Notes under the pieces: generated by a model | Told to the model about the DNA's origin: nothing | Seen by the model: only the letters and a program-made list of their open reading frames with translations | Database searches by the model: none | Translations under genes and position numbers: made by a program | Assembly (NCBI RefSeq): GCF_002407065.1 | Contig: NZ_CP023564.1 | Span: forward strand, 682,001-746,000 | Reading direction: 5' to 3' | Origin: Brachybacterium ginsengisoli | GTDB taxonomy: Bacteria; Actinomycetota; Actinomycetes; Actinomycetales; Dermabacteraceae | Length of the DNA: 64,000 bases | Shown: positions 1 to 64,000 of the stretch, piece after piece | Layout: each line of letters begins with the position of its first letter | How positions within the stretch are numbered: position 1 is the first letter of the stretch

Positions 1-1997
1 AGCGCGCCGGAGACCAGCACCGTGCGGTGGCCCGCGGCGCGGTGGCGCTCGATGGTCTCGAGCGCCTCCGGGCGGATGGAGGCGCGGATGCGGCGCCCGG
101 CCTCGCCCTGCATCAGAGCGCGGAGGTCCTGGCTGCGGAAGCCCTTGTAGCGGCGGTTGACCAGGCGGATCAGCTCCGAGCGGTCACGCTGGTCGGCGCG
201 GAGGTAGCCGGGCACCGCGGCGAGCAGGCCGCCGATCTCGGCGGGCCAGGTGCGGCGCGGCTTCGTGGCACGGACCACCGAGAAGTACTGCTGGACGATG
301 TTCGTGGCCAGCACGGTGCCGTCGAGGTCGAAGACGGCCAGGGAGTCGGGGGACTCCTTGAGCGCGCGGGCAGGGCGCGAGGCGCGCTTGTTCTGCGCGG
401 ACTTCGCCCGCGAGTACGCCTTGGTGAGCTCGGTGACCGCCGGGAGGTGCTGGTCCTGGAAGTAGTCCTTCCAGACCAGGCCCTCGATGTCGAAGTCGTG
501 GGTGGCCAGGAACTCCGGCGACAGCTCCTCGCGCAGCGCGCGGGTGTTGGCGTCGTCGAAGACCATCTCGGTCTTCGTGTAGTGGCGGTAGAGCTCGATG
601 TACTTGCGCAGCATCGTCAGCCCCGAGGTGGCCTTGTGCAGGCCGGAGGTCCACTCGCGGGTGCGCTTGGTGGCGGGCAGGTAGGCGACCGCGGCGGAGC
701 CCAGCTTCGCCGAGAGCTCCTTGGCGCGGAACCGCTGCTCGACCATCTCCACGGCGGGGAAGGACCACTCGGGCACCTGGATCGGCCGGCCCTTGTCGTC
801 CTCCAGCGGGTGCGCCACGAAGTACTCGCGCACCGCCGTGACCATCTCGTGGAAGGGCAGCGGGTTGGAGGCGCCGGAGACCACCTGGTAGTAGGCGTCG
901 TCACCGCGGCGGGAGACCTCCTGGGTGGCCAGCGCGACGATCACGTTGACGACGTGGTCCACCGGGATGACGTCGAGGATCGAGTCGGCCAGGCCCGGGA
1001 ACTCGGGAAGCATGCCGCGGCCGTAGGCCATGATCAGCGGGTCGGCGACCTTGTAGCCGTCGATCCAGCCCGGGTAGGGCTTCGTCACGGCGGACTCGAT
1101 GATGGAGGGCCGCACGAAGGAGACGCGGTGGCCGTTGCCGGCCCACAGCTCCTCGGCGACCTGCTCGGCCATCGCCTTGGTGAAGGTGTAGATGTCGGTC
1201 CAGCCGACGGACTGCGCGCGGGTGCGGCCGAAGTCGATCAGGCGATCGTCGACCCACTCGCGACGGGAGTCCTCGGAGGCGGTGGCGACGGACTTGGGGC
1301 CCATGCGGCCCACGCGCACCTTCGCGGCGCGGATCTGGGAGCGCAGGGTCTCGGGCCGGCGCGACTCGGCCTCGACACGGGCGCGGGCGGCGAGCGCGGC
1401 CTCGTACTCGGCGCGCCAGTCGACGTCGGCCTGGAGGGAGCCCTCCTGGCGCAGACCCTTGGAGATGCCGCCGACATAGGCGGTGGAGACGTGGATGACG
1501 TGCGGGTCCTGGCCGGAGGCGAGCAGGGCCTCGTAGAGGTTCCGCGCTCCGCCGACGTTGGTGCGGAAGGCCTCGTCGATCGGCGGGTCGAAGGACACCG
1601 AGGACGCGGAGTGGATCACGACGTCGACGGGGTCGGTGATCGCGGGCATGTCGGTGAGGTCGCCCTCGAGCACCCCCACGCGAGTGTCGAAGATCTGCTT
1701 CAGGCGGGCCTTGCCGTCGACCGGCTCCCCGCCCTCCTCGGACTCCGCGGCGCTGATCAGATCGGCCCAGGAGGAGAAGACGGGCTTGCGCAGCAGCTGC
1801 TCGAGGCGCTTGCGCCCGGTGACCGAGCCCTTGGGGCGCACCACGGCGGTGACGTGGACGTCCTCGGTGCTCTCCAGGAGCGATCGCAGCACGGCCTGGC
1901 CCAGGAACCCGGTCACGCCGGTCAGAAGGATCCGACGGCCCCCGCTGGTCGAGCCGCCGGCGGCGGGCTGAACGGCGGGCGAGGTGCTGTGCGTCAT
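1..1997 (-). CDS. Fatty acyl-CoA reductase-like / HAD-IB phosphatase fusion (3' end outside window)
   Basis: About 665 codons are visible; the C-terminus lies beyond position 1. The N-terminal half is an extended SDR/NAD-binding-4 reductase: dinucleotide motif TGVTGFLG at residues 26-33 and a catalytic YTFTK (YxxxK) near residue 270, with the helical C-terminal region typical of fatty acyl-CoA reductases. A HAD-IB phosphatase follows, with motif I FDLDGTV near residue 555 and a motif II-like VLVSGA at the window edge. The family reduces acyl-CoA to fatty alcohol; the HAD part resembles SerB/PlsC-linked phosphatases. It is divergent from the SDR, acyltransferase and alkyl-DHAP synthase genes, which suggests fatty alcohol supply for ether lipids (inference). 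A third domain, such as an acyltransferase, could follow outside the window. The ATG at 1997 is the first in-frame start. Confidence -1.
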   Translation of the reverse strand, partial: MTHSTSPAVQPAAGGSTSGGRRILLTGVTGFLGQAVLRSLLESTEDVHVTAVVRPKGSVTGRKRLEQLLRKPVFSSWADLISAAESEEGGEPVDGKARLKQIFDTRVGVLEGDLTDMPAITDPVDVVIHSASSVSFDPPIDEAFRTNVGGARNLYEALLASGQDPHVIHVSTAYVGGISKGLRQEGSLQADVDWRAEYEAALAARARVEAESRRPETLRSQIRAAKVRVGRMGPKSVATASEDSRREWVDDRLIDFGRTRAQSVGWTDIYTFTKAMAEQVAEELWAGNGHRVSFVRPSIIESAVTKPYPGWIDGYKVADPLIMAYGRGMLPEFPGLADSILDVIPVDHVVNVIVALATQEVSRRGDDAYYQVVSGASNPLPFHEMVTAVREYFVAHPLEDDKGRPIQVPEWSFPAVEMVEQRFRAKELSAKLGSAAVAYLPATKRTREWTSGLHKATSGLTMLRKYIELYRHYTKTEMVFDDANTRALREELSPEFLATHDFDIEGLVWKDYFQDQHLPAVTELTKAYSRAKSAQNKRASRPARALKESPDSLAVFDLDGTVLATNIVQQYFSVVRATKPRRTWPAEIGGLLAAVPGYLRADQRDRSELIRLVNRRYKGFRSQDLRALMQGEAGRRIRASIRPEALETIERHRAAGHRTVLVSGA

Positions 1998-2149
1998 GGG
2001 ATCCTCTGTGGACGGGTACGGCGGGGTGCTCTGGGCGGCTCGCAGGCGCGCGATCCGGGGACGGGCCGACGGTGCGCGAGGCCCTGCGCGCTTCCCACCA
2101 GGGAGCTTCTCCGCGCTGGTCAGGGCGTCGCTAGTGTATCGTAGCCGCC

Positions 2150-2926
2150 ATGCATAGGGCCCTGATCACCGGCGGCACTGCAGGAATCGGGGCCGCCTTC
2201 GCCAGAGCGTTCGCGGGCCGTGGGACGGCCCTCGTGCTGGTCGCGCGGGATGCCGATCGCCTCGCCGAGTCCGCCGCGCAGCTGCGTCGCGAGTTCGGAG
2301 TCGAGGTCGAGACCCTCGCCGCCGACCTCTCCGATCGCGATGCGCAGCAGCGCGTCGCCGACCGTCTCGCGACCTCCGACGCGCCCGTCGACGTCCTCGT
2401 CAACAACGCCGGGTTCTCCGTGCGATCGAGCCTGCTCGACGAGGACATCTCCCAGCATGACCTCGGCTTCGAGGTGATGATCCGCGCCGTGCTCAAGCTC
2501 GGCGGCGCGGCTGGCCGGGCGATGAGCGAGCGCGGGCACGGCTGGATCATCAACGTGGGATCCGTCTCGGCGCTGGTGACCCAGAACAACTACTCCGCGA
2601 TCAAGGCCTGGGTGGGCAACTACTCCGAGTCCCTGGGCGTGCAGCTCTCCAGCACGGGCGTGCAGGTGACGGCGCTGATGCCGGGCTGGGTGCGCACCGA
2701 GTTCCACTCGCGTGCCGGCATCAAGGGCTCCTCCATCCCCGGTCCCCTCTGGTTGGATGCAGAGCGCCTCGTCGAGGACTGCCTGCGCGACGTGGCCCGC
2801 GGCAAGCCGGTCTCCATCCCCTCGACCCGGTGGAAGCTGATCGCGGCGGTGCTGCGCACCACGCCGCGCGGTCTTGTCGCCCGGCTGAGCGCGCTGCTCA
2901 GCCATCGTCGCAACCGGGAGAAGTGA
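2150..2926 (+). CDS. Short-chain dehydrogenase/reductase
   Basis: A classical SDR of 258 aa. The NADP-binding motif TGGTAGIG is at residues 7-14, NNAG at 85-88, the catalytic Ser around 138-140, and the YSAIK (YxxxK) pair at Y148/K152. It is soluble with no signal peptide and resembles DltE/YqjQ-type SDRs. It starts the plus-strand run SDR, acyltransferase, alkyl-DHAP synthase, with only 4 bp to the next gene. By analogy to ether-lipid synthesis it is a candidate acyl/alkyl-DHAP reductase; the sequence alone does not fix the substrate. The start is the ATG at 2150. Confidence -1.
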   Translation: MHRALITGGTAGIGAAFARAFAGRGTALVLVARDADRLAESAAQLRREFGVEVETLAADLSDRDAQQRVADRLATSDAPVDVLVNNAGFSVRSSLLDEDISQHDLGFEVMIRAVLKLGGAAGRAMSERGHGWIINVGSVSALVTQNNYSAIKAWVGNYSESLGVQLSSTGVQVTALMPGWVRTEFHSRAGIKGSSIPGPLWLDAERLVEDCLRDVARGKPVSIPSTRWKLIAAVLRTTPRGLVARLSALLSHRRNREK

Positions 2927-2930
2927 TCGC

Positions 2931-4010
2931 TTGACCTCGAAGGACATCCCGCAGACCCCCGAGCCCGAGGGGTCCGACGGCGTGGCCGGCGACCCGGGCG
3001 ATCTCGGCGGCGTCGGCCCCGGCGAGGCCATCGAGGCGCCGGAGCTCGAGGACGAGCAGGCGGAGCCCGGCTCGATCGCCCCCGCCGCGTCCGCTGCGTC
3101 CGCCGCGACGCCGCAGTCCCCGGATCAGGAGTCTCCCGATCGGGAGGCCGCCGCGACGGAGGATGCTGCGCCCGAGGGCGACGCCGCGGACTCCCCGGCC
3201 CCGGAGCGATCCGCCCGGACCGCGGGGGAGGACCTCCGTGAGAGGTCCAAGGCTCTGCTGGGGTCGCTGTCGGCCCGCTCCCGTGGCGAAGGCTGGGAGC
3301 GCCCCGAGGGGGAGCTGGCCAAGTACCGCTCCCGCTGGCGGGCGGCGGTGCGGTTCGTCCTGCAGCGCGGCTTCTTCGGCGCGGTGGTCGCCTCGAACCT
3401 CACCACCTCCCGCGAGGTGCACCGCCGGGTGCGCACCGTGCGGGGACCGTTCGTGCTGGTCGCGAACCACTCCAGCCATATCGACGCCCCCATGCTGGCG
3501 CGCTGCCTGCCCTGGGCCCAGGCGCGGTTCCTCTCCACCGGCGTCGCGGCGGACTACTTCTTCACCGTCTGGTACCGCCGGCTGTTCGTGCGCCTGCTGT
3601 TCAACGCCTTCCCGATCGACCGCGGCGGCTCCCGCAGGCACTCCGGCACCTCGCGCAAGCTGCTGCGCTCCGGTGTGCCGATCCTCGTCTTCCCCGAGGG
3701 GACCCGCCAGCTGGACGGCGTGCTCGCCGACTTCAAGCCCGGCGGCGCGGCGCTCGCGATCAGTGTGGGTGTGCCCGTCATCCCCGCCGCGATCATCGGC
3801 GCCCACGAGGCGATGCCCAAGGGGCGCAGCTGGCCGAAGCCAGGCCGCCCGCCCGTGCGCGTCGTCTTCGGCGAGCCGATGATCTCCGAGGTGGGCGAGA
3901 CCGCGGTCGAGTTCTCGACCCGGATCCACGCCCGCGTCAAAGACCTGTACGACGAGCATCGAGATGTGATCCTGGGCGATGCCGCCCGGGGCGAGGAGGG
4001 TTCCGCATGA
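2931..4010 (+). CDS. PlsC-type glycerolipid acyltransferase with acidic disordered N-terminus
   Basis: A protein of 359 aa starting at TTG 2931. Residues 1 to about 120 are low-complexity Glu/Asp/Ala/Pro; the catalytic domain follows. Acyltransferase block I is NHSSHID (H180, D185, the HxxxxD pair), a substrate loop lies around FPIDRGGS (227-234), and FPEGTR is at 254-259. These are the hallmarks of 1-acylglycerol-3-phosphate and DHAP acyltransferases. The stop overlaps the next start as ATGA, so it is translationally coupled to the alkyl-DHAP synthase homologue. That supports a role in making acyl-DHAP or in acylating the alkyl product (inference). A start inside the acidic region cannot be excluded. 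Confidence -1.
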   Translation: MTSKDIPQTPEPEGSDGVAGDPGDLGGVGPGEAIEAPELEDEQAEPGSIAPAASAASAATPQSPDQESPDREAAATEDAAPEGDAADSPAPERSARTAGEDLRERSKALLGSLSARSRGEGWERPEGELAKYRSRWRAAVRFVLQRGFFGAVVASNLTTSREVHRRVRTVRGPFVLVANHSSHIDAPMLARCLPWAQARFLSTGVAADYFFTVWYRRLFVRLLFNAFPIDRGGSRRHSGTSRKLLRSGVPILVFPEGTRQLDGVLADFKPGGAALAISVGVPVIPAAIIGAHEAMPKGRSWPKPGRPPVRVVFGEPMISEVGETAVEFSTRIHARVKDLYDEHRDVILGDAARGEEGSA

Positions 4011-5713
4011 GCGATCGGCTGAGCGCACGCGAGGTCAAGCGGCACAAGTGGTGGGGCTGGGGCCTGGACGACGTCACCTTCCGCTACGACAACAAGCCGG
4101 CCTTCCCGGCCCTGGCGAAGAACAAGGTGGGCGTCGACCTCGACTCGAAGCAGCCGGTCGAGCCGGACCTGTCGGACCTCGAGGTGCCCGCCTCGCAGCT
4201 CCCCGCCGCGGTGCGCGCCCTGCTGGTGGACGTGGTGGGCGAGGAGAACGTGCTCGACGACGACGAGTACCGCGTCGTCCACTCCTTCGGCCGCTCCCTG
4301 CCGGACCTGTTCCGGGTGCGGGGCGGGCACTTCGACCGCCTGGTCGACGCGATCGTGTACCCCGTCTCCGAGGCCGAGGTCGCCGCGATCCTGCGCGTGG
4401 TCCTCGAGCAGGACCTGGTGCTGATCCCCTACGGCGGCGGCTCCTGCATCTCCGGCTCCGTCACCCCCGACGCGGCCGAACAGCGTCCGATCCTCACCAT
4501 GAACCTCGGCCGCATGCGCGAGGTGATCGAGATCGACGACACCGCGGGCCTGGCCCGGGTGGAGGCCGGCGTGTACGGTCCGGACCTCGAGGAGCAGCTC
4601 AACGCCCTGGGATGGACCGTCGGCCACTTCCCCGACTCCTTCACCTACTCCACCCTCGGCGGCTGGGCGGCGACCCGCTCCTCCGGGATGCAGTCGGACA
4701 AGTACGGCGACATCGAGGACATCGTGCGCGGGATGCGTCTGGTCCATCCCGAGGGCGTCGCGGTCACCAAGCCGATCCCTGGTCGTGATTCCGGCCCGAG
4801 CGTGCACGAGATGATCCTGGGCAGCGAGGGCCGCCTGGGCGTGATCACCGAGGCGACCGTGCAGGTGCACCGCCTCGCCCCGGTCCGCCAGGTCATCGCC
4901 TACATGTACCCCGACTGGGAGCACGGCATCCGCGGCATGCACGCGATCGCCCGCTCCACGGACGTGACCCCCACCTTCACCCGTCTCTCGGACGGGCCGG
5001 AGACCGAGTTCAGCCTGTCGATGGTCAAGGAGCCCAGCTCGACCAAGGGCAAGGTGGCCGCGAAGGTGCAGGACGGCCTGTTCGCGTACCTGCGCTCCAA
5101 GGGCTGGGACACCACCAACGAGATGTCGATCTCCTACGTCTGCTTCGAGGGCTCGAAGGAGTCCGTCGAGCAGCAGAAGGCGATCGTGAAGAAGATCGTG
5201 AAGAACGCCGGCGGCATCACCCTCGGCGCCGGCCCCGGGGCGATCTACGACCAGAAGAAGTTCGACACCCCGTACCTGCGGGACTTCCTGATGAACTACC
5301 AGGTCTTCGGCGACGTGTGCGACACGGGCGCGACCTGGTCGGACATCAACGAGGTCCACTCCACGGTCTACGACGCGTTCTACGCAGTCCAGGAGCAGCA
5401 GGGCCTGCCCGGCTTCATGTTCTGCCACATGTCGCACAGCTACCACGCCGGGGCCTGCCTCTACTTCACCTTCGCCTTCCCGTACTCCTCCGAGGAGCAG
5501 GCGCTCGACCAGTACTACGCGGCCAAGCGCGCGGTGCAGCAGGCCTTCGTGGACCTCGGCTCCACGGTCTCCCACCACCACGCCGTGGGCACGGAGCACC
5601 AGCCCTGGATCACCCAGGACATCGGTGAGGTCGGGACGCGCATGGTCCAGGGCCTGTTCGCCGCCAACGACCCGGGGCGGAACCTGAACCCCGGCAAGGT
5701 CACCACCCCCTGA
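4007..5713 (+). CDS. FAD-dependent alkyldihydroxyacetonephosphate synthase (AGPS-like)
   Basis: A protein of 568 aa with an N-terminal FAD_binding_4 domain and a C-terminal FAD-oxidase C domain. The FAD motif PYGGGSCISG is at 141-150. Regions strongly reminiscent of eukaryotic AGPS are GHFPDSFTYSTLGGW (about 206-220), a SGM..YGDIEDIV stretch just after, SHSYHAGACLYF, and the histidine-rich active-site SHHHAVG at 522-528. AGPS exchanges the acyl chain of acyl-DHAP for a fatty alcohol, forming the ether bond without net redox change. With a fatty acyl-CoA reductase, an SDR and an acyltransferase next door, this assignment is preferred over a generic lactate/glycolate oxidase. ATGA overlap with the upstream gene. 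Confidence -1.
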   Translation: MSDRLSAREVKRHKWWGWGLDDVTFRYDNKPAFPALAKNKVGVDLDSKQPVEPDLSDLEVPASQLPAAVRALLVDVVGEENVLDDDEYRVVHSFGRSLPDLFRVRGGHFDRLVDAIVYPVSEAEVAAILRVVLEQDLVLIPYGGGSCISGSVTPDAAEQRPILTMNLGRMREVIEIDDTAGLARVEAGVYGPDLEEQLNALGWTVGHFPDSFTYSTLGGWAATRSSGMQSDKYGDIEDIVRGMRLVHPEGVAVTKPIPGRDSGPSVHEMILGSEGRLGVITEATVQVHRLAPVRQVIAYMYPDWEHGIRGMHAIARSTDVTPTFTRLSDGPETEFSLSMVKEPSSTKGKVAAKVQDGLFAYLRSKGWDTTNEMSISYVCFEGSKESVEQQKAIVKKIVKNAGGITLGAGPGAIYDQKKFDTPYLRDFLMNYQVFGDVCDTGATWSDINEVHSTVYDAFYAVQEQQGLPGFMFCHMSHSYHAGACLYFTFAFPYSSEEQALDQYYAAKRAVQQAFVDLGSTVSHHHAVGTEHQPWITQDIGEVGTRMVQGLFAANDPGRNLNPGKVTTP

Positions 5714-5718
5714 GCGCC

Positions 5719-6312
5719 GTGACCAGCCGAGTCCTGGTGCTCCGCCACGGCGAGTCCACCGCGAACGTCGAGGGCCTGATCGTCTCCGTCCCCGGTCCTC
5801 GCGCCCTGACGGAGGTGGGCCTGACCCCGCTCGGCCGCGAGCAGGCGCGCCGGGCCGCGGCCCAGGGCCTCGCCCAGGGTCTGGGGCCGGGGACCGTGGT
5901 GATCTCGAGCGACTTCGCGCGGGCGCTGCAGACCGCCGAGGAGTTCGCCGCGGGGATCGGCGCCGCCGCGCCCCGCGTGGACGAGCGGCTGCGCGAGCGC
6001 AGCTTCGGCGGGTACGACGAGGGGCCCGCGAGCGCGTACGACGAGGTCTGGCGGGTCGACCGCGGGCGCGGCACCCACGAGGGCGGGGTCGAGCAGGTCG
6101 CGGCCGTCGCCGCGCGTGTGCTCGCCGTGCTCCGGGAGGCCGACGACCTCGCCAGCACGGCGCCGGTGGTGCTGGTCGCCCACGGCGACGTCCTGCAGAT
6201 CGCGCTCGCGCTCGGCGCCGGGGCCGACCCGCACGAGCACCGCGACGTGCCGCACCTCGGCAACGCCGAGCTGCGGGAGATCGGCGCGGGTCGGGACGCC
6301 GCCGGCTCATGA
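5719..6312 (+). CDS. Histidine phosphatase family protein
   Basis: A protein of 197 aa from GTG 5719. The phosphoglycerate-mutase-like fold is shown by LRHGEST (catalytic His10), a second arginine in SSDFARALQTAEE, the acid-containing RSFGGYDEG, and the second catalytic histidine in VAHGDVLQ (about H155). Such enzymes dephosphorylate small metabolites; the substrate is not readable. It lies 5 bp after the alkyl-DHAP synthase gene and may be cotranscribed with it, so a role on a phosphorylated lipid intermediate is possible but unproven. Its stop overlaps the next gene by ATGA. Confidence -1.
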   Translation: MTSRVLVLRHGESTANVEGLIVSVPGPRALTEVGLTPLGREQARRAAAQGLAQGLGPGTVVISSDFARALQTAEEFAAGIGAAAPRVDERLRERSFGGYDEGPASAYDEVWRVDRGRGTHEGGVEQVAAVAARVLAVLREADDLASTAPVVLVAHGDVLQIALALGAGADPHEHRDVPHLGNAELREIGAGRDAAGS

Positions 6313-6698
6313 GCCCTGCACCGCCCGGAGGCACAGAGATCACTGTCGCCGGGGACCTGTGCACAGTGCGCGCGCTCGTCGAGGCGTTCTTCACCGAACG
6401 CGGCTGGAGCGTTCACGAGCGCGACCGTGAGCGCTTCACGATCGAGACCGGCAGCGTGCGGCGGTCGGTGCTGATGGGGGCCTTCGCCGGGTCGCGCTTC
6501 CGGCTGAGCGCCACGATCTCGCTGCGTGAGGTGCCGGGGGAGGTCGGGGTGCGCTACGTCTGGGGTGCCGACGCTGGAGCGCATCTCGGAGGGATCGTCG
6601 GCCGCTCCCGGTCGGCCCGTGCACATCTCGCGACCGCAGCGGCGCTCATCGAGCATCTGGGAGCCGACGGGCGCGCCGTGCGCTCGCGCCCGCTCTGA
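6309..6698 (+). CDS. Hypothetical protein
   Basis: A 129-aa protein not recognised at family level. It is soluble with no signal peptide or membrane segment, and alternates predicted strands and helices (for example VRALVEAFFTERGW, then RFRLSATISLRE). It overlaps the histidine phosphatase by ATGA, so it is the last gene of the lipid-locus run. Codon use matches its neighbours, so it is probably a real gene, but no function can be offered. Confidence -1.
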   Translation: MSPAPPGGTEITVAGDLCTVRALVEAFFTERGWSVHERDRERFTIETGSVRRSVLMGAFAGSRFRLSATISLREVPGEVGVRYVWGADAGAHLGGIVGRSRSARAHLATAAALIEHLGADGRAVRSRPL

Positions 6699-6796
6699 CC
6701 CGAGCCGTCGCAGACAGCGCGGAGAGGCTCCCTCGCCGTTGAAGGAGCCCTGCGTGAACCATAGCGCCGACGCCATGAGAATCACATCACATCCGG

Positions 6797-6810
6797 GTCA
6801 CGGTTGTGAC
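6797..6810. promoter_or_regulatory. Inverted repeat GTCAC-N4-GTGAC upstream of thuA
   Basis: A perfect 5-bp inverted repeat with a 4-bp spacer sits in the 187-bp gap before thuA. It is about 14 bp upstream of a TAGGAT hexamer (6824-6829) that could be a -10 element, so a bound regulator would cover the -35 region. It is a candidate operator for the ThuA/dehydrogenase/GNAT operon. The cognate regulator is not in the window. Confidence -1.
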
Positions 6811-6885
6811 GCCGGTCGCGTCCTAGGATGGTCCGACCGCCTTCCGAGACGGACCGAGAACCTCAGCGACAGGATGAAGGACATC

Positions 6886-7659
6886 ATGACTTTGCGCATC
6901 GCCGTCTTCGGCGAGAACCGGCACGAGAAGGTCGACCCCACCGTGCAGGCGATCTATCCCGAGGGGATGCACACCGTGATCGCGGAGGCGCTGCGCTCCC
7001 TGCTCGCGGCTGACGGGGTGGACGCCGAGGTGCGCGTCGCCCTGCTCGACGACATCGAGGAGTCGCTCTCCGAGGAGGCGCTCGCCGAGACCGACGTGCT
7101 CACCTGGTGGGGCCACATGGCGCACGAGGACGTGCCCGACGAGGTCGTCGAGCGCGTGGTGCGTCGCGTCCACGAGGGCATGGGCCTGATCCCGCTGCAC
7201 TCGGCCCACTACTCCAAGGTCTTCAAGGCCCTGATGGGCACCACCTGCAACCTGCTGTGGCGCAACGAGGGCGAGGAGGAGCGGGTCTGGACCGTCAACG
7301 GCTCCCATCCCATCGCCCGCGGCATCCCGCACCCGATCGTCATCCCGGCCCAGGAGATGTACGGCGAGATGTTCGACATCCCCGCCCCCGACGAGCTGGT
7401 GTTCGTCTCCTCCTTCGCCGGCGGAGAGGTGTTCCGCTCCGGCGCCGTGTTCCGGCGCGGCAAGGGCAAGGTCTTCTATTTCAGCCCCGGCGACCAGGAG
7501 TACCCCGTCTACCACCAGGCGGAGATCCAGCGGGTCCTCGCCAACGCGGTCCAGTGGGCTCGTCCCGAGGAGCGCGAGAGCGCGCCGGTGAAGATCGCCA
7601 ACGCCCCGCGCGACTGGTTCCGCGGCGAGGGGCCGGACGGAGTCTCGCGTGTCATCTGA
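6886..7659 (+). CDS. thuA: ThuA-domain protein (trehalose-utilisation type)
   Basis: A protein of 257 aa from ATG 6886, preceded by GAAGGA at 4-bp spacing; an in-frame ATG at 6874 is possible. It has the glutamine-amidotransferase-like ThuA fold: the N-terminal strand RIAVFGENRHE, then VLTWWGHMAHED, GLIPLHSAHYSK and GKVFYFSPGDQEYPVYH. ThuA proteins occur with ThuB-type dehydrogenases in disaccharide keto-sugar metabolism, but the exact reaction is poorly defined. It overlaps the next gene by 11 bp, which encodes a Gfo/Idh/MocA dehydrogenase, the usual ThuA partner. Confidence -1.
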   Translation: MTLRIAVFGENRHEKVDPTVQAIYPEGMHTVIAEALRSLLAADGVDAEVRVALLDDIEESLSEEALAETDVLTWWGHMAHEDVPDEVVERVVRRVHEGMGLIPLHSAHYSKVFKALMGTTCNLLWRNEGEEERVWTVNGSHPIARGIPHPIVIPAQEMYGEMFDIPAPDELVFVSSFAGGEVFRSGAVFRRGKGKVFYFSPGDQEYPVYHQAEIQRVLANAVQWARPEERESAPVKIANAPRDWFRGEGPDGVSRVI

Positions 7660-8875
7660 TCTCGCAGCCCAGGACCTGGCCGCCGCGCAGGGCACCGACA
7701 CCGCGGCCGCCCCGGTGCCCGCCCCGCAGCTGACCGGCTTCCCGAAGCTCCCCTCGGACCGTCCCGCCCGCGTGGTCGTGGTCGGCGCCGGAGGCATGGG
7801 CAGCTGGTGGGCCCGGGAGGTCGCGGCGAGCTCCGTCGCAGAGCTCGTGGGCGTCGCGGACCTCGTCGAGGGCGCACCGCAGCGCGTCATCGAGCAGGCC
7901 GGGGTCCCTGACCCGTCGGCCGTCGCGAGCGGCACCGACGGCGTGGATCTCGCCGTCGAGCTCGGGGCGGACCTGCTCATCAACCCGACCGTGCCGCTGG
8001 CGCATCACCCGGTGACCGTGAAGGCGCTGCACGCCGGGATCCCGGTGCTGGGCGAGAAGCCCGTCACCGAGACCCTGCCGGAGGCGCTCAGCCTGGTGGC
8101 GCACACGGAGCTCACCGGGGTGCCGTTCATGGTCTCCCAGTCGCGGCGCTTCTTCCGCCAGGTGCGGCAGCTGCGCAGTTTCGTCGCCGCCCACGGGCCC
8201 ACGGTGCTCACCAGCGCCTTCTTCTCGCTGTTCACCGAGATGGAGGGCTACCGCCGCACCCAGCGGCATCCGCTGCTGAGGGACATGGGCATCCACGCCT
8301 TCGACACCGCCCGCTACATCATGGACGCGGATCCGGTGGCGGTCACCGCCCGGGGCGCGCAGCCGGAGTGGAGCGTCTATGAGCACGACGCGACAGTGAC
8401 GGCGACCTTCGAGATGTCCGACGGGTCGCTGTTCGTCTACAACGGCACCTGGAACGCCCGCGGCCTGCCCACCTACTGGAACAGCGAGTGGCGGATCGGG
8501 GCCCAGCAGGGCTCGGCCACCTGGGACGGCAAGGGCGCCCCGGTGCTCGGCACCGAGGACGAGCAGGCCACCGCCCGTCTGCAGGACGCGGTCGCCGCCG
8601 AGACGGGGGAGGAGCCGGACCAGATCGCCGCCTCGCTCGTCGAGTGCGTCAGTGCCCTGCGCGAGGGTCGCACCCCGATGTGCGAGGTGCACGAGAACCT
8701 GCTCAGCTTCGCGATGGTCGAGGCCGCGGTGGCCTCCGTGGAGCGTGGCGAGCGGGTCGAGATCGACGAGCTGCTCGAGCAGGCCCGCGTCGAGGCGATC
8801 GCCGCGGAGACCGATCCCGCCGCCCGGGAGCTCATGCAGTCCTGGAGCTCGGTGCGCGACGTGCTCTCCTCGTGA
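7649..8875 (+). CDS. Gfo/Idh/MocA family sugar oxidoreductase
   Basis: A protein of 408 aa from GTG 7649. The NAD(P)-binding motif VVVVGAGGMGSWW is near residues 42-54, and the family's GEKPVTET motif (the catalytic-lysine EKP) is near residue 135. The C-terminal alpha/beta domain contains the substrate-site region RDMGIHAFDTARYI. The N-terminal 35 residues are Ala/Pro-rich and could be untranslated if a later start is used. It is coupled to thuA (11-bp overlap) and to the following GNAT gene (GTGA overlap). It probably oxidises a sugar or inositol derivative; the substrate is unknown. Confidence -1.
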   Translation: MSSDLAAQDLAAAQGTDTAAAPVPAPQLTGFPKLPSDRPARVVVVGAGGMGSWWAREVAASSVAELVGVADLVEGAPQRVIEQAGVPDPSAVASGTDGVDLAVELGADLLINPTVPLAHHPVTVKALHAGIPVLGEKPVTETLPEALSLVAHTELTGVPFMVSQSRRFFRQVRQLRSFVAAHGPTVLTSAFFSLFTEMEGYRRTQRHPLLRDMGIHAFDTARYIMDADPVAVTARGAQPEWSVYEHDATVTATFEMSDGSLFVYNGTWNARGLPTYWNSEWRIGAQQGSATWDGKGAPVLGTEDEQATARLQDAVAAETGEEPDQIAASLVECVSALREGRTPMCEVHENLLSFAMVEAAVASVERGERVEIDELLEQARVEAIAAETDPAARELMQSWSSVRDVLSS

Positions 8876-9420
8876 GCGTCACCCTGACGCGTCTGGACCC
8901 GACCGGTGCGGATCGCTCCGCGCTGGTCGGGTTCATGTCCCGCAACGAGTTCCCGTTCCACGTGCGCTCGCGCCCGCGCGCCGCGGACATCGAGGGCCTC
9001 ATCGACAAGGGCGCCTACCGCGACGAGGACAACGACTCGTTCTGGATCGAGCACGGGGAGCTGGGTCGAGTGGGCTTCCTGCGCCTGGAGGACCTCAGCG
9101 ACGGCGATCCGATGTTCGACCTCCGCCTGGACGCTCCGTTCCGCGGCCGCGGCCTGGGCGCCGAGGTGCTCCGCGCCCTGGCCGACCACGTCTTCGGGAC
9201 CATGCCGGGCGTGAACCGCATCGAGGGCCAGACCCGCGAGGACAACGTCCCCATGCGCCGGACCTTCCTGCGCAGCGGCTGGGTCAAGGAGGCGCACTAC
9301 CGGGAGGGCTGGCCGGTGGACGGCGGCGCCCCGCTCGCCTCGGTCGCCTACAGCATCCTGCGGCGCGACTGGGAGACGGGGACGACGACCGAGCTGGTCT
9401 GGGACGACCTGGAGCTCTGA
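8872..9420 (+). CDS. GNAT family N-acetyltransferase
   Basis: A protein of 182 aa from GTG 8872, overlapping the upstream stop as GTGA. The GNAT acetyl-CoA loop is FRGRGLGAEVLRALADH (Q/RxxGxG/A type), followed by the beta-5/alpha-4 region RIEGQTREDNVPMRRTFLRSGW. It resembles RimJ/RimL-type proteins acting on small molecules or protein N-termini. It is the third gene of the ThuA operon and converges with the cation-efflux gene, whose end is 5 bp away. Confidence -1.
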   Translation: MSVTLTRLDPTGADRSALVGFMSRNEFPFHVRSRPRAADIEGLIDKGAYRDEDNDSFWIEHGELGRVGFLRLEDLSDGDPMFDLRLDAPFRGRGLGAEVLRALADHVFGTMPGVNRIEGQTREDNVPMRRTFLRSGWVKEAHYREGWPVDGGAPLASVAYSILRRDWETGTTTELVWDDLEL

Positions 9421-9425
9421 CGGGC

Positions 9426-10646
9426 TCAGCGTGCTGTGGGCCGCTCCGCGTCCGACGGCTCCGCGTCCGACGGGCTCGCGTCCGACGGGCTCGCCGTCAC
9501 CAGCACCCCGGCACGATCCAGGTGGGGCAGCTCCTGCTGCAGCCTCTCCTCGATCCGGTCGACGAGCAGCTGTGAGCTCCCGACGCTGAGAGCCGGGTCG
9601 ACCTGCACGCTCACCTCGGCCTCGAGGCGGTGCCCGATCCAGCGGGCGCGGGCGCCGCTCACGGCGAGGACGCCGGGAACGGCGGCGGCCGTCTCGATCC
9701 GGTCCAGGGTGCCGGGCTCGACGCCGTCCATCAGACGGTGGATGACCGTGCGCATCGAGCTGATCAGCACCAGGACCACCATCACGGCGATGCCGAGGCC
9801 GATCACGGGGTCGATCCAGGGCAGACCCATCCAGGCGCCGAGCACGCCGATGATCACGGCGAGCGAGGTCAGCGCGTCGGTGCGGGCGTGCTGGCCTTCG
9901 GCGATCAGCGCCGCGGAGCTGATGCGACGCCCGGCGCGGATCCGGTAGCGCGCGACCATCTCGTTCCCGGCGGCGCCGATGACGGCGGCGGCGAGCACCC
10001 AGCCCAGATGGGACATGTCCCGTGCTGTCGTCAGCGCGGTCACCGACTCCCACACGATCAGCGCCGCGGACAGCGCGATCACGGCACCGATCAGGAGCCC
10101 CGCCAGGTCCTCGGCGCGCCGGAAACCGTAGCTGTAGCGACGGGTGGGGATGCGGCGGCCCAGGCGGAAGGCGATGATCAGCGGGATCGTGGTGGCGAGA
10201 TGGCCGAGGTTGTGGAGGGTGTCGGCCAGCAGCGCGACGGAACCGCTGAGGGCGACGATGACGATCTGGAGCAGCGCGGTGGCGCCCATGCCCGCCAGGC
10301 TGATCCAGGCGGCGCGGATCCCGATCGCGCTGGACTCCTCGGCGGTGCGGATCGCCTCGCCGTGGTCGTGGCTGTGCGGGGTCAGCGCGTGCCGGATCCG
10401 CGCCCAGGCGGAGGTGCAGTGGACGTGCTCGTGCGGATGGTCGTGTCCGTGTCCGTGTCCGTGTCCGTGTCCGTGTCCGTGTCCGTGTCCGTGGTCGTGG
10501 CTGTGATCGTGCCCGTGCCCGTGACTGTGCGGCCCGCCGTGATCGTGCCCGTGCCCGTGACTGTGCGGCCCGCCGTGATCGTGCTCGTCGTGGGGTCCGC
10601 CGGCAGGGGAGGGGGCGGGATGCTGGTGCTGGGAGGAGTCGGTCAC
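9426..10646 (-). CDS. Cation diffusion facilitator (Zn2+/Cd2+ efflux type) with histidine-rich N-terminus
   Basis: A protein of 406 aa. Residues 1 to about 95 are dominated by His-Gly/His-Asp repeats that can bind metal; six membrane segments and a cytoplasmic C-terminal domain follow. The TM5 metal site HARTD is the canonical HxxxD. The TM2 site reads HNLGH, where most zinc CDFs have HxxxD, so it carries a His in place of Asp. The C-terminal tail has SPSDA/EPSDAE repeats. It is divergent from an ArsR regulator with an inverted repeat between them, so metal-responsive control is likely. The likely role is export of zinc or a similar ion. Confidence -1.
   Translation of the reverse strand: MTDSSQHQHPAPSPAGGPHDEHDHGGPHSHGHGHDHGGPHSHGHGHDHSHDHGHGHGHGHGHGHGHGHDHPHEHVHCTSAWARIRHALTPHSHDHGEAIRTAEESSAIGIRAAWISLAGMGATALLQIVIVALSGSVALLADTLHNLGHLATTIPLIIAFRLGRRIPTRRYSYGFRRAEDLAGLLIGAVIALSAALIVWESVTALTTARDMSHLGWVLAAAVIGAAGNEMVARYRIRAGRRISSAALIAEGQHARTDALTSLAVIIGVLGAWMGLPWIDPVIGLGIAVMVVLVLISSMRTVIHRLMDGVEPGTLDRIETAAAVPGVLAVSGARARWIGHRLEAEVSVQVDPALSVGSSQLLVDRIEERLQQELPHLDRAGVLVTASPSDASPSDAEPSDAERPTAR
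10443..10574. repeat. Tandem repeats encoding the His-rich tail
   Basis: Eight copies of the hexamer gtgtcc run from 10443 to 10490. A perfect 36-bp tandem duplication follows, with units at 10503-10538 and 10539-10574. Both lie inside the cation-efflux gene and encode its His/Gly/Asp-rich N-terminus. The units are multiples of 3, so copy-number change would lengthen or shorten the metal-binding tail without a frameshift. Confidence -1.
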
Positions 10647-10656
10647 CGCGTCAATG

Positions 10657-10678
10657 TATCTGCGTAGTCATGCAGATA
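10657..10678. promoter_or_regulatory. Inverted repeat TATCTGC-N8-GCAGATA, candidate ArsR operator
   Basis: A perfect 7-bp inverted repeat in the 56-bp space between the divergent cation-efflux and ArsR genes. Its size and AT-flanked arms fit the winged-helix sites of ArsR/SmtB proteins. The left half ATCTGCGTAG recurs as a direct repeat at 10684-10693, overlapping a TAGAGT hexamer (10691-10696) that could be the arsR -10 box. Repression of both genes until metal binds is the natural model. Confidence -1.
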
Positions 10679-10702
10679 GCAAGATCTGCGTAGAGTGGCC
10701 CC

Positions 10703-11050
10703 ATGCATCCCACGCCTGTGCACCGGGTCCCGGACGACGAGCATGCGCAGATCGCCGCGAGCACCTTCCGCATGCTCGCGGACGCCACCCGCGTGAAGAT
10801 CCTCTGGGCGCTCTTCGCCGAGGAATCCAGCGTGAACGCGCTCGCCGAGGCCGTCGGGGCGACTCCGGCGGCGGTGAGTCAGCACCTGGCCAAGCTGCGC
10901 CTCGCGGGGCTCGTGGAGAGCCGCAGGGAGGGCACCTTCGTCTTCTATCGGGCGTCGGACGCTCACGTGAGGCGGCTGCTCGCGGAGACCCTGTCCCATG
11001 CCGAGCACGTCACCGGCGCCGCGCAGGACGACGACCCGCACCGGTACTGA
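10703..11050 (+). CDS. ArsR/SmtB family metal-responsive transcriptional regulator
   Basis: A protein of 115 aa with a winged helix-turn-helix: STFRMLADATRVKILWALF, then VNALAEAVGATPAAVSQHLAKLRLAGLVESRREG as the recognition region. His/Asp-rich ends (N-terminal HPTPVHRVPDDEH, C-terminal HAEHV...DDDPH) could supply zinc ligands as in SmtB/CzrA alpha-5 sites. No CxC pair is seen, so As/Cd sensing through cysteines is unlikely. It is divergent from the cation-efflux gene and probably represses it. The ATG lies 7 bp after a possible -10 hexamer, so the transcript may be leaderless. Confidence -1.
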   Translation: MHPTPVHRVPDDEHAQIAASTFRMLADATRVKILWALFAEESSVNALAEAVGATPAAVSQHLAKLRLAGLVESRREGTFVFYRASDAHVRRLLAETLSHAEHVTGAAQDDDPHRY

Positions 11051-11108
11051 GCCCCGGATCGCGCGGCGGTCGCGAAGAGGACTGCGCTCTGCGGTGCGCG
11101 GGCATGAG

Positions 11109-11138
11109 AAAGGCCCCTCACCGAGGTGAGGGGCCTTT
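11109..11138. terminator. Bidirectional hairpin terminator between arsR and tRNA-Arg
   Basis: A perfect 13-bp stem (11109-11121 with 11126-11138) with loop CGAG, flanked by AAA and TTT so that it carries short T tracts on both strands. It can end the plus-strand arsR transcript and the minus-strand tRNA transcript. Confidence -1.
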
Positions 11139-11145
11139 CCTGATG

Positions 11146-11218
11146 TGCGCCCGGAGGGATTCGAACCCCCAACCTTCTGATCCGTAGTCAGATGCTCTAT
11201 CCGTTAAGCTACGGGCGC
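11146..11218 (-). tRNA. tRNA-Arg (anticodon ACG)
   Basis: A 73-nt cloverleaf. The acceptor stem GCGCCCG pairs with CGGGCGC and the discriminator is A. The D-arm has GCTT/GAGC-type pairing, the anticodon stem CTGAC/GTCAG-like encloses ACG, and the T-loop is TTCGAAT. The CCA end is not encoded. Anticodon ACG (read as ICG) decodes CGU/CGC/CGA arginine codons. Confidence -1.
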
Positions 11219-11271
11219 TTGCCAGCTGAACTGACCTGATCAACTCTAGCGGTCGAGTCCGACCGGCGCCA

Positions 11272-11309
11272 ATCCGGGAGCCATGACCCTGCTCACACGG
11301 CTCCCGGAT
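11272..11309. terminator. Hairpin terminator downstream of the LppM-like gene
   Basis: An 11-bp perfect stem (ATCCGGGAGCC, 11272-11282, with its complement at 11299-11309) and a 16-nt loop, lying 18 bp beyond the stop of the minus-strand lipoprotein gene. It has no long T tract, as is usual in high-GC actinomycetes. Confidence -1.
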
Positions 11310-11326
11310 GGCTCATCCGAGGGGAG

Positions 11327-12445
11327 TCACCACCCCGGGTTCCGGGGCGGCTGCTGGCCCTGATCCGGCTGACCCCACTGCTGGCCGTCCTGCTGCCCAC
11401 CGGGCTGCGACCAGGGCTGCTCGCCCTGCGGTGCGGTCGGCGGAGAGGCCTGACCCCACTGCTGGCCGTTCTGCTGCTCATCGGGGTGCGACCAGGGCTG
11501 CTGACCCTGCGGTGCGGCCGGCGGGGAGGCCTGACCCCACTGCTGGCCGTTCTGCTGCTCATCGGGGTGCGACCAGGGCTGCTGACCCTGCGGTGCGGCA
11601 GGCGGGGAGGCCTGACCGTTCTGCTGTCCGCCGGGCTGCGACCAGGGCTGCTGGCCCTGCGGTGCGGCCGGGGGAGAGGCCTGGCCCCACTGCTGGCCCT
11701 GCGGTGCGGCGGGAGCGGCGCCCGCTGCACCAGCGGCACCAGCGGCGCCCGCGGCGCCGTAGGCGGCGGGAGCGCCCGTCGACGAGGAGCCGCCGTTCTT
11801 GTTCCTGCGGGAGCGGATCACGAAGAAGACCACGGCCGCGAGGACGAGCAGGAGCAGGAACCCGAGCACCAGCACGATCACGATCACGATGACCCAGGGG
11901 AAGCCGCCCGCGTCCGCACGGATGTCGATGCCGTTGGCGTAGTCGTTGATGTCCGTGAAGGTCACGGAGTTGCCGTCGATCTCGCCGCCGGAGGCCTCGG
12001 TGACCTTGCCGGGGAAGGTGAAGGTCATGCGGAAGTCGAAGTCCAGATCCTCGCCGGAGGCGAGCTCGCTCGCGGACTCGTCGCCGCCCATCACCAGGTG
12101 GTACTCGCCATCCTCTTCGGTGAGGGTGAGGGCGTCGTCATAGTCGTCGCTGGTGATGACCCCGGTGACCACGCAGCCCCACTGGCCGTCCTTCTCGTAG
12201 GGGTCGACGGTGGGGGCGTCCTCGCCCAGCGAAGTCTCCCCCTCCATTCCCTCACAGAGCGCCTCGGGGGAGTCCCAGGTGCCTTCGGCGTACTCGGTGT
12301 CGAGCGCGAAGTCGAACGACGCGTTGATCGTGTCGACGTCCTGGATCTCGAAGTCGCCGTGGAGCTTCCCGCACCCGGCGAGCACCATGAGGAAGGGCAG
12401 GAGGAGGACGGCGACCAGACGCCGCCTGGTCGAGATGCTGTTCAT
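11327..12445 (-). CDS. LppM-domain lipoprotein with Gln/Pro-rich repeat tail
   Basis: A protein of 372 aa. A lipoprotein signal peptide ends with lipobox LAGC (Cys25), followed by an extracellular beta-rich domain like mycobacterial LppM (residues about 26-180), a strongly hydrophobic membrane segment (WVIVIVIVLVLGFLLLLVLAA) and a cytoplasmic RSRRNK anchor. The tail is Ala/Gly-rich, then holds four near-copies of a 27-residue Gln/Pro/Trp motif. The start at 12445 is preferred because GGGGG precedes it; an in-frame ATG at 12457 lacks a ribosome site. The function is unknown; LppM affects surface lipids and phagocytosis in Mycobacterium tuberculosis, and transfer of that role here is only inference. 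Confidence -1.
   Translation of the reverse strand: MNSISTRRRLVAVLLLPFLMVLAGCGKLHGDFEIQDVDTINASFDFALDTEYAEGTWDSPEALCEGMEGETSLGEDAPTVDPYEKDGQWGCVVTGVITSDDYDDALTLTEEDGEYHLVMGGDESASELASGEDLDFDFRMTFTFPGKVTEASGGEIDGNSVTFTDINDYANGIDIRADAGGFPWVIVIVIVLVLGFLLLLVLAAVVFFVIRSRRNKNGGSSSTGAPAAYGAAGAAGAAGAAGAAPAAPQGQQWGQASPPAAPQGQQPWSQPGGQQNGQASPPAAPQGQQPWSHPDEQQNGQQWGQASPPAAPQGQQPWSHPDEQQNGQQWGQASPPTAPQGEQPWSQPGGQQDGQQWGQPDQGQQPPRNPGW
11350..11705. repeat. Coding tandem repeats, unit about 81 bp
   Basis: Repeats inside the LppM-like gene encode units of the form QWGQASPPAAPQGQQPWS plus HPDEQQNGQ or QPGGQQNGQ. There are four units of roughly 27 codons; one lacks the QWGQ start (23 codons) and one is diverged (PTAPQGE). 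Two neighbouring units carrying HPDEQQNGQ are nearly identical at the DNA level, which suggests recent expansion. Confidence -1.
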
Positions 12446-12577
12446 GTGGGCCCCCATCGGACAGTTCGCTGCGGTCGGTGGACCGCGCCTGGAGGAGCAG
12501 CCTTCCGCCAGCCTACCGGGGCAGGGCCCCGCGCGCCGTGGGGAGGACTCCCCATGGCGACGCGGATACGGGCTCGT

Positions 12578-13216
12578 CTACTTCCAGAACATCAGCATGC
12601 CGCCGCCGACCATCAGCACGCCGAAGCCGGCGGCCAGGTTCCAGTCGCCGATCGGCAGCGGGAGCTGCCCCGAGGAGAGGTAGTAGGTGACCAGGTAGAG
12701 CAGGCCCAGGATGAGCAGCACCACGGCGGTGGGGGCCAGCCAGGACGGGGTCTGGCCGGCGGCGGCGACCCGTCGGCCGGTGCTGCGGGTGGACTCCGCC
12801 GCGGCCGCCTTCTTCACCGAGGTGGAGCGTGTGGAGTCCTTGGCCTTCTCGGCGACCTCGCCGCCCGTGGGTGCGGCCGCGTTCTTCCGGGCGGTGTTCT
12901 TCCGGGCCGCATCCTTCCCGGAAGCGGAGCGCTTGACAGGATCCTTGCCGGAGCGCGTGCGCGGCGCGGCGTCCTTCGCGTCGGCCTGTGCGTCGGCCGG
13001 GCGCTTCGCGCGCTTGCCCCGCCCGGTGGCGCGGGAGTCCTCGGTGGCCTTCGCCGTCGCGTCCTCGGAGCTCGCCTCGTCCGTCGTGTCGACGTCGGCT
13101 GCGGCGGCGCTCTCGTCGGCGGGCTCCTCGACCGGATCCGCTGCGGACTTCGCCGGGGCCGTGGCCTTCGCGTTCGACGTCGACCGTGCGGACGACTTCT
13201 TCCTGCTCCTGGCCAT
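12578..13216 (-). CDS. crgA: CrgA-type cell division protein with long basic N-terminal extension
   Basis: A protein of 212 aa. The C-terminal ~65 residues match CrgA: two membrane helices (WLAPTAVVLLILGLLYLVTYY and the GFGVLMVGGGMLMFW helix) separated by the family's P.GDWN.AAGF segment. CrgA helps recruit FtsI/CwsA and other division proteins at the septum in actinobacteria. The first ~145 residues are low-complexity Ala/Lys/Asp/Ser, with acidic then highly basic blocks (KRAKRP, RKNTARKN), whereas typical CrgA is only about 85-95 aa. Its location next to the sortase/pabA/pknB locus is the usual actinobacterial place for crgA. ATG at 13216. Confidence -1.
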   Translation of the reverse strand: MARSRKKSSARSTSNAKATAPAKSAADPVEEPADESAAAADVDTTDEASSEDATAKATEDSRATGRGKRAKRPADAQADAKDAAPRTRSGKDPVKRSASGKDAARKNTARKNAAAPTGGEVAEKAKDSTRSTSVKKAAAAESTRSTGRRVAAAGQTPSWLAPTAVVLLILGLLYLVTYYLSSGQLPLPIGDWNLAAGFGVLMVGGGMLMFWK

Positions 13217-13330
13217 GAAACGGTGCTCCCTCGACGAGCCGGTGCGCGCGGCGCGCCGCGCGGGCCCGCGGGCGCGGACCTTGGCCTAGGGTAATGGTCG
13301 TCGAGCACGGGTGCGAAGTCAGGAGTCGCG

Positions 13331-14071
13331 ATGGACGCAGAGGGCGAGGATCGCCGGCCCGCCCGGGCCGCGCGACGGCGCGGGCGCGTCGGGGTCGCGG
13401 CCGTGATGGTGCTGTGCGGGGTCCTGTTCGCGACCACCGCGAGGCTCTCCGGCGGAGGCTCCATCCGCGACGAGAGCAGCGACGTCGCCGGAGTGCTCGC
13501 CGAGCGCGGGCGCACGATCGAGCAGCTCACACAGGAGAACGAGGCCGCCCGCTCCGAGATCGACGCGCTGCGGGGACAGAGCGCAGGAGCCTCCACCGCC
13601 GAGCGCACCCAGGAGGTGGGGGATGTCGTCGGCCTCAGCGAGGTCAGCGGTCCCGCGCTGCGGATCACCCTCACCGACGCCCCCGGCAGCGCCCTGGGAC
13701 GGGTCCCCGGCACCGAACCCGACGACCTCGTGGTCCACCAGCAGGATCTCGAGGCGTACATCAACGCGCTGTGGGCGGGCGGCGCCGAGGCGATGATGCT
13801 GCAGGACCAGCGGGTCATCAACGGCAGCGCCTTCCGGTGCGCCGGGAACACCCTGCTGCTCGAGGGCCGGGTCTACTCGCCGCCGTTCGTCATCACCGTG
13901 ATCGGCCCGGTCGACGAGATGGACGCCGCCCTCGAGGCCGCGCCCGGGGTGGGCGTGTACCGCGAGTGGGTGGACCACGTGGGCCTCGGCGAGAAGGTCG
14001 AGACCCTCGAGACCACCACCCTGCCCGGCTTCGTCGGCTCCCTCACGCTCGATGCCGAGGTGGCCGGATGA
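13331..14071 (+). CDS. DUF881 family membrane-anchored protein
   Basis: A protein of 246 aa. A basic N-terminus (RRPARAARRRGR) precedes one membrane helix (VGVAAVMVLCGVLFATT). A coiled-coil-like stretch follows (RTIEQLTQENEAARSEIDALRG), then the DUF881 domain with GPALRITLTDAPGS, DLEAYINALWAGGAEAMMLQ and the GNTLLLEGRVYSPPFVI region. The domain is extracytoplasmic. DUF881 proteins sit beside crgA and sortase genes in actinobacteria and are linked to envelope or division; the biochemical role is unknown. It overlaps the sortase gene by ATGA. Confidence -1.
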   Translation: MDAEGEDRRPARAARRRGRVGVAAVMVLCGVLFATTARLSGGGSIRDESSDVAGVLAERGRTIEQLTQENEAARSEIDALRGQSAGASTAERTQEVGDVVGLSEVSGPALRITLTDAPGSALGRVPGTEPDDLVVHQQDLEAYINALWAGGAEAMMLQDQRVINGSAFRCAGNTLLLEGRVYSPPFVITVIGPVDEMDAALEAAPGVGVYREWVDHVGLGEKVETLETTTLPGFVGSLTLDAEVAG

Positions 14072-14877
14072 GCCCGTCGCACCGCGCCGGGCGCCGCCGT
14101 GCCACCGGGCGGAACGGCGGGAGGTTCGGCGGGGCGATCGGGATCCTCGGGGAGCTGCTGCTCACCCTCGGGGCGCTGCTGGTGCTGTTCCTGGTCTGGC
14201 AGCTGTGGTGGACCGACGTGGTCGCAGATCGCGAGCAGGCCGGCATCATCGCGGGTCTCGAGGACGACTGGGGCCAGGTCGACGCCGACACCATCGCTCC
14301 ACGACAGGACGGCCCGCCGCCCGTGCCCGAGACCCCGGAGGAGAACAAGGTCTGGGCCACGATGCACGTGCCCGCCTTCGACCGGGCCACGTTCCCGCTC
14401 GCGGAGGGCGTGGACCTCGAGCAGGTGCTCAACGTCAAGGGCGCCGGGCACTACCCGGGCACCGCCCTCCCCGGCGAGGACGGCAACGTCGCGATCGCGG
14501 GGCACCGCAACACCTACGGCCGGGTCTTCGAGGACATCGGCCGGCTGAAGAGCGGCGACCCGATCGTCGTGGAGACGGCCGACGCCTTCTACGTCTACAA
14601 GGTCACCGAGACGCACATCGTCACCCCGACGGACGTCGAGGTGATCGCCCCGGTCCCCGGGAAGCCCGGTGAGGAGCCCACGGAGCAGATGCTCACCCTG
14701 ACCGCCTGCCATCCGATGTACTCCGCCCGCGAGCGGATCATCGTCCATGCGAAGTTCGCCTACTGGACGAAGCGGTCCGACGGGATCCCCGAGGCGCTCG
14801 CGGACGGCGCGACGGCGTCCGACGGCGGCCCCGCAGCATCCGACGGCGGCTCCGCGGACGTCGAGGAGGAGGACTGA
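14068..14877 (+). CDS. Class E sortase
   Basis: A protein of 269 aa: one N-terminal membrane helix (residues about 25-48), then the sortase beta-barrel. The catalytic triad is visible as GHRNTYG (His146), TLTACHP (Cys214) and Arg221 or Arg223. Class E enzymes in high-GC Gram-positives join LAXTG-type surface proteins to peptidoglycan. No substrate with a sorting signal was seen in the window. The C-terminal tail is rich in Ser-Asp-Gly repeats and acidic. It is coupled by ATGA to the DUF881 gene and by a 1-bp overlap to the next small gene. Confidence -1.
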   Translation: MSPSHRAGRRRATGRNGGRFGGAIGILGELLLTLGALLVLFLVWQLWWTDVVADREQAGIIAGLEDDWGQVDADTIAPRQDGPPPVPETPEENKVWATMHVPAFDRATFPLAEGVDLEQVLNVKGAGHYPGTALPGEDGNVAIAGHRNTYGRVFEDIGRLKSGDPIVVETADAFYVYKVTETHIVTPTDVEVIAPVPGKPGEEPTEQMLTLTACHPMYSARERIIVHAKFAYWTKRSDGIPEALADGATASDGGPAASDGGSADVEEED

Positions 14878-15059
14878 TGTACGCCTGGCTGTTCCGCCGT
14901 CTGCCCGGCCCGCTGTGGGTGCGGATACTGCTCGCCGTGCTGGTGGTGGCCGCACTCGTGGTGGCGCTGTTCGGCTGGGGCTTCCCGGCGCTCGCGCCCT
15001 ACCTGCCCTTCGACGACGGCATGGTGGGCGCCACCGAGCCGCCCGATCCGGCGCGCTGA
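14877..15059 (+). CDS. Small membrane protein downstream of sortase
   Basis: A protein of 60 aa with one long hydrophobic helix (RILLAVLVVAALVVALFGWG) followed by a Pro/Asp-rich C-terminus. Its start ATG shares a base with the sortase stop, so it is almost certainly coexpressed. Similar tiny membrane proteins are found after sortase E genes in this neighbourhood in related bacteria (recollection, not checked). No enzymatic motif is present. It is convergent with pabA, 6 bp away. Confidence -1.
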   Translation: MYAWLFRRLPGPLWVRILLAVLVVAALVVALFGWGFPALAPYLPFDDGMVGATEPPDPAR

Positions 15060-15065
15060 CCGGCC

Positions 15066-15719
15066 TCAGCCGGCGGTCATCAGGGGCTTCAGCCCCGCGG
15101 AGCGCTCCTCGGCGTCGCGGCCGTCGCACAGCTCCAGGAAGCGCGCCAGCATCAGGTGCCCGTTCTCGGTGAGCACCGACTCCGGGTGGAACTGGACCCC
15201 GTGCAGGGGCAGCTCGCGGTGGGCGAGGCCCATCACCATGCCGTCGGCGGTGCGCGCGGTGACCTCGAGCTCCTCGGGGATCGTCTCCGGCACCACGGTC
15301 AGCGAGTGATAGCGGGTGGCGATCATGGGGGAGGGGGCGCCCGCGAAGACGCTCGCCCCCTCATGCGTGAGCTCGCTGGTGCGGCCATGCATGAGCTGCG
15401 GGGCGTGGTCCACGGTGGCGCCGTAGAACTGGCCCAGCGCCTGATGGCCGAGGCACACCCCGAGCATGGGCAGCTCGACCTCGGCGCAGCGGCCGATCAC
15501 CTCGAGCGAGCGGCCGGCGGTGCTGGGGTTGCCTGGTCCGGGGGAGATCAGCACGCCGTCGAACCCGGTGAGGTCCACGGCGCCCGCGGCGTCCTGGGGC
15601 ACCTCGTCGTTGCGCACCACGACCGTCTCAGCGCCCATCTGCTGCAGGTAGCCGACGATCGTGAAGACGAAGCTGTCGTAGTTGTCGACCACGAGGATCC
15701 GTGCGGCCGGGGTGGTCAT
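15066..15719 (-). CDS. pabA: Aminodeoxychorismate/anthranilate synthase glutaminase subunit
   Basis: A class I glutamine amidotransferase of about 217 aa. The start VDNYDSFVF is typical of TrpG/PabA; the oxyanion loop is SPGPGNP, the nucleophile LGVCLGHQ, the His-Glu pair GVQFHPES. It supplies ammonia to a chorismate-using partner (PabB or TrpE), which is not in the window. This gene next to pknB is a standard actinobacterial arrangement. Three in-frame starts exist (15734, 15728, 15719); 15719 is chosen because GGGA lies 9 bp upstream and it avoids overlapping pknB. Confidence -1.
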   Translation of the reverse strand: MTTPAARILVVDNYDSFVFTIVGYLQQMGAETVVVRNDEVPQDAAGAVDLTGFDGVLISPGPGNPSTAGRSLEVIGRCAEVELPMLGVCLGHQALGQFYGATVDHAPQLMHGRTSELTHEGASVFAGAPSPMIATRYHSLTVVPETIPEELEVTARTADGMVMGLAHRELPLHGVQFHPESVLTENGHLMLARFLELCDGRDAEERSAGLKPLMTAG

Positions 15720-15720
15720 C

Positions 15721-17946
15721 TCAGTCATTCCCATTGCCGCTCCCGTTGTCGTTCCCGCGTCCGAGCTTGCCCTGCGCGTTGCCCTCGCCGTTGCCGGGCT
15801 CGTCGCTCGGCTGGTCCGTGGAGGGATCCTCCGTGGTCTCGGTCGGCGACGGGGAGTCCGAGGGCTCCTCGGTCGGGGACGGCGTCTCGGTCGGCGTCGG
15901 CGTCGGCGTCTTGGTCGGCGTCGGTGTCGGCGTCGGAGTGGGCTTCGGGCCGGAGGACACGATGATGGTGATGGTGGAGCCGCGAGGAACCTGCTCGTTC
16001 GCGGGCGGATCCGTCTGGATCACCTGTCCCTCGGACACGGACTCGGAGCTCTCCGTCTTCGAGGTGGTGCCGAAGCCGGCGTCCTCGAGCACCTTCTGGG
16101 CGTCGGCGAGCGAGCGGCCCGTGACGTTGGGGACGGCGACCGGGCCCGGGGCCGCGGCGACCACGAGATCCACCGTGGAGCCGAAGCGGACCGTGCCGCT
16201 GTCCGACGTCGGGGTCTGGGAGAGCACGGTGCCGGGCTCGGTCTCGTCGTCCTCCCGCTCGGAGGGCTCGGGGACCTCGAAGCCGCGGGCCTCGAGGGTC
16301 TCCTTCGCCTTGTCGATGTCCGTGCCGACGACATCGGGGATCTCGACGTTGCCGGAGGCAAAGCGCACCTCGACCGGGGAGCCCTTCTCGACGTTCGCGC
16401 CGCCCTGCGGCGAGGTGCTCGCCACGGTGCCCGCCTCCTGCGGGACATCCTCCGTGTCGCCCTCGGTCATCGTCAGCCCGGCGTCCTCGAGCGCCTTCTG
16501 GGCCTCCTCGCGGGACTTGCCCTGGAGGTCGTCGGGAACGGTCGTGGCCCCGGCTCCGCCGGAGACGGTCACCTCGACCTTCGACCCGACCGGGACCTCG
16601 GTGCCCTCGGGCGGATCGGTGTCGATGACGCTGCCCGCCTCGACATCAGGGTTCTCCGCCGTGACGAAGGTCGGCTCGAGGCCGGCGTCGCGCAGGGCCG
16701 CCCGGGCGTCGTCCTGGGAGTCGCCGGAGACGGCCGGGATCGCCACCATCTCAGGGCCCTGGTCCCAGGGCTTGGTGATCGCGAGCGCGGCGGCGACGAG
16801 GCCCAGCACGGCGAGGATCACCAGGATGATCAGCCACCAGGGTCGACGACGCTTCTCGTCGTCCTCCACCACGACCTCCTCGGCCGGGTGCAGGGCGAGC
16901 GGTCCCGTGCTGGGCGTGGTGGCGGAGAGCCCGCCCCAGCTCCGTGCGGCCAGCCCCGCGGCACCCGCGGCACCACCCGCCGCGCCCATCGCGGGCAGGG
17001 CCTCGGTGGCGTCGCCGACCGGCCCGAGCACCGTGGTGGCCTCGGGATCGTCGCCTGCGGGGACGGCGCCTCCGGCGAGGTTCGGGGCCCGGCCGGAGAC
17101 CACGGCGGCGATGTCGCGGGAGAAGGCCACCGCGCTCGGGTAGCGCTGCTCGCGGTCCTTGGTCAGGCCGGTGAGGATCACCGCGTCCAGAGGAGGGGTG
17201 ATCGCCGGGTTGTAGGCCGAGGGCGGATGCGGCTCCTCGCGCACGTGCTGGTACGCGATGGAGACCGGGGTGTCGCCGGTGAACGGCGGGCGACCGGTGA
17301 GCATCTCGAACATCACGCAGGCCGCGGAGTAGATGTCGGAGCGGGCGTCGACCAGCTGGCCGCGGGCCTGCTCCGGGGAGAGGTACTGGGCGGTGCCCAT
17401 CACGGCCTGGGTCGCGGTCATCGCGCTGGTGGCGTCGGCGATCGCGCGGGCGATGCCGAAGTCCATCACCTTCACGGCGCCGGCCTCGTCGATCATGATG
17501 TTGCCGGGCTTGATGTCCCGGTGCACGATCCCGGCGCGGTGCGAGTACTCCAGGGCGCTCAGCAGCGCGGCCATGATCTCGCCGGCCTGCGCGGCGGGCA
17601 TCGGGTTCTCCGGATCGATGTACTCGCGCAGAGTCCTGCCCTGGACGTACTCCATCACGATGTAGGGGATCGTGATCTCGGCCCCGGTGATCGTGCTCTG
17701 CTGCTCCTCGCCGGTGTCGTACACGGCGACGATGGAGGGATGGTTCAGGGAGGCGGCGCTGTGCGCCTCGCGCCGGAAGCGCTCCTGGAAGCTGGCGTCC
17801 CGGGCGAGGTCCGAGCGCAGCACCTTGACGGCGACGGTGCGATGCAGACGGGTGTCCTCCGCGAGGAACACCTCCGCCATGCCACCGGTGCCGAGGATCT
17901 TCCCCAGGCGGTATCTCCCGCCCAGGACCACGCTGTTCTCGCTCAC
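15721..17946 (-). CDS. pknB: Serine/threonine protein kinase PknB with PASTA domains
   Basis: A protein of 741 aa. The kinase domain (about 1-270) has GTGGMAEV (P-loop), catalytic Lys41, HRDIKPGNIMID and DFGIARA. A single membrane helix is near residues 369-390. The extracellular part holds four PASTA repeats (starts such as VAIPAVSG, TVPDDLQG, EIPDVVGT, AVPNVTG), which bind muropeptides or lipid II. A Pro/Thr-rich tail of alternating PTPT follows. PknB senses cell-wall precursors and phosphorylates division and wall regulators. It is the last kinase of the fhaA-pknB operon, with an ATGA overlap with pknA. Confidence -1.
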   Translation of the reverse strand: MSENSVVLGGRYRLGKILGTGGMAEVFLAEDTRLHRTVAVKVLRSDLARDASFQERFRREAHSAASLNHPSIVAVYDTGEEQQSTITGAEITIPYIVMEYVQGRTLREYIDPENPMPAAQAGEIMAALLSALEYSHRAGIVHRDIKPGNIMIDEAGAVKVMDFGIARAIADATSAMTATQAVMGTAQYLSPEQARGQLVDARSDIYSAACVMFEMLTGRPPFTGDTPVSIAYQHVREEPHPPSAYNPAITPPLDAVILTGLTKDREQRYPSAVAFSRDIAAVVSGRAPNLAGGAVPAGDDPEATTVLGPVGDATEALPAMGAAGGAAGAAGLAARSWGGLSATTPSTGPLALHPAEEVVVEDDEKRRRPWWLIILVILAVLGLVAAALAITKPWDQGPEMVAIPAVSGDSQDDARAALRDAGLEPTFVTAENPDVEAGSVIDTDPPEGTEVPVGSKVEVTVSGGAGATTVPDDLQGKSREEAQKALEDAGLTMTEGDTEDVPQEAGTVASTSPQGGANVEKGSPVEVRFASGNVEIPDVVGTDIDKAKETLEARGFEVPEPSEREDDETEPGTVLSQTPTSDSGTVRFGSTVDLVVAAAPGPVAVPNVTGRSLADAQKVLEDAGFGTTSKTESSESVSEGQVIQTDPPANEQVPRGSTITIIVSSGPKPTPTPTPTPTKTPTPTPTETPSPTEEPSDSPSPTETTEDPSTDQPSDEPGNGEGNAQGKLGRGNDNGSGNGND

Positions 17947-19523
17947 TCCACACCCGTCCTCATGCCATGGTCGACCCCGACCGATCCGACCATCGTAGTT
18001 CCTGACGGCGTGTCAGCCGCTGCGACGTGAGCCATCTCCGGCACGCCCGGGAGGCCCTCGGCGCCGAGCGGCAGCAGGCCCAGCCCGCCCGCGACCGCGG
18101 CGATGATCGCCACGACCACCAGCAGGAGCAGCACCAGCCCGGGCAGCGACATCCCGCCCACCTTGCGACCGGTCGTGGAGGTGCCGCGCACCGTCCGCGA
18201 CGAGGTCGCGGTGTCGACGCCGTCGAAGGCGGCGATCCCTGCCGGGCGCCTGCCCGAGCCGCTCCCGCTGTCCCCGGCATCGCGCGGCGGCGACGAGGGG
18301 GAGGACGCCGAGCGGGCGGAGTCCGCCGAGCTCGCGGACAGGCTCGAGCTCGCGGAGAGGGCCGAGCTCGCCGACAGGCCGGGGCTCGCCGCGCGCGCCG
18401 TCCGCGCCGAGCGGTGCGGGGCGGACCCGGCGGAGGCGGCGGAGAGCGCTGAGGGGCCGGAGGCCCCGGAGCGGTGACGGATCCCGCGGCCCCGGCCGGA
18501 CAGCGGCAGAGGCATGGCGGCGGTGCGGGTGCCGGTGGGCGAGGCTCCGGGCCGACGCTCGGCGGGCGAGGATCCCGCGGCGCCCCGACCCTCGTCGCTG
18601 CGGCGATCCGCTCCGGGCTGGACCCGGTTCTCCCCGGTCCAGTCGTGGTCGGCGACCTTCGTCAGCGGGATCGCGCCGGTGCTGAAGCGCGGCTCGACGC
18701 CCCGCTGGACCGCCTCGAGGATCCGCGACACGGCCGCGGCGGAGCGCGGGCGGTTCGCCGGCGCCTTGGCCAGCATCATCATCACCAGGCGGCGCAGATC
18801 GGCGTTGATCGCCTCGGGCAGCGCCGGCGGCTGCTGCTTGACCTGGGCCATCGCGATCTCCACCTGGCTCGAGCCGGTGAAGGGACGCTTGCCCACCAGC
18901 ATCTCGTAGCCCACGATGCCCAGCGCGTAGATATCCGAGAGAGAGGTGGCCTGCTTGCCCATCGCCTGCTCGGGGGAGAGGTACTGGGCGGTGCCCATCA
19001 CCAGGCCGGTCTTGGTCAGCCGTGCCTGGTCCTTGCTGCGCGCGATCCCGAAGTCGGTGATCTTCATGGCCCAGTCGTTCTTCTGGTCGACCAGGATGTT
19101 CTCGGGCTTCACATCGCGGTGGACGACGCCCTTGGAGTGAGCGGCGTCCAGCGCGCGGGCGAGCTCGACCAGCAGCGCGACGACCCGCTTCTCGGGCAGG
19201 CCGCCGGGGTTCTCCTCGATGATGTCCGAGAGCGGACGGCCCGGGCAGAGCTCCATCACGATGTACGCGCGGCCGTCGAGCTCGCCGTAGTCGTAGAGCG
19301 CGGCGATCCCGTCATGGGAGAGGGCCGCGGTGTGGCGCGCCTCGGCGCGGAAGCGCTTGAGGAAGCCCTCGTCGCCCGCGTACTCCTCGCGCAGCACCTT
19401 GATCGCGACCTCGCGCTCGAGCTCCTGGTCGAGACCCTTCCAGACCTGACCCATCCCGCCGGTGGCGATCAGCGAGGTCAGCTCGTAGCGTCCTTCGAGC
19501 ACGAGTCCTGGTTCTGTCTTCAC
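17943..19523 (-). CDS. pknA: Serine/threonine protein kinase PknA
   Basis: A protein of 526 aa from GTG 19523, overlapping the pbpA stop as GTGA. The kinase has ATGGMGQVW (P-loop), Lys42, VHRDVKPENILVD and DFGIARS. A long Ser/Ala/Arg-rich juxtamembrane linker follows, then one membrane helix (LPGLVLLLLVVVAIIAAVAGG) and a short extracellular tail without PASTA. PknA partners PknB in controlling growth and septation. A longer open frame upstream (to 19679) lies inside pbpA and is rejected. Confidence -1.
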   Translation of the reverse strand: MKTEPGLVLEGRYELTSLIATGGMGQVWKGLDQELEREVAIKVLREEYAGDEGFLKRFRAEARHTAALSHDGIAALYDYGELDGRAYIVMELCPGRPLSDIIEENPGGLPEKRVVALLVELARALDAAHSKGVVHRDVKPENILVDQKNDWAMKITDFGIARSKDQARLTKTGLVMGTAQYLSPEQAMGKQATSLSDIYALGIVGYEMLVGKRPFTGSSQVEIAMAQVKQQPPALPEAINADLRRLVMMMLAKAPANRPRSAAAVSRILEAVQRGVEPRFSTGAIPLTKVADHDWTGENRVQPGADRRSDEGRGAAGSSPAERRPGASPTGTRTAAMPLPLSGRGRGIRHRSGASGPSALSAASAGSAPHRSARTARAASPGLSASSALSASSSLSASSADSARSASSPSSPPRDAGDSGSGSGRRPAGIAAFDGVDTATSSRTVRGTSTTGRKVGGMSLPGLVLLLLVVVAIIAAVAGGLGLLPLGAEGLPGVPEMAHVAAADTPSGTTMVGSVGVDHGMRTGVE

Positions 19524-20965
19524 GGCTTGATCACCGCCTCCATCACGTCCTTGGCGATCGGCGCCGCGGTCTGCGAGCCGTATCCGCCTTCCTCCACCAC
19601 GACCGCCACGGCGATCTTGCGGTCTCCCTGCTGTGCATAGCCCACGTACCAGGAGTGCGGGGCCCGGCCCTCGCCCCATTCGGCGGTGCCGGTCTTGCCG
19701 CCCACCTCGACGCCCGGGATCGCCGCGGCGGTGCCGGTGCCGTCCTCGACCACGCCCACCATCATCGTGCGCATCTCGGCGGCGTTGGCCGCGCTGAGCG
19801 GCTGCCCGACCTCCTTCGGGGTGAGCTCGGCGACCGTGGACAGGTCGCTCGTGCGCACGGCGTCGACGAGCTGCGGCTGCATGACCACGCCGTCGTTCGC
19901 GAAGGCGCCGGCCACCATCGCCATCTGCAGCGGCGTCACCCGGGTCTCGTACTGCCCGATCGAGGAGGACGCGATCTGGGCGTCGTCCATCCCCTCGCCC
20001 ATCGTCGACGGGGTCACCGACATCGGGATCTCCTGGCGCTGTCCGAAGCCGAAGCCCTCGGCGGTCTCGCGCAGCTGGTCCTCGCCCAGGTCCACCCCGA
20101 GCATCGCGAAGGAGGTGTTGCAGGACTGGCGCAGGGCGTCGGCCAGGGTGGAGGCGTCGTCGGGCCCGCAGGCCTCGGTGTTCCCCCCGGCGTGGTTGTT
20201 CATCACCGCGGAGGAGTTCGGCAGGGTCCAGGTGCCCGGGCCCGGGATCTCGGAGTCGGCGGTGTACTTGCCGGACTCCAGGGCGGAGGCCGCCACGACG
20301 AGCTTGAAGGAGGAGCCCGGCGGGTAGAGGTCACCGCCGATCGCACGGTTGGTCAGCGGCCGGTCGGGGTCCTCGTTGAGCTCGGTCCAGGCGTCCTGCA
20401 CGGACGCCCGGTCATGGGAGGCGAGCCGGTTCGGGTCATAGCTGGGGGCGGAGACCATGGCCAGCACGGCGCCGGTCTCCGGATCGAGCGCGACCACGGC
20501 GCCGCGGCGTCCGTCCAGCGCGTTCCAGGCGGCCTCCTGGGCTCCGGCGTCGAGCGTGAGGTCGACGGTCGCGCCCTGTCCCTGACGGCCCGAGAGGATG
20601 TCGGAGATGCGGTGGTAGAACAGCGCGTCGGCCTCGCCCGAGAGGGTGTCGTTCAGCGAGCGCTCGACGCCGGTGAAGCCGTACAGCACCGAGTAGTACC
20701 CGCTGACGGGGGCGTACATCTGGCCGGGGTCGTAGGTGCGCAGGTAGCCGTAGGTGTCGTCCGAGGTCTCCGAGAGCGCGATCGGATGGCCGTCCACCAC
20801 GATCGCGCCGCGATGGCGGCCGTACTCGTTGTAGAGGGTCCGATCGTTCTGGCTGTGGGCGTTCAGACGATCCTTGGCGACCACCTGGAAGTAGGTGGTC
20901 GAGGTGAACAGCAGCACGAAGAGCACGCTGATCACGAGCCAGACATGGCGCAGCGGCCGGTTCAT
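19520..20965 (-). CDS. pbpA: Class B penicillin-binding protein PbpA
   Basis: A protein of 481 aa with an N-terminal membrane anchor (WLVISVLFVLLFTSTTYF), a dimerisation domain, and a transpeptidase domain with SSFK (Ser218 nucleophile), SCN (281-283) and KTG (424-426). It cross-links peptidoglycan with its paired SEDS glycosyltransferase, encoded immediately upstream (ATGA overlap). It corresponds to PbpA of the mycobacterial pknAB operon, needed for normal septation and length control. Confidence -1.
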   Translation of the reverse strand: MNRPLRHVWLVISVLFVLLFTSTTYFQVVAKDRLNAHSQNDRTLYNEYGRHRGAIVVDGHPIALSETSDDTYGYLRTYDPGQMYAPVSGYYSVLYGFTGVERSLNDTLSGEADALFYHRISDILSGRQGQGATVDLTLDAGAQEAAWNALDGRRGAVVALDPETGAVLAMVSAPSYDPNRLASHDRASVQDAWTELNEDPDRPLTNRAIGGDLYPPGSSFKLVVAASALESGKYTADSEIPGPGTWTLPNSSAVMNNHAGGNTEACGPDDASTLADALRQSCNTSFAMLGVDLGEDQLRETAEGFGFGQRQEIPMSVTPSTMGEGMDDAQIASSSIGQYETRVTPLQMAMVAGAFANDGVVMQPQLVDAVRTSDLSTVAELTPKEVGQPLSAANAAEMRTMMVGVVEDGTGTAAAIPGVEVGGKTGTAEWGEGRAPHSWYVGYAQQGDRKIAVAVVVEEGGYGSQTAAPIAKDVMEAVIKP

Positions 20966-22350
20966 GCACCCACCTCCTGGGGGCGAGGTCCGGCAGGAGT
21001 CCCGGCGCCGGGGACCTGCTGGGCGGCGGGACGCCGGGCGGCGTCGGAGAGCCGCACCAGGATCCCGGCGATGATCCAGTTGCACACCAGAGAGCTGCCG
21101 CCCGCGGCGAGGAAGGGGAGGGTCAGGCCGGTCAGCGGGATCACCCGGGTGACGCCTCCGACGACCACGAAGACCTGCAGCGCCATCACGAACCCGAGGC
21201 CGCCGGCCAGCAGCGTGCCGAAGCCGTCGGAGATGCCCACGGCGGCGCGCAGCGCCCGCTGCACGAGCAGCAGGTAGAGCAGCAGCAGCGCGAAGGCGCC
21301 GACCATGCCGAGCTCCTCGGCGAAGGAGGAGAAGATGAAGTCGGACTCGGCATGGGGGACCACGTCGGGTCGGCCCTCGCCGAGACCGGCGCCGGTGAGG
21401 CCGCCGTTGGCGAGGCCGAAGAGGCCCTTCGCCACCTGCTCGCAGCTGCCGTAGTTCTCGGACGAGAGCGGGTCGAGCCAGCACTTGATGCGGACTTTGA
21501 CGTGCCCCATCTGGGTGGCGGCGAAGATCGCCGGAGGCAGGAACATCACGGCCCCGATCACCAGCCAGCTGAGCCGGTCGGTGGCGACGTACAGCATCGC
21601 CACGAAGAGGCCGAAGAACATCAGCGAGGTGCCGAGGTCCGTCTGGAAGACGAGCACGGCCATCGCGAAGCCCCAGGCCACCAGGATGGGACCGAAGTCC
21701 GACCAGCGCGGCAGGTGGATGCCCAGCACCTTCGGGCCGGCGAGCGCGAGGGTGTCGCGCCGGGAGACCAGGTAGCCGGCGAAGAAGATGGCGAAGGCGA
21801 TCTTCGCCAGCTCCGCGGGCTGGAAGCTGAATCCGGCGATGCTGATCCAGATCTTCGAGCCGTTGCGGTCCGCGCCGATCACGGGGGTGAGCGGGAGCAG
21901 CAGCAGCACGGCGCCGGCCACGGCGCTGATCCAGGTGTAGCGGCGCAGTCGACGGTGATCGCGCAGCAGGACCAGCACGGCGACGCACAGGAGCACCCCC
22001 AGCACCGCCCACAGCATCTGTCGGTCGGCGCTCGCCGAGGTACGGATCCCGTAGACCTGGTTCGCGGAGTGGACCGACTCGATCATCGTGATGCCCAGCA
22101 GGTTCAGCAACACCACCACCGGAAGGATCACGGGATCCGCGTAGGGGGTCCGCCACATCACGGCGATCTGCAGGACGAGGGCGAGGACGGCGGCGCCGAT
22201 CCCGAACCCCATCAGGCCGTCGGGCAGCTCGTCGAAGCGGCCCAGGCCCACGAGTGCATAGGCGCCCACCCCGATGACCACCGCGGAGACCAGCAGCAGC
22301 GCCTGGGTGAGACGGCGCGGGCGCGCGGTGTAGGAGACGATCGTGGCCAC
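20962..22350 (-). CDS. rodA: FtsW/RodA/SpoVE (SEDS) peptidoglycan glycosyltransferase
   Basis: A protein of 462 aa from GTG 22350 with about 10-12 membrane helices. SEDS features include NGSKIWISIAGFSFQPAELAK, the large extracellular loop with a potential active-site acid near GEGRPDVVPHAESDFIFSS, and the family C-terminal motif PLTGLTLPFLAAGGSSLVC. It polymerises lipid II at the outer membrane face and works with PbpA. It overlaps pstP by 1 bp and pbpA by 4 bp. Confidence -1.
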   Translation of the reverse strand: MATIVSYTARPRRLTQALLLVSAVVIGVGAYALVGLGRFDELPDGLMGFGIGAAVLALVLQIAVMWRTPYADPVILPVVVLLNLLGITMIESVHSANQVYGIRTSASADRQMLWAVLGVLLCVAVLVLLRDHRRLRRYTWISAVAGAVLLLLPLTPVIGADRNGSKIWISIAGFSFQPAELAKIAFAIFFAGYLVSRRDTLALAGPKVLGIHLPRWSDFGPILVAWGFAMAVLVFQTDLGTSLMFFGLFVAMLYVATDRLSWLVIGAVMFLPPAIFAATQMGHVKVRIKCWLDPLSSENYGSCEQVAKGLFGLANGGLTGAGLGEGRPDVVPHAESDFIFSSFAEELGMVGAFALLLLYLLLVQRALRAAVGISDGFGTLLAGGLGFVMALQVFVVVGGVTRVIPLTGLTLPFLAAGGSSLVCNWIIAGILVRLSDAARRPAAQQVPGAGTPAGPRPQEVGA

Positions 22351-23693
22351 TACGTGCCCTCGCCCTCATCAGGGGTGGGGGTGCCGCCGCCGTCGGAGGC
22401 GCCGCCCGCGTCCGAGGCTCCGCCGGAGTCGGAGGCGCCGCCGGCGTCCGACGGGGCGGGGGCGGGAAGCGGCTGGTTCGAGATCGAGACCTGTTCGAGG
22501 CGGTCGATGATCTGGTCGGCGGAGCTCCGGTCGGAGGCCGTGATGGTGCTCTGGACCTGCTGACGGGTCACCTCGGGGAGGTCCGCGAGGGCGATGTCGG
22601 TGACCTCGACCGGCTCGGACATCGAGATCGGTCCCAGGTCCTGGGAGAGGCCCTGGTAGAGCACCACGTTGGTGCCATCGGTGCCGACGTAGAACTGACG
22701 CTGCGACCAGGCGTATCCGGCCCAGAGCACACCGCCGAGCAGCGCGATCAGGAGCATCATGACCACCAGCACCGGCCAGGGGCTGCGTCGAGGGGGCTCC
22801 TCCGAGGAGAAGTCGTCGTCCTCGTAGGGGACGGCGGGCTCCTCCCGGGTGAGCGCGGCCGCCTTGGCGGCGGGGCCGGAGGCGGCCGTGGGGGCGTGGC
22901 GGTTCCGGGCCGCGGAGCCGACGATCTGCGGGGTGGTGGACGGGGCCTCGACGCCGCGCGGCAGCTCCTCGAGGTCGATCACGTCCGCGACGATGCAGGT
23001 GATGTTGTCCGGTCCGCCGCCCTTGAGGGCCAGCTGGATCAGCTCCTCGGCGCACTCGCCGGGGTCCTCGAAGTCCGTCAGGGCAGCACCGATGGTGTCC
23101 AGGGAGACCAGGCCGGAGAGCCCGTCGGAGCACAGCATCCAGCGGTCCCCGGGATGCGCGGGGCGCAGCGAGAGGTCCAGCTCCGGATCCGCGTCGACGT
23201 CGCCGAGCACGCGCATCAACACCGACCGCTGGGGGTGGCGCTCGGCCTCCTCCTCGGTGAGCCGCCCCTCGTCCAGCAGGCGCTGCACGAAGGTGTGGTC
23301 CTTGGTGATCTGGGTGGCCTCGCCGTCCCGCAGCAGGTAGGCGCGGGAGTCGCCGATGTGGGCGAGGGCGAACTTGCCCTCGGCCCGCAGCATCGCGGTG
23401 ATGGTGGTGCCGAGTCCCCGCAGCTGCGGCTCGTCGCGGGCGCGGCGCAGGATCTCCTGGTTCGCCTCGAGCACGCTCTCCTCGAGGGTGGCGACGATGT
23501 CGGAGGCGGGGGTCTCGGAGTCCAGCTGGGCCAGGTGGCCGATCGCCACGGAGGAGGCGACGTCGCCCCCGGCGTGGCCGCCCATGCCGTCGGCGACCAC
23601 CAGCAGGTGGCTGCCGGCGTAGCCGGAGTCCTGGTTGTTGGACCGCACGAGGCCGACGTCGGAGCGGGCGGCGTACCGCAGAGCGATGCTCAT
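22350..23693 (-). CDS. pstP: PP2C-type Ser/Thr protein phosphatase PstP
   Basis: A protein of 447 aa. The PP2C metal-site motifs are SNNQDSGY (residues 18-25), VADGMGGHAGG (Asp35), GTTITAM, DHTFVQ, CSDGLSG and GGPDNIT. A linker leads to one membrane helix (PVLVVMMLLIALLGGVLWAGY) and an extracellular domain. The C-terminus has GGASD repeats. It reverses phosphorylation by PknA/PknB and sits in the same operon, the usual place for this phosphatase. Confidence -1.
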   Translation of the reverse strand: MSIALRYAARSDVGLVRSNNQDSGYAGSHLLVVADGMGGHAGGDVASSVAIGHLAQLDSETPASDIVATLEESVLEANQEILRRARDEPQLRGLGTTITAMLRAEGKFALAHIGDSRAYLLRDGEATQITKDHTFVQRLLDEGRLTEEEAERHPQRSVLMRVLGDVDADPELDLSLRPAHPGDRWMLCSDGLSGLVSLDTIGAALTDFEDPGECAEELIQLALKGGGPDNITCIVADVIDLEELPRGVEAPSTTPQIVGSAARNRHAPTAASGPAAKAAALTREEPAVPYEDDDFSSEEPPRRSPWPVLVVMMLLIALLGGVLWAGYAWSQRQFYVGTDGTNVVLYQGLSQDLGPISMSEPVEVTDIALADLPEVTRQQVQSTITASDRSSADQIIDRLEQVSISNQPLPAPAPSDAGGASDSGGASDAGGASDGGGTPTPDEGEGT

Positions 23694-24211
23694 CGCGGAC
23701 CTCGTCTCAGTTCGATCTCGGTGCGGCCGATCCGCACCTGGGCGCCCGGGCGGAACGGGACGGCGCCCTCGATCCGGTTGCCCGACACCAGGGTGCCGTT
23801 GGTCGAGCCCAGATCCTCCACCATCCACTCGCCGTCGCGCTGGAACACGCGGGCGTGGCGGTTGGAGGCGTAGTCGTCGTCGAGCACGAGGGTGCACTCG
23901 GGGGCCCGTCCGATGAGGATCGGGGTGGATCCCAGGGACAGCGAGGTCCCGCGCAGGGGACCGGCGGTGACCACCATCGCGGCCTGGGTGACCTCGGGAT
24001 CCGTGCGCAGGCGCGAGGGGTCCGCGTCGGCGCCTCCGCCGGCGAGCGGGCCCGAGGCGGGTCGCTGCTCGCGCCGCGGGTCGCGGCTGGAGCGGGTGAC
24101 CACGGTGGTGCCGAAGAGGTCGCTGCGCAGCACCAGCACCACGACGATCACGAAGATCCACAGCGCCAGCACGAAGCCGAGGCGCAGTGCGACCAGTGTC
24201 AGTTCGCTCAT
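23690..24211 (-). CDS. fhaB: FHA-domain protein FhaB (FipA)
   Basis: A protein of 173 aa: N-terminal membrane helix (ALRLGFVLALWIFVIVVVLV), a Thr-containing linker, then a C-terminal FHA domain with GRAPECTLVLDD, the phosphothreonine-binding SNRHARV and the conserved DLGSTNGT. The threonines near VTRSSRDP and TDPEVTQ are possible kinase sites. FhaB/FipA links PknA signalling to the divisome in mycobacteria. ATGA overlap with pstP. Confidence -1.
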   Translation of the reverse strand: MSELTLVALRLGFVLALWIFVIVVVLVLRSDLFGTTVVTRSSRDPRREQRPASGPLAGGGADADPSRLRTDPEVTQAAMVVTAGPLRGTSLSLGSTPILIGRAPECTLVLDDDYASNRHARVFQRDGEWMVEDLGSTNGTLVSGNRIEGAVPFRPGAQVRIGRTEIELRRGPR

Positions 24212-24218
24212 GGGGCGT

Positions 24219-24932
24219 TCACCAGCCGGCCGTGCCGGCGGCGGGCAGCAGGACGGTCATCCGGGTGCGGCCGATCTTGACCAGCGAGCGGTCCTGGAGC
24301 GCCACGGGGGTGCGGATCCGCTCCCCGTCGACGAAGGTGCCGTTGGTGGAGCCGAGGTCGGTGGCGACGAGCGTCGAATCGGGGTCGGTGCGCAGCTCGA
24401 GGTGGTGCCGGGAGACGCCGGTGTCCTCGAGGATGATGTCGGCATCGCCGCCGCGGCCGATCACGGTCACGGGACCGGTCAGCAGGTACTGCTGGCCGTC
24501 GATCTCGATGATCGGGCTCCCGCCGGACCCCGACTGGGCGGCATCGGTGGCGGGCGCGACGCTGCCGCGCTCGGTGCGCGACTCGGTCTCGAACCGGCCC
24601 TGTCGCACCTCGTCGTCCTGGTCCAGGGTCACCGTGACGCCGCCGACGAACATGTAGCGCTGCTTGTCGGCATGCTCCATGAGCACCCGCTGCAGCTCGT
24701 CGAGCAGGGTGTCCTGCCAGGAGCTGAAACGCTCGAAGTCCTGAGGGTGCAGGTAGATGCAGTAGATGTTGGGCGCCAGGGTCCGCGTGCGGTCCAGCAC
24801 CTGGATCTGGTCATCGCACTCGCGCTTGAGCCCCTGCGCCAGGTCGAGCGGCTTCAGCTGCCCACGACCGGGCGAGAAGACGCTCGTCACGCCGCGATCG
24901 AGGCCGCGCTCGATCCGATCCAAGATCCCCAC
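24219..24932 (-). CDS. fhaA: FHA-domain protein FhaA (DUF3662-FHA)
   Basis: A protein of 237 aa from GTG 24932, with AAGGA 8 bp upstream. Residues 1 to about 115 form the DUF3662 domain (starting GILDRIERGLDRGVTSVFS). The C-terminal FHA domain has GRGGDADIILED, SRHHLEL and DLGSTNGTFVDG. FhaA binds phosphorylated partners such as the MviN pseudokinase in mycobacteria, to restrain peptidoglycan precursor flipping. It is the first gene of the kinase/phosphatase operon. Confidence -1.
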   Translation of the reverse strand: MGILDRIERGLDRGVTSVFSPGRGQLKPLDLAQGLKRECDDQIQVLDRTRTLAPNIYCIYLHPQDFERFSSWQDTLLDELQRVLMEHADKQRYMFVGGVTVTLDQDDEVRQGRFETESRTERGSVAPATDAAQSGSGGSPIIEIDGQQYLLTGPVTVIGRGGDADIILEDTGVSRHHLELRTDPDSTLVATDLGSTNGTFVDGERIRTPVALQDRSLVKIGRTRMTVLLPAAGTAGW

Positions 24933-25035
24933 GGTGGTCCTTCGCTCTCGCTGTGGCTGACAGGTGGGAGCGGCCGTACGAGGACGATGTCGATGCTGGA
25001 TCGACGGCTCGCCCGGTGAGGCTGCTCGCCCACTG

Positions 25036-25041
25036 ATCGTA
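25036..25041 (-). promoter_or_regulatory. Candidate -10 element for the fhaA operon
   Basis: TACGAT read on the minus strand, about 105 bp upstream of fhaA, is the best sigma-70-like hexamer in this gap. No good -35 hexamer is found at 16-18 bp, so the call is weak. Confidence -1.
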
Positions 25042-25139
25042 TCGCGGGAGCAGGTCGTTCCCGGGCTGGACGGGCGGGGAGGCGGCAAGGGAATCGTGCA
25101 GGGCTGGTGAAGAGGCCGGCGCCGATCGCCGACGCGCGA

Positions 25140-25175
25140 GGGGCCCGGCGCGACCGGATGGACGCGCCGGGCCCC
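25140..25175. terminator. Hairpin terminator after the L,D-transpeptidase gene
   Basis: A perfect 13-bp stem (25140-25152 with 25163-25175) and a 10-nt loop, located 18 bp past the transpeptidase stop on the minus strand. It has no T tract. It separates this gene from the fhaA operon downstream. Confidence -1.
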
Positions 25176-25192
25176 GGAGGGTCCTGCGGGTC

Positions 25193-25924
25193 TCAGTAGA
25201 TGAGCACCCGACGACCCTTGACGAACCAGCTGCCGCCGGACCAGAGGAGGTCGGAGGCGCCGACGGAGATCCGGGCGCAGCCGTGCGAGGCCGGATAGGG
25301 CGGGATCGAGTTCGATCCATGGATCGCCCAGCCGCGGTCGTAGTAGGCGGGGCGGTAGAGGTTGCCCAGCGGGCCGTTCTGCCATCCCGAGGAGTACAGG
25401 CTGTAGATCCTGAAGTCGCCGCGGGGCGTGGTGGCGGTCTTCCATCGGCCGCCGGAGTAGTAGCGCTCGCCGCTTCCGGTCGAGGTGTTGAGGACGTAGG
25501 CCAGCTTCCCGCGGTTGGTCGCGATGAGCAGCTGGCGGCTGAGGTCGATCTCGAAGCCGACCGAGCTGGTCATCTTCCGCCGGGGCTGGACTCCCCGGGC
25601 GATCGCGTCCCTCGTCTTCGCGCCGACGACGCCGTCGCGCGTCAGGCCTGCGGCCTTCTGCAGGGCGAAGACGGCCTGCTCGGTGGTGTGCCCGAAGCTG
25701 CCGTCGGCCCTGCCGCACCAGTACTTCAGGGAGGCCAGGTCGCGCTGCAGCGTCGTGACGGCGGTGCCCCTGTCCCCGCGCCGCAGCACACCGGCCGCCT
25801 GCGCTCCGGTCATGCCCAGGAGCATCCCTGCGCTCAGCGTGCCGGCTCCGATCAGGAGGGTGCGGCGGGGCGTCCCGGCGGCGGGTGGTCTCAGATCCAG
25901 GTGGTCATCGGACGTGCGGGTCAT
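25193..25924 (-). CDS. Secreted L,D-transpeptidase (YkuD) with peptidoglycan-binding domain
   Basis: A protein of 243 aa. An N-terminal export signal has a twin-arginine-like start (TPRRTLLIGAG) and a hydrophobic core ending in AQAAG. A PG_binding_1 domain follows (RRGDRGTAVTTLQRDL to GVVGAKTRDAI), then a YkuD domain with IHGS and SHGCARIS (Cys216 nucleophile). Such enzymes form 3-3 cross-links or attach proteins to the wall. The ATG at 25924 has GGGGGAG 8 bp upstream; a longer frame reaching 26002 lacks a ribosome site. Confidence -1.
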   Translation of the reverse strand: MTRTSDDHLDLRPPAAGTPRRTLLIGAGTLSAGMLLGMTGAQAAGVLRRGDRGTAVTTLQRDLASLKYWCGRADGSFGHTTEQAVFALQKAAGLTRDGVVGAKTRDAIARGVQPRRKMTSSVGFEIDLSRQLLIATNRGKLAYVLNTSTGSGERYYSGGRWKTATTPRGDFRIYSLYSSGWQNGPLGNLYRPAYYDRGWAIHGSNSIPPYPASHGCARISVGASDLLWSGGSWFVKGRRVLIY

Positions 25925-26026
25925 CGGTGGTCTCCCCCGTGAAGTGTGTCCTGCCGAAGGCGGCAGGTGACCATCCTTGCCGCACCAAGAGATGGTAAAC
26001 AAGAGTAAAAGTGTGCAGGTCGCGAG

Positions 26027-26049
26027 GTTTCTAGTCGGTAGTCAGAAAC
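26027..26049. promoter_or_regulatory. Inverted repeat GTTTCT-N11-AGAAAC
   Basis: It lies in the 228-bp divergent gap between the L,D-transpeptidase and the first serine hydrolase gene, beside an AT-richer patch (25990-26050) unusual for this chromosome. It is a possible operator or promoter region for either gene. Only the symmetry supports it. Confidence -1.
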
Positions 26050-26152
26050 ATCCCAGGCGAGGGCGACAATCCGGACATGTCACGATTTCGTCACGACAGG
26101 TCGGGGTGATGGGCGCCGGTCCGTGCGCGCCTCCGTGTGCGATATTTGAGGC

Positions 26153-26983
26153 GTGGAGACCGAGAACGCCCCCGAGATCCCCATCGACGTCGACTTCGGC
26201 TGTGCGCTGGGGGTCTCCGATGCAGAAGGCCCCCTGCACGTCCAGGGCGGGGAGGCGCGGGTCTGGGACCTCGCCAGCGTCTCCAAGCCGCTCACCGCCC
26301 TCGGCGTGCTGGTCGCCGTGGAACGCGGACTGGTCGACCTCGACGAGCCCGCCGGGCCCGAGGGATCCACCGTGCGTCATCTGCTCGCCCACACCGCCGG
26401 CTACGCCTTCGACGGCGACGAGGTGGTCGGGGCCGTCGGCGCGCGACGCATCTACTCCAACACCGGCTTCGAGGTCCTCGCCGTCCATGTCGAGCACTCC
26501 ACCGGCTACGACATGGCCGACTGGCTCGAGCAGACCGTCATCCAGGGACTGGACCTCGTGGACGTCGAGGTGACGGGGTCGCCCGCCGCCGGCTACCGCG
26601 GCTCGATCCGCGACCTGCTGGCCGTGGGAAGGGAGCTGCTCGCGCCCACCCTCCTCTCCGAGGATCTCTGGCGCGAGGCGCGCACGGTCCAGTTCCCGGG
26701 GCTGGCGGGGATCCTGCCCGGCTACGGGCGCCAGAAGCCCAACGACTGGGGTCTGGGCTTCGAGATCCGCGACGGGAAGAGCCCCCACTGGACCGGAGCC
26801 GGCTCGTCCCCCGAGACCTTCGGCCACTTCGGGCAGTCCGGCTCGTTCCTCTGGGTGGATCCGGTCGCGGGCCTCACCGGCGCCTTCCTGGGCGAGGCCC
26901 CCTTCGGGTCCGAGCACGTGCGCGTGTGGCCGGGGCTGACCGATGCGATGCTGGACCGCTTCGGGCCCGGAGCGGCGCGATGA
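26153..26983 (+). CDS. Beta-lactamase-fold serine hydrolase (class C/EstB type), copy 1
   Basis: A protein of 276 aa from GTG 26153. SVSK (Ser42, Lys45) is the SxxK nucleophile motif and IYSNTGFE supplies the YxN motif; the RHLLAHTAGYAFDG region is typical of beta-lactamase-related esterases and D-aminopeptidases. No signal peptide is visible, so it is probably cytoplasmic and unlikely to be a true drug-inactivating beta-lactamase. A GATATT hexamer 7 bp before the GTG could give a leaderless transcript. ATGA overlap with a paralogue of exactly the same length. Confidence -1.
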   Translation: METENAPEIPIDVDFGCALGVSDAEGPLHVQGGEARVWDLASVSKPLTALGVLVAVERGLVDLDEPAGPEGSTVRHLLAHTAGYAFDGDEVVGAVGARRIYSNTGFEVLAVHVEHSTGYDMADWLEQTVIQGLDLVDVEVTGSPAAGYRGSIRDLLAVGRELLAPTLLSEDLWREARTVQFPGLAGILPGYGRQKPNDWGLGFEIRDGKSPHWTGAGSSPETFGHFGQSGSFLWVDPVAGLTGAFLGEAPFGSEHVRVWPGLTDAMLDRFGPGAAR

Positions 26984-27810
26984 CCTCGGGGCGTGACGCG
27001 GGGGAGAGCTCGCTGGACGTGCTGGACGAGTTCGGCTTCGAGGCCGCCGCGATCGTGCTCGGCCCCGAGGGGGAGCGGGCCCGCCGCGGGGACGTCGGGA
27101 GGATCCGTCCCTGGCGCTCGGTGACCAAGGTGCTCACCGGTCTCGGGGCGACCATCGCCCTGCAGGAGGGGAGGGTGGACCTCGAGGACCCCGCCGGCCC
27201 GCCCGGCTCCACCCTGCGGCATCTGCTCGCGCACGCCTCGGGCTACTTCTACGAGTCGGAGAGCACCCTGCAGGCCCCGGGCCTGCGCCGGCACTACTCC
27301 AACTACGGCATCGACGAGGCCGCGCGCCATGTCGAACGGGCGCTGGGCCGGGACTTCGGCGGCTGGATCCAGGAGCGGGTGGCCGACCCTCTGGGGATGC
27401 GCGGCCTGGACTGGACCGGCTCGCCCTCCGTCGGCGCGCACGGCGCGCTCACCGATCTCGCGCTCCTCGCCGCCGAGCTGCTGCGGCCCACCCTCCTCGA
27501 GGAGCGGTGGTGGGCGGAGATGACCGGCGTGCAGCTGCCCGAGCTGGTGGGCATCATGCCCGGCTTCGGCAAGCAGACCCCGAACCCCTTCGGCCTCGGC
27601 ATCGAGGTGCGCGGCGAGAAGACCCCGCACTGGACCGGGGCGGGCAACAGCCCCGCGACCGTGGGGCACTTCGGGATGCTGGGCACCGCCTTCTGGGTGG
27701 ACCCGACGGCCGATCTCGCGCTGGTGATCGGCACCTCGCACGACTTCTGCGACGCCCACCGCACGGTCATGCCGCGCCTCGCCGACGCCGTCCTGGCCGA
27801 GCACGCCTGA
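26980..27810 (+). CDS. Beta-lactamase-fold serine hydrolase, copy 2
   Basis: A protein of 276 aa, a diverged tandem paralogue of the preceding gene. SVTK (Ser47, Lys50) and HYSNYGID (YxN) mark the active site; RHLLAHASGYFYES and GKQTPNPFGLGIEVR parallel copy 1. The C-terminal HTG/HFG region is GHFGMLGTAFWVDP. No signal peptide is seen. Both copies keep catalytic residues, so both are probably active; the substrate is unknown. It converges with folP2, 24 bp away. Confidence -1.
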   Translation: MTSGRDAGESSLDVLDEFGFEAAAIVLGPEGERARRGDVGRIRPWRSVTKVLTGLGATIALQEGRVDLEDPAGPPGSTLRHLLAHASGYFYESESTLQAPGLRRHYSNYGIDEAARHVERALGRDFGGWIQERVADPLGMRGLDWTGSPSVGAHGALTDLALLAAELLRPTLLEERWWAEMTGVQLPELVGIMPGFGKQTPNPFGLGIEVRGEKTPHWTGAGNSPATVGHFGMLGTAFWVDPTADLALVIGTSHDFCDAHRTVMPRLADAVLAEHA

Positions 27811-27834
27811 TCGGACGCCCCGCCGGGCCCCGGC

Positions 27835-28776
27835 TCAGGCGTTGTGCACCAGCGGACCGGCAGGCTCCCGCCAGCCCGCGAGCACCTCGAGCATCTGCAC
27901 CAGGCGCACCGTGGCCGTCACGTCGTGCACCCGCAGCATGCGGGCCCCGTGCTGCACCGCCCAGGCCGCGGCCGCGAGCGAGCCCTCCAGACGCTCCTCC
28001 TTGGGCAGCCCCAGGGACTCGCCGACGACGTCCTTCCTGCTCAGCGCCGCCAGCAGCGGCAGCCCGAAGGCGGCGAACTCGTCCAGGGAGCGCAGCAGCT
28101 CGAGGGTCTGCACGGTGCTCTTGTTCAGATCCGGGCCCGGATCCAGCACGATCTGCTCCCGGGGAACCCCGGCGGCCAGGGCTTGCTCGAGACGGTCGGC
28201 GAGGAACGCCCGCACCTCGCCCACCACGTCGTCGTACTGCGGGCGGGGGAGCGGCCGACGGGGCGCCGCCGCCGAATGCGTGAGGACCAGCGAGGCGCCG
28301 GTGCCGGCGACGGCGTCGGCCATCTCCGGGTCGGAGAGCCCGGTGGTGTCGTTGATCAGGTCCGCGCCAGCGGCGACGGCGGATCGCGCGACCTCCGCAT
28401 GGAAGGTGTCGACCGAGAGCAGCACGTGCGGCGGCAGCTGCTCGCGCAGCGCGGCGAGCACCGGCACCACCCGATCGATCTCCTCGGCCACCGGCAGCGG
28501 GTCACCGGGAGCGAACTTCACCCCGCCGACGTCCACGAGGTCGGCGCCCTCCTGGCCGGCCCGGAGCCCGGCGGTGACCGCGGAGTCCAGTCCCCAGGTG
28601 CGGCCCTCGTCGAAGAAGGAGTCGCGGGTGCGGTTCACGATGGCCATCACGAGCACCCGGCGCGAGGTGTCGGGAAGGGGGCGCGGAGCGTCCAGCAGGG
28701 TCCCGGGGGCGAGGGATAGGGTGGAATCCGACCAGGGGGTCCGACCTGCAGAGCGCTCGTCGTCCGCTGTGTTCAT
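27835..28776 (-). CDS. folP2: Dihydropteroate synthase family protein, FolP2 type
   Basis: A TIM-barrel protein of 313 aa. Signature blocks are VLVMAIVNRTRDSFFDEG, DLVDVGGVKFAPGDP, LSVDTFHAEV, LINDTTGLSDPEM, IVLDPGPDLNK, LLAALSRKDVVG and RMLRVHDV. Several depart from active FolP (NRTRDSF instead of NVTPDSF, DPGPDLNK instead of DPGIGFGK). They match the actinobacterial FolP2 paralogue, which in mycobacteria is reported to lack dihydropteroate synthase activity. Annotation as a folate enzyme should therefore be cautious. The first ~40 residues are a variable extension. Confidence -1.
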   Translation of the reverse strand: MNTADDERSAGRTPWSDSTLSLAPGTLLDAPRPLPDTSRRVLVMAIVNRTRDSFFDEGRTWGLDSAVTAGLRAGQEGADLVDVGGVKFAPGDPLPVAEEIDRVVPVLAALREQLPPHVLLSVDTFHAEVARSAVAAGADLINDTTGLSDPEMADAVAGTGASLVLTHSAAAPRRPLPRPQYDDVVGEVRAFLADRLEQALAAGVPREQIVLDPGPDLNKSTVQTLELLRSLDEFAAFGLPLLAALSRKDVVGESLGLPKEERLEGSLAAAAWAVQHGARMLRVHDVTATVRLVQMLEVLAGWREPAGPLVHNA

Positions 28777-28814
28777 GGTCCGTTCCTCCGCAGTTCAGGC
28801 CGGGTCCCTCTGTC

Positions 28815-28843
28815 TTTGAGGGGCGCCCGACCTGGACTACGTT
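28815..28843 (+). promoter_or_regulatory. Promoter of sqdB
   Basis: TTTGAG (28815-28820) and TACGTT (28838-28843) are separated by 17 bp, a good sigma-70 arrangement. They lie about 80 bp upstream of the sqdB ATG, which has a GGAGG ribosome site about 9 bp before it. Confidence -1.
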
Positions 28844-28908
28844 AGGAGCGCACAGCAAGTAGCACAATCCGGCTGCGGCGCACCTCGCACGCCGGCACCA
28901 GGACCTGA

Positions 28909-30072
<1,164 letters not shown>

Positions 30073-30082
30073 GCATCCTTCC

Positions 30083-31201
30083 GTGAAGATCGCGATCGTC
30101 ACGGAGACCTTCCTGCCCTCCGTCGACGGCGTGGTGACCAGGCTGCGCCACGCCGTCGAACGGTTCACCGATCTCGGGCACGAGGTCATGGTGATCGCCC
30201 CCGAGCTCGGGGTCACCGAGCACCACGGGGCACGGGTGGTGGGCATCCGCCCGGTGACCCTGCCGTTCTACAAGCACCGGCGCTTCACCCTCCCGAGCCC
30301 GAACGTGGACGGCATCATCCGCGGCTTCCACCCGGACGTGGTCCACGCCGCCCAGCCGATCCTGCTGGCCTCCTCGGGCGCCTACGCCGCTCATCGCCAG
30401 CGGATCCCGCTGGTGGCCAGCTATCACACCCACATCCCGCGCTACCTGGACCTCTACCGCGCCTACCGCTGGGGCAAGCCCGCGGTGTGGTGGCAGATCA
30501 AGCGCAACCACGCCCTCGCCGACGTCAACATCGCGACCTCCGAGACGATGAAGGCGGAGCTGGAGGAGAAGGGGATCCGGAACCTGCACGTGGTCAGCCG
30601 CGGCGTGGACACGCAGACCTTCCATCCGCGCTTCGCCTCGAGCGCGATGCGCGAGCGCCTCACCGAGGGGCATCCGGAGAAGAAGCTGCTGGTGTTCGTG
30701 GGCCGGCTCGCGGCGGAGAAGGAGATCCATCGCCTGCGGCCGATGATGGAGCGCCGCGACGACGTGGCGCTCGCGATCGTGGGCGACGGCCCCTACCGGC
30801 GCGAGCTCGAGCAGCTCTTCGCCGGCACCTCGACCCTGTTCCCCGGCTTCATGGAGGGGGAGGAGCTCGCGAGCGCCTTCGCGAGCGCCGATGCCTTCGT
30901 CTTCCCCTCGGTCACCGAGACCCTGGGCCTGGTGATCCTCGAGGGCATGGCCTCCGGCCTCCCCGTGGTGGCCGCCCGCTCGGGGCCGACGATGGAGCAG
31001 GTCACCGACGGGGTGAACGGCCTCCTGTTCGACTCCGGGGACGAGGCGAGCCTGGACGCGGCGCTGACCCGGCTCGGCGACGGCGCGCTGCGCGGGAGCA
31101 TCCGCGAGGCCGCCCGGGCCGAGGCCGAGAAGTTCTCCTGGGAGAACGCCTCGGACGATCTGCTGCGCTACTACGAGATGGCGATCGAGCAGCACGGATG
31201 A
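30083..31201 (+). CDS. sqdX: Sulfoquinovosyltransferase-like GT4 glycosyltransferase (SqdX/SQD2)
   Basis: A GT4 enzyme of 372 aa from GTG 30083. The N-terminal domain begins AIVTETFLPSVDGVVTRL. SQD2-like blocks are HAAQPILLASSGAYAA, SYHTHIPRYL, SRGVDTQTFHPRFAS, FVGRLAAEKE, GDGPYRRELEQLF and the GT4 E-x7-E region SETLGLVILEGMASG-like (here TETLGLVILEGMASG). It would transfer sulfoquinovose from the UDP sugar to diacylglycerol on the inner membrane face. Adjacency to sqdB is decisive for the assignment; without it, it could be a generic phosphatidylinositol-mannosyltransferase-like enzyme. Confidence -1.
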   Translation: MKIAIVTETFLPSVDGVVTRLRHAVERFTDLGHEVMVIAPELGVTEHHGARVVGIRPVTLPFYKHRRFTLPSPNVDGIIRGFHPDVVHAAQPILLASSGAYAAHRQRIPLVASYHTHIPRYLDLYRAYRWGKPAVWWQIKRNHALADVNIATSETMKAELEEKGIRNLHVVSRGVDTQTFHPRFASSAMRERLTEGHPEKKLLVFVGRLAAEKEIHRLRPMMERRDDVALAIVGDGPYRRELEQLFAGTSTLFPGFMEGEELASAFASADAFVFPSVTETLGLVILEGMASGLPVVAARSGPTMEQVTDGVNGLLFDSGDEASLDAALTRLGDGALRGSIREAARAEAEKFSWENASDDLLRYYEMAIEQHG

Positions 31202-31836
31202 GCACCGGTCCCGATCCGGCGCTCGCCGCGGTCCCGACCGCGTCCCTCGCCACGCCTCGTCCCGTGGTCCTCGAGAACGACCGCGTGCGGCTCGAGCCGC
31301 TGGGACCCCAGCACGTCGAGGGCCTGCAAGCGGCGGTGGCCGACGGCGAGATCTGGCGGATCCCCTTTGCGCCCCACGTTCCCGCGCCCGATCAGGTCGC
31401 CGAGCGGGTCGCGGCCCAGTGCGCCTCGGACGAGGCAGGGACCACGGTGTCCTGGGCGGTGATCGACCGGACCGACGGCCGGATCGTCGGCCACACGACC
31501 TACCTGAACATCTCGCGCCGCGACCGCAGGCTCGAGATCGGCACGACCTACCTCGCGGCCTCCGCCCAGCGCACCGGGATCAACGCGGCGATGAAGCTCG
31601 CCCTGCTCGCCCACGCCTTCGAGGAGCTGGGCTGCCTGGGCGTGGAGTTCAGGGTGCACCATCTGAACACCGCCTCCCGCCGCGCCGTCGAGCGCCTCGG
31701 CGCCCAGCAGGACGGCATCCTGCGCGCGCACCGGATCATGCCCGACGGCACCCTGCGCCACACCGTCGTCTACTCGATCCTGGCGTGGGAGTGGAGCGGG
31801 GCGAAGGCGTCGCTCGAGCATCGTCTGCGGCGCTGA
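31198..31836 (+). CDS. GNAT (RimJ/RimL-like) acetyltransferase
   Basis: A protein of 212 aa, ATGA overlap with the glycosyltransferase gene. RimJ/RimL-type GNAT features are VRLEPLGPQHVEGL, GRIVGHTTYLNISRRDRRLEIGTTYL, and RTGINAAMKLALLAHAFEELG followed by FRVHHLNTASRRAVERLGAQQDG. It probably acetylates a protein N-terminus or small amine. It is cotranscribed with the sulfolipid genes, but a direct role in lipid metabolism is not evident. Confidence -1.
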   Translation: MSTGPDPALAAVPTASLATPRPVVLENDRVRLEPLGPQHVEGLQAAVADGEIWRIPFAPHVPAPDQVAERVAAQCASDEAGTTVSWAVIDRTDGRIVGHTTYLNISRRDRRLEIGTTYLAASAQRTGINAAMKLALLAHAFEELGCLGVEFRVHHLNTASRRAVERLGAQQDGILRAHRIMPDGTLRHTVVYSILAWEWSGAKASLEHRLRR

Positions 31837-31940
31837 GCACTGCGCCGATGCTCGCCCTGGACCGTGCGCTCGGCGACCGCGAGGCGGACGCGCTCAGCAT
31901 CCTGGCGGCGCAGCTGTCCTGACGGGACCGTCAGGACGGA

Positions 31941-31979
31941 CCGAGGCCCGGCCCCGCGCAGTGCGGGACCGGGCCTCGG
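31941..31979. terminator. Strong bidirectional hairpin terminator
   Basis: An 11-bp outer stem (CCGAGGCCCGG at 31941-31951 with its complement at 31969-31979) plus a 5-bp inner stem after one mismatch, loop GCAGT. It lies between the convergent sqdB-operon and NlpC/P60 genes and can serve both. Confidence -1.
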
Positions 31980-31997
31980 TGGTGCGGATCGTCCGGA

Positions 31998-32840
31998 TCA
32001 GCGGAAGGTGACGAACCCGGTCGGGTTGCCCCAGATCTCGCGCTCGACGACCTGCTGCTGGGAGCCGGAGGCGTCGATGATCTGGCCGTCGCCGGCGTAG
32101 ATCGCGACGTGGCCGGGCCAGGTCACGAGGTCGCCCGGCTGGGCCTCGGACTGCGAGATGCTGCGTCCCTGCGCGGCCAGCTCGCTGCTGGTGCGCGGCA
32201 CGTCGATGCCCGCGGCGCCGTAGGCGTAGGCCACGAGGCCCGAGCAGTCCATGCCGCTCAGCGAGGAGCTGCCCCAGGAGTAGGGGGTGCCGATGGCGGA
32301 CTGGGCGGCGGCCACGATGGCGGAGCCGCTCGAGGAGGTGGAGCTCGCCGGCACGGCGGTGGCGCCCGCGGCGGTCCCGGCCGCGCCGGAGTCGGCCGAG
32401 CCGCCGAGCGCGCCCTGGGTCGCGGAGCCCACGACGCCGTCGACCGCGAGGCCGCTCTCGCCCTGGAAGTCGATGACCGCGTCATGGGTCATGGAGCCGA
32501 AGTACCCGGTGACGGGGAGGTCGGCGCCCTGCTCGTTGAGCGCGGACTGCAGGGCCTCGACGGCCTCGCCCGAGTCGCCCTGGCGGAGCGTCTGCGAGGA
32601 CGACGAGGAGGAGTCCTGCGCGACGTTCTCGACCGGCGCGGAGGTCGCGGTGACCGCGGCCTCGTCGGAGCCGGCGAGCTCCGTGTCGTTGGCCATCGCC
32701 GAGGTGCCGCCCGCGAAGGCGGTGCCGGCGAGGATGGTGCCGAGCACGGCGCTGCCGCCCACGGCACGGGCCGCGCGTCGGCTGCTGGTGAGCGGGGTGA
32801 CGGCGCGGCCGGCGGCGCGGTGCGTGTTCATGGTGGTCAT
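31998..32840 (-). CDS. Secreted NlpC/P60 peptidoglycan endopeptidase with PG-binding domain
   Basis: A protein of 280 aa. The export signal is unusually long, with basic start RAAGRAVTPLTSSRRAARA then a hydrophobic core to AFAGG. A peptidoglycan-binding domain follows (LRQGDSGEAVEALQSAL to GVVGSATQGAL), a Ser/Ala/Gly linker, and a C-terminal NlpC/P60 domain with DCSGLVAYAYG (catalytic Cys), PGDLVTWPGHVAIYAGDGQ (catalytic His) and IDASG. It cleaves D-Glu/mDAP stem peptides. The start ATG 32840 has AGGA 6-7 bp upstream; it is alone in its transcript. Confidence -1.
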   Translation of the reverse strand: MTTMNTHRAAGRAVTPLTSSRRAARAVGGSAVLGTILAGTAFAGGTSAMANDTELAGSDEAAVTATSAPVENVAQDSSSSSSQTLRQGDSGEAVEALQSALNEQGADLPVTGYFGSMTHDAVIDFQGESGLAVDGVVGSATQGALGGSADSGAAGTAAGATAVPASSTSSSGSAIVAAAQSAIGTPYSWGSSSLSGMDCSGLVAYAYGAAGIDVPRTSSELAAQGRSISQSEAQPGDLVTWPGHVAIYAGDGQIIDASGSQQQVVEREIWGNPTGFVTFR

Positions 32841-33083
32841 GGGGGGTCCTGTCCTTCGGTCGTGCTGGTGGTCTGTCGTGCTCTGGTGGCGTGTCCCGTG
32901 GCGCTGCTCCGGGGGAGCGAAGGGGCCCTGCTGGGCCGGTTCCCACAGCCGGGGCGTCCGGGGTGCGGGGACAACGCTAGGAGCGACCCGCCCTGATCTG
33001 ATCCCGCTTGAACGAGTCGCATCGAGGGATTTACGGGCCATTGACCCGCCGCGGGCTGAGTTGGCGTGGAGGTGGCGCGACTT

Positions 33084-33100
33084 GACCATCGCGGATGGTC
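33084..33100. promoter_or_regulatory. Palindrome GACCATC-GCG-GATGGTC
   Basis: A perfect 7-bp inverted repeat with a 3-bp centre, in the 414-bp gene-free gap 32841-33254 between the NlpC/P60 and ssuB genes. It is embedded in a larger alternative dyad (33062-33070 with 33099-33107). It is a candidate operator; no recognisable riboswitch was found in the rest of the gap. Confidence -1.
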
Positions 33101-33189
33101 CACGCCACACGGCCGTGGACGATCGCGACCGTACGGGACGAGCTGTGGCCCAGGTCGCACCCCGTCGCCCCGTCGCAGGCCTTTCCGCT

Positions 33190-33250
33190 CCGACTATGAC
33201 GGCTTATGACGCAGTTCTGGCGTGCTGCCGTTCTGCGCCGTCATAGTCGG
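33190..33250. promoter_or_regulatory. 14-bp inverted repeat upstream of the organosulfur operon
   Basis: CCGACTATGACGGC (33190-33203) is repeated in perfect inversion at 33237-33250, ending 5 bp before the ssuB start. A partial copy, TTATGACG, lies at 33204-33211. The arms are 47 bp apart centre to centre. This could be two operator sites bound cooperatively, or the arms of an mRNA hairpin that would trap the ribosome site of ssuB. Control by sulfur status is a reasonable expectation from the operon content. Confidence -1.
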
Positions 33251-33254
33251 GGCC

Positions 33255-34166
33255 ATGACCAGCACCGCCACCGAGCCCGGACCGCGCCCGCAGCGCGCCC
33301 GCACCGCGCCCGAGAGCGTGCGCCTGGACGGCGTGGCCCGCTCCTTCGACACTCCGCAGGGACGCCAGGACGTGCTGCGAGGGGTCGACCTCGAGCTCCG
33401 CTCGGGCGAGATCCTCGCCGTCGTCGGCCCCTCGGGCTGCGGGAAGTCGACCCTGCTGCGCCTCATCGCGGGCCTGGACCGACCCAGCGCCGGCGCGCTC
33501 CGCATCGGCGGGACCGCACTGGCCGGCACCGACGAGCGCACCGCGGTCGCCTTCCAGGAGCCGCGCCTGCTGCCCTGGCGCACTCTCGAGAAGAACGTGG
33601 CGCTCGGCCTGCCGCGCGGCACCCCCGCCGCAGAGGGCCGCGCCCGCGTGCGCGAGCTGCTGCGGCTGGTGGGCCTCGAGCACGCCGCCGGACAGCGCCC
33701 CCGCGAGGTCTCCGGCGGCATGGCCCAGCGCGCCTCCCTCGCCCGGGCCCTGGCCCGCAGCCCGCAGGTGCTGCTTCTGGATGAGCCCTTCGGGGCGCTC
33801 GACGCCCTGACCCGTCTGCGCATGCAGGACCTGCTGCTCGAGATCCACGCCGCGGAGCCCACCACCGTCCTGGTGGTGACCCACGACGTCGAGGAGGCGC
33901 TCTACCTCGCCGACCGGGTGCTGCTGCTGCGCTCCCTGCGCGAGGACCCCGCCTCCCCCTCGCTCGACCGGATCGTCGAGGTGCCCGGGGCCCGCCCCCG
34001 TGACCGCGCCGACCACGCCCTGGCGGACCTCCGCGTCGACCTCCTCGCCGGTCTCGGCGTCGACGCCCACCGGCCCGCCGCCCCCTCGTCCCCCGCCAGC
34101 ATCACCCCCGCCAGCACAACCACCGCCAGCACCCCCACCGCCAGCACCACGGAGCACCTCTCATGA
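33255..34166 (+). CDS. ssuB: Sulfonate-type ABC transporter ATPase SsuB
   Basis: A protein of 303 aa from ATG 33255 (GGGG just upstream; an earlier in-frame ATG at 33222 lies within the inverted repeat). Walker A is GPSGCGKST, the Q-loop is FQEPRLLPW as in SsuB/TauB, the signature is VSGGMAQR, Walker B is VLLLDEPFGALDAL and the switch is THDVEEA. The C-terminal ~40 residues are a Pro/Ser/Thr repeat tail (STTTASTPTAST). It energises import of sulfonates or related anions with the next two genes. ATGA overlap with ssuA. Confidence -1.
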   Translation: MTSTATEPGPRPQRARTAPESVRLDGVARSFDTPQGRQDVLRGVDLELRSGEILAVVGPSGCGKSTLLRLIAGLDRPSAGALRIGGTALAGTDERTAVAFQEPRLLPWRTLEKNVALGLPRGTPAAEGRARVRELLRLVGLEHAAGQRPREVSGGMAQRASLARALARSPQVLLLDEPFGALDALTRLRMQDLLLEIHAAEPTTVLVVTHDVEEALYLADRVLLLRSLREDPASPSLDRIVEVPGARPRDRADHALADLRVDLLAGLGVDAHRPAAPSSPASITPASTTTASTPTASTTEHLS

Positions 34167-35194
34167 CCCAGCCCATCAGCCGCCGCACCGTCACCGCCCT
34201 CGGGCTCTCCGCCGTCGCGGCCGCGGGCCTGTCCGCCTGCGTGGCCGGGGAGGGCTCGGCCGACACCGCCGGCGGCGAGGGCAGCTGGAGCACCGGCGCC
34301 CTCACCATCGACTGGGCGACCTACAACCCGCTCAGCCTCGTGGTGCGCGACCAGCAGCTGATCGAGAAGGCCCTCGGCGACGCGGTGACGGTCACCTGGG
34401 TGCAGTCGGCCGGTTCGAACAAGGCCAACGAGCTGCTGCGCTCCGGTTCGGCCGACGTCGCCTCCACCGCCGGCTCGGCCGCGCTGCTCGCCCGCTCCAA
34501 CGGCTCGCCGATCAAGGTCATCGGCATCTACTCCCAGCCGGAGTGGTCCGCGCTGGTCGTGGGCGAGGACAGCGACATCACGGGCCCGGCGGACCTCTAC
34601 GGCCGCGCGGTCGCCGCCACCCCCGGCACCGACCCGTACTTCTTCCTGGTCCAGGCGCTCGCCGAGGCCGGGCTCTCGATCGACGACGTGGAGCTGCAGC
34701 CCCTGCAGCACGCCGACGGCCGCTCCGCCCTGGACGGCGGCAGCGTCGAGGCCTGGTCGGGGCTGGATCCGATCATGGCCGCCGCCGAGGTCGAGTCCGG
34801 CGCGCAGCTCGTGTACCGCAACGTCGACTTCAACACCTACGGCTTCCTCAACGCCACCGAGCAGTTCATCGATGAGCACGCCGACGTCGCCCAGGTGGTC
34901 GTCGACTCGTACGAGCAGGCCCGCACCTGGGCGCTCGAGAACCTCGAGGCCACCGCCCAGCTGCTCGCCGACGCGGCCGGCATCGACCTCGCGGTCGCGA
35001 CCACGGTGATCACCGAGCGCTCCACTCTCGACGTCTCCGGTGTGCCCGGCGAGGACCAGCTCGCCGTGCTCGAGACGATCGCCCCGATCCTCGGGGAGTC
35101 CCAGGACGTCTCCGGTGGGGCCGATGCTGTCGAGAAGGCCCTCGGCGAGATCCTCCACGCCGACTTCGCGACCGCCGCGGTGGAGAAGCAGTGA
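34163..35194 (+). CDS. ssuA: Sulfonate-type ABC transporter substrate-binding lipoprotein SsuA
   Basis: A protein of 343 aa. The lipoprotein signal has a twin-arginine-like QPISRRTVTALGLSA and lipobox LSAC (Cys after residue 26). The mature domain resembles SsuA/TauA/NrtA (NMT1-like) binding proteins: IDWATYNPLSLVVRD, KANELLRSGSADVASTAGSAAL, VAATPGTDPYFFLVQAL, NATEQFIDEHADVAQVVVDSYEQA. It captures the substrate outside the cell. It is coupled by ATGA to ssuB and by GTGA to ssuC. Sulfonate rather than nitrate or taurine is inferred from the sulfur genes downstream. Confidence -1.
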   Translation: MTQPISRRTVTALGLSAVAAAGLSACVAGEGSADTAGGEGSWSTGALTIDWATYNPLSLVVRDQQLIEKALGDAVTVTWVQSAGSNKANELLRSGSADVASTAGSAALLARSNGSPIKVIGIYSQPEWSALVVGEDSDITGPADLYGRAVAATPGTDPYFFLVQALAEAGLSIDDVELQPLQHADGRSALDGGSVEAWSGLDPIMAAAEVESGAQLVYRNVDFNTYGFLNATEQFIDEHADVAQVVVDSYEQARTWALENLEATAQLLADAAGIDLAVATTVITERSTLDVSGVPGEDQLAVLETIAPILGESQDVSGGADAVEKALGEILHADFATAAVEKQ

Positions 35195-36069
35195 GCGCCC
35201 CGGCCGCCGCCCGCACCACGACGGGGGAGGAGACGGGACCGGTCGGGAATCCGCCGGCGCCCTCGCCGTCGACCGCTCCCGCGACCGCGGGGCCCGCCAC
35301 CGCCCGGCGGCTCGGGGACCGCCCCGGGGTGCGCCTGGCCGTCGGCGCCGTGCTGCCGCTGCTGATCCTCGCCGCCTGGCAGATCTCCACCGCGACCGGC
35401 CTGGTGCCCGCCTACCGGCTGCCCGGCCCGCTCGCCGTGGTGCAGGCGGGCGCGCAGCTGATCGAGGGCGGCGACCTGTGGCGGCACATCGCGATCTCCG
35501 TGCAGCGAGTGCTGATCGGCTTCGCCGCCGGGTCCGTGGCGGGCCTCGCCGTCGCCGCCGTGGTGGGCCTGTCCCGTGCGGGCGACGCCCTGCTCAGCCC
35601 CACCCTCGCCGCGCTGCGCGCCGTGCCCTCGCTCGCCTGGGTGCCGCTGCTGATCCTGTGGCTGCAGATCGGGGAGGAATCCAAGATCACGCTGGTCGCG
35701 ATCGGTGCCTTCTTCCCCGTGTTCACCACGGTCGCCGCGGCGCTGCGCCACATCGACCCCCACCTGGTGGAGGCCGGGCGCTGCTTCGGCCTGCGCGGCT
35801 GGTCCCTGTTCCGCACCGTGCAGCTGCCCGCCGTGGTGCCCTCGGTGGTCTCCGGGCTGCGCCTCGCGCTCGCCCAGGCCTGGCTGTTCCTGGTCGCCGC
35901 CGAGCTCATCGCGAGCTCCATGGGCCTCGGGTTCCTGCTCAACGACTCCCAGCAGACCGGTCGCGTGGACCGGATCCTGCTCGCCATCGTGCTGCTCGCC
36001 CTGCTGGGCAGCCTGACCAACGCCCTGCTGGGCCTCGCCGAGAAGAAGCTGCTGAGGAGGTGGGCATGA
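35191..36069 (+). CDS. ssuC: Sulfonate-type ABC transporter permease SsuC
   Basis: A protein of 292 aa from GTG 35191. After an Ala/Pro/Thr-rich N-terminus there are about six membrane helices (for example LAVGAVLPLLILAAWQIS). The binding-protein-dependent permease EAA loop is EAGRCFGLRGWSLFRTVQLPAVVPS. It forms the channel for the SsuABC importer. ATGA overlap with the acyl-CoA synthetase gene, whose AGGAGG ribosome site lies inside this gene's end. Confidence -1.
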   Translation: MSAPAAARTTTGEETGPVGNPPAPSPSTAPATAGPATARRLGDRPGVRLAVGAVLPLLILAAWQISTATGLVPAYRLPGPLAVVQAGAQLIEGGDLWRHIAISVQRVLIGFAAGSVAGLAVAAVVGLSRAGDALLSPTLAALRAVPSLAWVPLLILWLQIGEESKITLVAIGAFFPVFTTVAAALRHIDPHLVEAGRCFGLRGWSLFRTVQLPAVVPSVVSGLRLALAQAWLFLVAAELIASSMGLGFLLNDSQQTGRVDRILLAIVLLALLGSLTNALLGLAEKKLLRRWA

Positions 36070-38153
36070 GCCTGACCGACACCACCCCTGATTCCACCGC
36101 GTCCGGGACCGAGTCGCGGCTGCTGGAGCATCGCACCTTCGCGCCGGATCCCGCCCTGGCGGGCACCTGGAACGCGGGGGAGGAGCTCCACGACCGCGCC
36201 GAGGCGGATCCGATCGCCTTCTGGGAGGAGGCCGCGCACCGGCTCGAGTGGGCCGAGCCGTGGCACACGGCGCTGCAGTGGGAGCCGCCCGTCGTGGACC
36301 CCGCCACCGGGCAGCTCTCCGTCCCCACGGCCGGCTGGTTCCTCGGCGGCCGTCTGAACGTCGCCGAGAACTGCGTGGACCGCCATGTGCGCGCCGGCCG
36401 CGGCGAGCAGGTCGCCCTCCACTTCGAGGGTGAGCCGGGCGACCGCGAGTCGGTCACCTATGCGGACCTCCAGCGCCGGGTCAGCCAGGCCGCGAACGCC
36501 CTGAGCGACCTCGGCATCACGCCCGGGGACCGGGTGGTCGTCTACCTCCCCGTGCTCGTGGAGACCGTGGTCATCGCCCTGGCCTGCGCGAGGATCGGCG
36601 CCGTGCACTCGCTCGTCTTCGGCGGGTTCAGCGCGGAGGCGGTGCGCTTCCGTCTCGAGGACACCGGAGCGAAGCTCCTGGTCACCTCCGACGGCCAGTT
36701 CCGTCGCGGGAAGGCGGTCGAGGTGAAGTCCGCCGCCGACGCCGCGGCCGACGGGCTCGAGCACCTCGAGCACGTGCTGGTGGTGCGCCGCACCGGGACG
36801 GACATCGCCTGGACCGAGGGCCGCGACGTGTGGTGGCACGAGAGCGTGGGGACGGCCTCCGAGCAGCATGAGGCGCAGCCGTTCGACGCCGAGCACCCGC
36901 TGTTCATCATCTACACGTCCGGCACCACCGGGAAGCCCAAGGGCCTGGTCCACACCTCCGGCGGCTACCTCACCCACGCGACCTTCTCCCACTGGGCCCA
37001 CTTCGACGCGAAGCCCACCGACGTCCACTGGTGCACCGCGGACCTCGCCTGGGTCACCGCCCACACCTACGAGATCTACGGCCCGCTCAGCAACGGCCTC
37101 ACCCAGGTGATCTACGAGGGCACCCCCGGGGAGCCGCACCGCGAGCGGCACCTGGAGATCATCGAACGCTATGGCGTCACCGTCTACTACACCGCTCCCA
37201 CCCTGATCCGCACCTTCATGAGCTGGTTCGGCGAGGAGCTGCCCGGCGGGCACGACCTCAGCTCCCTGCGCCTGCTGGGCACCGTGGGCGAGGCGATCAA
37301 CCCCGAGGCCTGGGTGTGGTTCCGCCGCACCTTCGGCCGGGACGCGCTGCCGATCATCGACACCTGGTGGCAGTCCGAGACCGGGGCGTCGATGCTGGTG
37401 CCGCTGCCGGGCGTGACCACGCTGAAGCCCGGCTCGGCCACCGGGCCGCTGCCCGGCATCGACATGGCCGTGGTCGACGAGGTCGGTGAGGAGCAGCCGT
37501 CCGGCGTCGCCGGCACGCTCGTGGCCCGCCGGCCCTGGCCCGGCATGGCCCGCACCGTCTGGGGCGACCCGGAGCGCTACCGCGACTCCTACTGGCGCGA
37601 CCACGCCGGTCGCGGGGAGCACGGCGGCTTCTACGTCGCCGGGGACTCCGCGACGGTCGACGCCGACGGCTGCTTCTGGATCCTGGGCCGCCTGGACGAC
37701 GTCGTGAACGTCTCCGGGCACCGGCTGTCCACGATCGAGATCGAGTCCGCCCTGGTCGCGGACGCCTCGGTGCAGGAGGCGGGCGCCGCGGGCGTGGACG
37801 ACGCGCTGACCGGCCAGGCCGTGGCCGTGTTCGTGATCCCCGCGGAGACCCCGTCGGCCGCTCCTGCCGTCGACGCTCCCGCGCTCCGCGCCCGGGTCGC
37901 GACCGAGATCGGACCGATCGCCAAGCCGCGGTTCGTCATCACGGTCCCCGACCTGCCCCGCACCCGCTCGGGCAAGATCATGCGCCGTCTGCTCGCGCAG
38001 CTGGTCCATGCCGAGCGCGCCCGTCGCGCCGGTCAGGAGCCGGCGCCGCTGGGCGACATCACCTCTCTGCAGAACCCGGAGGCCGTCTCCGCGGTCGCCG
38101 AGGTGCTCGCCGCTCTGTCCGTGGACGACCCGACCGTCGCCCCGCAGGACTGA
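36066..38153 (+). CDS. acs: Acetyl-CoA synthetase family AMP-forming ligase
   Basis: A protein of 695 aa. The Acs N-terminal ACAS_N region includes FWEEAAHRLEWAEPW and WFLGGRLNVAENCVDRH. The adenylation P-loop is YTSGTTGKPKG, then WCTADLAWVTAHTYEIYGPL, DTWWQSETGA, RLDDVVNVSGHRLST and the acetylatable lysine motif RTRSGKIMRR. The length is slightly above usual Acs (about 650). Its place between ssuC and sulfone/methionine genes is unusual. It may recycle acetate released by MetY, or activate a sulfur-containing acid such as sulfoacetate taken up by SsuABC. Both are inference; the motifs favour acetate. Confidence -1.
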   Translation: MSLTDTTPDSTASGTESRLLEHRTFAPDPALAGTWNAGEELHDRAEADPIAFWEEAAHRLEWAEPWHTALQWEPPVVDPATGQLSVPTAGWFLGGRLNVAENCVDRHVRAGRGEQVALHFEGEPGDRESVTYADLQRRVSQAANALSDLGITPGDRVVVYLPVLVETVVIALACARIGAVHSLVFGGFSAEAVRFRLEDTGAKLLVTSDGQFRRGKAVEVKSAADAAADGLEHLEHVLVVRRTGTDIAWTEGRDVWWHESVGTASEQHEAQPFDAEHPLFIIYTSGTTGKPKGLVHTSGGYLTHATFSHWAHFDAKPTDVHWCTADLAWVTAHTYEIYGPLSNGLTQVIYEGTPGEPHRERHLEIIERYGVTVYYTAPTLIRTFMSWFGEELPGGHDLSSLRLLGTVGEAINPEAWVWFRRTFGRDALPIIDTWWQSETGASMLVPLPGVTTLKPGSATGPLPGIDMAVVDEVGEEQPSGVAGTLVARRPWPGMARTVWGDPERYRDSYWRDHAGRGEHGGFYVAGDSATVDADGCFWILGRLDDVVNVSGHRLSTIEIESALVADASVQEAGAAGVDDALTGQAVAVFVIPAETPSAAPAVDAPALRARVATEIGPIAKPRFVITVPDLPRTRSGKIMRRLLAQLVHAERARRAGQEPAPLGDITSLQNPEAVSAVAEVLAALSVDDPTVAPQD

Positions 38154-38192
38154 CAGACTCCCCCCGCTCCACCACACACCCCTGGAGGATCC

Positions 38193-39431
38193 ATGACCAC
38201 CACCGTTCCCGCCTCGACCTTCGAGACGCCGCTGAAGTTCGCGTACTGGGTGCCGAACGTCTCCGGCGGCCTCGTGGTCTCCACCATCGAGCAGCGCACC
38301 GACTGGCAGCTGCCCTACAACAAGCGCCTCGCCCGCATCGCCGAGGACTCCGGCTTCGAGTACGCGCTGACGCAGACCCGCTACGCCGCCAGCTACGGTG
38401 CGGACAAGCAGCACGAGGCCTCCGCGTTCTCCCTCGCCCTGCTGGGCGCCACCGAGCGGCTCAAGGTCATCGCCGCCTTCCACCCCGGCATGTGGCACCC
38501 GGGCGTGCTCGCCAAGTGGCTGATCACGGCCGATCACCTCTCCGAGGGCCGCGCCGCGGTGAACATCGTCTCCGGCTGGCTGAAGGACGAGTTCGTGAAG
38601 TTCGGCCTGCCCTGGCTCGAGCACGACGAGCGCTACGTGCGCACCGAGGAGTTCATCGCGGCGCTGCGCGGCCTGCTGACCGAGAACGGGTACTCCCAGG
38701 ACGGGAAGTACTACGCGATCGACGACTTCACCCTCTCCCCGAAGCCGGTCGACGTGCCCGGTCGCCCCCACCCGGAGATCTTCTTCGGCGGCAACTCCAC
38801 CGCCGCCCAGGCCACCGCCGGCCGGGTCGCCGACTGGTACTTCTCCAACGGCCGCTCCCTCGAGGGCTACGAGGAGAACGTCGCCGGGGTGCTCGCCTCC
38901 GCCGCGGAGGCCGGCCGGCAGCCGAAGTGCGGCCTGAACGGCTTCGTCATCGCCCGGGAGTCCCGGAAGGAGGCGGAGGAGACCCTGCGCGAGATCGTCG
39001 CGAAGGCGCACCGCCCCGCCGTCGAGGGCTTCCGCCAGTCCGTGCAGGAGGCCGGCGCCTCCACGAAGGACGGCAAGGGCATGTGGGCAGACTCCTCCTT
39101 CGAGGACCTCGTGCAGTACAACGACGGCTTCAAGACGCAGCTGATCGGCACTCCCGAGGAGATCGCCGATCGCGTCATCGAGTACAAGAAGGTGGGCGTG
39201 AACCTGCTGCTCACCTGCTACCTCCACTTCTCCGAGGAGGTCGCCGCCTTCGGCCGCGACGTGCTGCCGATCGTGCGCGAGAAGGAGGCGGACCTCGCCC
39301 GCAGCAAGGGCACCGAGCTGAACACCGACCTGCTGCCGATCGCCCCCGGCGTCAGCGCGGAGGACGCCCGCGCCGCCGCCATCGAGACCCTCCCGGCCGA
39401 CCATCCGGCCACGGCAGGGGCCGCCGCATGA
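38193..39431 (+). CDS. sfnG: Dimethylsulfone monooxygenase SfnG-like (LLM flavin-dependent)
   Basis: A luciferase-like TIM barrel of 412 aa. FAYWVPNVSGGLVVSTIEQR is the near-invariant N-terminus of SfnG proteins. Also seen are QHEASAFSLALLGATERLKVIAA, AAVNIVSGWLKDEF, WLEHDERY, RVADWYFSNG and VQYNDGFKTQLIGTPEEIADRV. SfnG uses FMNH2 and O2 to split dimethylsulfone to methanesulfinate, a step in using DMSO2 sulfur. Substrate identity could be another sulfone or sulfonate, as in SsuD. No flavin reductase lies in this operon. Its end overlaps metY by ATGA. Confidence -1.
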   Translation: MTTTVPASTFETPLKFAYWVPNVSGGLVVSTIEQRTDWQLPYNKRLARIAEDSGFEYALTQTRYAASYGADKQHEASAFSLALLGATERLKVIAAFHPGMWHPGVLAKWLITADHLSEGRAAVNIVSGWLKDEFVKFGLPWLEHDERYVRTEEFIAALRGLLTENGYSQDGKYYAIDDFTLSPKPVDVPGRPHPEIFFGGNSTAAQATAGRVADWYFSNGRSLEGYEENVAGVLASAAEAGRQPKCGLNGFVIARESRKEAEETLREIVAKAHRPAVEGFRQSVQEAGASTKDGKGMWADSSFEDLVQYNDGFKTQLIGTPEEIADRVIEYKKVGVNLLLTCYLHFSEEVAAFGRDVLPIVREKEADLARSKGTELNTDLLPIAPGVSAEDARAAAIETLPADHPATAGAAA

Positions 39432-40810
39432 CCGCCCCCTCGGAGCAGCCCGCCGCCCCCGCCGCCCCCGCCCCCGCCGCGGAGCGCACCTTCGGGTTCC
39501 GCACCCGCGCCCTGCACGCCGGCGGCACGCCGGATGCCCAGCACGGCGCCCGTGCGGTGCCGATCTACCAGACGACCTCGTTCGTCTTCGACGACGCCCA
39601 GGACGCGGCGAACCTGTTCGCGCTCCAGAAGTACGGCAACATCTACTCCCGCATCGGCAACCCCACCGTCGCCGCGTTCGAGGAGCGGATCGCCTCCCTC
39701 GAGGGCGGGATCGGGGCGGTCGCGACCGCCTCGGGCATGAGCGCGGAGTTCATCACCTTCGCGGCGCTCGTGGGCGCGGGGGACCACGTGGTCTCCTCCG
39801 CCCAGCTCTACGGCGGCACCGTCACGCAGCTGGACGTCACCCTGCGCCGCTTCGGCGTGGAGACCACCTTCGTGGCCTCCTCCGACCCGGAGGACTATCG
39901 CGACGCGTTCCGTCCGGAGACGAAGGTGCTCTACGTCGAGATGATCGGCAACCCCTCCGGCGAGATCGCCGACCTCGAGGGGCTCGCCGAGCTGGCGCAC
40001 GAGCACGGCGTCCCGCTCGTGGTCGACGCGACGCTGGCCACGCCGTACCTGGTGCGGCCGCTCGAGCACGGTGCGGACATCGTGATCCACTCCGCCACCA
40101 AGTTCCTCGGCGGGCACGGCACCACCCTCGGCGGCGTGGTCGTCGAGTCCGGTCGCTTCGACTGGGGCAACGGGAAGTTCCCCACGATGACCGAGCCGGT
40201 CGACTCCTACGGCGGGATCCGCTGGTGGGACAACTTCGGCGAGTACGGCTTCCTCACCAAGCTGCGCTCCGAGCAGCTGCGCGACATCGGACCCAGCCTC
40301 TCGGCGCAGTCCGCCTTCCAGCTGCTGCAGGGCGTGGAGACCCTGCCGCAGCGGATCGACGCCCATCTCGCCGGGGCCCGCGCCGTCGCGCAGTGGCTCG
40401 AGGAGGACCCCCGGGTCTCCTTCGTGACCTGGGCGGGCCTGGAGTCCCACGCCCACCACGAGCGGGCCGCGAAGTACCTCCCGCTCGGTCCCGGATCCGT
40501 CTTCGCCTTCGGCGTGCGGCCGACGGGCGAGTTCGCCACCCCCGAGGAGGAGGCCCTCGCGGCGCGCGCCACCGGCGAGGCGGTGATCGCGAACCTCCAG
40601 CTCGCCTCCCACCTGGCCAACATCGGCGATGCCCGCACCCTGGTCATCCACCCGGCCTCCACCACCCACCAGCAGCTCTCCGCCGAGCAGCTCGCGGCCG
40701 GCGGCGTGCGGGCGGACCTGATCCGGATCTCGGTGGGCCTCGAGGACATCGAGGACATCCTGTGGGACCTCGACCAGGCGATCACCACGGCGACGGGAGA
40801 GACCCGATGA
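39428..40810 (+). CDS. metY: O-acetylhomoserine sulfhydrylase MetY
   Basis: A protein of 460 aa, a Cys/Met-metabolism PLP enzyme. FRTRALHAGGTPDAQHGARAVPIYQTTSF is the MetY/MetB start (read in parts), YSRIGNPTVAAFEERIA follows, PLP Lys is in HSATKFLGGHGTT, and the MetY insertion region GRFDWGNGKFP is present. The C-terminus has IHPASTTHQQL and RISVGLEDIEDI. It makes homocysteine and acetate from O-acetylhomoserine and sulfide, so it connects sulfur released from sulfones or sulfonates to methionine. The ~15-residue Ala/Pro N-terminus is variable. ATGA overlaps on both sides. Confidence -1.
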   Translation: MTAPSEQPAAPAAPAPAAERTFGFRTRALHAGGTPDAQHGARAVPIYQTTSFVFDDAQDAANLFALQKYGNIYSRIGNPTVAAFEERIASLEGGIGAVATASGMSAEFITFAALVGAGDHVVSSAQLYGGTVTQLDVTLRRFGVETTFVASSDPEDYRDAFRPETKVLYVEMIGNPSGEIADLEGLAELAHEHGVPLVVDATLATPYLVRPLEHGADIVIHSATKFLGGHGTTLGGVVVESGRFDWGNGKFPTMTEPVDSYGGIRWWDNFGEYGFLTKLRSEQLRDIGPSLSAQSAFQLLQGVETLPQRIDAHLAGARAVAQWLEEDPRVSFVTWAGLESHAHHERAAKYLPLGPGSVFAFGVRPTGEFATPEEEALAARATGEAVIANLQLASHLANIGDARTLVIHPASTTHQQLSAEQLAAGGVRADLIRISVGLEDIEDILWDLDQAITTATGETR

Positions 40811-41367
40811 ACGGCATCAGCGTGCAGGGCGCCGGCGACGCGTGCGCCGTCCCCGCGACCCCGGGGGAGACCCCCGGCCGCACCTGGCAGGGCCCGTCGG
40901 CCCCCGAACGGCTCGCCATCCTGCGCCGCGCGCGCTCGATCGCGATCGTCGGAGCCTCGACGAACCCCGCCCGGGCCAGCTACTTCGTGAGCACCTACCT
41001 GCTCTCGAGCTCGCCCTACGAGGTGTACTTCGTCAACCCCCGCGCCACCGAGATCCTCGGCCGGCCGGCCTACGCCTCCCTCGCGGACCTGCCCGAGGTC
41101 CCCGACATCGTCGACGTCTTCCGCAAGGACGCCGACCTCCCGGGCGTGGCCCAGGAGGCGGTCGACGCGGGCGCCAGGACGCTGTGGCTGCAGCTCGGCT
41201 CCTGGAACGAGGAGGCGGCGGCGATCGCGGAGGCCGGCGGCCTCGACGTGGTCATGGACCGCTGCGTGAAGATCGAGCACGCCCGCTTCCACGGCGGACT
41301 CCACCTGGCCGGGTTCAACACCGGCGAGATCACTTCTCGGAAGCAGCGGGTCAGCGGGCGCGGCTGA
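40807..41367 (+). CDS. CoA-binding protein (YccU/CoA_binding_2)
   Basis: A protein of 186 aa. The Rossmann-type CoA-binding domain is RSIAIVGASTNPARASYFVSTYL, PYEVYFVNPRA, PDIVDVFRKDADLPGVAQEAV, and LWLQLGSWNEEAAAIAEAGGLDVVMDRCVKIEHARF; each block is typical of the YccU family. The biochemical role is not established. It is fused to the operon by ATGA after metY, and a link to acyl-CoA or O-acetylhomoserine metabolism is plausible from its position only. Confidence -1.
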   Translation: MNGISVQGAGDACAVPATPGETPGRTWQGPSAPERLAILRRARSIAIVGASTNPARASYFVSTYLLSSSPYEVYFVNPRATEILGRPAYASLADLPEVPDIVDVFRKDADLPGVAQEAVDAGARTLWLQLGSWNEEAAAIAEAGGLDVVMDRCVKIEHARFHGGLHLAGFNTGEITSRKQRVSGRG

Positions 41368-41386
41368 GCGTAGTCTCCGCATCAGG

Positions 41387-41414
41387 CGCGGGTCGGGGAT
41401 CACCTCGGCCCGCG
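41387..41414. terminator. Hairpin terminator after the organosulfur operon
   Basis: A 9-bp stem with one G-T pair (41387-41395 with 41406-41414), 20 bp past the CoA-binding gene stop and just before the convergent VOC gene stop. It has no T tract. Confidence -1.
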
Positions 41415-41423
41415 TTCTGCTGG

Positions 41424-41780
41424 TCAGGGGAGGGGACGGGAGAAGTCCACCGTGACTCCCGGCAGCGCGGCGACCCGCACGCAGGCGGAGCGCTCGCCGA
41501 AGTCCATGTCCTGCGGCTCCCGCACCGCCTCGGCGCCGTGGGCGACGGCGTGCTCGAAAGCCGTGTCGACGTCCTCGCAGATCATGTGGAGCACGATCCC
41601 CTGCGAGGTCGCCTCGCCGTCGGCCGGAGCGTTGAGCCACAGCGGGACGCTGCCGGGGGCGACGAGCGAGGCGAAGCTGCCGAAGTCCGCCTCGATCTCC
41701 CAGCCGGCGGCGTCGCGGAGCGCCGCGGCCGCGGCCGAGGGGTCCTCCACGAGGAGGGTGAGGGCGCGGATTCCTGACAT
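41424..41780 (-). CDS. VOC family (glyoxalase/bleomycin-resistance fold) protein
   Basis: A protein of 118 aa. The beta-alpha-beta-beta-beta modules are seen as IRALTLLVEDPSAAAAALRDAAGWEIE and LHMICEDVDTAFEHAVAHGAEAV...MDFGERSACVRVAALPGVTVDF, matching PhnB/glyoxalase-like VOC proteins of the 'extradiol ring-cleavage-like' group. Possible metal ligands are few (His in LHM, Glu in FGER). The start at 41780 has GGAG about 8 bp upstream. The substrate is unknown. Confidence -1.
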   Translation of the reverse strand: MSGIRALTLLVEDPSAAAAALRDAAGWEIEADFGSFASLVAPGSVPLWLNAPADGEATSQGIVLHMICEDVDTAFEHAVAHGAEAVREPQDMDFGERSACVRVAALPGVTVDFSRPLP

Positions 41781-41853
41781 CGGGCGACTCCTTCGTCGGC
41801 GGCGGGATGCCCCGACCCTACCGGGTGCGATCCGTCCCGACCGGGCCCGGCGC

Positions 41854-42516
41854 TCAGCCCTCGAGGCGGATGCCGAGGTGGCTCGCGAAGGCGGGGGCGA
41901 GGGCGGCGGCCTGCTGCGCGTCGAGGGTCGCCCCGGCGAGGCCCTCGAGGTTGCCGATCGCCGCGACGTCGAGCCCGCGCAGGTCCACGTCGGCCAGCCG
42001 TGCATGGGCCAGCGCCAGGCTGCCCACGCGGCAGTTCACGAAGGCGACCCGGGTCGCCGTGACGCCCGAGAGGTCGAGCTCCTCGATCGTGCAGTCCTCG
42101 AACAGGACGTCCTCGAGGGTGCTCGAGCGCAGGTTGATCCAGTCGAACTTGGAGGAGGAGATCCGGGTCGAGCGGATCTCGGCGTCGTAGATGTCCAGCG
42201 CCCCCACCCGTGAGCCGCGCAGCTCCACGTCCCGCCAGGTGCAGCGCGTCGCGTCCAGCACCGGGGCACCGAGGCGCTCGACGCGGGTCTCGAGGAGCCG
42301 TGCGTGGCGGAGCACCGGGGTGTGCGCGGTGACGCCCAGCAGCTCGCACTCGGAGAAGGTCGCCCCGGTGAGGTCCGCGCCGCTGAGGTCCGCGCCGTCC
42401 AGGCGCAGGCCCTCGTGATGGCGCTGCGCGCCGAGCTCCTCGGCCCCGGCCTCCTCGAGATCCGGGAGCACCAGCGGGGAGAGCACGGGCGGCCGGGTGG
42501 TGGAACGGGAGCGCAT
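41854..42516 (-). CDS. Pentapeptide-repeat protein
   Basis: A protein of 220 aa. Roughly residues 36-200 show the A(D/N)LXX pattern: LDGADLSGADLTGATFSECE, RHARLLETRVERLG, SSTLEDVLFEDCTIEELDLSG, LAHARLADVDLRGLDV. The right-handed quadrilateral beta-helix it predicts mimics DNA in some members (MfpA/Qnr), but most are of unknown role. The repeats here are imperfect and there is no gyrase-protection-specific feature to cite. It is in the same direction as the VOC gene, 73 bp away. Confidence -1.
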   Translation of the reverse strand: MRSRSTTRPPVLSPLVLPDLEEAGAEELGAQRHHEGLRLDGADLSGADLTGATFSECELLGVTAHTPVLRHARLLETRVERLGAPVLDATRCTWRDVELRGSRVGALDIYDAEIRSTRISSSKFDWINLRSSTLEDVLFEDCTIEELDLSGVTATRVAFVNCRVGSLALAHARLADVDLRGLDVAAIGNLEGLAGATLDAQQAAALAPAFASHLGIRLEG

Positions 42517-42621
42517 GGAGTCCTCGGGTGTCGGCGGGGCGGGTGGAGCGGGGCGGGTGGCAGGACTCGAGCCTACGGGGACGGGCGGACACCCGACCCC
42601 GCAGGCCCGGAGCGCGACGGC

Positions 42622-44001
42622 TCAGAACGCGATGAACACGATCAGGGCGAAGGCGAAGCCGACGAGCGACTGCAGGGCCTGCTGCGTGGTCCACACCTTC
42701 AGCGTGGTCCGCACGTCCATGCCCATCAGGCGGCCCACCAGCCAGAAGCCGGAGTCGTTGACGTGGCTGGCGAACACGGAGCCCGACGCCGTCGCGAGCG
42801 TGATCGCCACGACCTGCATCTGGCTGTAGTCGCCCGCCGCCACCGCGGGGACCATGAGCCCGGCCGCGGTCACCAGAGCCACCGTGGCCGAGCCCTGCGC
42901 CACGCGGAGGATCGCGGCGATCAGCCACACCGCGAGGATGATCGGCACGCCGATCCCGGAGAGCAGGTCCGCGAGCGCGTCCCCGATGCCGGACAGGCGC
43001 AGGATGCCGCCGAACATGCCGCCGGCGCCGGTGATGAGGATGACCGAGGCCACCGGGCCCAGCGAGGAGTCCACGATCTTCTCGAGCGTGCTGCCGTCGG
43101 CCCCGCGGCGGCGACCCAGCACCACCAGCGCGACCAGCACCGAGATCAGCAGGGCCACCGGGACGCTGCCCAGCAGCGTGAGGATGTGGACCCAGGTCTG
43201 CTCGCCGTCGACGAAGCCGCCGGTGGTGAGGAAGTCCAGGCCCGTGTTGAGGAAGATCAGCATCAGCGGCAGCAGCAGGATCGCGACCACGGTGCCCACG
43301 CTCGGCGGGGTGACCGGCAGGTCGTCGTCCTCCGCGCTGTCGAACAGGGTGGGGACGGGCAGCTGGATCCGTCGGCCGATGAACATGCCCCACAGGTGCC
43401 CGGCGAGGAACCAGACGGGGAAGGCGATGACGATCGCGACCAGCAGCACCAGGCCGAGGTTCGCTCCGTAGAGCTCGGACGCGGCCACGGGGCCGGGGTG
43501 CGGGGGTGCGAAGACGTGCATGACGGAGAACGCGGTCGCGGCCGGGATGCCGTACAGGAGCACGTTGCCGCCGAGCCGTCGGGCGACCGCGAAGATCACC
43601 GGCAGCATGACCACCAGGCCCGCGTCGAAGAAGATCGGGAAGCCGAAGGCGAGCGAGGCGAGGCCGAGGCCGAAGGGCGCCCGCTTCTCGCCGAAGATCT
43701 CGACCATCTTCTCGGCGAGCACCTTGGCGCCGCCGCTGTACTCCACGAGCTTGCCGAGCATCGCGCCGAGCGCGATGAGCAGGGCGACCGAGCCGAGGGT
43801 GCCGCCGAATCCGTCGATCAGGGAGTCGACGATGACGTCCACGGGGATCCGGGTGGCGATCGCGGTGAGCAGCGAGACGAGGATCAGGGTGAGGAAGGCA
43901 TGCACCTTGAACCGCATGATGAGGATCAGGATGAGGGCGACCGCGGCGGCCGCTATGCCCAGGAGCGGCCCTGCTCCCAGGGTCTGTGTCCAGTCGTCCA
44001 T
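42622..44001 (-). CDS. gntP: Gluconate:H+ symporter family permease (GntP)
   Basis: A protein of 459 aa with about 12 membrane helices. GntP family motifs include LGKLVEYSGGAKVLAEKMVEIFGEKRAPF, GFPIFFDAGLVVMLPVIFAVARR, VMHVFAPPHPGPVAASELYGANLG, GAGGMFGGIL and VAQGSATVALVTAAGL, with FASHVNDSGFWL near the C-terminus (all quoted in segments). It imports gluconate or a related sugar acid. No kinase or regulator is adjacent in the window. Confidence -1.
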   Translation of the reverse strand: MDDWTQTLGAGPLLGIAAAAVALILILIMRFKVHAFLTLILVSLLTAIATRIPVDVIVDSLIDGFGGTLGSVALLIALGAMLGKLVEYSGGAKVLAEKMVEIFGEKRAPFGLGLASLAFGFPIFFDAGLVVMLPVIFAVARRLGGNVLLYGIPAATAFSVMHVFAPPHPGPVAASELYGANLGLVLLVAIVIAFPVWFLAGHLWGMFIGRRIQLPVPTLFDSAEDDDLPVTPPSVGTVVAILLLPLMLIFLNTGLDFLTTGGFVDGEQTWVHILTLLGSVPVALLISVLVALVVLGRRRGADGSTLEKIVDSSLGPVASVILITGAGGMFGGILRLSGIGDALADLLSGIGVPIILAVWLIAAILRVAQGSATVALVTAAGLMVPAVAAGDYSQMQVVAITLATASGSVFASHVNDSGFWLVGRLMGMDVRTTLKVWTTQQALQSLVGFAFALIVFIAF

Positions 44002-44131
44002 TCCTGTGCCCTCCCGGGGATCAGCGGGTCGGTCCGAGACCGTCCGCGGCGGGGTGCCGCGCGGCCCTGAGGGTAGCGATCCACCTGGGCGAACAGGCGT
44101 TCAGGGTGGCCTGTGCCACGGCGGGGGTGAG

Positions 44132-44205
44132 ACGCTCCGGCAGGATTCGAACCTGCGACCCACTCCTCATGAGGGAGCTGCTCTTCCGGGCTGAGCTACG
44201 AAGCG
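44132..44205 (-). tRNA. tRNA with CAT anticodon, atypical (Met or Ile-CAU)
   Basis: A 74-nt cloverleaf. Acceptor CGCTTCG pairs with CGGAGCG (one T-G), the D stem is GCTC/GAGC with GG in the loop, the anticodon stem GCTCC/GGAGT encloses loop CTCATGA, and the T arm is GCAGG-TTCGAAT-CCTGC. Pairing is complete. Oddities: first base C with G72, discriminator T73 instead of A, no encoded CCA. The initiator signs (C1-A72 mismatch, three G-C pairs in the anticodon stem) are absent. It could be an elongator tRNA-Met, a lysidine-type tRNA-Ile, or a tRNA-like remnant beside the HNH element. Confidence -1.
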
Positions 44206-44575
44206 GCGGCCGGCGGTGCCGACGGGATCCAGCGTGGGGCAGCCGACGGGGCGGTGTCGAGCCCGCCGTCATCGGCCGACGCAGTGCGTCGCGGAGCGTC
44301 GTCGGGGGTCATGCGGAGTCGTGGCGCGGAGGGGGTGTCGTGGGGCGCGGTTCCTCCACAGAGAGCAGTTATCCGCATTCTCCAAGATTCTGTGAGCGGT
44401 TGCGGTCTGCGTTATTCACGCCCGACGGGACGGCATGTGCGACGGCGCGCTGAGATCCCCTCTGTCCTGGCGATACTCCGCGCGTCGACACTGCTCGCGA
44501 TGTGACCGTTCCTCCCCGATCAAAGTTATCCACATGGGGCGATCTGCCTTTCTTTTGTCGGAGGTGTACGGAATC
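44206..44575. other. Gene-free gap with DnaA-box-like sites before the HNH gene
   Basis: A 370-bp gap, AT-richer in its right half. It contains a consensus DnaA box TTATCCACA (44526-44534) and two near matches, TTATCCGCA (44369-44377) and TTATTCACG (44412-44420). They may be promoter or element-end sequences of the HNH gene, or sites that bind DnaA. No RNA gene or convincing promoter pair is recognised here. Confidence -1.
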
Positions 44576-46141
44576 GTGGAGTCATGTCCCATCCCGCGCA
44601 GCACCCTGACTCAGCACCCGGTGATCCCCACCGGGCGCTGGTCGAGGCCGTGCGCGCGGGCGGCCCCTCAGCGCTCGCCGCTGTGCCTGGGGGACCAGGG
44701 CTTCGTGCTGCGGGAGCTCGCCCTGCGGCCTCGGGAGCTGTTCACCCCCGGCACCGAGCGGGGAACGGCCCTCACGGGCGTCGTGGGCATGATCCACGAG
44801 CTCCGCAGCGCGCTGGACGCCGTCGAGGCGCGGGCCGTCGTCGCCCTCACGGACTCGCTCACCCTCCGGAAGCAGGCCGAGGCGAACGCCCGCGTCGCAC
44901 AGGAGGCTGCAGAGGCTCCGCCGATGGCCGCGCTCCGTCGCGAGGCCGCGCACGAGGCCGCGCGCGAGGTGTCGATGCTCGTGGGGAGGTCGCCGGCCTC
45001 GGCCGCGCACTCGCTCGCCTCCCAGCGGCGCCTGGTCGCGGACATGCCGGAGATGCTCACCGCGCTCGCGACCGCGCAGGTCACGAGCACCGCCGCCCAT
45101 CGCACCGCCCGCTCCTTCGCACCGCTCCCGCCCGAGCATCGGTCCCTCGCCGATCGTCTGCTCGGCGAGCGGCTGCCGGATCTCGAGGGCGCCGGGTCGG
45201 AGACCTGGGACGCCGCGACCGCGGCAGCCATCGCCGGGGCCGATCCGCACGGTCAGAAGCGCCGACACCAGCGGGCGCGGCAGGAACGGCATGTGACGGT
45301 GCGCCGGGCCGAGCACGGCATGGCGACGGTCTCCGCGCGCATCTCCGCGCTCGACGGCGCGAGGATCCGCAAGCGGCTCTCGCTCGAGGCCGAGCGGCTG
45401 CGCGCCGCCGGCGACCGTCGGGGCCACCAGGCCATCCAGGCCGATTCCTTCGTGGACACGCTGCTTGGCCAGGAGGACGGCATGGTCGCGACCACGCTCG
45501 ACATCGGCGTCATGATCACCGAGCGGGCGCTGATCCACCCCGGCGGTGGGGACCTCGCCCGGATCGAGGGCTATGGAACGGCGTCGGCCGAGGTGCTGCG
45601 CGAGGAGCTGCGCGGACCGCTCGGGGCGGCGCTCACCGCCGACGCGGAGGACGCCATGGGGCCGGACGGCCCCGCCCTGCACGCCGTCATGAGGCGGCTC
45701 TACACGCATCCGCGCACCGGAGAGCTCGTCGCCGTCGAATCCCGTGCCCGGGCCTTCCCGGCGGCGCTCGCTCGCTTCATCCGCTGGCGCGACCAGACCT
45801 GCCGCGCACCGTACTGCGACGCCTCCATCCGCCAGATCGACCACATCCTCGCCCACGCGGCGGGCGGTGCCACCTGCCTCGACAACGGTCAGGGGCTCTG
45901 CGCCCACTGCAACGGCAAGGAGCAGCAGACCCGGACAGTGCAGAGAGTGGTCGAGCCCGGCACCGATGGCCATGTCGTCGAGTGGATCAGCCGCGCGGGA
46001 ACCCGGCGGAGGACCCGGCCGTCATCCCTCACCTCGCCCGTGAGGCGATCTCGGCGCCGCCCGACCTCACGGCCCCACTCGAGCCGGCCTGCGCATCCAC
46101 CACCGGCCCCACCGCCGCCAGCCCCCGAGACCCCCGCCTGA
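44576..46141 (+). CDS. DUF222/HNH endonuclease-domain protein (13E12 repeat family)
   Basis: About 521 aa from GTG 44576 (start unresolved). The DUF222 region runs from about MIHELRSALDAVEARAVVALTD to MVATTLDIGVMITERAL. The C-terminal HNH nuclease domain has RDQTCRAPYCDASIRQIDHILAHAAGG (Cys pair, DH) and GLCAHCNGKEQQ (CxxC, N..K) in segments. Many actinobacteria have multiple diverged copies; in Mycobacterium tuberculosis similar REP13E12 sequences serve as prophage integration sites. The first ~40 residues in this frame look like out-of-frame sequence, while an ATG at 44584 in another frame reads like a natural N-terminus, so a frameshift near 44690 is possible. The tail is Pro/Arg-rich. Confidence -1.
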   Translation: MESCPIPRSTLTQHPVIPTGRWSRPCARAAPQRSPLCLGDQGFVLRELALRPRELFTPGTERGTALTGVVGMIHELRSALDAVEARAVVALTDSLTLRKQAEANARVAQEAAEAPPMAALRREAAHEAAREVSMLVGRSPASAAHSLASQRRLVADMPEMLTALATAQVTSTAAHRTARSFAPLPPEHRSLADRLLGERLPDLEGAGSETWDAATAAAIAGADPHGQKRRHQRARQERHVTVRRAEHGMATVSARISALDGARIRKRLSLEAERLRAAGDRRGHQAIQADSFVDTLLGQEDGMVATTLDIGVMITERALIHPGGGDLARIEGYGTASAEVLREELRGPLGAALTADAEDAMGPDGPALHAVMRRLYTHPRTGELVAVESRARAFPAALARFIRWRDQTCRAPYCDASIRQIDHILAHAAGGATCLDNGQGLCAHCNGKEQQTRTVQRVVEPGTDGHVVEWISRAGTRRRTRPSSLTSPVRRSRRRPTSRPHSSRPAHPPPAPPPPAPETPA

Positions 46142-46192
46142 TCTCCACACTTCCCCCATGGTCCGAGATCCAGGCGATGGAAGACTTCCGAC

Positions 46193-46705
46193 ATGACCGA
46201 CTCCCCGCGCTCCGCGACCCTGCTGACCGGCGCATTCGCCGCGCTCGGCGCCCTGGCGGTGCTGGCCTGTGCCGTGCTCGCCGCGCTCCAGATCCAGGTG
46301 CTGAATCCGCTCGCGACCGTCCCGGGATCGAGCCTGCGGGAGATCCACGCCGCGGTCGGCCAGACCGCCGACACCATGGGGTGGGGGCTGATGATCGCCG
46401 CGCTGCTGCCCGGCCCCCTGAGCGCCGGAGCCGCTGCGATCGCCGCGGCGAGGGGGAGGCTCCGGGGGAGTGTCGTCGTGCTGATCATGCTCGGGCTGCT
46501 CGTCGGAGCATCGCCCGTCTACCTCGTGGCATCGTTCCCGGCCGGGATGACCCTGGCGGACACCTTCGGCGTCGGCGGTGCGGACCACGCCCCGTGGGGG
46601 AACGTGCTCCACGCGCTCAGCCTGCTGGCCGTCGTGGCCCTCGCCGTCGTGGCGGTCGTGCAGGTGGTGCGCGCCGGTCGAGCGCCGACGCCCAGCCCGG
46701 TGTGA
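46193..46705 (+). CDS. Hypothetical four-helix membrane protein
   Basis: A protein of 170 aa with four predicted membrane segments (about residues 10-32, 60-85, 92-112, 140-160) and short charged ends. It is not recognised as a known family. It follows the HNH gene by about 50 bp in the same direction. Codon use is normal for the chromosome. Confidence -1.
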   Translation: MTDSPRSATLLTGAFAALGALAVLACAVLAALQIQVLNPLATVPGSSLREIHAAVGQTADTMGWGLMIAALLPGPLSAGAAAIAAARGRLRGSVVVLIMLGLLVGASPVYLVASFPAGMTLADTFGVGGADHAPWGNVLHALSLLAVVALAVVAVVQVVRAGRAPTPSPV

Positions 46706-46798
46706 CGCGCCGGCCGAGGCGGAACGGACGGCCGGCATGGGGAGGGCTCCCCGGCCGGGGGCTCGGACGTCGCAGGCAGCCGGGGCCGAGCTCGGCCC

Positions 46799-46873
46799 CG
46801 CGCCGCCGCCCTCAGGCCCTCCAGGGTCGCCAGGCCTCGCACCGCGGTCCCGACGAGGTCCGACGAGCCGGAG
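46799..46873 (-). pseudogene. Possible degenerate hemL fragment
   Basis: Read on the minus strand the segment gives [21 protein letters not shown], close to [18 protein letters not shown] of the hemL gene 1.4 kb away. A 20-bp stretch (46817-46836) is identical to 48215-48234 in hemL. No longer alignment is visible and there is no start or stop for a gene. It may be the scar of a partial duplication, or chance similarity reinforced by codon bias. Confidence -1.
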
Positions 46874-46889
46874 AGTCCCCGCCCACGGG

Positions 46890-47868
46890 TCAGGAGCGCG
46901 GCAGGTCGAATGCCCTCCAGTCCTGTCCGTCCCAGGCCGAGACGCCCGTGGCCTCGTCCAGTGTGTACAGCACGCTCTCGTCCGGGGACCAGCAGATCCG
47001 CTGCAGCAGACGGTCCTCGAAGCGGGTCTCCTCCCCGGTGGCGCGGTCCCAGATCAGCAGCTCCCCGGGACTCTGCAGTGCGATGCGGCTCTGCGCTCCG
47101 ACGGCCAGGCGGGCCGAATGGGTGTACGGGGAGACCTCGGGGCCGGTGCTGGCCGTGCCGTCCGGTGCGTGCACTTCGAGGGTCGCCGGTGCATAGGTGA
47201 CCAGCACCAGGGTCCCGTCCGCGCTGTGCCCGAAGTCGACCAGGATCCGCTCCTGGTCGTCCAGCACCTCGCGCCGCTCCCCGGTGGCGGGATCCCAGCG
47301 CGAGAGGTGGTTGGGCGGGTCGCTCCGACCGTGGACCTCGGTACCGCCGATGACGAGGATCCTGCCCTCCTCGATGAAGGACAGCGCCGTGGGAGCAGGG
47401 GTGTCGGGCTGCAGGACGTGGCCCGCCCCGCACTGGTCCCCGCTCACGTCCCAGAGGCGAACCGTGCCATCCGTGCTGGTGGAGGCCAGCTGTGTGCCGT
47501 CCGGGTGGAACGCGAGAGCCGTGATCCGCGCCGCCGTGTCACGAGGGTCCTCATGGCCGATCAGATTCCACAGCAGCTCCCCGTCGACGCTGACGATCGC
47601 GATGTGCCGCCGGTCGGCGATCGCCAGCCGGGTGCCGTCGCAGATGCCGTGACCTGCTGCTCGACCTCCTCGGTCAGCGTCGCGGAGTGCTGTGCGAGAT
47701 CCCCGCAGACCTGCTCCAGGAGCCGACCGGCGCCACTGGACCACGACATGCGGAAGCCTTCGGCGTCCTCTCCGGTCCAGAACCCCTCACTGGCCCGCAC
47801 CTGCCCGTCGAGGATCGTGGCGTGAGATGTCAGCCGCCGATGCGCAGCGTCGATGCGCCCCGCCGGGC
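46890..47868 (-). pseudogene. Broken WXG100-like / WD40-repeat gene
   Basis: Two parts in different frames. From 47868 to about 47660 an open frame without its own start encodes a WXG100-like helical hairpin: IDAAHRRLTSHATILDGQV, GFWTGEDAEGFRMSW (W-T-G turn codon at 47779), LLEQVCGDLAQHSATLTEEV. From about 47655 to 46890 a second frame encodes WD40 blades (LAFHPDGTQLASTSTDGTVRLWD is the clearest, in segments; also LSRWDPATGERREVL, LLIWDRATGEE, ISWSPDE-like CWSPDESVLYTLD). The 5' end abuts the hemL stop by 4 bp. A deletion between two genes or within a type VII-linked gene is likely. An intact short WD40 gene is an alternative, but its N-terminus looks out of frame. Confidence -1.
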
Positions 47869-47871
47869 GGC

Positions 47872-49188
47872 TCAGCCGCGGGCCGCCGCCTTCGCCGCCG
47901 CGGGCAGCACCGCCGCGATCCGGTCGAGGACCTCGTCGGAGTGCGCGGTCGAGACGAACCAGGCCTCGAAGGCCGACGGCGGCAGGTAGACGCCGCCCTC
48001 CAGCATGGCGTGGAAGAAGCGGGTGAACGCCGCGGTGTCCTGCGCCTTCGCGTCCTCGTAGGTGGTCACCGGCTGCTCGCGGAAGAACACCGAGAACAGG
48101 GTGCCCGCGGTCTGGATGACGTGGGGGACGCCCGCGGTGGTGAGCGCATCCGCCACGAGCTGCTGCAGGGTCGAGGAGGCGCGGCCCAGGGTGTCGTACG
48201 CCGCCGCGTCCAGACCCTCCAGGGTCGCCAGGCCCGCTGCGGTGGCCAGCGGGTTCCCCGACAGGGTGCCCGCCTGGTAGACCGGGCCGGCCGGGGCGAG
48301 CAGCCCCATCAGATCCGCGCGCCCGCCGAAGGCGCCCACGGGCAGCCCGCCGCCGATGACCTTGCCGAAGGTCATGAGGTCCGGCGCCCAGCTGCGATCC
48401 GCCCCGTCGATGCCGTAGTGGCCCTCGGCGCTCGCGCGGAACCCGGTGAGCACCTCGTCGCTGATCAGGAGCGCGCCCGCGGCGTGCGCCGTCTCGGACA
48501 GGAAACGGTTGAAGCCCACGCCGTCCTGCGCGAGCGGCGGCACCACGCCCATGTTCGCGGGGGCGGCCTCGGTGATGATCGCGGCGATCTCCCCGCCGCG
48601 CTCGGCGAACAGCGCCGCGACCGCCTCACTATCCCCGTAGGGCAGCACCACGGTGTCCCGCGCGGTCGCCGCGGTGACCCCGGCGGAGCCCGGCATCGCG
48701 AAGGTCGCCACCCCGCTGCCGGCCTCGGCCAGCAGCGCGTCCACGTGCCCGTGGTAGCAGCCGGCGAACTTCACGACGACGTCGCGGCCGGTCGCGGCGC
48801 GGGCCACGCGCAGTGCGCTCATCGTCGCCTCGGTGCCGGAGTTGACCAGGCGCAGCTGCTCGACGGGACCGATGCGCCGCACCACCTCCTCGGCGAGCGT
48901 CACCTCGCCCGGCTGCGGGGCGCCGAAGGACAGGCCGCGGCCTGCCGCCGCGCGCACCGCCTCGACGACCTGCTCGTTCGCGTGGCCCAGGATCATCGGG
49001 CCCCAGGACCCGACCAGATCCACGTACTCGTTGCCGTCGGCGTCGTGCAGCAGCGCGCCCTTCGCCTCGGTGAGGAACGGAGGGGTGCCGCCCACCGAGC
49101 CGAAGGCCCGCACCGGCGAGTTCACGCCGGAGGGGATGACCTGCTGGGCGCGGGCGAAGAGGTCGGCAGAGGTGGTCGTGCTGGTCAT
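47872..49188 (-). CDS. hemL: Glutamate-1-semialdehyde 2,1-aminomutase
   Basis: A protein of 438 aa, a class III PLP aminotransferase. [23 protein letters not shown] is the family start (in segments). [32 protein letters not shown], the Asp in [11 protein letters not shown] and the PLP Lys in [17 protein letters not shown] follow. It makes 5-aminolevulinate from glutamate semialdehyde supplied by HemA. It is the last gene of the haem operon, 68 bp after hemB, with AGGAG about 9 bp before the ATG. Confidence -1.
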
Positions 49189-49256
49189 CAGGGTCGTCTC
49201 CTGGTCAGTGGGTGCTGTGAGTGAGCGCGGAGCGCGGGCGGCGGGGTGCGCAGGGC

Positions 49257-50294
49257 TCAGAGGAACTCGTGCAGAGCGGTGGGCAGACCGTCCCGGTACC
49301 AGCCGGCGACCTCGCTCGCGTAGTAGGTCAGGACGGTCGAGGCACCGGCGCGGCGGAAGGCCAGCAGCGTCTCGAGGATCATGCGGTCGCGGTCGATCCA
49401 GCCGTTCGCGGCGGCCGCCTCGATCATCGCGTACTCGCCGGAGACCTGGTAGGCCCCGACGGGCACGGGCGAGGCCGCCGCGACGTCCTTCAGCACATCG
49501 AGATAGGGGAGTCCGGGCTTGACCATCACGAGGTCCGCGCCCTCGGCGAGGTCGAGCTCGAGCTCCCGCAGAGCCTCGCGGCCGTTGGCCGGGTCCTGCT
49601 GGTACGTGCGGCGGTCGCCCTGCAGCGAGGAGTCGACCGCCTCGCGGAACGGGCCGTAGAACGCCGAGGCGTACTTCGCGGTGTAGGCGTAGATCGCCGT
49701 GTCCTCGTGGCCGGCGCCGTCCAGGGCGTCGCGGATCGCCTCGATCTGGCCGTCCATCATGCCCGAGGGCCCCAGCAGGTGGGCGCCCGCCTCGGCCTGG
49801 GCGAGCGCCATCTCGCGGTAGCGCACCAGGGTCGCGTCGTTGTCGACCCGCCCGTCGGCGTCGAGCACGCCGCAGTGGCCGTGGTCGGTGAACTCGTCCA
49901 GGCACAGGTCCGCCATGATCACGGTGTCATCGCCCAGCTCGGAGCGCAGGCGGGCCAGCGCGAGGTTGAGGATGCCGTCCGGGTCCGTGGCCCCGGAGCC
50001 GACGGCGTCCTTGTGCTCGGGCACGCCGAACAGCATCACGCCGCCGACGCCCCGCTCGGTCGCCTCGGTCGCGGCGCGGACCAGGGAGTCCATGGTGTGC
50101 TGCTCGACGCCGGGCATGGAGGAGACGGGCCGGTTCTCCGTGGCGCCCTCACGCACGAACAGGGGCAGCACCAGGTCGCCGGGCCGCAGCGAGTTCTCGC
50201 GCACCAGGGAGCGCATCGCGGCGGTGGAGCGCAGGCGGCGCGGGCGGTCGATCGGGCCCGCGGGACGGGAGCCGGGAGCGGTCGGGAAGGTCAT
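49257..50294 (-). CDS. hemB: Porphobilinogen synthase (ALA dehydratase)
   Basis: A protein of 345 aa. [18 protein letters not shown] start; metal-binding region [20 protein letters not shown]; first active-site Lys in [14 protein letters not shown]; Schiff-base Lys in [12 protein letters not shown]. It condenses two 5-aminolevulinate molecules to porphobilinogen. ATGA overlap with hemD. Confidence -1.
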
Positions 50295-51079
50295 CGGATC
50301 TCCTTCGGGAGGTCGGGAGCGGGAGTGTGGGGGAGGGCCGTACCGGGCGCGGCGGCGAGCACCTTCTGGATCGCGCGGACCAGCGCCGCATCCGTCGGCT
50401 CCTCCGCCTGTGCGGCGAGGGGCAGCCCCGCCGCGTGCACTGCCGCGGAGGTGGGGGCGCCGATGCTGACGATCGGCGTCGAGGCATGCACCCCGTGACC
50501 GGCTGCGCGGCGCGCGATCAGCGGGCTGGTGAGGACCAGCGCGCCGTAGCCGCCGGTGGCGAGGCCCACGGCGACCTCGACGGGCGGCTCGACGGGCTCG
50601 GGCCGGTACACCGAGATCTCGTGCACCCGGTAGCCCTTGGCCCGCAGACCGTCGGGGACGGTGCGGGCCGCGGCGGCGGAGGCAGGGAAGAGAACGGTCG
50701 CCCCCTCGGGAGCGGGCGGCATCTGCTCGACGAGCGCCGCGCCGGTTCCTCCGGCGACGAGGGACGGGAGGATGCCGACCTCGCGCAGCGCCTGCGCGGT
50801 CCCGGCGCCGACGGCGACGACCGCCGTCCGCTCGGGCACCTCGAAGTGGCCCAGCACCTCGGCGACGGTCCGGGAGGTGACCACGAGGTGGGTGCACCCG
50901 CCGCCGGTCACCAGGGAGCGGACCGCGGTGAGGGCCTCGTCGGACTCGGGCACGAGGTGGATCAGCGGATGGTGCTCCGCCGGGATCCCCGCGCCGTGCA
51001 GGAGGTCGAGCAGCGCCGCTCCGCGCCCGGCCGGTCGGGCGACCAGGACGGGGCGCGGGGCGGCGGGGGCGGTGCTCAC
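50291..51079 (-). CDS. hemD: Uroporphyrinogen-III synthase
   Basis: A protein of 262 aa from GTG 51079, GTGA overlap with hemC. HemD is poorly conserved; visible features are [48 protein letters not shown], and the second-lobe [14 protein letters not shown] then [17 protein letters not shown]. It closes hydroxymethylbilane with D-ring inversion. Position between hemC and hemB makes the call firm. Confidence -1.
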
Positions 51080-52137
51080 GCCCGGGCCTGTTCGAGGATC
51101 TCGCCGGCGCCGCGCTCGAGGAGGTCGGCGGCGAGCTCGGCGCCCAGCTCGGAGGGCACCGAGCCGGTTCCCGAGAGGGCATCGGCGGCGAGGTCGAGGG
51201 TGACGCGCGCCTCGCCCTCGACGACGTGCGAGCCGTCGGGCCGGATCGCGAGGCCGCGCAGGCGCAGCACGCCCGCAGGGCCCCGTTCACCCTCATCGGA
51301 CCCGTCGGTCTCGAACTCCGCGTAGGCCGCGACCGGGGCCGAGCAGCCCGCCTCGAGGGTGCGCAGCAGCGCCCGCTCGGCGGCGACCGCGGCGCGGGTG
51401 GCCGGGTCGTCGACCGCCGCGAGGCGCTCCGCGTACCAGGGCCGGTCCGCGAGCGCGGCGGAGGTCGCCTCGACCGCGAGGGCGCCCTGGGCCGGGGCAG
51501 GGAGCATCACCTCGGCGGGCAGCAGCTCGCTGATCGTCGCGTCCCGGCCCACCCGGCGCAGGCCGGAGGCCGCGAGCACGACCGCGTCGAGATCCGCGTC
51601 GGGGCCGAGCGCGCGCGCCAGACGGGTCTCGACGTTGCCGCGGATCCCCAGCACCTCGAGGTCGGGGCGGGCCCGTAGCAGCTGGGCGGCGCGGCGCGGC
51701 GAGCCGGTGCCCACCTTCGACCCGGCCGGCAGCTCGGCCAGGGTGAGGCCGTCGCGGGCGCACAGCGCATCGCGCGGGTCCTCCCGCGGCGGGTAGCAGG
51801 CCAGGCTGATCTCCTCGAGCGGCGCGGTGGGGAGGTCCTTGCAGGAGTGGACGACCACGTCGACCGTCCCGTCCAGCAGCGCCTGGCGCACGGCGGTGAC
51901 GAACACGCCGGTGCCGCCCATCTGCGCGAGCGGGCTGGTGCGGTCGCGGTCGCCGTGGGTGCTCACGTGCACGAGCTCCACGGTGTGGTCCGTCCCGGCC
52001 ACGAGGGCCGCGCCCACCTGCCCCGACTGGGTCAGGGCGAGGTCCGAGGCACGGGTCCCGATCCGCAGGGCGGAGCCGACGAAGGCCGCGGTGCCGGTGG
52101 GCAGCGGGGTCCCCGCCGCGTCGCCGCCTGGCGTCAC
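51076..52137 (-). CDS. hemC: Hydroxymethylbilane synthase (porphobilinogen deaminase)
   Basis: A protein of 353 aa from GTG 52137. [69 protein letters not shown] and the dipyrromethane-cofactor Cys in EAGCSAPV (about Cys265) are present. It polymerises four porphobilinogens. The N-terminal ~20 residues precede the usual start. GTGA overlaps at both ends. Confidence -1.
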
Positions 52138-53378
52138 GAGGCCGCTCCCGCCGTCGCCGCCTCCGCCCGCGCCCGCTCCACGTCCTGCGCGGAGTCCACG
52201 GCGCTGGTGGTGGGGCGGCACATCCGGCCCACGCAGCAGTTCGCCCCGCACACGTCCGGGGTGCCGCCGAAGTCGGTCACGATGCGGCGCGGGAACTGTG
52301 CGTCCAGGCGCTCCTGGACCAGATCTGCCAGCGCCGCGATGAAGCGCGGATCCTCGCCGGAGGTGGCGACGCGGCGGAAGGCGAGCCCCTTCTCCTCGGC
52401 GGACTCCTTCGCCTCGGTGTCCAGATCCCAGACCACTTCGACGTGATCGGTGACGAAGCCGATCGGCACCACCACGACGGCATCGGCGGCATCGGACTCG
52501 GCGAGCTGCTCGATGACGTCGTTGACGTCCGGCTCGAGCCACGGGATGTGCGGGGCGCCGGAGCGGGACTGGTACACCAGCTGCCAGTCGGGCAGCTCGG
52601 GGGAGTCGTCGTGCAGCTGCTCCATCACCCAGCGGCAGGCCGCGAGGTGCTGCTCCACGTACCAGCCGCCGGAGCCCTCGGCGCGGGTCTCCTCCGGGCC
52701 GGACGCGTCGGCCATCGAGGTCGGCACCGAGTGGGTGGAGAAGAGCACCGCCACCCGCTCCGCGTCGTGGCCCTCGGCGGCGAGGCTCGCGAGCGCCTCG
52801 CCCACCCCGTCGACGACCGGCTCGAGGAAGCCGGGGTGGTTGAAGTAGACGCGCACCTTGTCGATGCTCACCTCGCCGGCCAGGCCGGTCTCCTCGAGCA
52901 CCATCCCGAAGTCCTCTCGGTACTGACGGCACGAGGAGTAGGAGGAGTACGCGCTGGTCACGAGGCCGAGGGCGTGGCGGTGGCCGTCCGCGTGCAGTGC
53001 CTTGACCGCCTCGGAGTGGTACGGCGCCCAGTTGCGGTTGCCGAAGTAGACGGGCAGGTCGATGCCGCGCCCGGCGAGCTCCTGCTCGAGCGAGGCGATC
53101 ATCGCCTCGTTCTGCGCCGTGATGGGGCTGCGCCCGCCGAGGGCGCGGTAGTGACCGGCGACCTCCTCGAGGCGCTCGTCGGGGATCCCGCGCCCGCGGG
53201 TGACGTTGCGCAGGAACGGGATCACGTCCTCCTGGCCGTCGGGGCCGCCGAAGGAGGCGAACAGGATCGCGTCGAAGGGCTTCTGCTCACCGCGGCGGGT
53301 GTGCGTGTCGGAGGAGGGGTCGACGGCGCGCGGGCGCGGCATCTCCGGGCTGGGCGTCGACGGGATGGAGTCGGTCAT
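52134..53378 (-). CDS. hemH: Coproporphyrin III ferrochelatase with C-terminal Fe-S cysteines
   Basis: A protein of 414 aa. FDAILFASFGGPDGQEDVIPFLRNV start; YFGNRNWAPY; LVTSAYSSYSSCRQYRED; LLFSTHSVPTSM-like VLFSTHSVPTSM; YQSRSGAPHIPWLEPDV. The C-terminus carries DVCGANCCVGRMC, the cysteine cluster that with one upstream Cys holds a [2Fe-2S] centre in actinobacterial enzymes. In the coproporphyrin-dependent route (CpfC) iron enters coproporphyrin III. The ~30-residue N-terminal extension is variable. Confidence -1.
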   Translation of the reverse strand: MTDSIPSTPSPEMPRPRAVDPSSDTHTRRGEQKPFDAILFASFGGPDGQEDVIPFLRNVTRGRGIPDERLEEVAGHYRALGGRSPITAQNEAMIASLEQELAGRGIDLPVYFGNRNWAPYHSEAVKALHADGHRHALGLVTSAYSSYSSCRQYREDFGMVLEETGLAGEVSIDKVRVYFNHPGFLEPVVDGVGEALASLAAEGHDAERVAVLFSTHSVPTSMADASGPEETRAEGSGGWYVEQHLAACRWVMEQLHDDSPELPDWQLVYQSRSGAPHIPWLEPDVNDVIEQLAESDAADAVVVVPIGFVTDHVEVVWDLDTEAKESAEEKGLAFRRVATSGEDPRFIAALADLVQERLDAQFPRRIVTDFGGTPDVCGANCCVGRMCRPTTSAVDSAQDVERARAEAATAGAAS

Positions 53379-53406
53379 GGCAGGTCCTCAGTGGTGGGGT
53401 CCGGGC

Positions 53407-54132
53407 TCAGGCGAGCAGTGCGGCGACGTCCTCGAGGGTCTCGAGACGTCGGCCGGTGTGGAAGGGGAGCTCGTCGCGCACGTGCAGACGAGCGTCGGAG
53501 TAGCGCAGGTGGCGCATCATGTCGACCAGGTCGTGGAGGTCGTCGGCCTCGAAGGAGAGCAGCCACTCGTAGTCGCCGAGCGCGAAGGCGGCCACGGTGT
53601 TGGCGTTGACCTGGGGGAAGTCGCGGCCCAGCAGGCCGTGCTCGCGCAGCATGCGGTTGCGCTCCTCGTCGGGCAGCAGGTACCAGTCGTAGCTGCGCAC
53701 GAAGGGGTAGACGGTGATCCACTGCTTGCGCTCGAAGCCGGGCACCATGAACGAGGGCACGTGGCCCTTGGCGAACTCGGCCATGCGGTGCACGCCCACG
53801 CCCGCCCACTCGCGGTGCAGCCAGGTCCCGGCGACGGAGCGTTCGAACTCGCGCAGCCCGCGCTGCAGGGCGGCGGGCTCCTCCGCCGCGAGCCACAGCA
53901 TCAGATCGGCCTCGGCGCGGAAGCCGGAGACGTCGTAGAAGCCCAGGATCTCCGCGCCTTCGGCCTCGATCAGCGGGGTGACCTCGGCCAGCGCCGCGGA
54001 GATCTGCTCGGCGGTCAGGTCGCCGTCCTCGGTGAGCCCGGAGAGCCGACGGAACACCGTGTAGCTGGTGTAACGGGTGGTCTTCGCGATCTCCTCGGGG
54101 GACGAGGAGGCCGCAGCGGTGGAGTCGGTCAT
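53407..54132 (-). CDS. hemQ: Coproheme decarboxylase HemQ/ChdC
   Basis: A protein of 241 aa of the chlorite dismutase-like family. TRYTSYTVFRRLSG start; FYDVSGFRAEADLMLWL; WAGVGVHRMAEFAKGHVPSF; WITVYPFVRSYDWYLL with the catalytic Tyr and the structural Arg; YEWLLSFEADDLHDLVDMMRHLR. It decarboxylates coproheme to haem b using H2O2. Its presence defines the coproporphyrin-dependent branch. ATGA overlap with hemY. Confidence -1.
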   Translation of the reverse strand: MTDSTAAASSSPEEIAKTTRYTSYTVFRRLSGLTEDGDLTAEQISAALAEVTPLIEAEGAEILGFYDVSGFRAEADLMLWLAAEEPAALQRGLREFERSVAGTWLHREWAGVGVHRMAEFAKGHVPSFMVPGFERKQWITVYPFVRSYDWYLLPDEERNRMLREHGLLGRDFPQVNANTVAAFALGDYEWLLSFEADDLHDLVDMMRHLRYSDARLHVRDELPFHTGRRLETLEDVAALLA

Positions 54133-55574
54133 GACGAGGTTCCTTCCGAGAGGGAGTGGTCGGCGCGGACGATCGCGTCGATGCCGGTGCCGGCTCGCCA
54201 GGAGCCGACGAGTTCGAGGGAGGGCAGCTCGGCGAGCAGCCCGGTGAGGGTGTCGAGGGCGGCGCGGTGGCCGGGCATCGCCTGGCGCATCGCACGATCC
54301 CAGTCGATCACCGCGGAGTCCAGCAGCTGTGCCCGGGTCAGCGGGGTGCCGAGGATGCGGGAGGCGTCGGCGAGGGCGAGGTCCATGATGCCCTCCGGGG
54401 CCGGGAGCCTCTCGCCGGGACGGCCGTAGGACAGCCGCACCAGGTGCGGGCTCGCGGCGTCCGGCAGCGCCTCGCGCAGCGCCTGCCCCACGTGCTCCCA
54501 CTTCGCGCTGGCATGGGTGAGGGCCTTGACGCGGATCCCGTCGGTGCCGGGGGCGACCAGCGCGCCGGTGCCGGCGGGGAAGGCGTCCAGCGCGGGGGCG
54601 TCGAGGGCGAGGATCACCAGCCGCACGGCGGCCGACGGAGCCTGCGGCACCGCGGCGGCGATCTCCGGGGCCGACGGGGCCAGCAGGTCGCGGGCGGTGT
54701 CGGGCGGGCAGGCGAGGACCAGGACGTCGGCCTCGATCCGCTCCTCGCGGGAGGTGAGCGCGATCCAGCCGGCGCCGCTGCGCTCGAGGCCGGTGACCTC
54801 GACGCCGGTGCGGAGAATGCCGCCGCCGTCGAGGATCCGGGCCTCGAGCGCCTCGGGAAGGGCGGCCAGCGACGGGGTCAGCGAGTGCACCCGGGTGCCG
54901 GCGGTGCGGCCACCGGTCGTGCCGCGGCCCCGGCTCGCGCCGCGCCCGCCGCGCAGCAGGCGACCTGCCGCGGCGATGAGGGAGCCGTGCTCGGCGAGCC
55001 CGCGGTGCAGACCCGGGGAGGCGGCGGCGAACTCGAGCGTCGCCGGATCGGCGGAGTGCACGCCGCCCACGATGGGCGCGACCAGCCGCTCGAGGACCTT
55101 CGGCCCCAGTCGACGACGGATCACCTCGGCGACCGTGGCCCCGTCAGGGTGCCCGTAGGAGGCGGGCAGGAAGCGCTCGAGCGCCGCGCGCAGCGCGCCC
55201 GTCGTGCCGAGCACTGCGCGGACGTCGCGGGCGAGCGGGCGGGAGGGCACGCCGAGCACCGCGTCGGCGGGGGAGCGGTGCACGCCCGCGGCGGAGACGA
55301 CACGGCTTCCCAGGCCCTGGCGCGGGGCCACCACCCGGTCGCCCAGGCCGAGCTCCCGGACCAGCGCGTCGACCGCGCCGGAAGCCGTCGCCCAGGCCTC
55401 GGCACCGGCGTTCGCCTCCACGCCGCCGGCGTGCTCGAGGCGGGTCCCGGCGATCGCACCGCCGACGGCCCGGGAGGCCTCGAGCAGCACCACGCGGTGA
55501 CCCGCGTGCTGGTGCCGATGGGCGGCGAGCAGGCCGGCCAGCCCGCCGCCGACCACGAGGACGCGGGTGCTCAT
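54129..55574 (-). CDS. hemY: Coproporphyrinogen III oxidase (HemY/CgoX)
   Basis: An FAD protein of 481 aa. The dinucleotide motif VLVVGGGLAGLLAAHRHQ is at the start, then VVLLEASRAVGGAIAG; LVAPIVGGVHSADPATL is typical of protoporphyrinogen/coproporphyrinogen oxidases; the C-terminal FAD site is VGSWRAGTGIDAIVRA (usually VGAWxAGTGLxxVV). It oxidises coproporphyrinogen III to coproporphyrin III with O2. ATGA overlaps with hemE and hemQ. Confidence -1.
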   Translation of the reverse strand: MSTRVLVVGGGLAGLLAAHRHQHAGHRVVLLEASRAVGGAIAGTRLEHAGGVEANAGAEAWATASGAVDALVRELGLGDRVVAPRQGLGSRVVSAAGVHRSPADAVLGVPSRPLARDVRAVLGTTGALRAALERFLPASYGHPDGATVAEVIRRRLGPKVLERLVAPIVGGVHSADPATLEFAAASPGLHRGLAEHGSLIAAAGRLLRGGRGASRGRGTTGGRTAGTRVHSLTPSLAALPEALEARILDGGGILRTGVEVTGLERSGAGWIALTSREERIEADVLVLACPPDTARDLLAPSAPEIAAAVPQAPSAAVRLVILALDAPALDAFPAGTGALVAPGTDGIRVKALTHASAKWEHVGQALREALPDAASPHLVRLSYGRPGERLPAPEGIMDLALADASRILGTPLTRAQLLDSAVIDWDRAMRQAMPGHRAALDTLTGLLAELPSLELVGSWRAGTGIDAIVRADHSLSEGTSS

Positions 55575-56806
55575 GCCGGGCGGACGTCCTGCTCGTGGAG
55601 GAAGCTGACGAGGTCGGTGAGGACCTGCGGATCCGTGTCCGGGGCGACCCCGTGGCCGAGGTTGACCACATGGCCGCTCGCCGTGGCGCCGGCCTCCAGC
55701 ACCGAGCGGGCCTCGGCGAAGCGGGCCTGCTCCGAGGTGAACAGCACGGCCGGGTCGATGTTGCCCTGGACGGGAGTGCCCTCGGGCAGGATCTCCAGCG
55801 CGCGGTCGAGCCGCATCCGGTGATCGACGCCCATCGCGGTCGCCCCGGCCTCGAGCATCGGGGTGAGCAGGTGGGAGGCGCCCACGCCGAAGTGGATCCG
55901 CGGAACGGGGAGGTCCGCGACGCGGGCCAGGGCGGCGGCCGAGTGGGGCTGGACGTGGGTGCGGTACTGCTCCTCGCCGAGGGCGCCCACCCAGGAGTCG
56001 AAGAGCTGCACGGCGGAGGCTCCGGCGAGCACCTGGGCGCGCAGGAAGCGGCCGGAGAGCTCGGCGACCCATGCGGCCAGGCGGGACCAGGCCTCGGGAT
56101 CGCTGCGCATGAGCGCGCGGGTGCGCAGATGGTCGCGGCTGGGCCCGCCCTCGACCATGTAGCTGGCCACGGTGAAGGGTGCGCCGGCGAAGCCGATCAG
56201 GGGAGTGGTGCCGAGCTCCGCGACGGTGAGGCGCACGGCCTCGCGGATCGGGTCGAGCGCCGCCTCGTAGTCGTCGCCGAGCACGGGCAGGGCGTCGATG
56301 TCCGCCGCGGTGCGCACGGGGTGGTCGAAGACCGGGCCGACGCCCGGTCGGATCTCGACCCCGAGACCCGCCTGCCGGGCGGGGACCACGATGTCGGAGA
56401 AGAAGATGCCGGCGTCCACGCGATGGCGGCGCACGGGCTGCACGGTGATCTCCGCGGCCATGTCGGGGCGCACGCAGGAGTCGAGCATCGTGGTGCCCTC
56501 GCGCAGAGCGCGGTACTCGGGCAGGGAGCGGCCGGCTTGTCGCATGAACCACACGCTGGGGGTGGCGCTCCTCACGCCGCGCAGCTCCTGGAGCAGTGAG
56601 GCGTCGGCCACGCCGCCCTCAGCCGTCGAGCGCCGTGCCGGGTGCTCCGCGGGCAGCTCCGAGGAGGGCCCGACAGGAGCTGCGGAGGACGATGCGACAG
56701 TGGGATCGAGCCCCGGGCCTGCGGCGTTCCCGGATCCTGACAGGTGTCGCGAAGGATCTGACGACCTGTCGGTAAAAATGGGCTCTGACGTGGAGTTCTG
56801 TGTCAT
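55571..56806 (-). CDS. hemE: Uroporphyrinogen decarboxylase
   Basis: A protein of 411 aa. The catalytic core begins near residue 68 with LLQELRGVRSATPSVWFMRQAGRSLPEYR, including the Arg motif (given in part). Also seen are FFSDIVVPARQAGLGVEI, LIGFAGAPFTVASYMVEGGPS, LFDSWVGALGEEQY, HFGVGASHLL and GNIDPAVLF. It converts uroporphyrinogen III to coproporphyrinogen III. Residues 1-65 are an unusual Ser/Pro/Ala-rich extension; a start near residue 65 is possible. It heads the eight-gene minus-strand operon and is divergent from hemA. Confidence -1.
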   Translation of the reverse strand: MTQNSTSEPIFTDRSSDPSRHLSGSGNAAGPGLDPTVASSSAAPVGPSSELPAEHPARRSTAEGGVADASLLQELRGVRSATPSVWFMRQAGRSLPEYRALREGTTMLDSCVRPDMAAEITVQPVRRHRVDAGIFFSDIVVPARQAGLGVEIRPGVGPVFDHPVRTAADIDALPVLGDDYEAALDPIREAVRLTVAELGTTPLIGFAGAPFTVASYMVEGGPSRDHLRTRALMRSDPEAWSRLAAWVAELSGRFLRAQVLAGASAVQLFDSWVGALGEEQYRTHVQPHSAAALARVADLPVPRIHFGVGASHLLTPMLEAGATAMGVDHRMRLDRALEILPEGTPVQGNIDPAVLFTSEQARFAEARSVLEAGATASGHVVNLGHGVAPDTDPQVLTDLVSFLHEQDVRPA

Positions 56807-56852
56807 GACACCCCATTGTGCACATCAATCCCGATGGGGCTCCCAGGGGCGG

Positions 56853-56880
56853 TGGACGCTCCCGTCGACCGGCCTAGACT
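56853..56880 (+). promoter_or_regulatory. Candidate hemA promoter (leaderless)
   Basis: TGGACG (56853-56858) and TAGACT (56875-56880) are 16 bp apart. Transcription would begin close to the hemA ATG at 56888, giving a leaderless mRNA, common in actinobacteria. The 81-bp divergent gap also carries the palindrome TGTGCACA (56817-56824), a possible shared regulatory site. Confidence -1.
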
Positions 56881-56887
56881 GACGATC

Positions 56888-58417
56888 ATGCTCGCCGCTC
56901 TCCGTGCCTCCCACGAGCACCTCGATCTCGAAGTGCTCGATGCCCTGACCCGGAAGGCGGACACCCTCCCGGCGGTCATCGACCAGCTCCAGGCCGAGCG
57001 CGCCGCCCTGGGCGCCGACCCGATCATCGCCGGCGAGGTCGTGGTGAGCACCTGCAACCGCCTCGAGGTCTACCTCGACACCGATCGCTTCCACGAGGGC
57101 GTGGACCTCGTGGTCGATGCGGTCGCCCGCACCAGCGGCCTGGACCGCGAGGTGGTCTCGCTGTGCTTCGACGCGGCGATGGACGATCCCGTCCCCCACC
57201 ATCTCTACGAGGTCACCTCGGGGCTGCGCTCCCTGGTGCTCGGCGAGGCCGAGATCGCCGGGCAGGTGCGGCAGGCCTATGAGCGGGCACGCCGCGAGAA
57301 CCGCACCACCTCGATGCTCCACGACCTCTTCCAGCACGGCTTCCGCTGCGCGAAGTCCGTCGCCACCCAGGCGCCCGTCGGCGCGGCCGGGCGCAGCGGC
57401 GCGACCGTCGCCGTGGACCGCGCCGAGGTGGAGCTGGGCGGCTTCGCGGGCCGCAGCGTGCTGATCGTCGGGACCGGGGCCTACGCCCGCCTCGGCCTCG
57501 CGGAGCTGGTGCGCCGAGGCGTCCAGGACGTACGAGTGTTCTCCCCGTCCGGCCGCGCGGCGGGCTTCGCCGAGCGCCACGGCGTCCAGGTGGTCGAGCC
57601 CGCCGGCCTCGAGACCGCCCTGCGCGAGGCGGATCTGGTGCTCGCCTGCTCGGGTCGGGGCACCTCGCTCTTCCCCGACCAGTTCCTGGGTGCGGGCCGC
57701 ACCGTGGTCCTCGACCTGGCCCTGCACTCCGACCTGCACCCGCTGGTGCGCCACCTCAAGGGCGTCACCGTGCTGGGGCTCGCGGACCTCAAGCTCGGCA
57801 CCGACGCGCTCGCCGATCCCGCGCTGGTCCTCGCCCGCGGGATCATCGAGGAGAACGTCGAGGCCTTCCGCCTGCAGCAGGAGGTGCGCCGGATCGACCC
57901 CGCGATGGCCGCCCTGCGCCGCGAGGTCTTCGACGCGGCCGACGTGGAGATCGACCGGCTGCGTCGGGACGTCTCCGGCGAGACCGCCGATCAGCTCGAG
58001 CGCTCCGTGCGACGGATCCTCGGCAAGGTCATGCACCAGCCCGCCGAGCGGGCGCGGCACCTGGCGGAGACCGGCTATGCCGACGCCTACGTGGACGCCT
58101 TCCACACCATCTTCGGCATCGACATCTCCGCCGGTCAGCAGCTCACCACGGGGGCGCAGGAGCCGGCCGAGGACAGCACCGCACCGGTGCCCGCCGGGTG
58201 GATGCGCGTGGACCGCACGGTGCCGCCGCGGGAGGCCGCCGCGCTCGATGCCTCAGCGCTCGATGCCGCACCGCTCGACGTCCCTGCCCCTGAGCTCGAG
58301 CCCGTCGGCCGCCTCTCCGCGGCGGACATCGCCCGGGTCGCGCTGCGCGGCGGCAGCTGCCCCGCGGGGTACGGCGACGGCGGCGCAGGGGATCCCGGCC
58401 GGCTGCCGGAGGCCTGA
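56888..58417 (+). CDS. hemA: Glutamyl-tRNA reductase
   Basis: A protein of 509 aa. The catalytic Cys56 is in VVSTCNRLEVY; GLRSLVLGEAEIAGQVRQAYERAR is the tRNA-Glu site region (read in parts); VLIVGTGAYARLGL binds NADPH; the dimerisation domain ends near FHTIFGID. It reduces Glu-tRNA to glutamate semialdehyde, the first haem step. About 90 C-terminal residues, rich in Ala/Asp/Pro with ALDASALDAAPLD repeats, extend past the usual end. A TTG at 56816 opens the frame earlier, but ATG 56888 fits the family start LAALRASHEHLDL. Confidence -1.
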   Translation: MLAALRASHEHLDLEVLDALTRKADTLPAVIDQLQAERAALGADPIIAGEVVVSTCNRLEVYLDTDRFHEGVDLVVDAVARTSGLDREVVSLCFDAAMDDPVPHHLYEVTSGLRSLVLGEAEIAGQVRQAYERARRENRTTSMLHDLFQHGFRCAKSVATQAPVGAAGRSGATVAVDRAEVELGGFAGRSVLIVGTGAYARLGLAELVRRGVQDVRVFSPSGRAAGFAERHGVQVVEPAGLETALREADLVLACSGRGTSLFPDQFLGAGRTVVLDLALHSDLHPLVRHLKGVTVLGLADLKLGTDALADPALVLARGIIEENVEAFRLQQEVRRIDPAMAALRREVFDAADVEIDRLRRDVSGETADQLERSVRRILGKVMHQPAERARHLAETGYADAYVDAFHTIFGIDISAGQQLTTGAQEPAEDSTAPVPAGWMRVDRTVPPREAAALDASALDAAPLDVPAPELEPVGRLSAADIARVALRGGSCPAGYGDGGAGDPGRLPEA

Positions 58418-58442
58418 GCCCTCGCGTCAGCCCTCCGGGACC

Positions 58443-58814
58443 TCAGCGGCGGCGGAACAGTCCGCGTCGTGCCCGCCGCGGCGGAGGGAGCTCATCCTGC
58501 TCGCGCCGTTCGGACGGCTCGGGAGGGTCGATCGGGAGCCCCTCCTCGTCCACCCACACATCGGTCCAGCCGATGTCGGACTCGTCGCGCGGGCTGAACT
58601 CCTTCCGCGGGCCGAGCGCCTCGCGGACGTCCTCGAGCTCGATCTCCTCGGGTGCCCGGACCTCCTCCCCGCGATGCGGCACGGGACAGGTCCAGAAGTA
58701 CGGGCAGCCCGGACACCCGGCGGTCTCCTCGTCGGGGGCCGCCTCGCGCTGCATCTGGACGCCGTCGATCTGCTGCAGCATGCGCAGCCGCGCCTCGTAG
58801 GGATTGATCTCCAT
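58443..58814 (-). CDS. Small Cys-motif protein of unknown function
   Basis: A protein of 123 aa, not recognised. It has a compact cysteine motif CPGCPYFWTCP (residues about 34-44) that could bind Zn or an Fe-S cluster, an acidic middle (EEIELEDVREALG) and a very basic end (PPPRRARRGLFRRR). It converges with hemA (25 bp). The ATG at 58814 is followed by EINPYEARLRMLQQIDG, a natural-looking start. No membrane segment. Confidence -1.
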   Translation of the reverse strand: MEINPYEARLRMLQQIDGVQMQREAAPDEETAGCPGCPYFWTCPVPHRGEEVRAPEEIELEDVREALGPRKEFSPRDESDIGWTDVWVDEEGLPIDPPEPSERREQDELPPPRRARRGLFRRR

Positions 58815-58914
58815 GACCTGCTCAGAGTACGTGCACCGGAGGGTGCGGCGTAGGATCGGAGACCACTTCGACACCTCGCGCGTCCCGTCCGCGCGCCGCA
58901 CCCAGGAGACCTCG

Positions 58915-59205
58915 ATGAGCACCCCGCAGGAGCGCGTCCACGACACCACCCGCCGGCTGCTGGACCTGCTCGAGCACGGCGAGTCCCTCTCCCCGGAGGC
59001 CATCGAGCTGCGCGCCGAGCTCGCGGAGGCCACCGCGGAGGCCGGGCATCTCGACGACTCCTATTACCAGGTCGAGGAGCTGGTCAAGGACGCCCGGCGC
59101 GAGCACGGGCCCGACCACCCGGCAGTGCTCCGGGCCGTCGAGGCCGTCGAGGCGGTGCGGGCGATCGGGATGCGCGCCGCGGAGTCATCGGGCGCCGAGG
59201 GCTGA
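58915..59205 (+). CDS. Small helical protein, TPR-like
   Basis: A protein of 96 aa from ATG 58915, with AGGAG 7 bp upstream. It is all helical: VHDTTRRLLDLLEHGESLSPEAIELRAELAEA then DDSYYQVEELVKDARREHGPDHPAVLRAVEAVE (in segments). The GPDHP turn matches one repeat of tetratricopeptide TPR_12 units. It has at most one or two repeats, so a binding adaptor role is a guess. It is divergent from the Cys-motif gene. Confidence -1.
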   Translation: MSTPQERVHDTTRRLLDLLEHGESLSPEAIELRAELAEATAEAGHLDDSYYQVEELVKDARREHGPDHPAVLRAVEAVEAVRAIGMRAAESSGAEG

Positions 59206-59227
59206 TCCCGTCGGCCCGCGCCGGGAG

Positions 59228-61357
59228 TCACCAGCGGAAGCCGGCCTCCCGCAGCCGCGCGTCGACGGCGTCCTGCATCGACTCCGCGTAGGTGCGGGTG
59301 ATGTGGTCGTCGTCCAGGGAGACGCGCACGTTGCCGATCACCGGCGAGCACGTCTCCTCCGGGCAGATCAGGTCGTTGACCTCGAGGGGGACCACGTGCT
59401 CGCGGTCCCGGGCGAGGAGCTCCGCATCGGGCCGCTCCTTCGTGAGGTCCTCCGGCAGCGGTGAGGCGCAGGAGGGGTCGTCGGCCCCCTTCTCCTCGAC
59501 GCAGGGGACGGGCTCGACCGTGAGCCGCGGCTGGTCCCGCAGGGCGATGACCTCGGTGCCGAGTGCCGTGATGGCCGGGAGGGTCCTGTCGATCCCGGGC
59601 ACGAGCCCCTCCTCGAGGTCGGGGGTGAGGAAGGTCGAGTGGAGCACCACCGCGTCCGGCTCGATCTGCCGGAGGTAGGCCATGGTGTCGGCGCTGAACT
59701 CGTCGCACACAGGGGAGACCTGGGCGTCGGGCGCGAAGGTGCAGCCGCCCTCCCACAGGGTGATCACGGTCCAGCCCTCGCGCTCGGCGATCGGGGCCAG
59801 GGCGCCGGTGAACTGCTCGATCCGGGAGTTGCCGATGCTGACGAGGACGGGGCCGTCCTCGGCCCCGGGCCGGATGGCGCAGCGCTCGGTCATCCGCTCC
59901 ACGTTCCCGCTGCGTGGGACGAGATCGCCGGTGCAGGGCTCCGTGCCGGTGAACCAGTCCTTCCCGATCGTCGCCGCGGTGGGCAGCGGGGCGGCCGACG
60001 GGTCCGCGTCGGGATGCTGCTGGAAGTCGGGATCCAGCACCCGTGCGCCGGGGTTGTCGGCCACGGCGCGCGCCGCGGCCTCCCGCTGCACGCCGAGCAG
60101 GTGCTCGCGCGCCCCGACGGCCGGGGCGATCGCCAGCGCCAGGCAGCACAGGACGACCAGCCCGGACCGGCGGGCGCGGGCGTTCGCCCAGGACCAGCGG
60201 CGGATCGGGGTGTCCACGAGCCGGGTCAGCAGCCAGGCCAGCACCAGGGAGGCGAGGATGATCAGCGCCCCCGCGCCGACGCCCGCCCGATCCGTCTCCG
60301 TGACGGCGAGATAGATCGCGAGGATCGGCCAGTGCACGAGGTACAGCCCGTAGGAGATGTCGCCGAGCAGCTTCCCGGGACCGGTGGCCAGCAGCGTGTC
60401 CACGCCGAGCCGGTGCCCCGTGGTGCCGGCGACGAGCACCAGCGCGGCGGCGGCGAGGGGCCAGGCCGCGACCCAGCCGGGGAAGGCGCCCTGGACGTCC
60501 AGGAGCAGGCCGCAGGAGACCAGGCCCGCGATCCCGACCCATCCCAGCAGCACCCGCCACAGGGCGGGGCGCTCGGTGCGGCGGCGCCGGCCCCGAGCAC
60601 GGAGGCGGTGCTCCGCGCGCCGCTCCCACCAGGGCAGCGCGAGACCGAGCAGGCTGCCGGCGGCGAACTCCCACAGCCGGGTGAAGGTGTCGAAGTAGGC
60701 GATCTCCTGCTGGGCGGCGGTGGAGTGCACCGACCAGACGAAGGAGGGAATGAGGACGGCGAGGAACACGATCGCCATCGCCGCGCGCGGGCTGCGTCGC
60801 AGCACCCGGGCGATCAGGACCGCCGCGGCGATCAGCAGCGGCCACAGCAGGAACACCTGGCCCTGGATCGACAGGGACCAGAAGTGCTGGAACGGCGAGG
60901 CGCCGGTCTCCTCCGCGGCGTAGTAGTCCACCCCGCGCTGGATCAGGACCCAGTTCTCCACGTGCAGGAGCGAGCCGATCGCGTCGGTGATCGCCGGCAT
61001 CCATCGCTCCTGGCCCAGCAGGAGGTAGACCGCGCCGAGGGTCCCCAGCGCGACGACCGCCGTGGGCGGCAGCAGGCGCTTGAAGGTGCGGGCCCAGTAG
61101 GCGGCGGGCCGCATCGGCAGCCCGCGATCGATGCGGCGAGTGAAGGTGCCCACCAGCAGGAACGAGGAGAGGAACAGGAACACGTCCACCCCGCCGGAGA
61201 CCCGGTCGAAGAACACGTGGTAGAGCACCACCAGGCCGATCGCCAGGCCGCGCAGGCCGTGCAGCTCGGGGCGGAAGCGGCCGGCATGGGTGCTGACGGC
61301 GGGGCTGTCCGGCGGGGTCCCCGGCGCGGGCGTCGTGGAGGACGTCGTCGTGGGCAT
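59228..61357 (-). CDS. Acyltransferase family 3 / SGNH protein (OatA-like)
   Basis: A protein of 709 aa. The N-terminal AT3 domain has about ten membrane helices, starting FRPELHGLRGLAIGLVVLYHV with the conserved R-H and later FWSLSIQGQVFLLWP (E usually in place of Q in 'SLxxExQF'). The C-terminal extracellular SGNH domain (about 480-709) has SIGNSRIEQF (Ser nucleophile; usual motif GDSH) and the Asp-His in DDDHIT. Such proteins O-acylate peptidoglycan or cell-surface glycans. The altered GNSR block is worth noting, but the catalytic Ser, Asp and His remain. Confidence -1.
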   Translation of the reverse strand: MPTTTSSTTPAPGTPPDSPAVSTHAGRFRPELHGLRGLAIGLVVLYHVFFDRVSGGVDVFLFLSSFLLVGTFTRRIDRGLPMRPAAYWARTFKRLLPPTAVVALGTLGAVYLLLGQERWMPAITDAIGSLLHVENWVLIQRGVDYYAAEETGASPFQHFWSLSIQGQVFLLWPLLIAAAVLIARVLRRSPRAAMAIVFLAVLIPSFVWSVHSTAAQQEIAYFDTFTRLWEFAAGSLLGLALPWWERRAEHRLRARGRRRRTERPALWRVLLGWVGIAGLVSCGLLLDVQGAFPGWVAAWPLAAAALVLVAGTTGHRLGVDTLLATGPGKLLGDISYGLYLVHWPILAIYLAVTETDRAGVGAGALIILASLVLAWLLTRLVDTPIRRWSWANARARRSGLVVLCCLALAIAPAVGAREHLLGVQREAAARAVADNPGARVLDPDFQQHPDADPSAAPLPTAATIGKDWFTGTEPCTGDLVPRSGNVERMTERCAIRPGAEDGPVLVSIGNSRIEQFTGALAPIAEREGWTVITLWEGGCTFAPDAQVSPVCDEFSADTMAYLRQIEPDAVVLHSTFLTPDLEEGLVPGIDRTLPAITALGTEVIALRDQPRLTVEPVPCVEEKGADDPSCASPLPEDLTKERPDAELLARDREHVVPLEVNDLICPEETCSPVIGNVRVSLDDDHITRTYAESMQDAVDARLREAGFRW

Positions 61358-61373
61358 CGAGGGGAGGAGCCCG

Positions 61374-62693
61374 TCAGCCGTGCAGGAAGGCCGCGCAGGC
61401 CTGCTGCAGCAGCAGCGGATCGGCGGTCGCGCACATCTCGCGGGCCGAATGCATCGACAGCAGGGTGATGCCCACGTCGATGGTGGTCATCCCCAGACGG
61501 GTCGCGGTGATCGGGCCGATGGTCGACCCGCAGGGCATCGCGTTGTTCGAGACGAAGTGCTGATGGGGCACGCCGGCCCGTTCGCAGGCCGCGGCGAAGG
61601 CCGCGATCCCCACGGCGTCGGTGGCGTAGCGCTGCTGCGCGTTGATCTTCAGCATCGGGCCCTCGCCCAGACGGGGCCGGGTGACCGGGTCGTGGCGCTC
61701 GGGGTAGTTCGGGTGGGCGGCGTGGCCGGCGTCGGCCGAGAGCACCAGCGAGGAGGCGAGCACCCGTCGGCGGCTGGACTCGTCGCCGCCGAGGGCGGCG
61801 TGGACCCGCACCAGCACGTCCTCGAGGAACGGACCGGCGGCGCCGGAGCGGGTCGCCGAGCCCACTTCCTCGTGGTCGTTGGCGACCATCAGCGCGATGG
61901 GCGCGGGACCGGAGGCGGACTCCGTGCGCGGGGCGGCGGCGACCGAGAGCAGCGCCTCGACCTCGGCGTGCACCGAGGTGAGGTTGTCCAGCCGGCCCGA
62001 GGCGAGGAACTCGCCCTCCGCGCCGAAGAGCGACGGGGCCTGCGCATCGACCGTCACCACGTCCGTGCCCACGATGTCCTCGCGCGCCACTCCCGCGTGC
62101 TCGGCGAGGATGCCCAGCACGTCGGCCGGGGCGAAGCCGAGCAGGGGCTGCATGTGCCGCTGGGGGTCCAGCTGCAGCCCGTCCTTGTTCACCGCCCGGT
62201 CCAGGTGCACGGCGAGCTGGGGGACGCGCAGCAGACCGGGGGTGTCCACCAGCACGGTGCTGCCGTCGGCCAGCGCGAGCCGGCCCGCCATCCGCAGCTC
62301 GCGGTCCAGCCAGGAGTTCAGCAGCGGCCCGCCGTAGATCTCGACGCCCACCTGGGAGAGGCCCTCGGCGCCGAGCTGCGGGTTCGGCTTGAGCTTCAGC
62401 GCCGGGGAGTCGGTGTGGGAGCCGACGATCCGGAAGGGCGCGGAGGCGTCGGCCCCCTCCGGGGCGGACCAGGCGATGAGGGACCCGTCGCGCAGCACGA
62501 AGCGGTTCCCGGCGACGTCGGCACCGTCCCAGGCGTCGGTCTCGAGCAGCTCGGTGAACCCGTCCCGCTCGAGCCGGCGGGCGGCCTCCCGCGCGGCGTG
62601 GAAGCTCGACGGGGACGCAGTGACGAAGGCGCCCAGATCGAGGGCGGTGTCGCGGGCGCGGGGGGAGGGAGCGGAGGCGGAGAAGCGAGTCAC
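61374..62693 (-). CDS. M18 family aspartyl aminopeptidase
   Basis: A protein of 439 aa from GTG 62693, overlapping the upstream stop as GTGA. M18 metal and catalytic motifs are IVGSHTDSPALKLKP, SGRLDNLTSVHAE, ANDHEEVGSATRSGA, VLSADAGHAAHPNYPERHDP and the C-terminal ITLLSMHSAREM. The enzyme is a dodecameric zinc peptidase removing N-terminal Asp/Glu from peptides in the cytosol. The length is normal. Confidence -1.
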   Translation of the reverse strand: MTRFSASAPSPRARDTALDLGAFVTASPSSFHAAREAARRLERDGFTELLETDAWDGADVAGNRFVLRDGSLIAWSAPEGADASAPFRIVGSHTDSPALKLKPNPQLGAEGLSQVGVEIYGGPLLNSWLDRELRMAGRLALADGSTVLVDTPGLLRVPQLAVHLDRAVNKDGLQLDPQRHMQPLLGFAPADVLGILAEHAGVAREDIVGTDVVTVDAQAPSLFGAEGEFLASGRLDNLTSVHAEVEALLSVAAAPRTESASGPAPIALMVANDHEEVGSATRSGAAGPFLEDVLVRVHAALGGDESSRRRVLASSLVLSADAGHAAHPNYPERHDPVTRPRLGEGPMLKINAQQRYATDAVGIAAFAAACERAGVPHQHFVSNNAMPCGSTIGPITATRLGMTTIDVGITLLSMHSAREMCATADPLLLQQACAAFLHG

Positions 62694-64000
62694 GGGTTCA
62701 TTGAACCATCGGTGCCGCGGCAGGGGAGCATGCGCAGCAGCTTGGCGTCGCCCACCTGGAGCACCACCTCGGCGGCGCCGGTCTCCGAGATCTCGTTCAG
62801 CCCGGTGTAGGTCGCGGAGCGCTCGTGCAGCTCCTGGGGGCCGAAGTCCAGGGCGTAGTCCACGTGCAGGTCCTCGGCGGCGTCGCACACCTCAGGGTTC
62901 GTGGTCGCCTCGTCGAGCCGGCCGTTGAGCAGGTGCACCTCGGGCTCGGCCTGGAAGCTCATGTAGGTGTTGAGCACCTGCCGGTCGGAGAGGGCGTAGG
63001 CGAGCGAGCTGCCGTTCCAGGCGTTGGTCGCGATCACAGCGTCCTCGGGGACCACCTCCGGCAGCTGCTCGAGCAGCTCCCGCTCGTCGGACGTGAGCAG
63101 CACGCCGGACTGCCAGTCGTTCTCGAAGTAGCCCTGGTTGACGCGGGAGCCGGGGGAGATCAGCGCCAGCACGAGCACCAGCACCGCCGCGGTGCCCGCG
63201 GCGGCCTGGCCCGGCAGCCCTGCCAGGCGCGGCATGCGGCGCCCGGCCCAGCGCTGGAGGCTCTCGATGCCCAGGGCGAGCACCGGGATCGCGGCGACCG
63301 CGATGAGGGCGGTGACCCGGTTGTTGTCCGTGTACCAGTTCCCGGTCAGCAGGTAGCGCAGATCGCCCTCCGGGGTGCTGCGGGTGACCACCGACGCCAC
63401 CGACGCCGCGATCCAGGGAGCCAGCAGCCAGCGCGAGCGGGAGAGCAGCAGAACCGCCGCCGCGCAGACCAGCATCACCGCGCCCATCGGCACGAAGGAG
63501 GGGGTCGCGTTGGGGGCCAGCGAGATCGCCTGCCCCACGGCCTCCTTCACCGAGGCGTTCGGCTTCCAGACGGCGGAGGACTGCACCGGTCGGAACCGCG
63601 TCCACAGGTCGGAGGAGACCGCGATGCCCACGACGGTGAGCACCGCGAGGGGCCACAGCCGATGGCCGGGCACACGGGCGGCGGAGAAGCGCTCGCGTGC
63701 CCTCGACACCGTCCCCCAGACCAGGATCGGCAGTCCCAGGACCATCGCCGAGAACACGCCCTGCGGGTGCGCGAGCGCGACCGCCGCGCCGGTCACCGGC
63801 AGCAGCACCGCGAGCTGCCCGGTGCCCAGGCGCTGCGCCGAGGACGGGGCCAGACCGGCCACGTGGGCGAGGCCGATGATCACCAGCGGCATCAGCACCA
63901 TGGTGAGGAAGTAGGGCAGCACGATGCCCCAGTACATGAGGGATAGCGGGAAGGCTCCCGTGACCCCGGCGAGCGTGCCCGCGGCCATCCAGCCGACCGG
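62690..64000 (-). CDS. Large polytopic membrane protein, C-terminal part (DUF6541-like)
   Basis: At least 437 codons are visible and the frame is open through the right edge, so the N-terminus is missing. About seven membrane helices are followed by a ~170-residue extracellular domain starting after ALISPGSRVNQGYF (ERELLEQLPEVVPEDAVIATNAWNG, LNTYMSFQAEPEVHLL). The layout resembles actinobacterial GT-C-like membrane proteins grouped as DUF6541; this is recalled, not searched. TNAWNGSSLAY looks like a pocket motif. Function unknown, possibly surface glycan transfer, which would fit the OatA-like gene nearby. Confidence -1.
   Translation of the reverse strand, partial: PVGWMAAGTLAGVTGAFPLSLMYWGIVLPYFLTMVLMPLVIIGLAHVAGLAPSSAQRLGTGQLAVLLPVTGAAVALAHPQGVFSAMVLGLPILVWGTVSRARERFSAARVPGHRLWPLAVLTVVGIAVSSDLWTRFRPVQSSAVWKPNASVKEAVGQAISLAPNATPSFVPMGAVMLVCAAAVLLLSRSRWLLAPWIAASVASVVTRSTPEGDLRYLLTGNWYTDNNRVTALIAVAAIPVLALGIESLQRWAGRRMPRLAGLPGQAAAGTAAVLVLVLALISPGSRVNQGYFENDWQSGVLLTSDERELLEQLPEVVPEDAVIATNAWNGSSLAYALSDRQVLNTYMSFQAEPEVHLLNGRLDEATTNPEVCDAAEDLHVDYALDFGPQELHERSATYTGLNEISETGAAEVVLQVGDAKLLRMLPCRGTDGSMNP

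Follow-up and report, generated by a model that had tools for sequence, protein, structure and literature searches.

At its beginning, the 64,000-nucleotide window of the Brachybacterium ginsengisoli chromosome that we analysed carries four adjacent genes that very probably direct chromosomally encoded synthesis of glycerol ether lipids through DHAP, the route used in peroxisomes. The family identity of the proteins, their catalytic residues, the gene arrangement, its conservation and the co-occurrence of the genes are read directly from sequence, and the best reading of them would be a variant of the kind of pathway proposed for Myxococcus MXAN_1676-1674.

Organisation of the locus

An ORF and Pfam search found all four genes side by side, as the first-pass annotation had proposed. 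On the minus strand, 1..1997 encodes a fatty acyl-CoA reductase (FAR) with a C-terminal HAD-IB domain, assigned from Pfam and PDB matches. The divergent reductase called earlier is thus present, but the window holds only part of it, and the fused HAD-IB domain had gone unmentioned; the whole gene (767 aa; G000:C1:681694-683997, equivalent to L004:13694-15997) has its last 307 bp past the window edge (G000:C1:681694-682000). It starts at 1997, 152 bp from the start of the SDR gene, and the divergent intergenic region between them (1998..2149) presumably contains promoters for both transcription units. The other three genes share the plus strand with the tight spacing already described: a classical SDR (2150..2926), proposed from context to be an alkyl-DHAP (acyl-DHAP) reductase, is separated by a 4-bp gap from a PlsC-type acyltransferase with a TTG start (2931..4010), a candidate for DHAP or sn-2 acylation, which overlaps through ATGA (4007-4010) the gene for a homologue of AGPS, alkyl-DHAP synthase (4007..5713), the FAD enzyme that would create the ether bond. 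A histidine-phosphatase family gene (5719..6312, plus strand; PF00300, 1.9e-29) starts 5 bp past the AGPS stop. Its membership of the pathway is doubtful, since at 200 bits or more it lies 3' of AGPS in just 19 of 80 loci, 18 from Brachybacterium and one from a MAG.

Assignment of the FAD protein to the AGPS family

Its sequence places the FAD protein in the AGPS family, the earlier suggestion of AGPS likeness being borne out by PDB ranking, tree and active-site residues alike; SHHHAVG and the second motif quoted in its favour are both present in the protein. It carries PF01565 and PF02913 (FAD_binding_4 and FAD-oxidase_C; 3.2e-32 and 5.8e-28). In the PDB search, solved AGPS chains (2uuu, 6.7e-97; 4bby, 2.8e-83) outrank any other solved FAD oxidase by about 65 orders of magnitude, the next protein family appearing at 1.6e-17; the chains 4bc7 and 4bca, not identical to 4bby at Arg419 and Tyr578, are also among the matches. 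In a tree built with and without the row own_paralogue_L005, the protein falls with solved AGPS, and 28 AGPS rows are split with 100/100 support from an outgroup that comprises a glycolate oxidase, LctD and paralogues encoded in the B. ginsengisoli genome and contains no vanillyl-alcohol oxidase.

The residues point the same way. In 4bby numbering, Asp303, Thr309, Arg419, Glu471, Arg515, Cys576, Tyr578 and His615-617 are identical in the window protein (D210, R326, R425, C484, Y486 and H523-H525 being its own numbering of active-site residues); we take Asp303, Arg419, Arg515, Tyr578 and His615-617 to be functional active-site residues of AGPS. Glycolate oxidase and LctD deviate at 8 of these 10 positions, with a gap at Arg515. 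At two positions presumably tied to AGPS function the window protein departs from 4bby (Leu469 to Cys, Ser527 to Val), the 2uuu AGPS having Gly and Val there. The alignment behind the residue table includes one badly sliced outgroup row (own_paralogue_L005); the AGPS motif counts, from a separate alignment, agree with it.

The reductase, the SDR and the acyltransferase

For the divergent gene, the earlier call of a fatty acyl-CoA reductase held. The in-window part matches PF07993 (1.2e-46), PF12710 (2.2e-16) and PF03015 (2.7e-9), that is NAD_binding_4 and Sterile domains fused to HAD-IB, and the best PDB match of the whole protein is 7eoz, named Fatty acyl-CoA reductase (2e-45, residues 18-522). 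The Rossmann glycines and Y270xxxK274 are kept, and these features support a predicted reductase of the alcohol-forming type.

The functions of the other two proteins have no sequence-diagnostic marks. The SDR belongs to its family as previously named (PF00106, 4.4e-36; Rossmann motif, S138 and Y148xxxK152 kept), but its assignment as alkyl-DHAP reductase remains a proposal from gene context, since its matches spread over many SDRs in PDB and NCBIfam; the best NCBIfam match is a mycolate reductase, at 158 bits against a cut-off of 380. Likewise, the acyltransferase is sound as a member of PF01553 (9.4e-21; N179, H180, H183, D185 and the F, P, E and R of FPEGTR kept), whereas the acyl-DHAP role given to it is a proposal; its sole PDB match at 0.1 is AGPAT 5kym (2e-15), and it scores 60.1 bits against NCBIfam TIGR00530, below the cut-off of 102.95. 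The genome carries four other PF01553 proteins, and a profile search found no PlsY in it (control positive in 8/14). The first acylations therefore probably fall to PF01553 enzymes, and acylation of DHAP by the PlsC-type protein is accordingly plausible.

Conservation and co-occurrence of the gene set

Neighbourhoods were compared at 80 loci encoding close relatives of the AGPS, and all four genes lie close together in 70. The other 10 comprise three cut by contig ends, four without PlsC beside AGPS, all from Propionibacteriaceae, and three without FAR nearby. Of 74 loci, 62 have FAR on the strand opposite AGPS and 12 have it immediately upstream on the AGPS strand, so the order varies while the association persists. 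Conservation of the set reaches from Brachybacterium as far as Kocuria, Jiangella and Streptomyces; such recurrence far beyond the genus is not chance.

An order-wide sample of 396 genomes gave the same picture. FAR-HAD is present in 74/74 genomes with a close AGPS, FAR only in 9 genomes (5 genera) and neither gene in 313; the 500-bit line defining a close AGPS was drawn after the scores were seen, no score falling between 405 and 577. By genus, 18/18 with a close AGPS have FAR, and the association gives a Fisher value of 1.7e-16, from hand-made genus tallies and in a test that, like the other co-occurrence tests, takes no account of shared ancestry. As an internal control, FAR is present in 0/12 genomes, from two genera only, with an AGPS at 340-405 bits. 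Catalytic residues are kept across the family in alignments of called genes, with the window protein as reference row and its L004 copy dropped from the motif and HAD alignments; our home-made gene caller overlooked some genes (AGPS in L041 and L139 among them), and residue, HAD and diiron counts refer to called genes only. Taken together, these patterns support functional coupling of the four genes.

Actinobacterial AGPS homologues at a greater distance (29-38% identity) belong to the same family as the window protein; they differ from it at two of the residues examined and in their neighbours. In 11/11 examined, Arg419, Arg515, Tyr578 and His615-617 are kept, whereas Asp303 is Glu or Gln and Cys576 is Ser or Ala. 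No FAR or PlsC neighbour of the window type was found at 38 of 40 further AGPS-homologue loci; the two exceptions (L128 and L129, 49-50% identity, inside the close clade) have only a PlsC-like frame.

Proposed pathway and alternatives

What each enzyme does, in which order they act, what they make and whether the HAD domain takes part are inferred as follows. FAR would reduce acyl-CoA to fatty alcohol, the chain in this genus probably being anteiso-C15/C17, and an acyltransferase, either the PlsC of the locus or one of the four other PF01553 proteins, would form 1-acyl-DHAP. AGPS would then use its FAD with no net redox change to swap the acyl group for the alcohol, giving 1-O-alkyl-DHAP, the keto group of which the SDR would reduce to yield 1-O-alkyl-glycerol-3-phosphate. 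Finally, sn-2 acylation by the local PlsC or another copy could lead to alkyl-acyl PG/cardiolipin or glycolipids. To call the locus a complete pathway, as was done at first, is too strong, because an alkyl-acyl lipid needs two acylations and the operon has one acyltransferase. PF09989 is, we assume, the domain carried by PlsA/PlsR; a profile search of the genome found no such protein (control positive in 4/14), which argues against the anaerobic PlsA/PlsR route.

Alternatively, AGPS-family chemistry might act on another substrate, or its product might be not a membrane phospholipid but something specialised (a glycolipid anchor, free alkylglycerol or a signalling lipid), with the FAR-fused HAD domain dephosphorylating alkyl-G3P to alkylglycerol. 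We consider this unlikely. FAR matches reach residue 767, through the HAD domain, in 81 of 83 cases, and such dephosphorylation is possible in the window protein, whose HAD motifs, as far as examined, are intact; unidentified glycolipids appear in the available descriptions of the genus, and a HAD-like protein, ElbB, is also encoded in the myxobacterial ether-lipid operon, according to the accessible part of PMC9131029. Against this, the active-site residues are close to solved AGPS, and at the position of the second HAD aspartate only 45 of 88 rows of called genes have D, the others having Glu, Gln, His or Ala. Because this residue varies, phosphatase activity is unsupported as a conserved need, and we have downgraded the domain as a conserved phosphatase.

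Decidedly improbable, in our view, is that aerobic actinomycetes make plasmalogens by a DHAP route ending in a new soluble ferritin-like diiron desaturase, the function of CarF/PEDS1 having been invented independently. A pair of ferritin-like diiron proteins co-occurs with the set and adjoins FAR in seven named genera; in B. ginsengisoli it lies away from the locus (G000:C1:3500561-3502418). One member has a full ligand-like set (E47, E79xxH82, E143 and E173xxH176 in L033), its partner does not, and profile searches placed the diiron protein in no family above cut-off. A role as vinyl-ether desaturase is speculative, and ordinary acyl desaturation is a live alternative, given the signs of unsaturated or cyclopropane fatty acids in the accessible text of two Brachybacterium papers. 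PF10520 (CarF/PEDS1) exceeded its cut-off in 0/396 genomes, in a search whose control was positive nowhere; one sub-threshold 39-position fragment with stops was seen in G614.

The locus could also be composite, with FAR supplying alcohols to wax esters or to some other use, and with AGPS-SDR-PlsC as a separate and possibly decayed set. FAR is divergent in the window, and its presence without a close AGPS in 9 genomes indicates that it has other uses. Moreover, in 17 of 74 genomes FAR and AGPS are not within 10 kb on one contig; observations covering seven of these 17 show the genes far apart on the same contig (G464, G437 and G505), AGPS flanks without FAR (G437, G505, G417, G432 and G451) or fragmentation (G690). 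However, the 74/74 co-occurrence, the 12 same-strand loci and the conserved catalytic residues make such a composite very improbable indeed. Least credible of all is the idea that a D-lactate, glycolate or vanillyl-alcohol type oxidase sits by chance in a lipid locus: the Pfam domains are the same and the best NCBIfam match is GlcD (120.7 bits, far under the cut-off of 567.9), but tree, residues and PDB ranking contradict it and led us to reject a lactate/glycolate identity, and the name vanillyl-alcohol oxidase is absent among the 14 distinct PDB sequences matched at 0.001, two of which are named only Oxidoreductase.

Significance and comparison with known systems

The early view that such genes would be noteworthy in an actinomycete needs correcting, as AGPS homologues in Actinobacteria are already reported from a metagenome screen in the part of PMC11868695 available. 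In the available sections of PMC6090031, PMC10581053 and PMC3035206, Brachybacterium lipids are PG, DPG and glycolipids, joined in some cases by an unknown phospholipid, with ether lipids unmentioned; the first two used TLC and MIDI analysis of fatty acid methyl esters, methods not expected to reveal alkyl ethers. Among the matches listed in open-licence literature, we found no ether lipids, plasmalogens or dimethyl acetals tied to this gene set for Brachybacterium, Kocuria, Brevibacterium, Streptomyces, Propioniciclava, Jiangella, Ruania, Dermabacter or Rubrobacter, nor work on actinobacterial or mycobacterial AGPS or on an actinobacterial diiron plasmanyl desaturase that describes the set. 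The four conserved genes predict ether lipids in common, easily grown aerobic actinomycetes for which we found no report. These organisms would be genetically simple models for the FAR-AGPS pathway, whose AGPS carries mutations in human RCDP type 3 (PMC4151185), and the set bears on the origin of eukaryotic AGPS.

Anaerobic PlsA/PlsR and Ger ester-to-ether reduction likewise gives bacterial ether lipids, but by other chemistry according to the sections available (PMC9702350, PMC11868695), and the PF09989 protein was not found in the window genome. Closer is the M. xanthus MXAN_1676-1674 operon, the source of the only bacterial AGPS gene with experimental support that we found in the literature. 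As described in the available part of PMC9131029, it likewise unites AGPS, FAR, acyltransferase and NAD-dependent oxidoreductase, the HAD protein ElbB lying in the companion elb operon; disruption of the AGPS gene MXAN_1676 little affected ether lipids, which counts against the proposed reading. In contrast to its FAR-acyltransferase fusion and epimerase/dehydratase-type oxidoreductase, the window locus has FAR-HAD, PlsC and a classical SDR as separate genes. The animal peroxisomal pathway comprises FAR1, GNPAT, AGPS and PexRAP/DHRS7B (PMC9131029, same part). By its matches the acyltransferase of the window locus is PlsC/AGPAT-like, FAR bears a HAD domain, there is no organelle, and PEDS1/CarF exceeded its cut-off in none of the 396 genomes, with the control silent. 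Nevertheless, the same four functions are proposed for the window locus, AGPS and FAR are clear homologues, and the active-site residues of AGPS are the same.

Results

In the 3.95-Mb, single-contig genome of Brachybacterium ginsengisoli (window at G000:C1:682001-746000), a classical SDR gene (2150-2926, + strand) is followed after a 4-bp gap by a gene for a PlsC-type acyltransferase (2931-4010, +), which overlaps by ATGA the gene for a homologue of alkyl-DHAP synthase (AGPS; 4007-5713, +). The fatty acyl-CoA reductase gene (FAR) starts at position 1997 on the - strand, divergently, and continues beyond the window edge; the whole protein has 767 aa and carries a C-terminal HAD-IB domain. Sequence and domain searches bear out the positions, strands and spacing reported for the four genes by the first-pass annotation, which placed the divergent reductase correctly but did not mention the HAD-IB fusion. 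A histidine phosphatase gene (5719-6312, +) starts 5 bp past the AGPS end. At a threshold of at least 200 bits, such a gene follows AGPS in 19 loci among the best 80 of 290 relatives, namely 18 from Brachybacterium and one from a MAG whose AGPS is 93% identical to that of the window; the AGPS of Brachybacterium massiliense is 92% identical. In 22 loci, among them those of Kocuria and Occultella, a TetR-like regulator, read by eye (gene cluster 6; for example L044:2344-2919 and L064:797-1366), is encoded nearby.

The FAD protein had been called AGPS-like, and this assignment stands. Against all PDB chains its top matches were the AGPS entries 2uuu (6.7e-97) and 4bby (2.8e-83), which we take to be the Dictyostelium and guinea pig enzymes; the next protein was glycolate oxidase (1.6e-17). 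A maximum-likelihood tree was built from 32 rows: the window protein, 10 close relatives drawn from the 80, 15 proteins from the 60 loci L128-L187, both solved AGPS and four oxidase-type proteins. The 28 AGPS rows stood apart from the oxidase-type rows with support of 100/100, and leaving out the longest outgroup row gave the same split. The close actinobacterial clade (15 rows, 100/99) joins the two eukaryotic AGPS, not the distant actinobacterial ones, with weak support (81/76, 90/64). The window protein is identical to 4bby at Asp303, Thr309, Arg419, Glu471, Arg515, Cys576, Tyr578 and His615-617, positions with presumed catalytic roles. Glycolate oxidase and LctD share only Thr309 and His617 of these ten, with a gap at Arg515. 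Leu469 and Ser527 of 4bby are changed both in the window protein (Cys, Val) and in 2uuu (Gly, Val). Across 128-129 aligned AGPS rows, Arg326, Arg425, Tyr486 and His523-525 (window numbering) are invariant, whereas Asp210 and Cys484 vary, 11 distant-clade rows having Glu/Gln and Ser/Ala there.

FAR matched the solved fatty acyl-CoA reductase 7eoz over 505 residues (2e-45) and the PlsC protein matched the solved AGPAT 5kym (2e-15); hundreds of SDRs match the SDR. Among relatives called by our own gene caller, which misses some genes, Tyr270 and Lys274 of FAR were conserved in 88/88, His180 and Asp185 of PlsC in 82/82, and Tyr148 and Lys152 of the SDR in 75/75. The HAD phosphatase of the window FAR looks intact from its residues: the nucleophile Asp557 is present in all 88 rows and the second Asp, Asp559, in 45, the other 43 having Glu, Gln, His or Ala. 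Since Asp559 is kept in only 45/88, the phosphatase would not be a general requirement.

The co-occurrence of the four families, suggested for a neighbourhood search, was confirmed. With thresholds of 90 (PlsC), 140 (SDR) and 400 bits (FAR), proximity demanded and order free, the full set lay close together in 70 loci among the best 80 of 290 AGPS relatives, a sample skewed to close kin because only the best were retained. These loci come from Brachybacterium, Dermabacter, Helcobacillus, Brevibacterium, Kocuria, Jiangella, Occultella, Ruania, Streptomyces, Actinacidiphila, Frigoribacterium and Oceanitalea. The ten short of the full set comprise three cut by contig ends (L030, L062, L078), four from Propionibacteriaceae with no PlsC there (L054, L058, L065, L076) and three with no FAR nearby (L068, L071, L077). 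Within the same sample, FAR is opposite in strand to AGPS in 62/74 loci and the same in 12/74; in L074 the SDR lies past FAR on the opposite strand.

Among 396 genomes of the order, close AGPS (>500 bits) occurred in 74 and FAR-HAD (1e-60) in 83: all 74 close-AGPS genomes also had FAR, nine had FAR only and 313 had neither. Tallied by hand over 110 genera, FAR was present in 18/18 AGPS genera and in five more (Fisher 1.7e-16, a test that ignores shared ancestry). In 17/74 genomes, FAR and AGPS lay more than 10 kb apart or on different contigs; in G464, G437 and G505 they are distant on a single contig. Of seven of these 17 inspected, the AGPS flanks lacked FAR in G437, G505, G417, G432 and G451, and G690 is fragmented; a PlsC belonging to the same cluster adjoins FAR in G437, G505 and G451, and AGPS in G417 and G432. 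FAR was missing from all 12 order genomes whose AGPS scored 340-405 bits, though 11 of them belong to one genus. In L176 and L178, from genomes with FAR and without close AGPS, FAR is followed by zinc alcohol dehydrogenase, Lar_N (lactate-racemase-like) and PlsC cluster genes (Pfam applied to L176 only); this is a different setting for the same FAR.

Across the phylum, an AGPS-family match (1e-50) was found in 73 of 396 genomes, and exceeded 500 bits only in the host, G338 and G381. When 40 loci out of 81 matches listed were searched with the window proteins (1e-5), no FAR or PlsC neighbour was found in 38, three of which had weak, distant SDR matches (26-58 bits); the other two, L128 and L129, had a PlsC-like frame as sole partner. 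The distant AGPS of L141-L159 have conserved neighbours of their own (gene clusters 8, 11 and 13 in 19, 18 and 15 loci), the cluster presumably being, as read by eye, GlpD, TetR, AGPS and a diacylglycerol-kinase-like protein.

Family searches of the host genome found five PF01553 acyltransferases and no PlsY (PF02660), so PF01553-class enzymes probably perform the first acylations. They found no PF09989 protein, which counts against a PlsA/PlsR route, to which we assume this family belongs. No PF10520 (CarF/PEDS1) protein exceeded the cut-off in the host or in 396 genomes, where controls were equally silent.

A family of ~265 aa, with one or two members beside or near FAR, was found in 25 loci (best 80 of 290 relatives) from Brevibacterium, Kocuria, Occultella, Ruania, Streptomyces, Actinacidiphila and Frigoribacterium; pairs occur in L033, L064, L066 and L081, among others. 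One type bears a diiron-ligand-like set (E47, E79, H82, E143, E173, H176; L033 numbering), invariant in 20 aligned members and absent from the partner type. The host pair is in tandem and unlinked to the ether-lipid locus (G000:C1:3500561-3501628 and 3501621-3502418, + strand; L188:8062-9129 and 9122-9919). Neither member falls in a family above cut-off: the ligand-bearing protein gave a sub-threshold FA_desaturase_2 match in Pfam (3.1e-4; host copy 6.1e-4) and weak ferritin-like matches in NCBIfam, and the partner matched nothing in either. In the PDB, the profile of the ligand-bearing type picked up a designed helix bundle at 8.2e-6, followed by an RNA-editing protein at 8.6e-4 and DesA2 at 0.011. 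From matches of this kind we infer a ferritin-like diiron fold. The ligand-bearing protein occurs in 55 order genomes, 47 with close AGPS; eight lack it (two with FAR, six from one family with neither), and 27 close-AGPS genomes lack the protein (genus-level Fisher 2.0e-9, ignoring shared ancestry). The family is thus linked to the pathway yet not limited to it.

Discussion

Vinyl-ether desaturation is one possible role for the ligand-bearing protein; alternatively, it may desaturate acyl chains, be a hydroxylase, or serve as an unrelated oxygenase. The lipid data point both ways. Summed feature 8 usually corresponds to C18:1. It is apparently listed in a table fragment of PMC6090031, and another description gives cyclo-C19:0 as a main fatty acid of B. 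equifaecis (PMC10581053), implying an unsaturated precursor. Conversely, unsaturated fatty acids are reported absent from B. faecium (PMC3035206), which argues against bulk acyl desaturation. B. faecium may carry the gene, as 22/27 sampled Brachybacterium genomes do.

The finding is real, and its support exceeds what one locus could give. The conserved actinobacterial set, centred on an AGPS-family enzyme that retains its catalytic residues, is best read as a predicted ether-lipid pathway. The earlier proposal is supported for the AGPS assignment and for the association of the genes, but calling the pathway complete goes too far; the PlsC protein, which matches an AGPAT, may acylate either DHAP or alkyl-G3P. 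Two studies of Brachybacterium lipids (PMC6090031, PMC10581053) relied on TLC and on analysis of fatty acid methyl esters, methods that would not be expected to reveal alkyl ethers.

We recognised no account of this actinobacterial gene set among the papers listed in searches of the open-licence literature; AGPS homologues were already reported among actinobacterial and other Black Sea metagenome hits (PMC11868695). PMC9131029 describes a Myxococcus operon, MXAN_1676-1674, encoding AGPS, a FAR-acyltransferase and an NAD-epimerase, in which AGPS disruption lowers ether lipids only slightly, ElbD being the main route. Myxococcus has a fused FAR and acyltransferase beside an epimerase-type oxidoreductase, whereas Brachybacterium has FAR-HAD, PlsC and SDR as separate genes.
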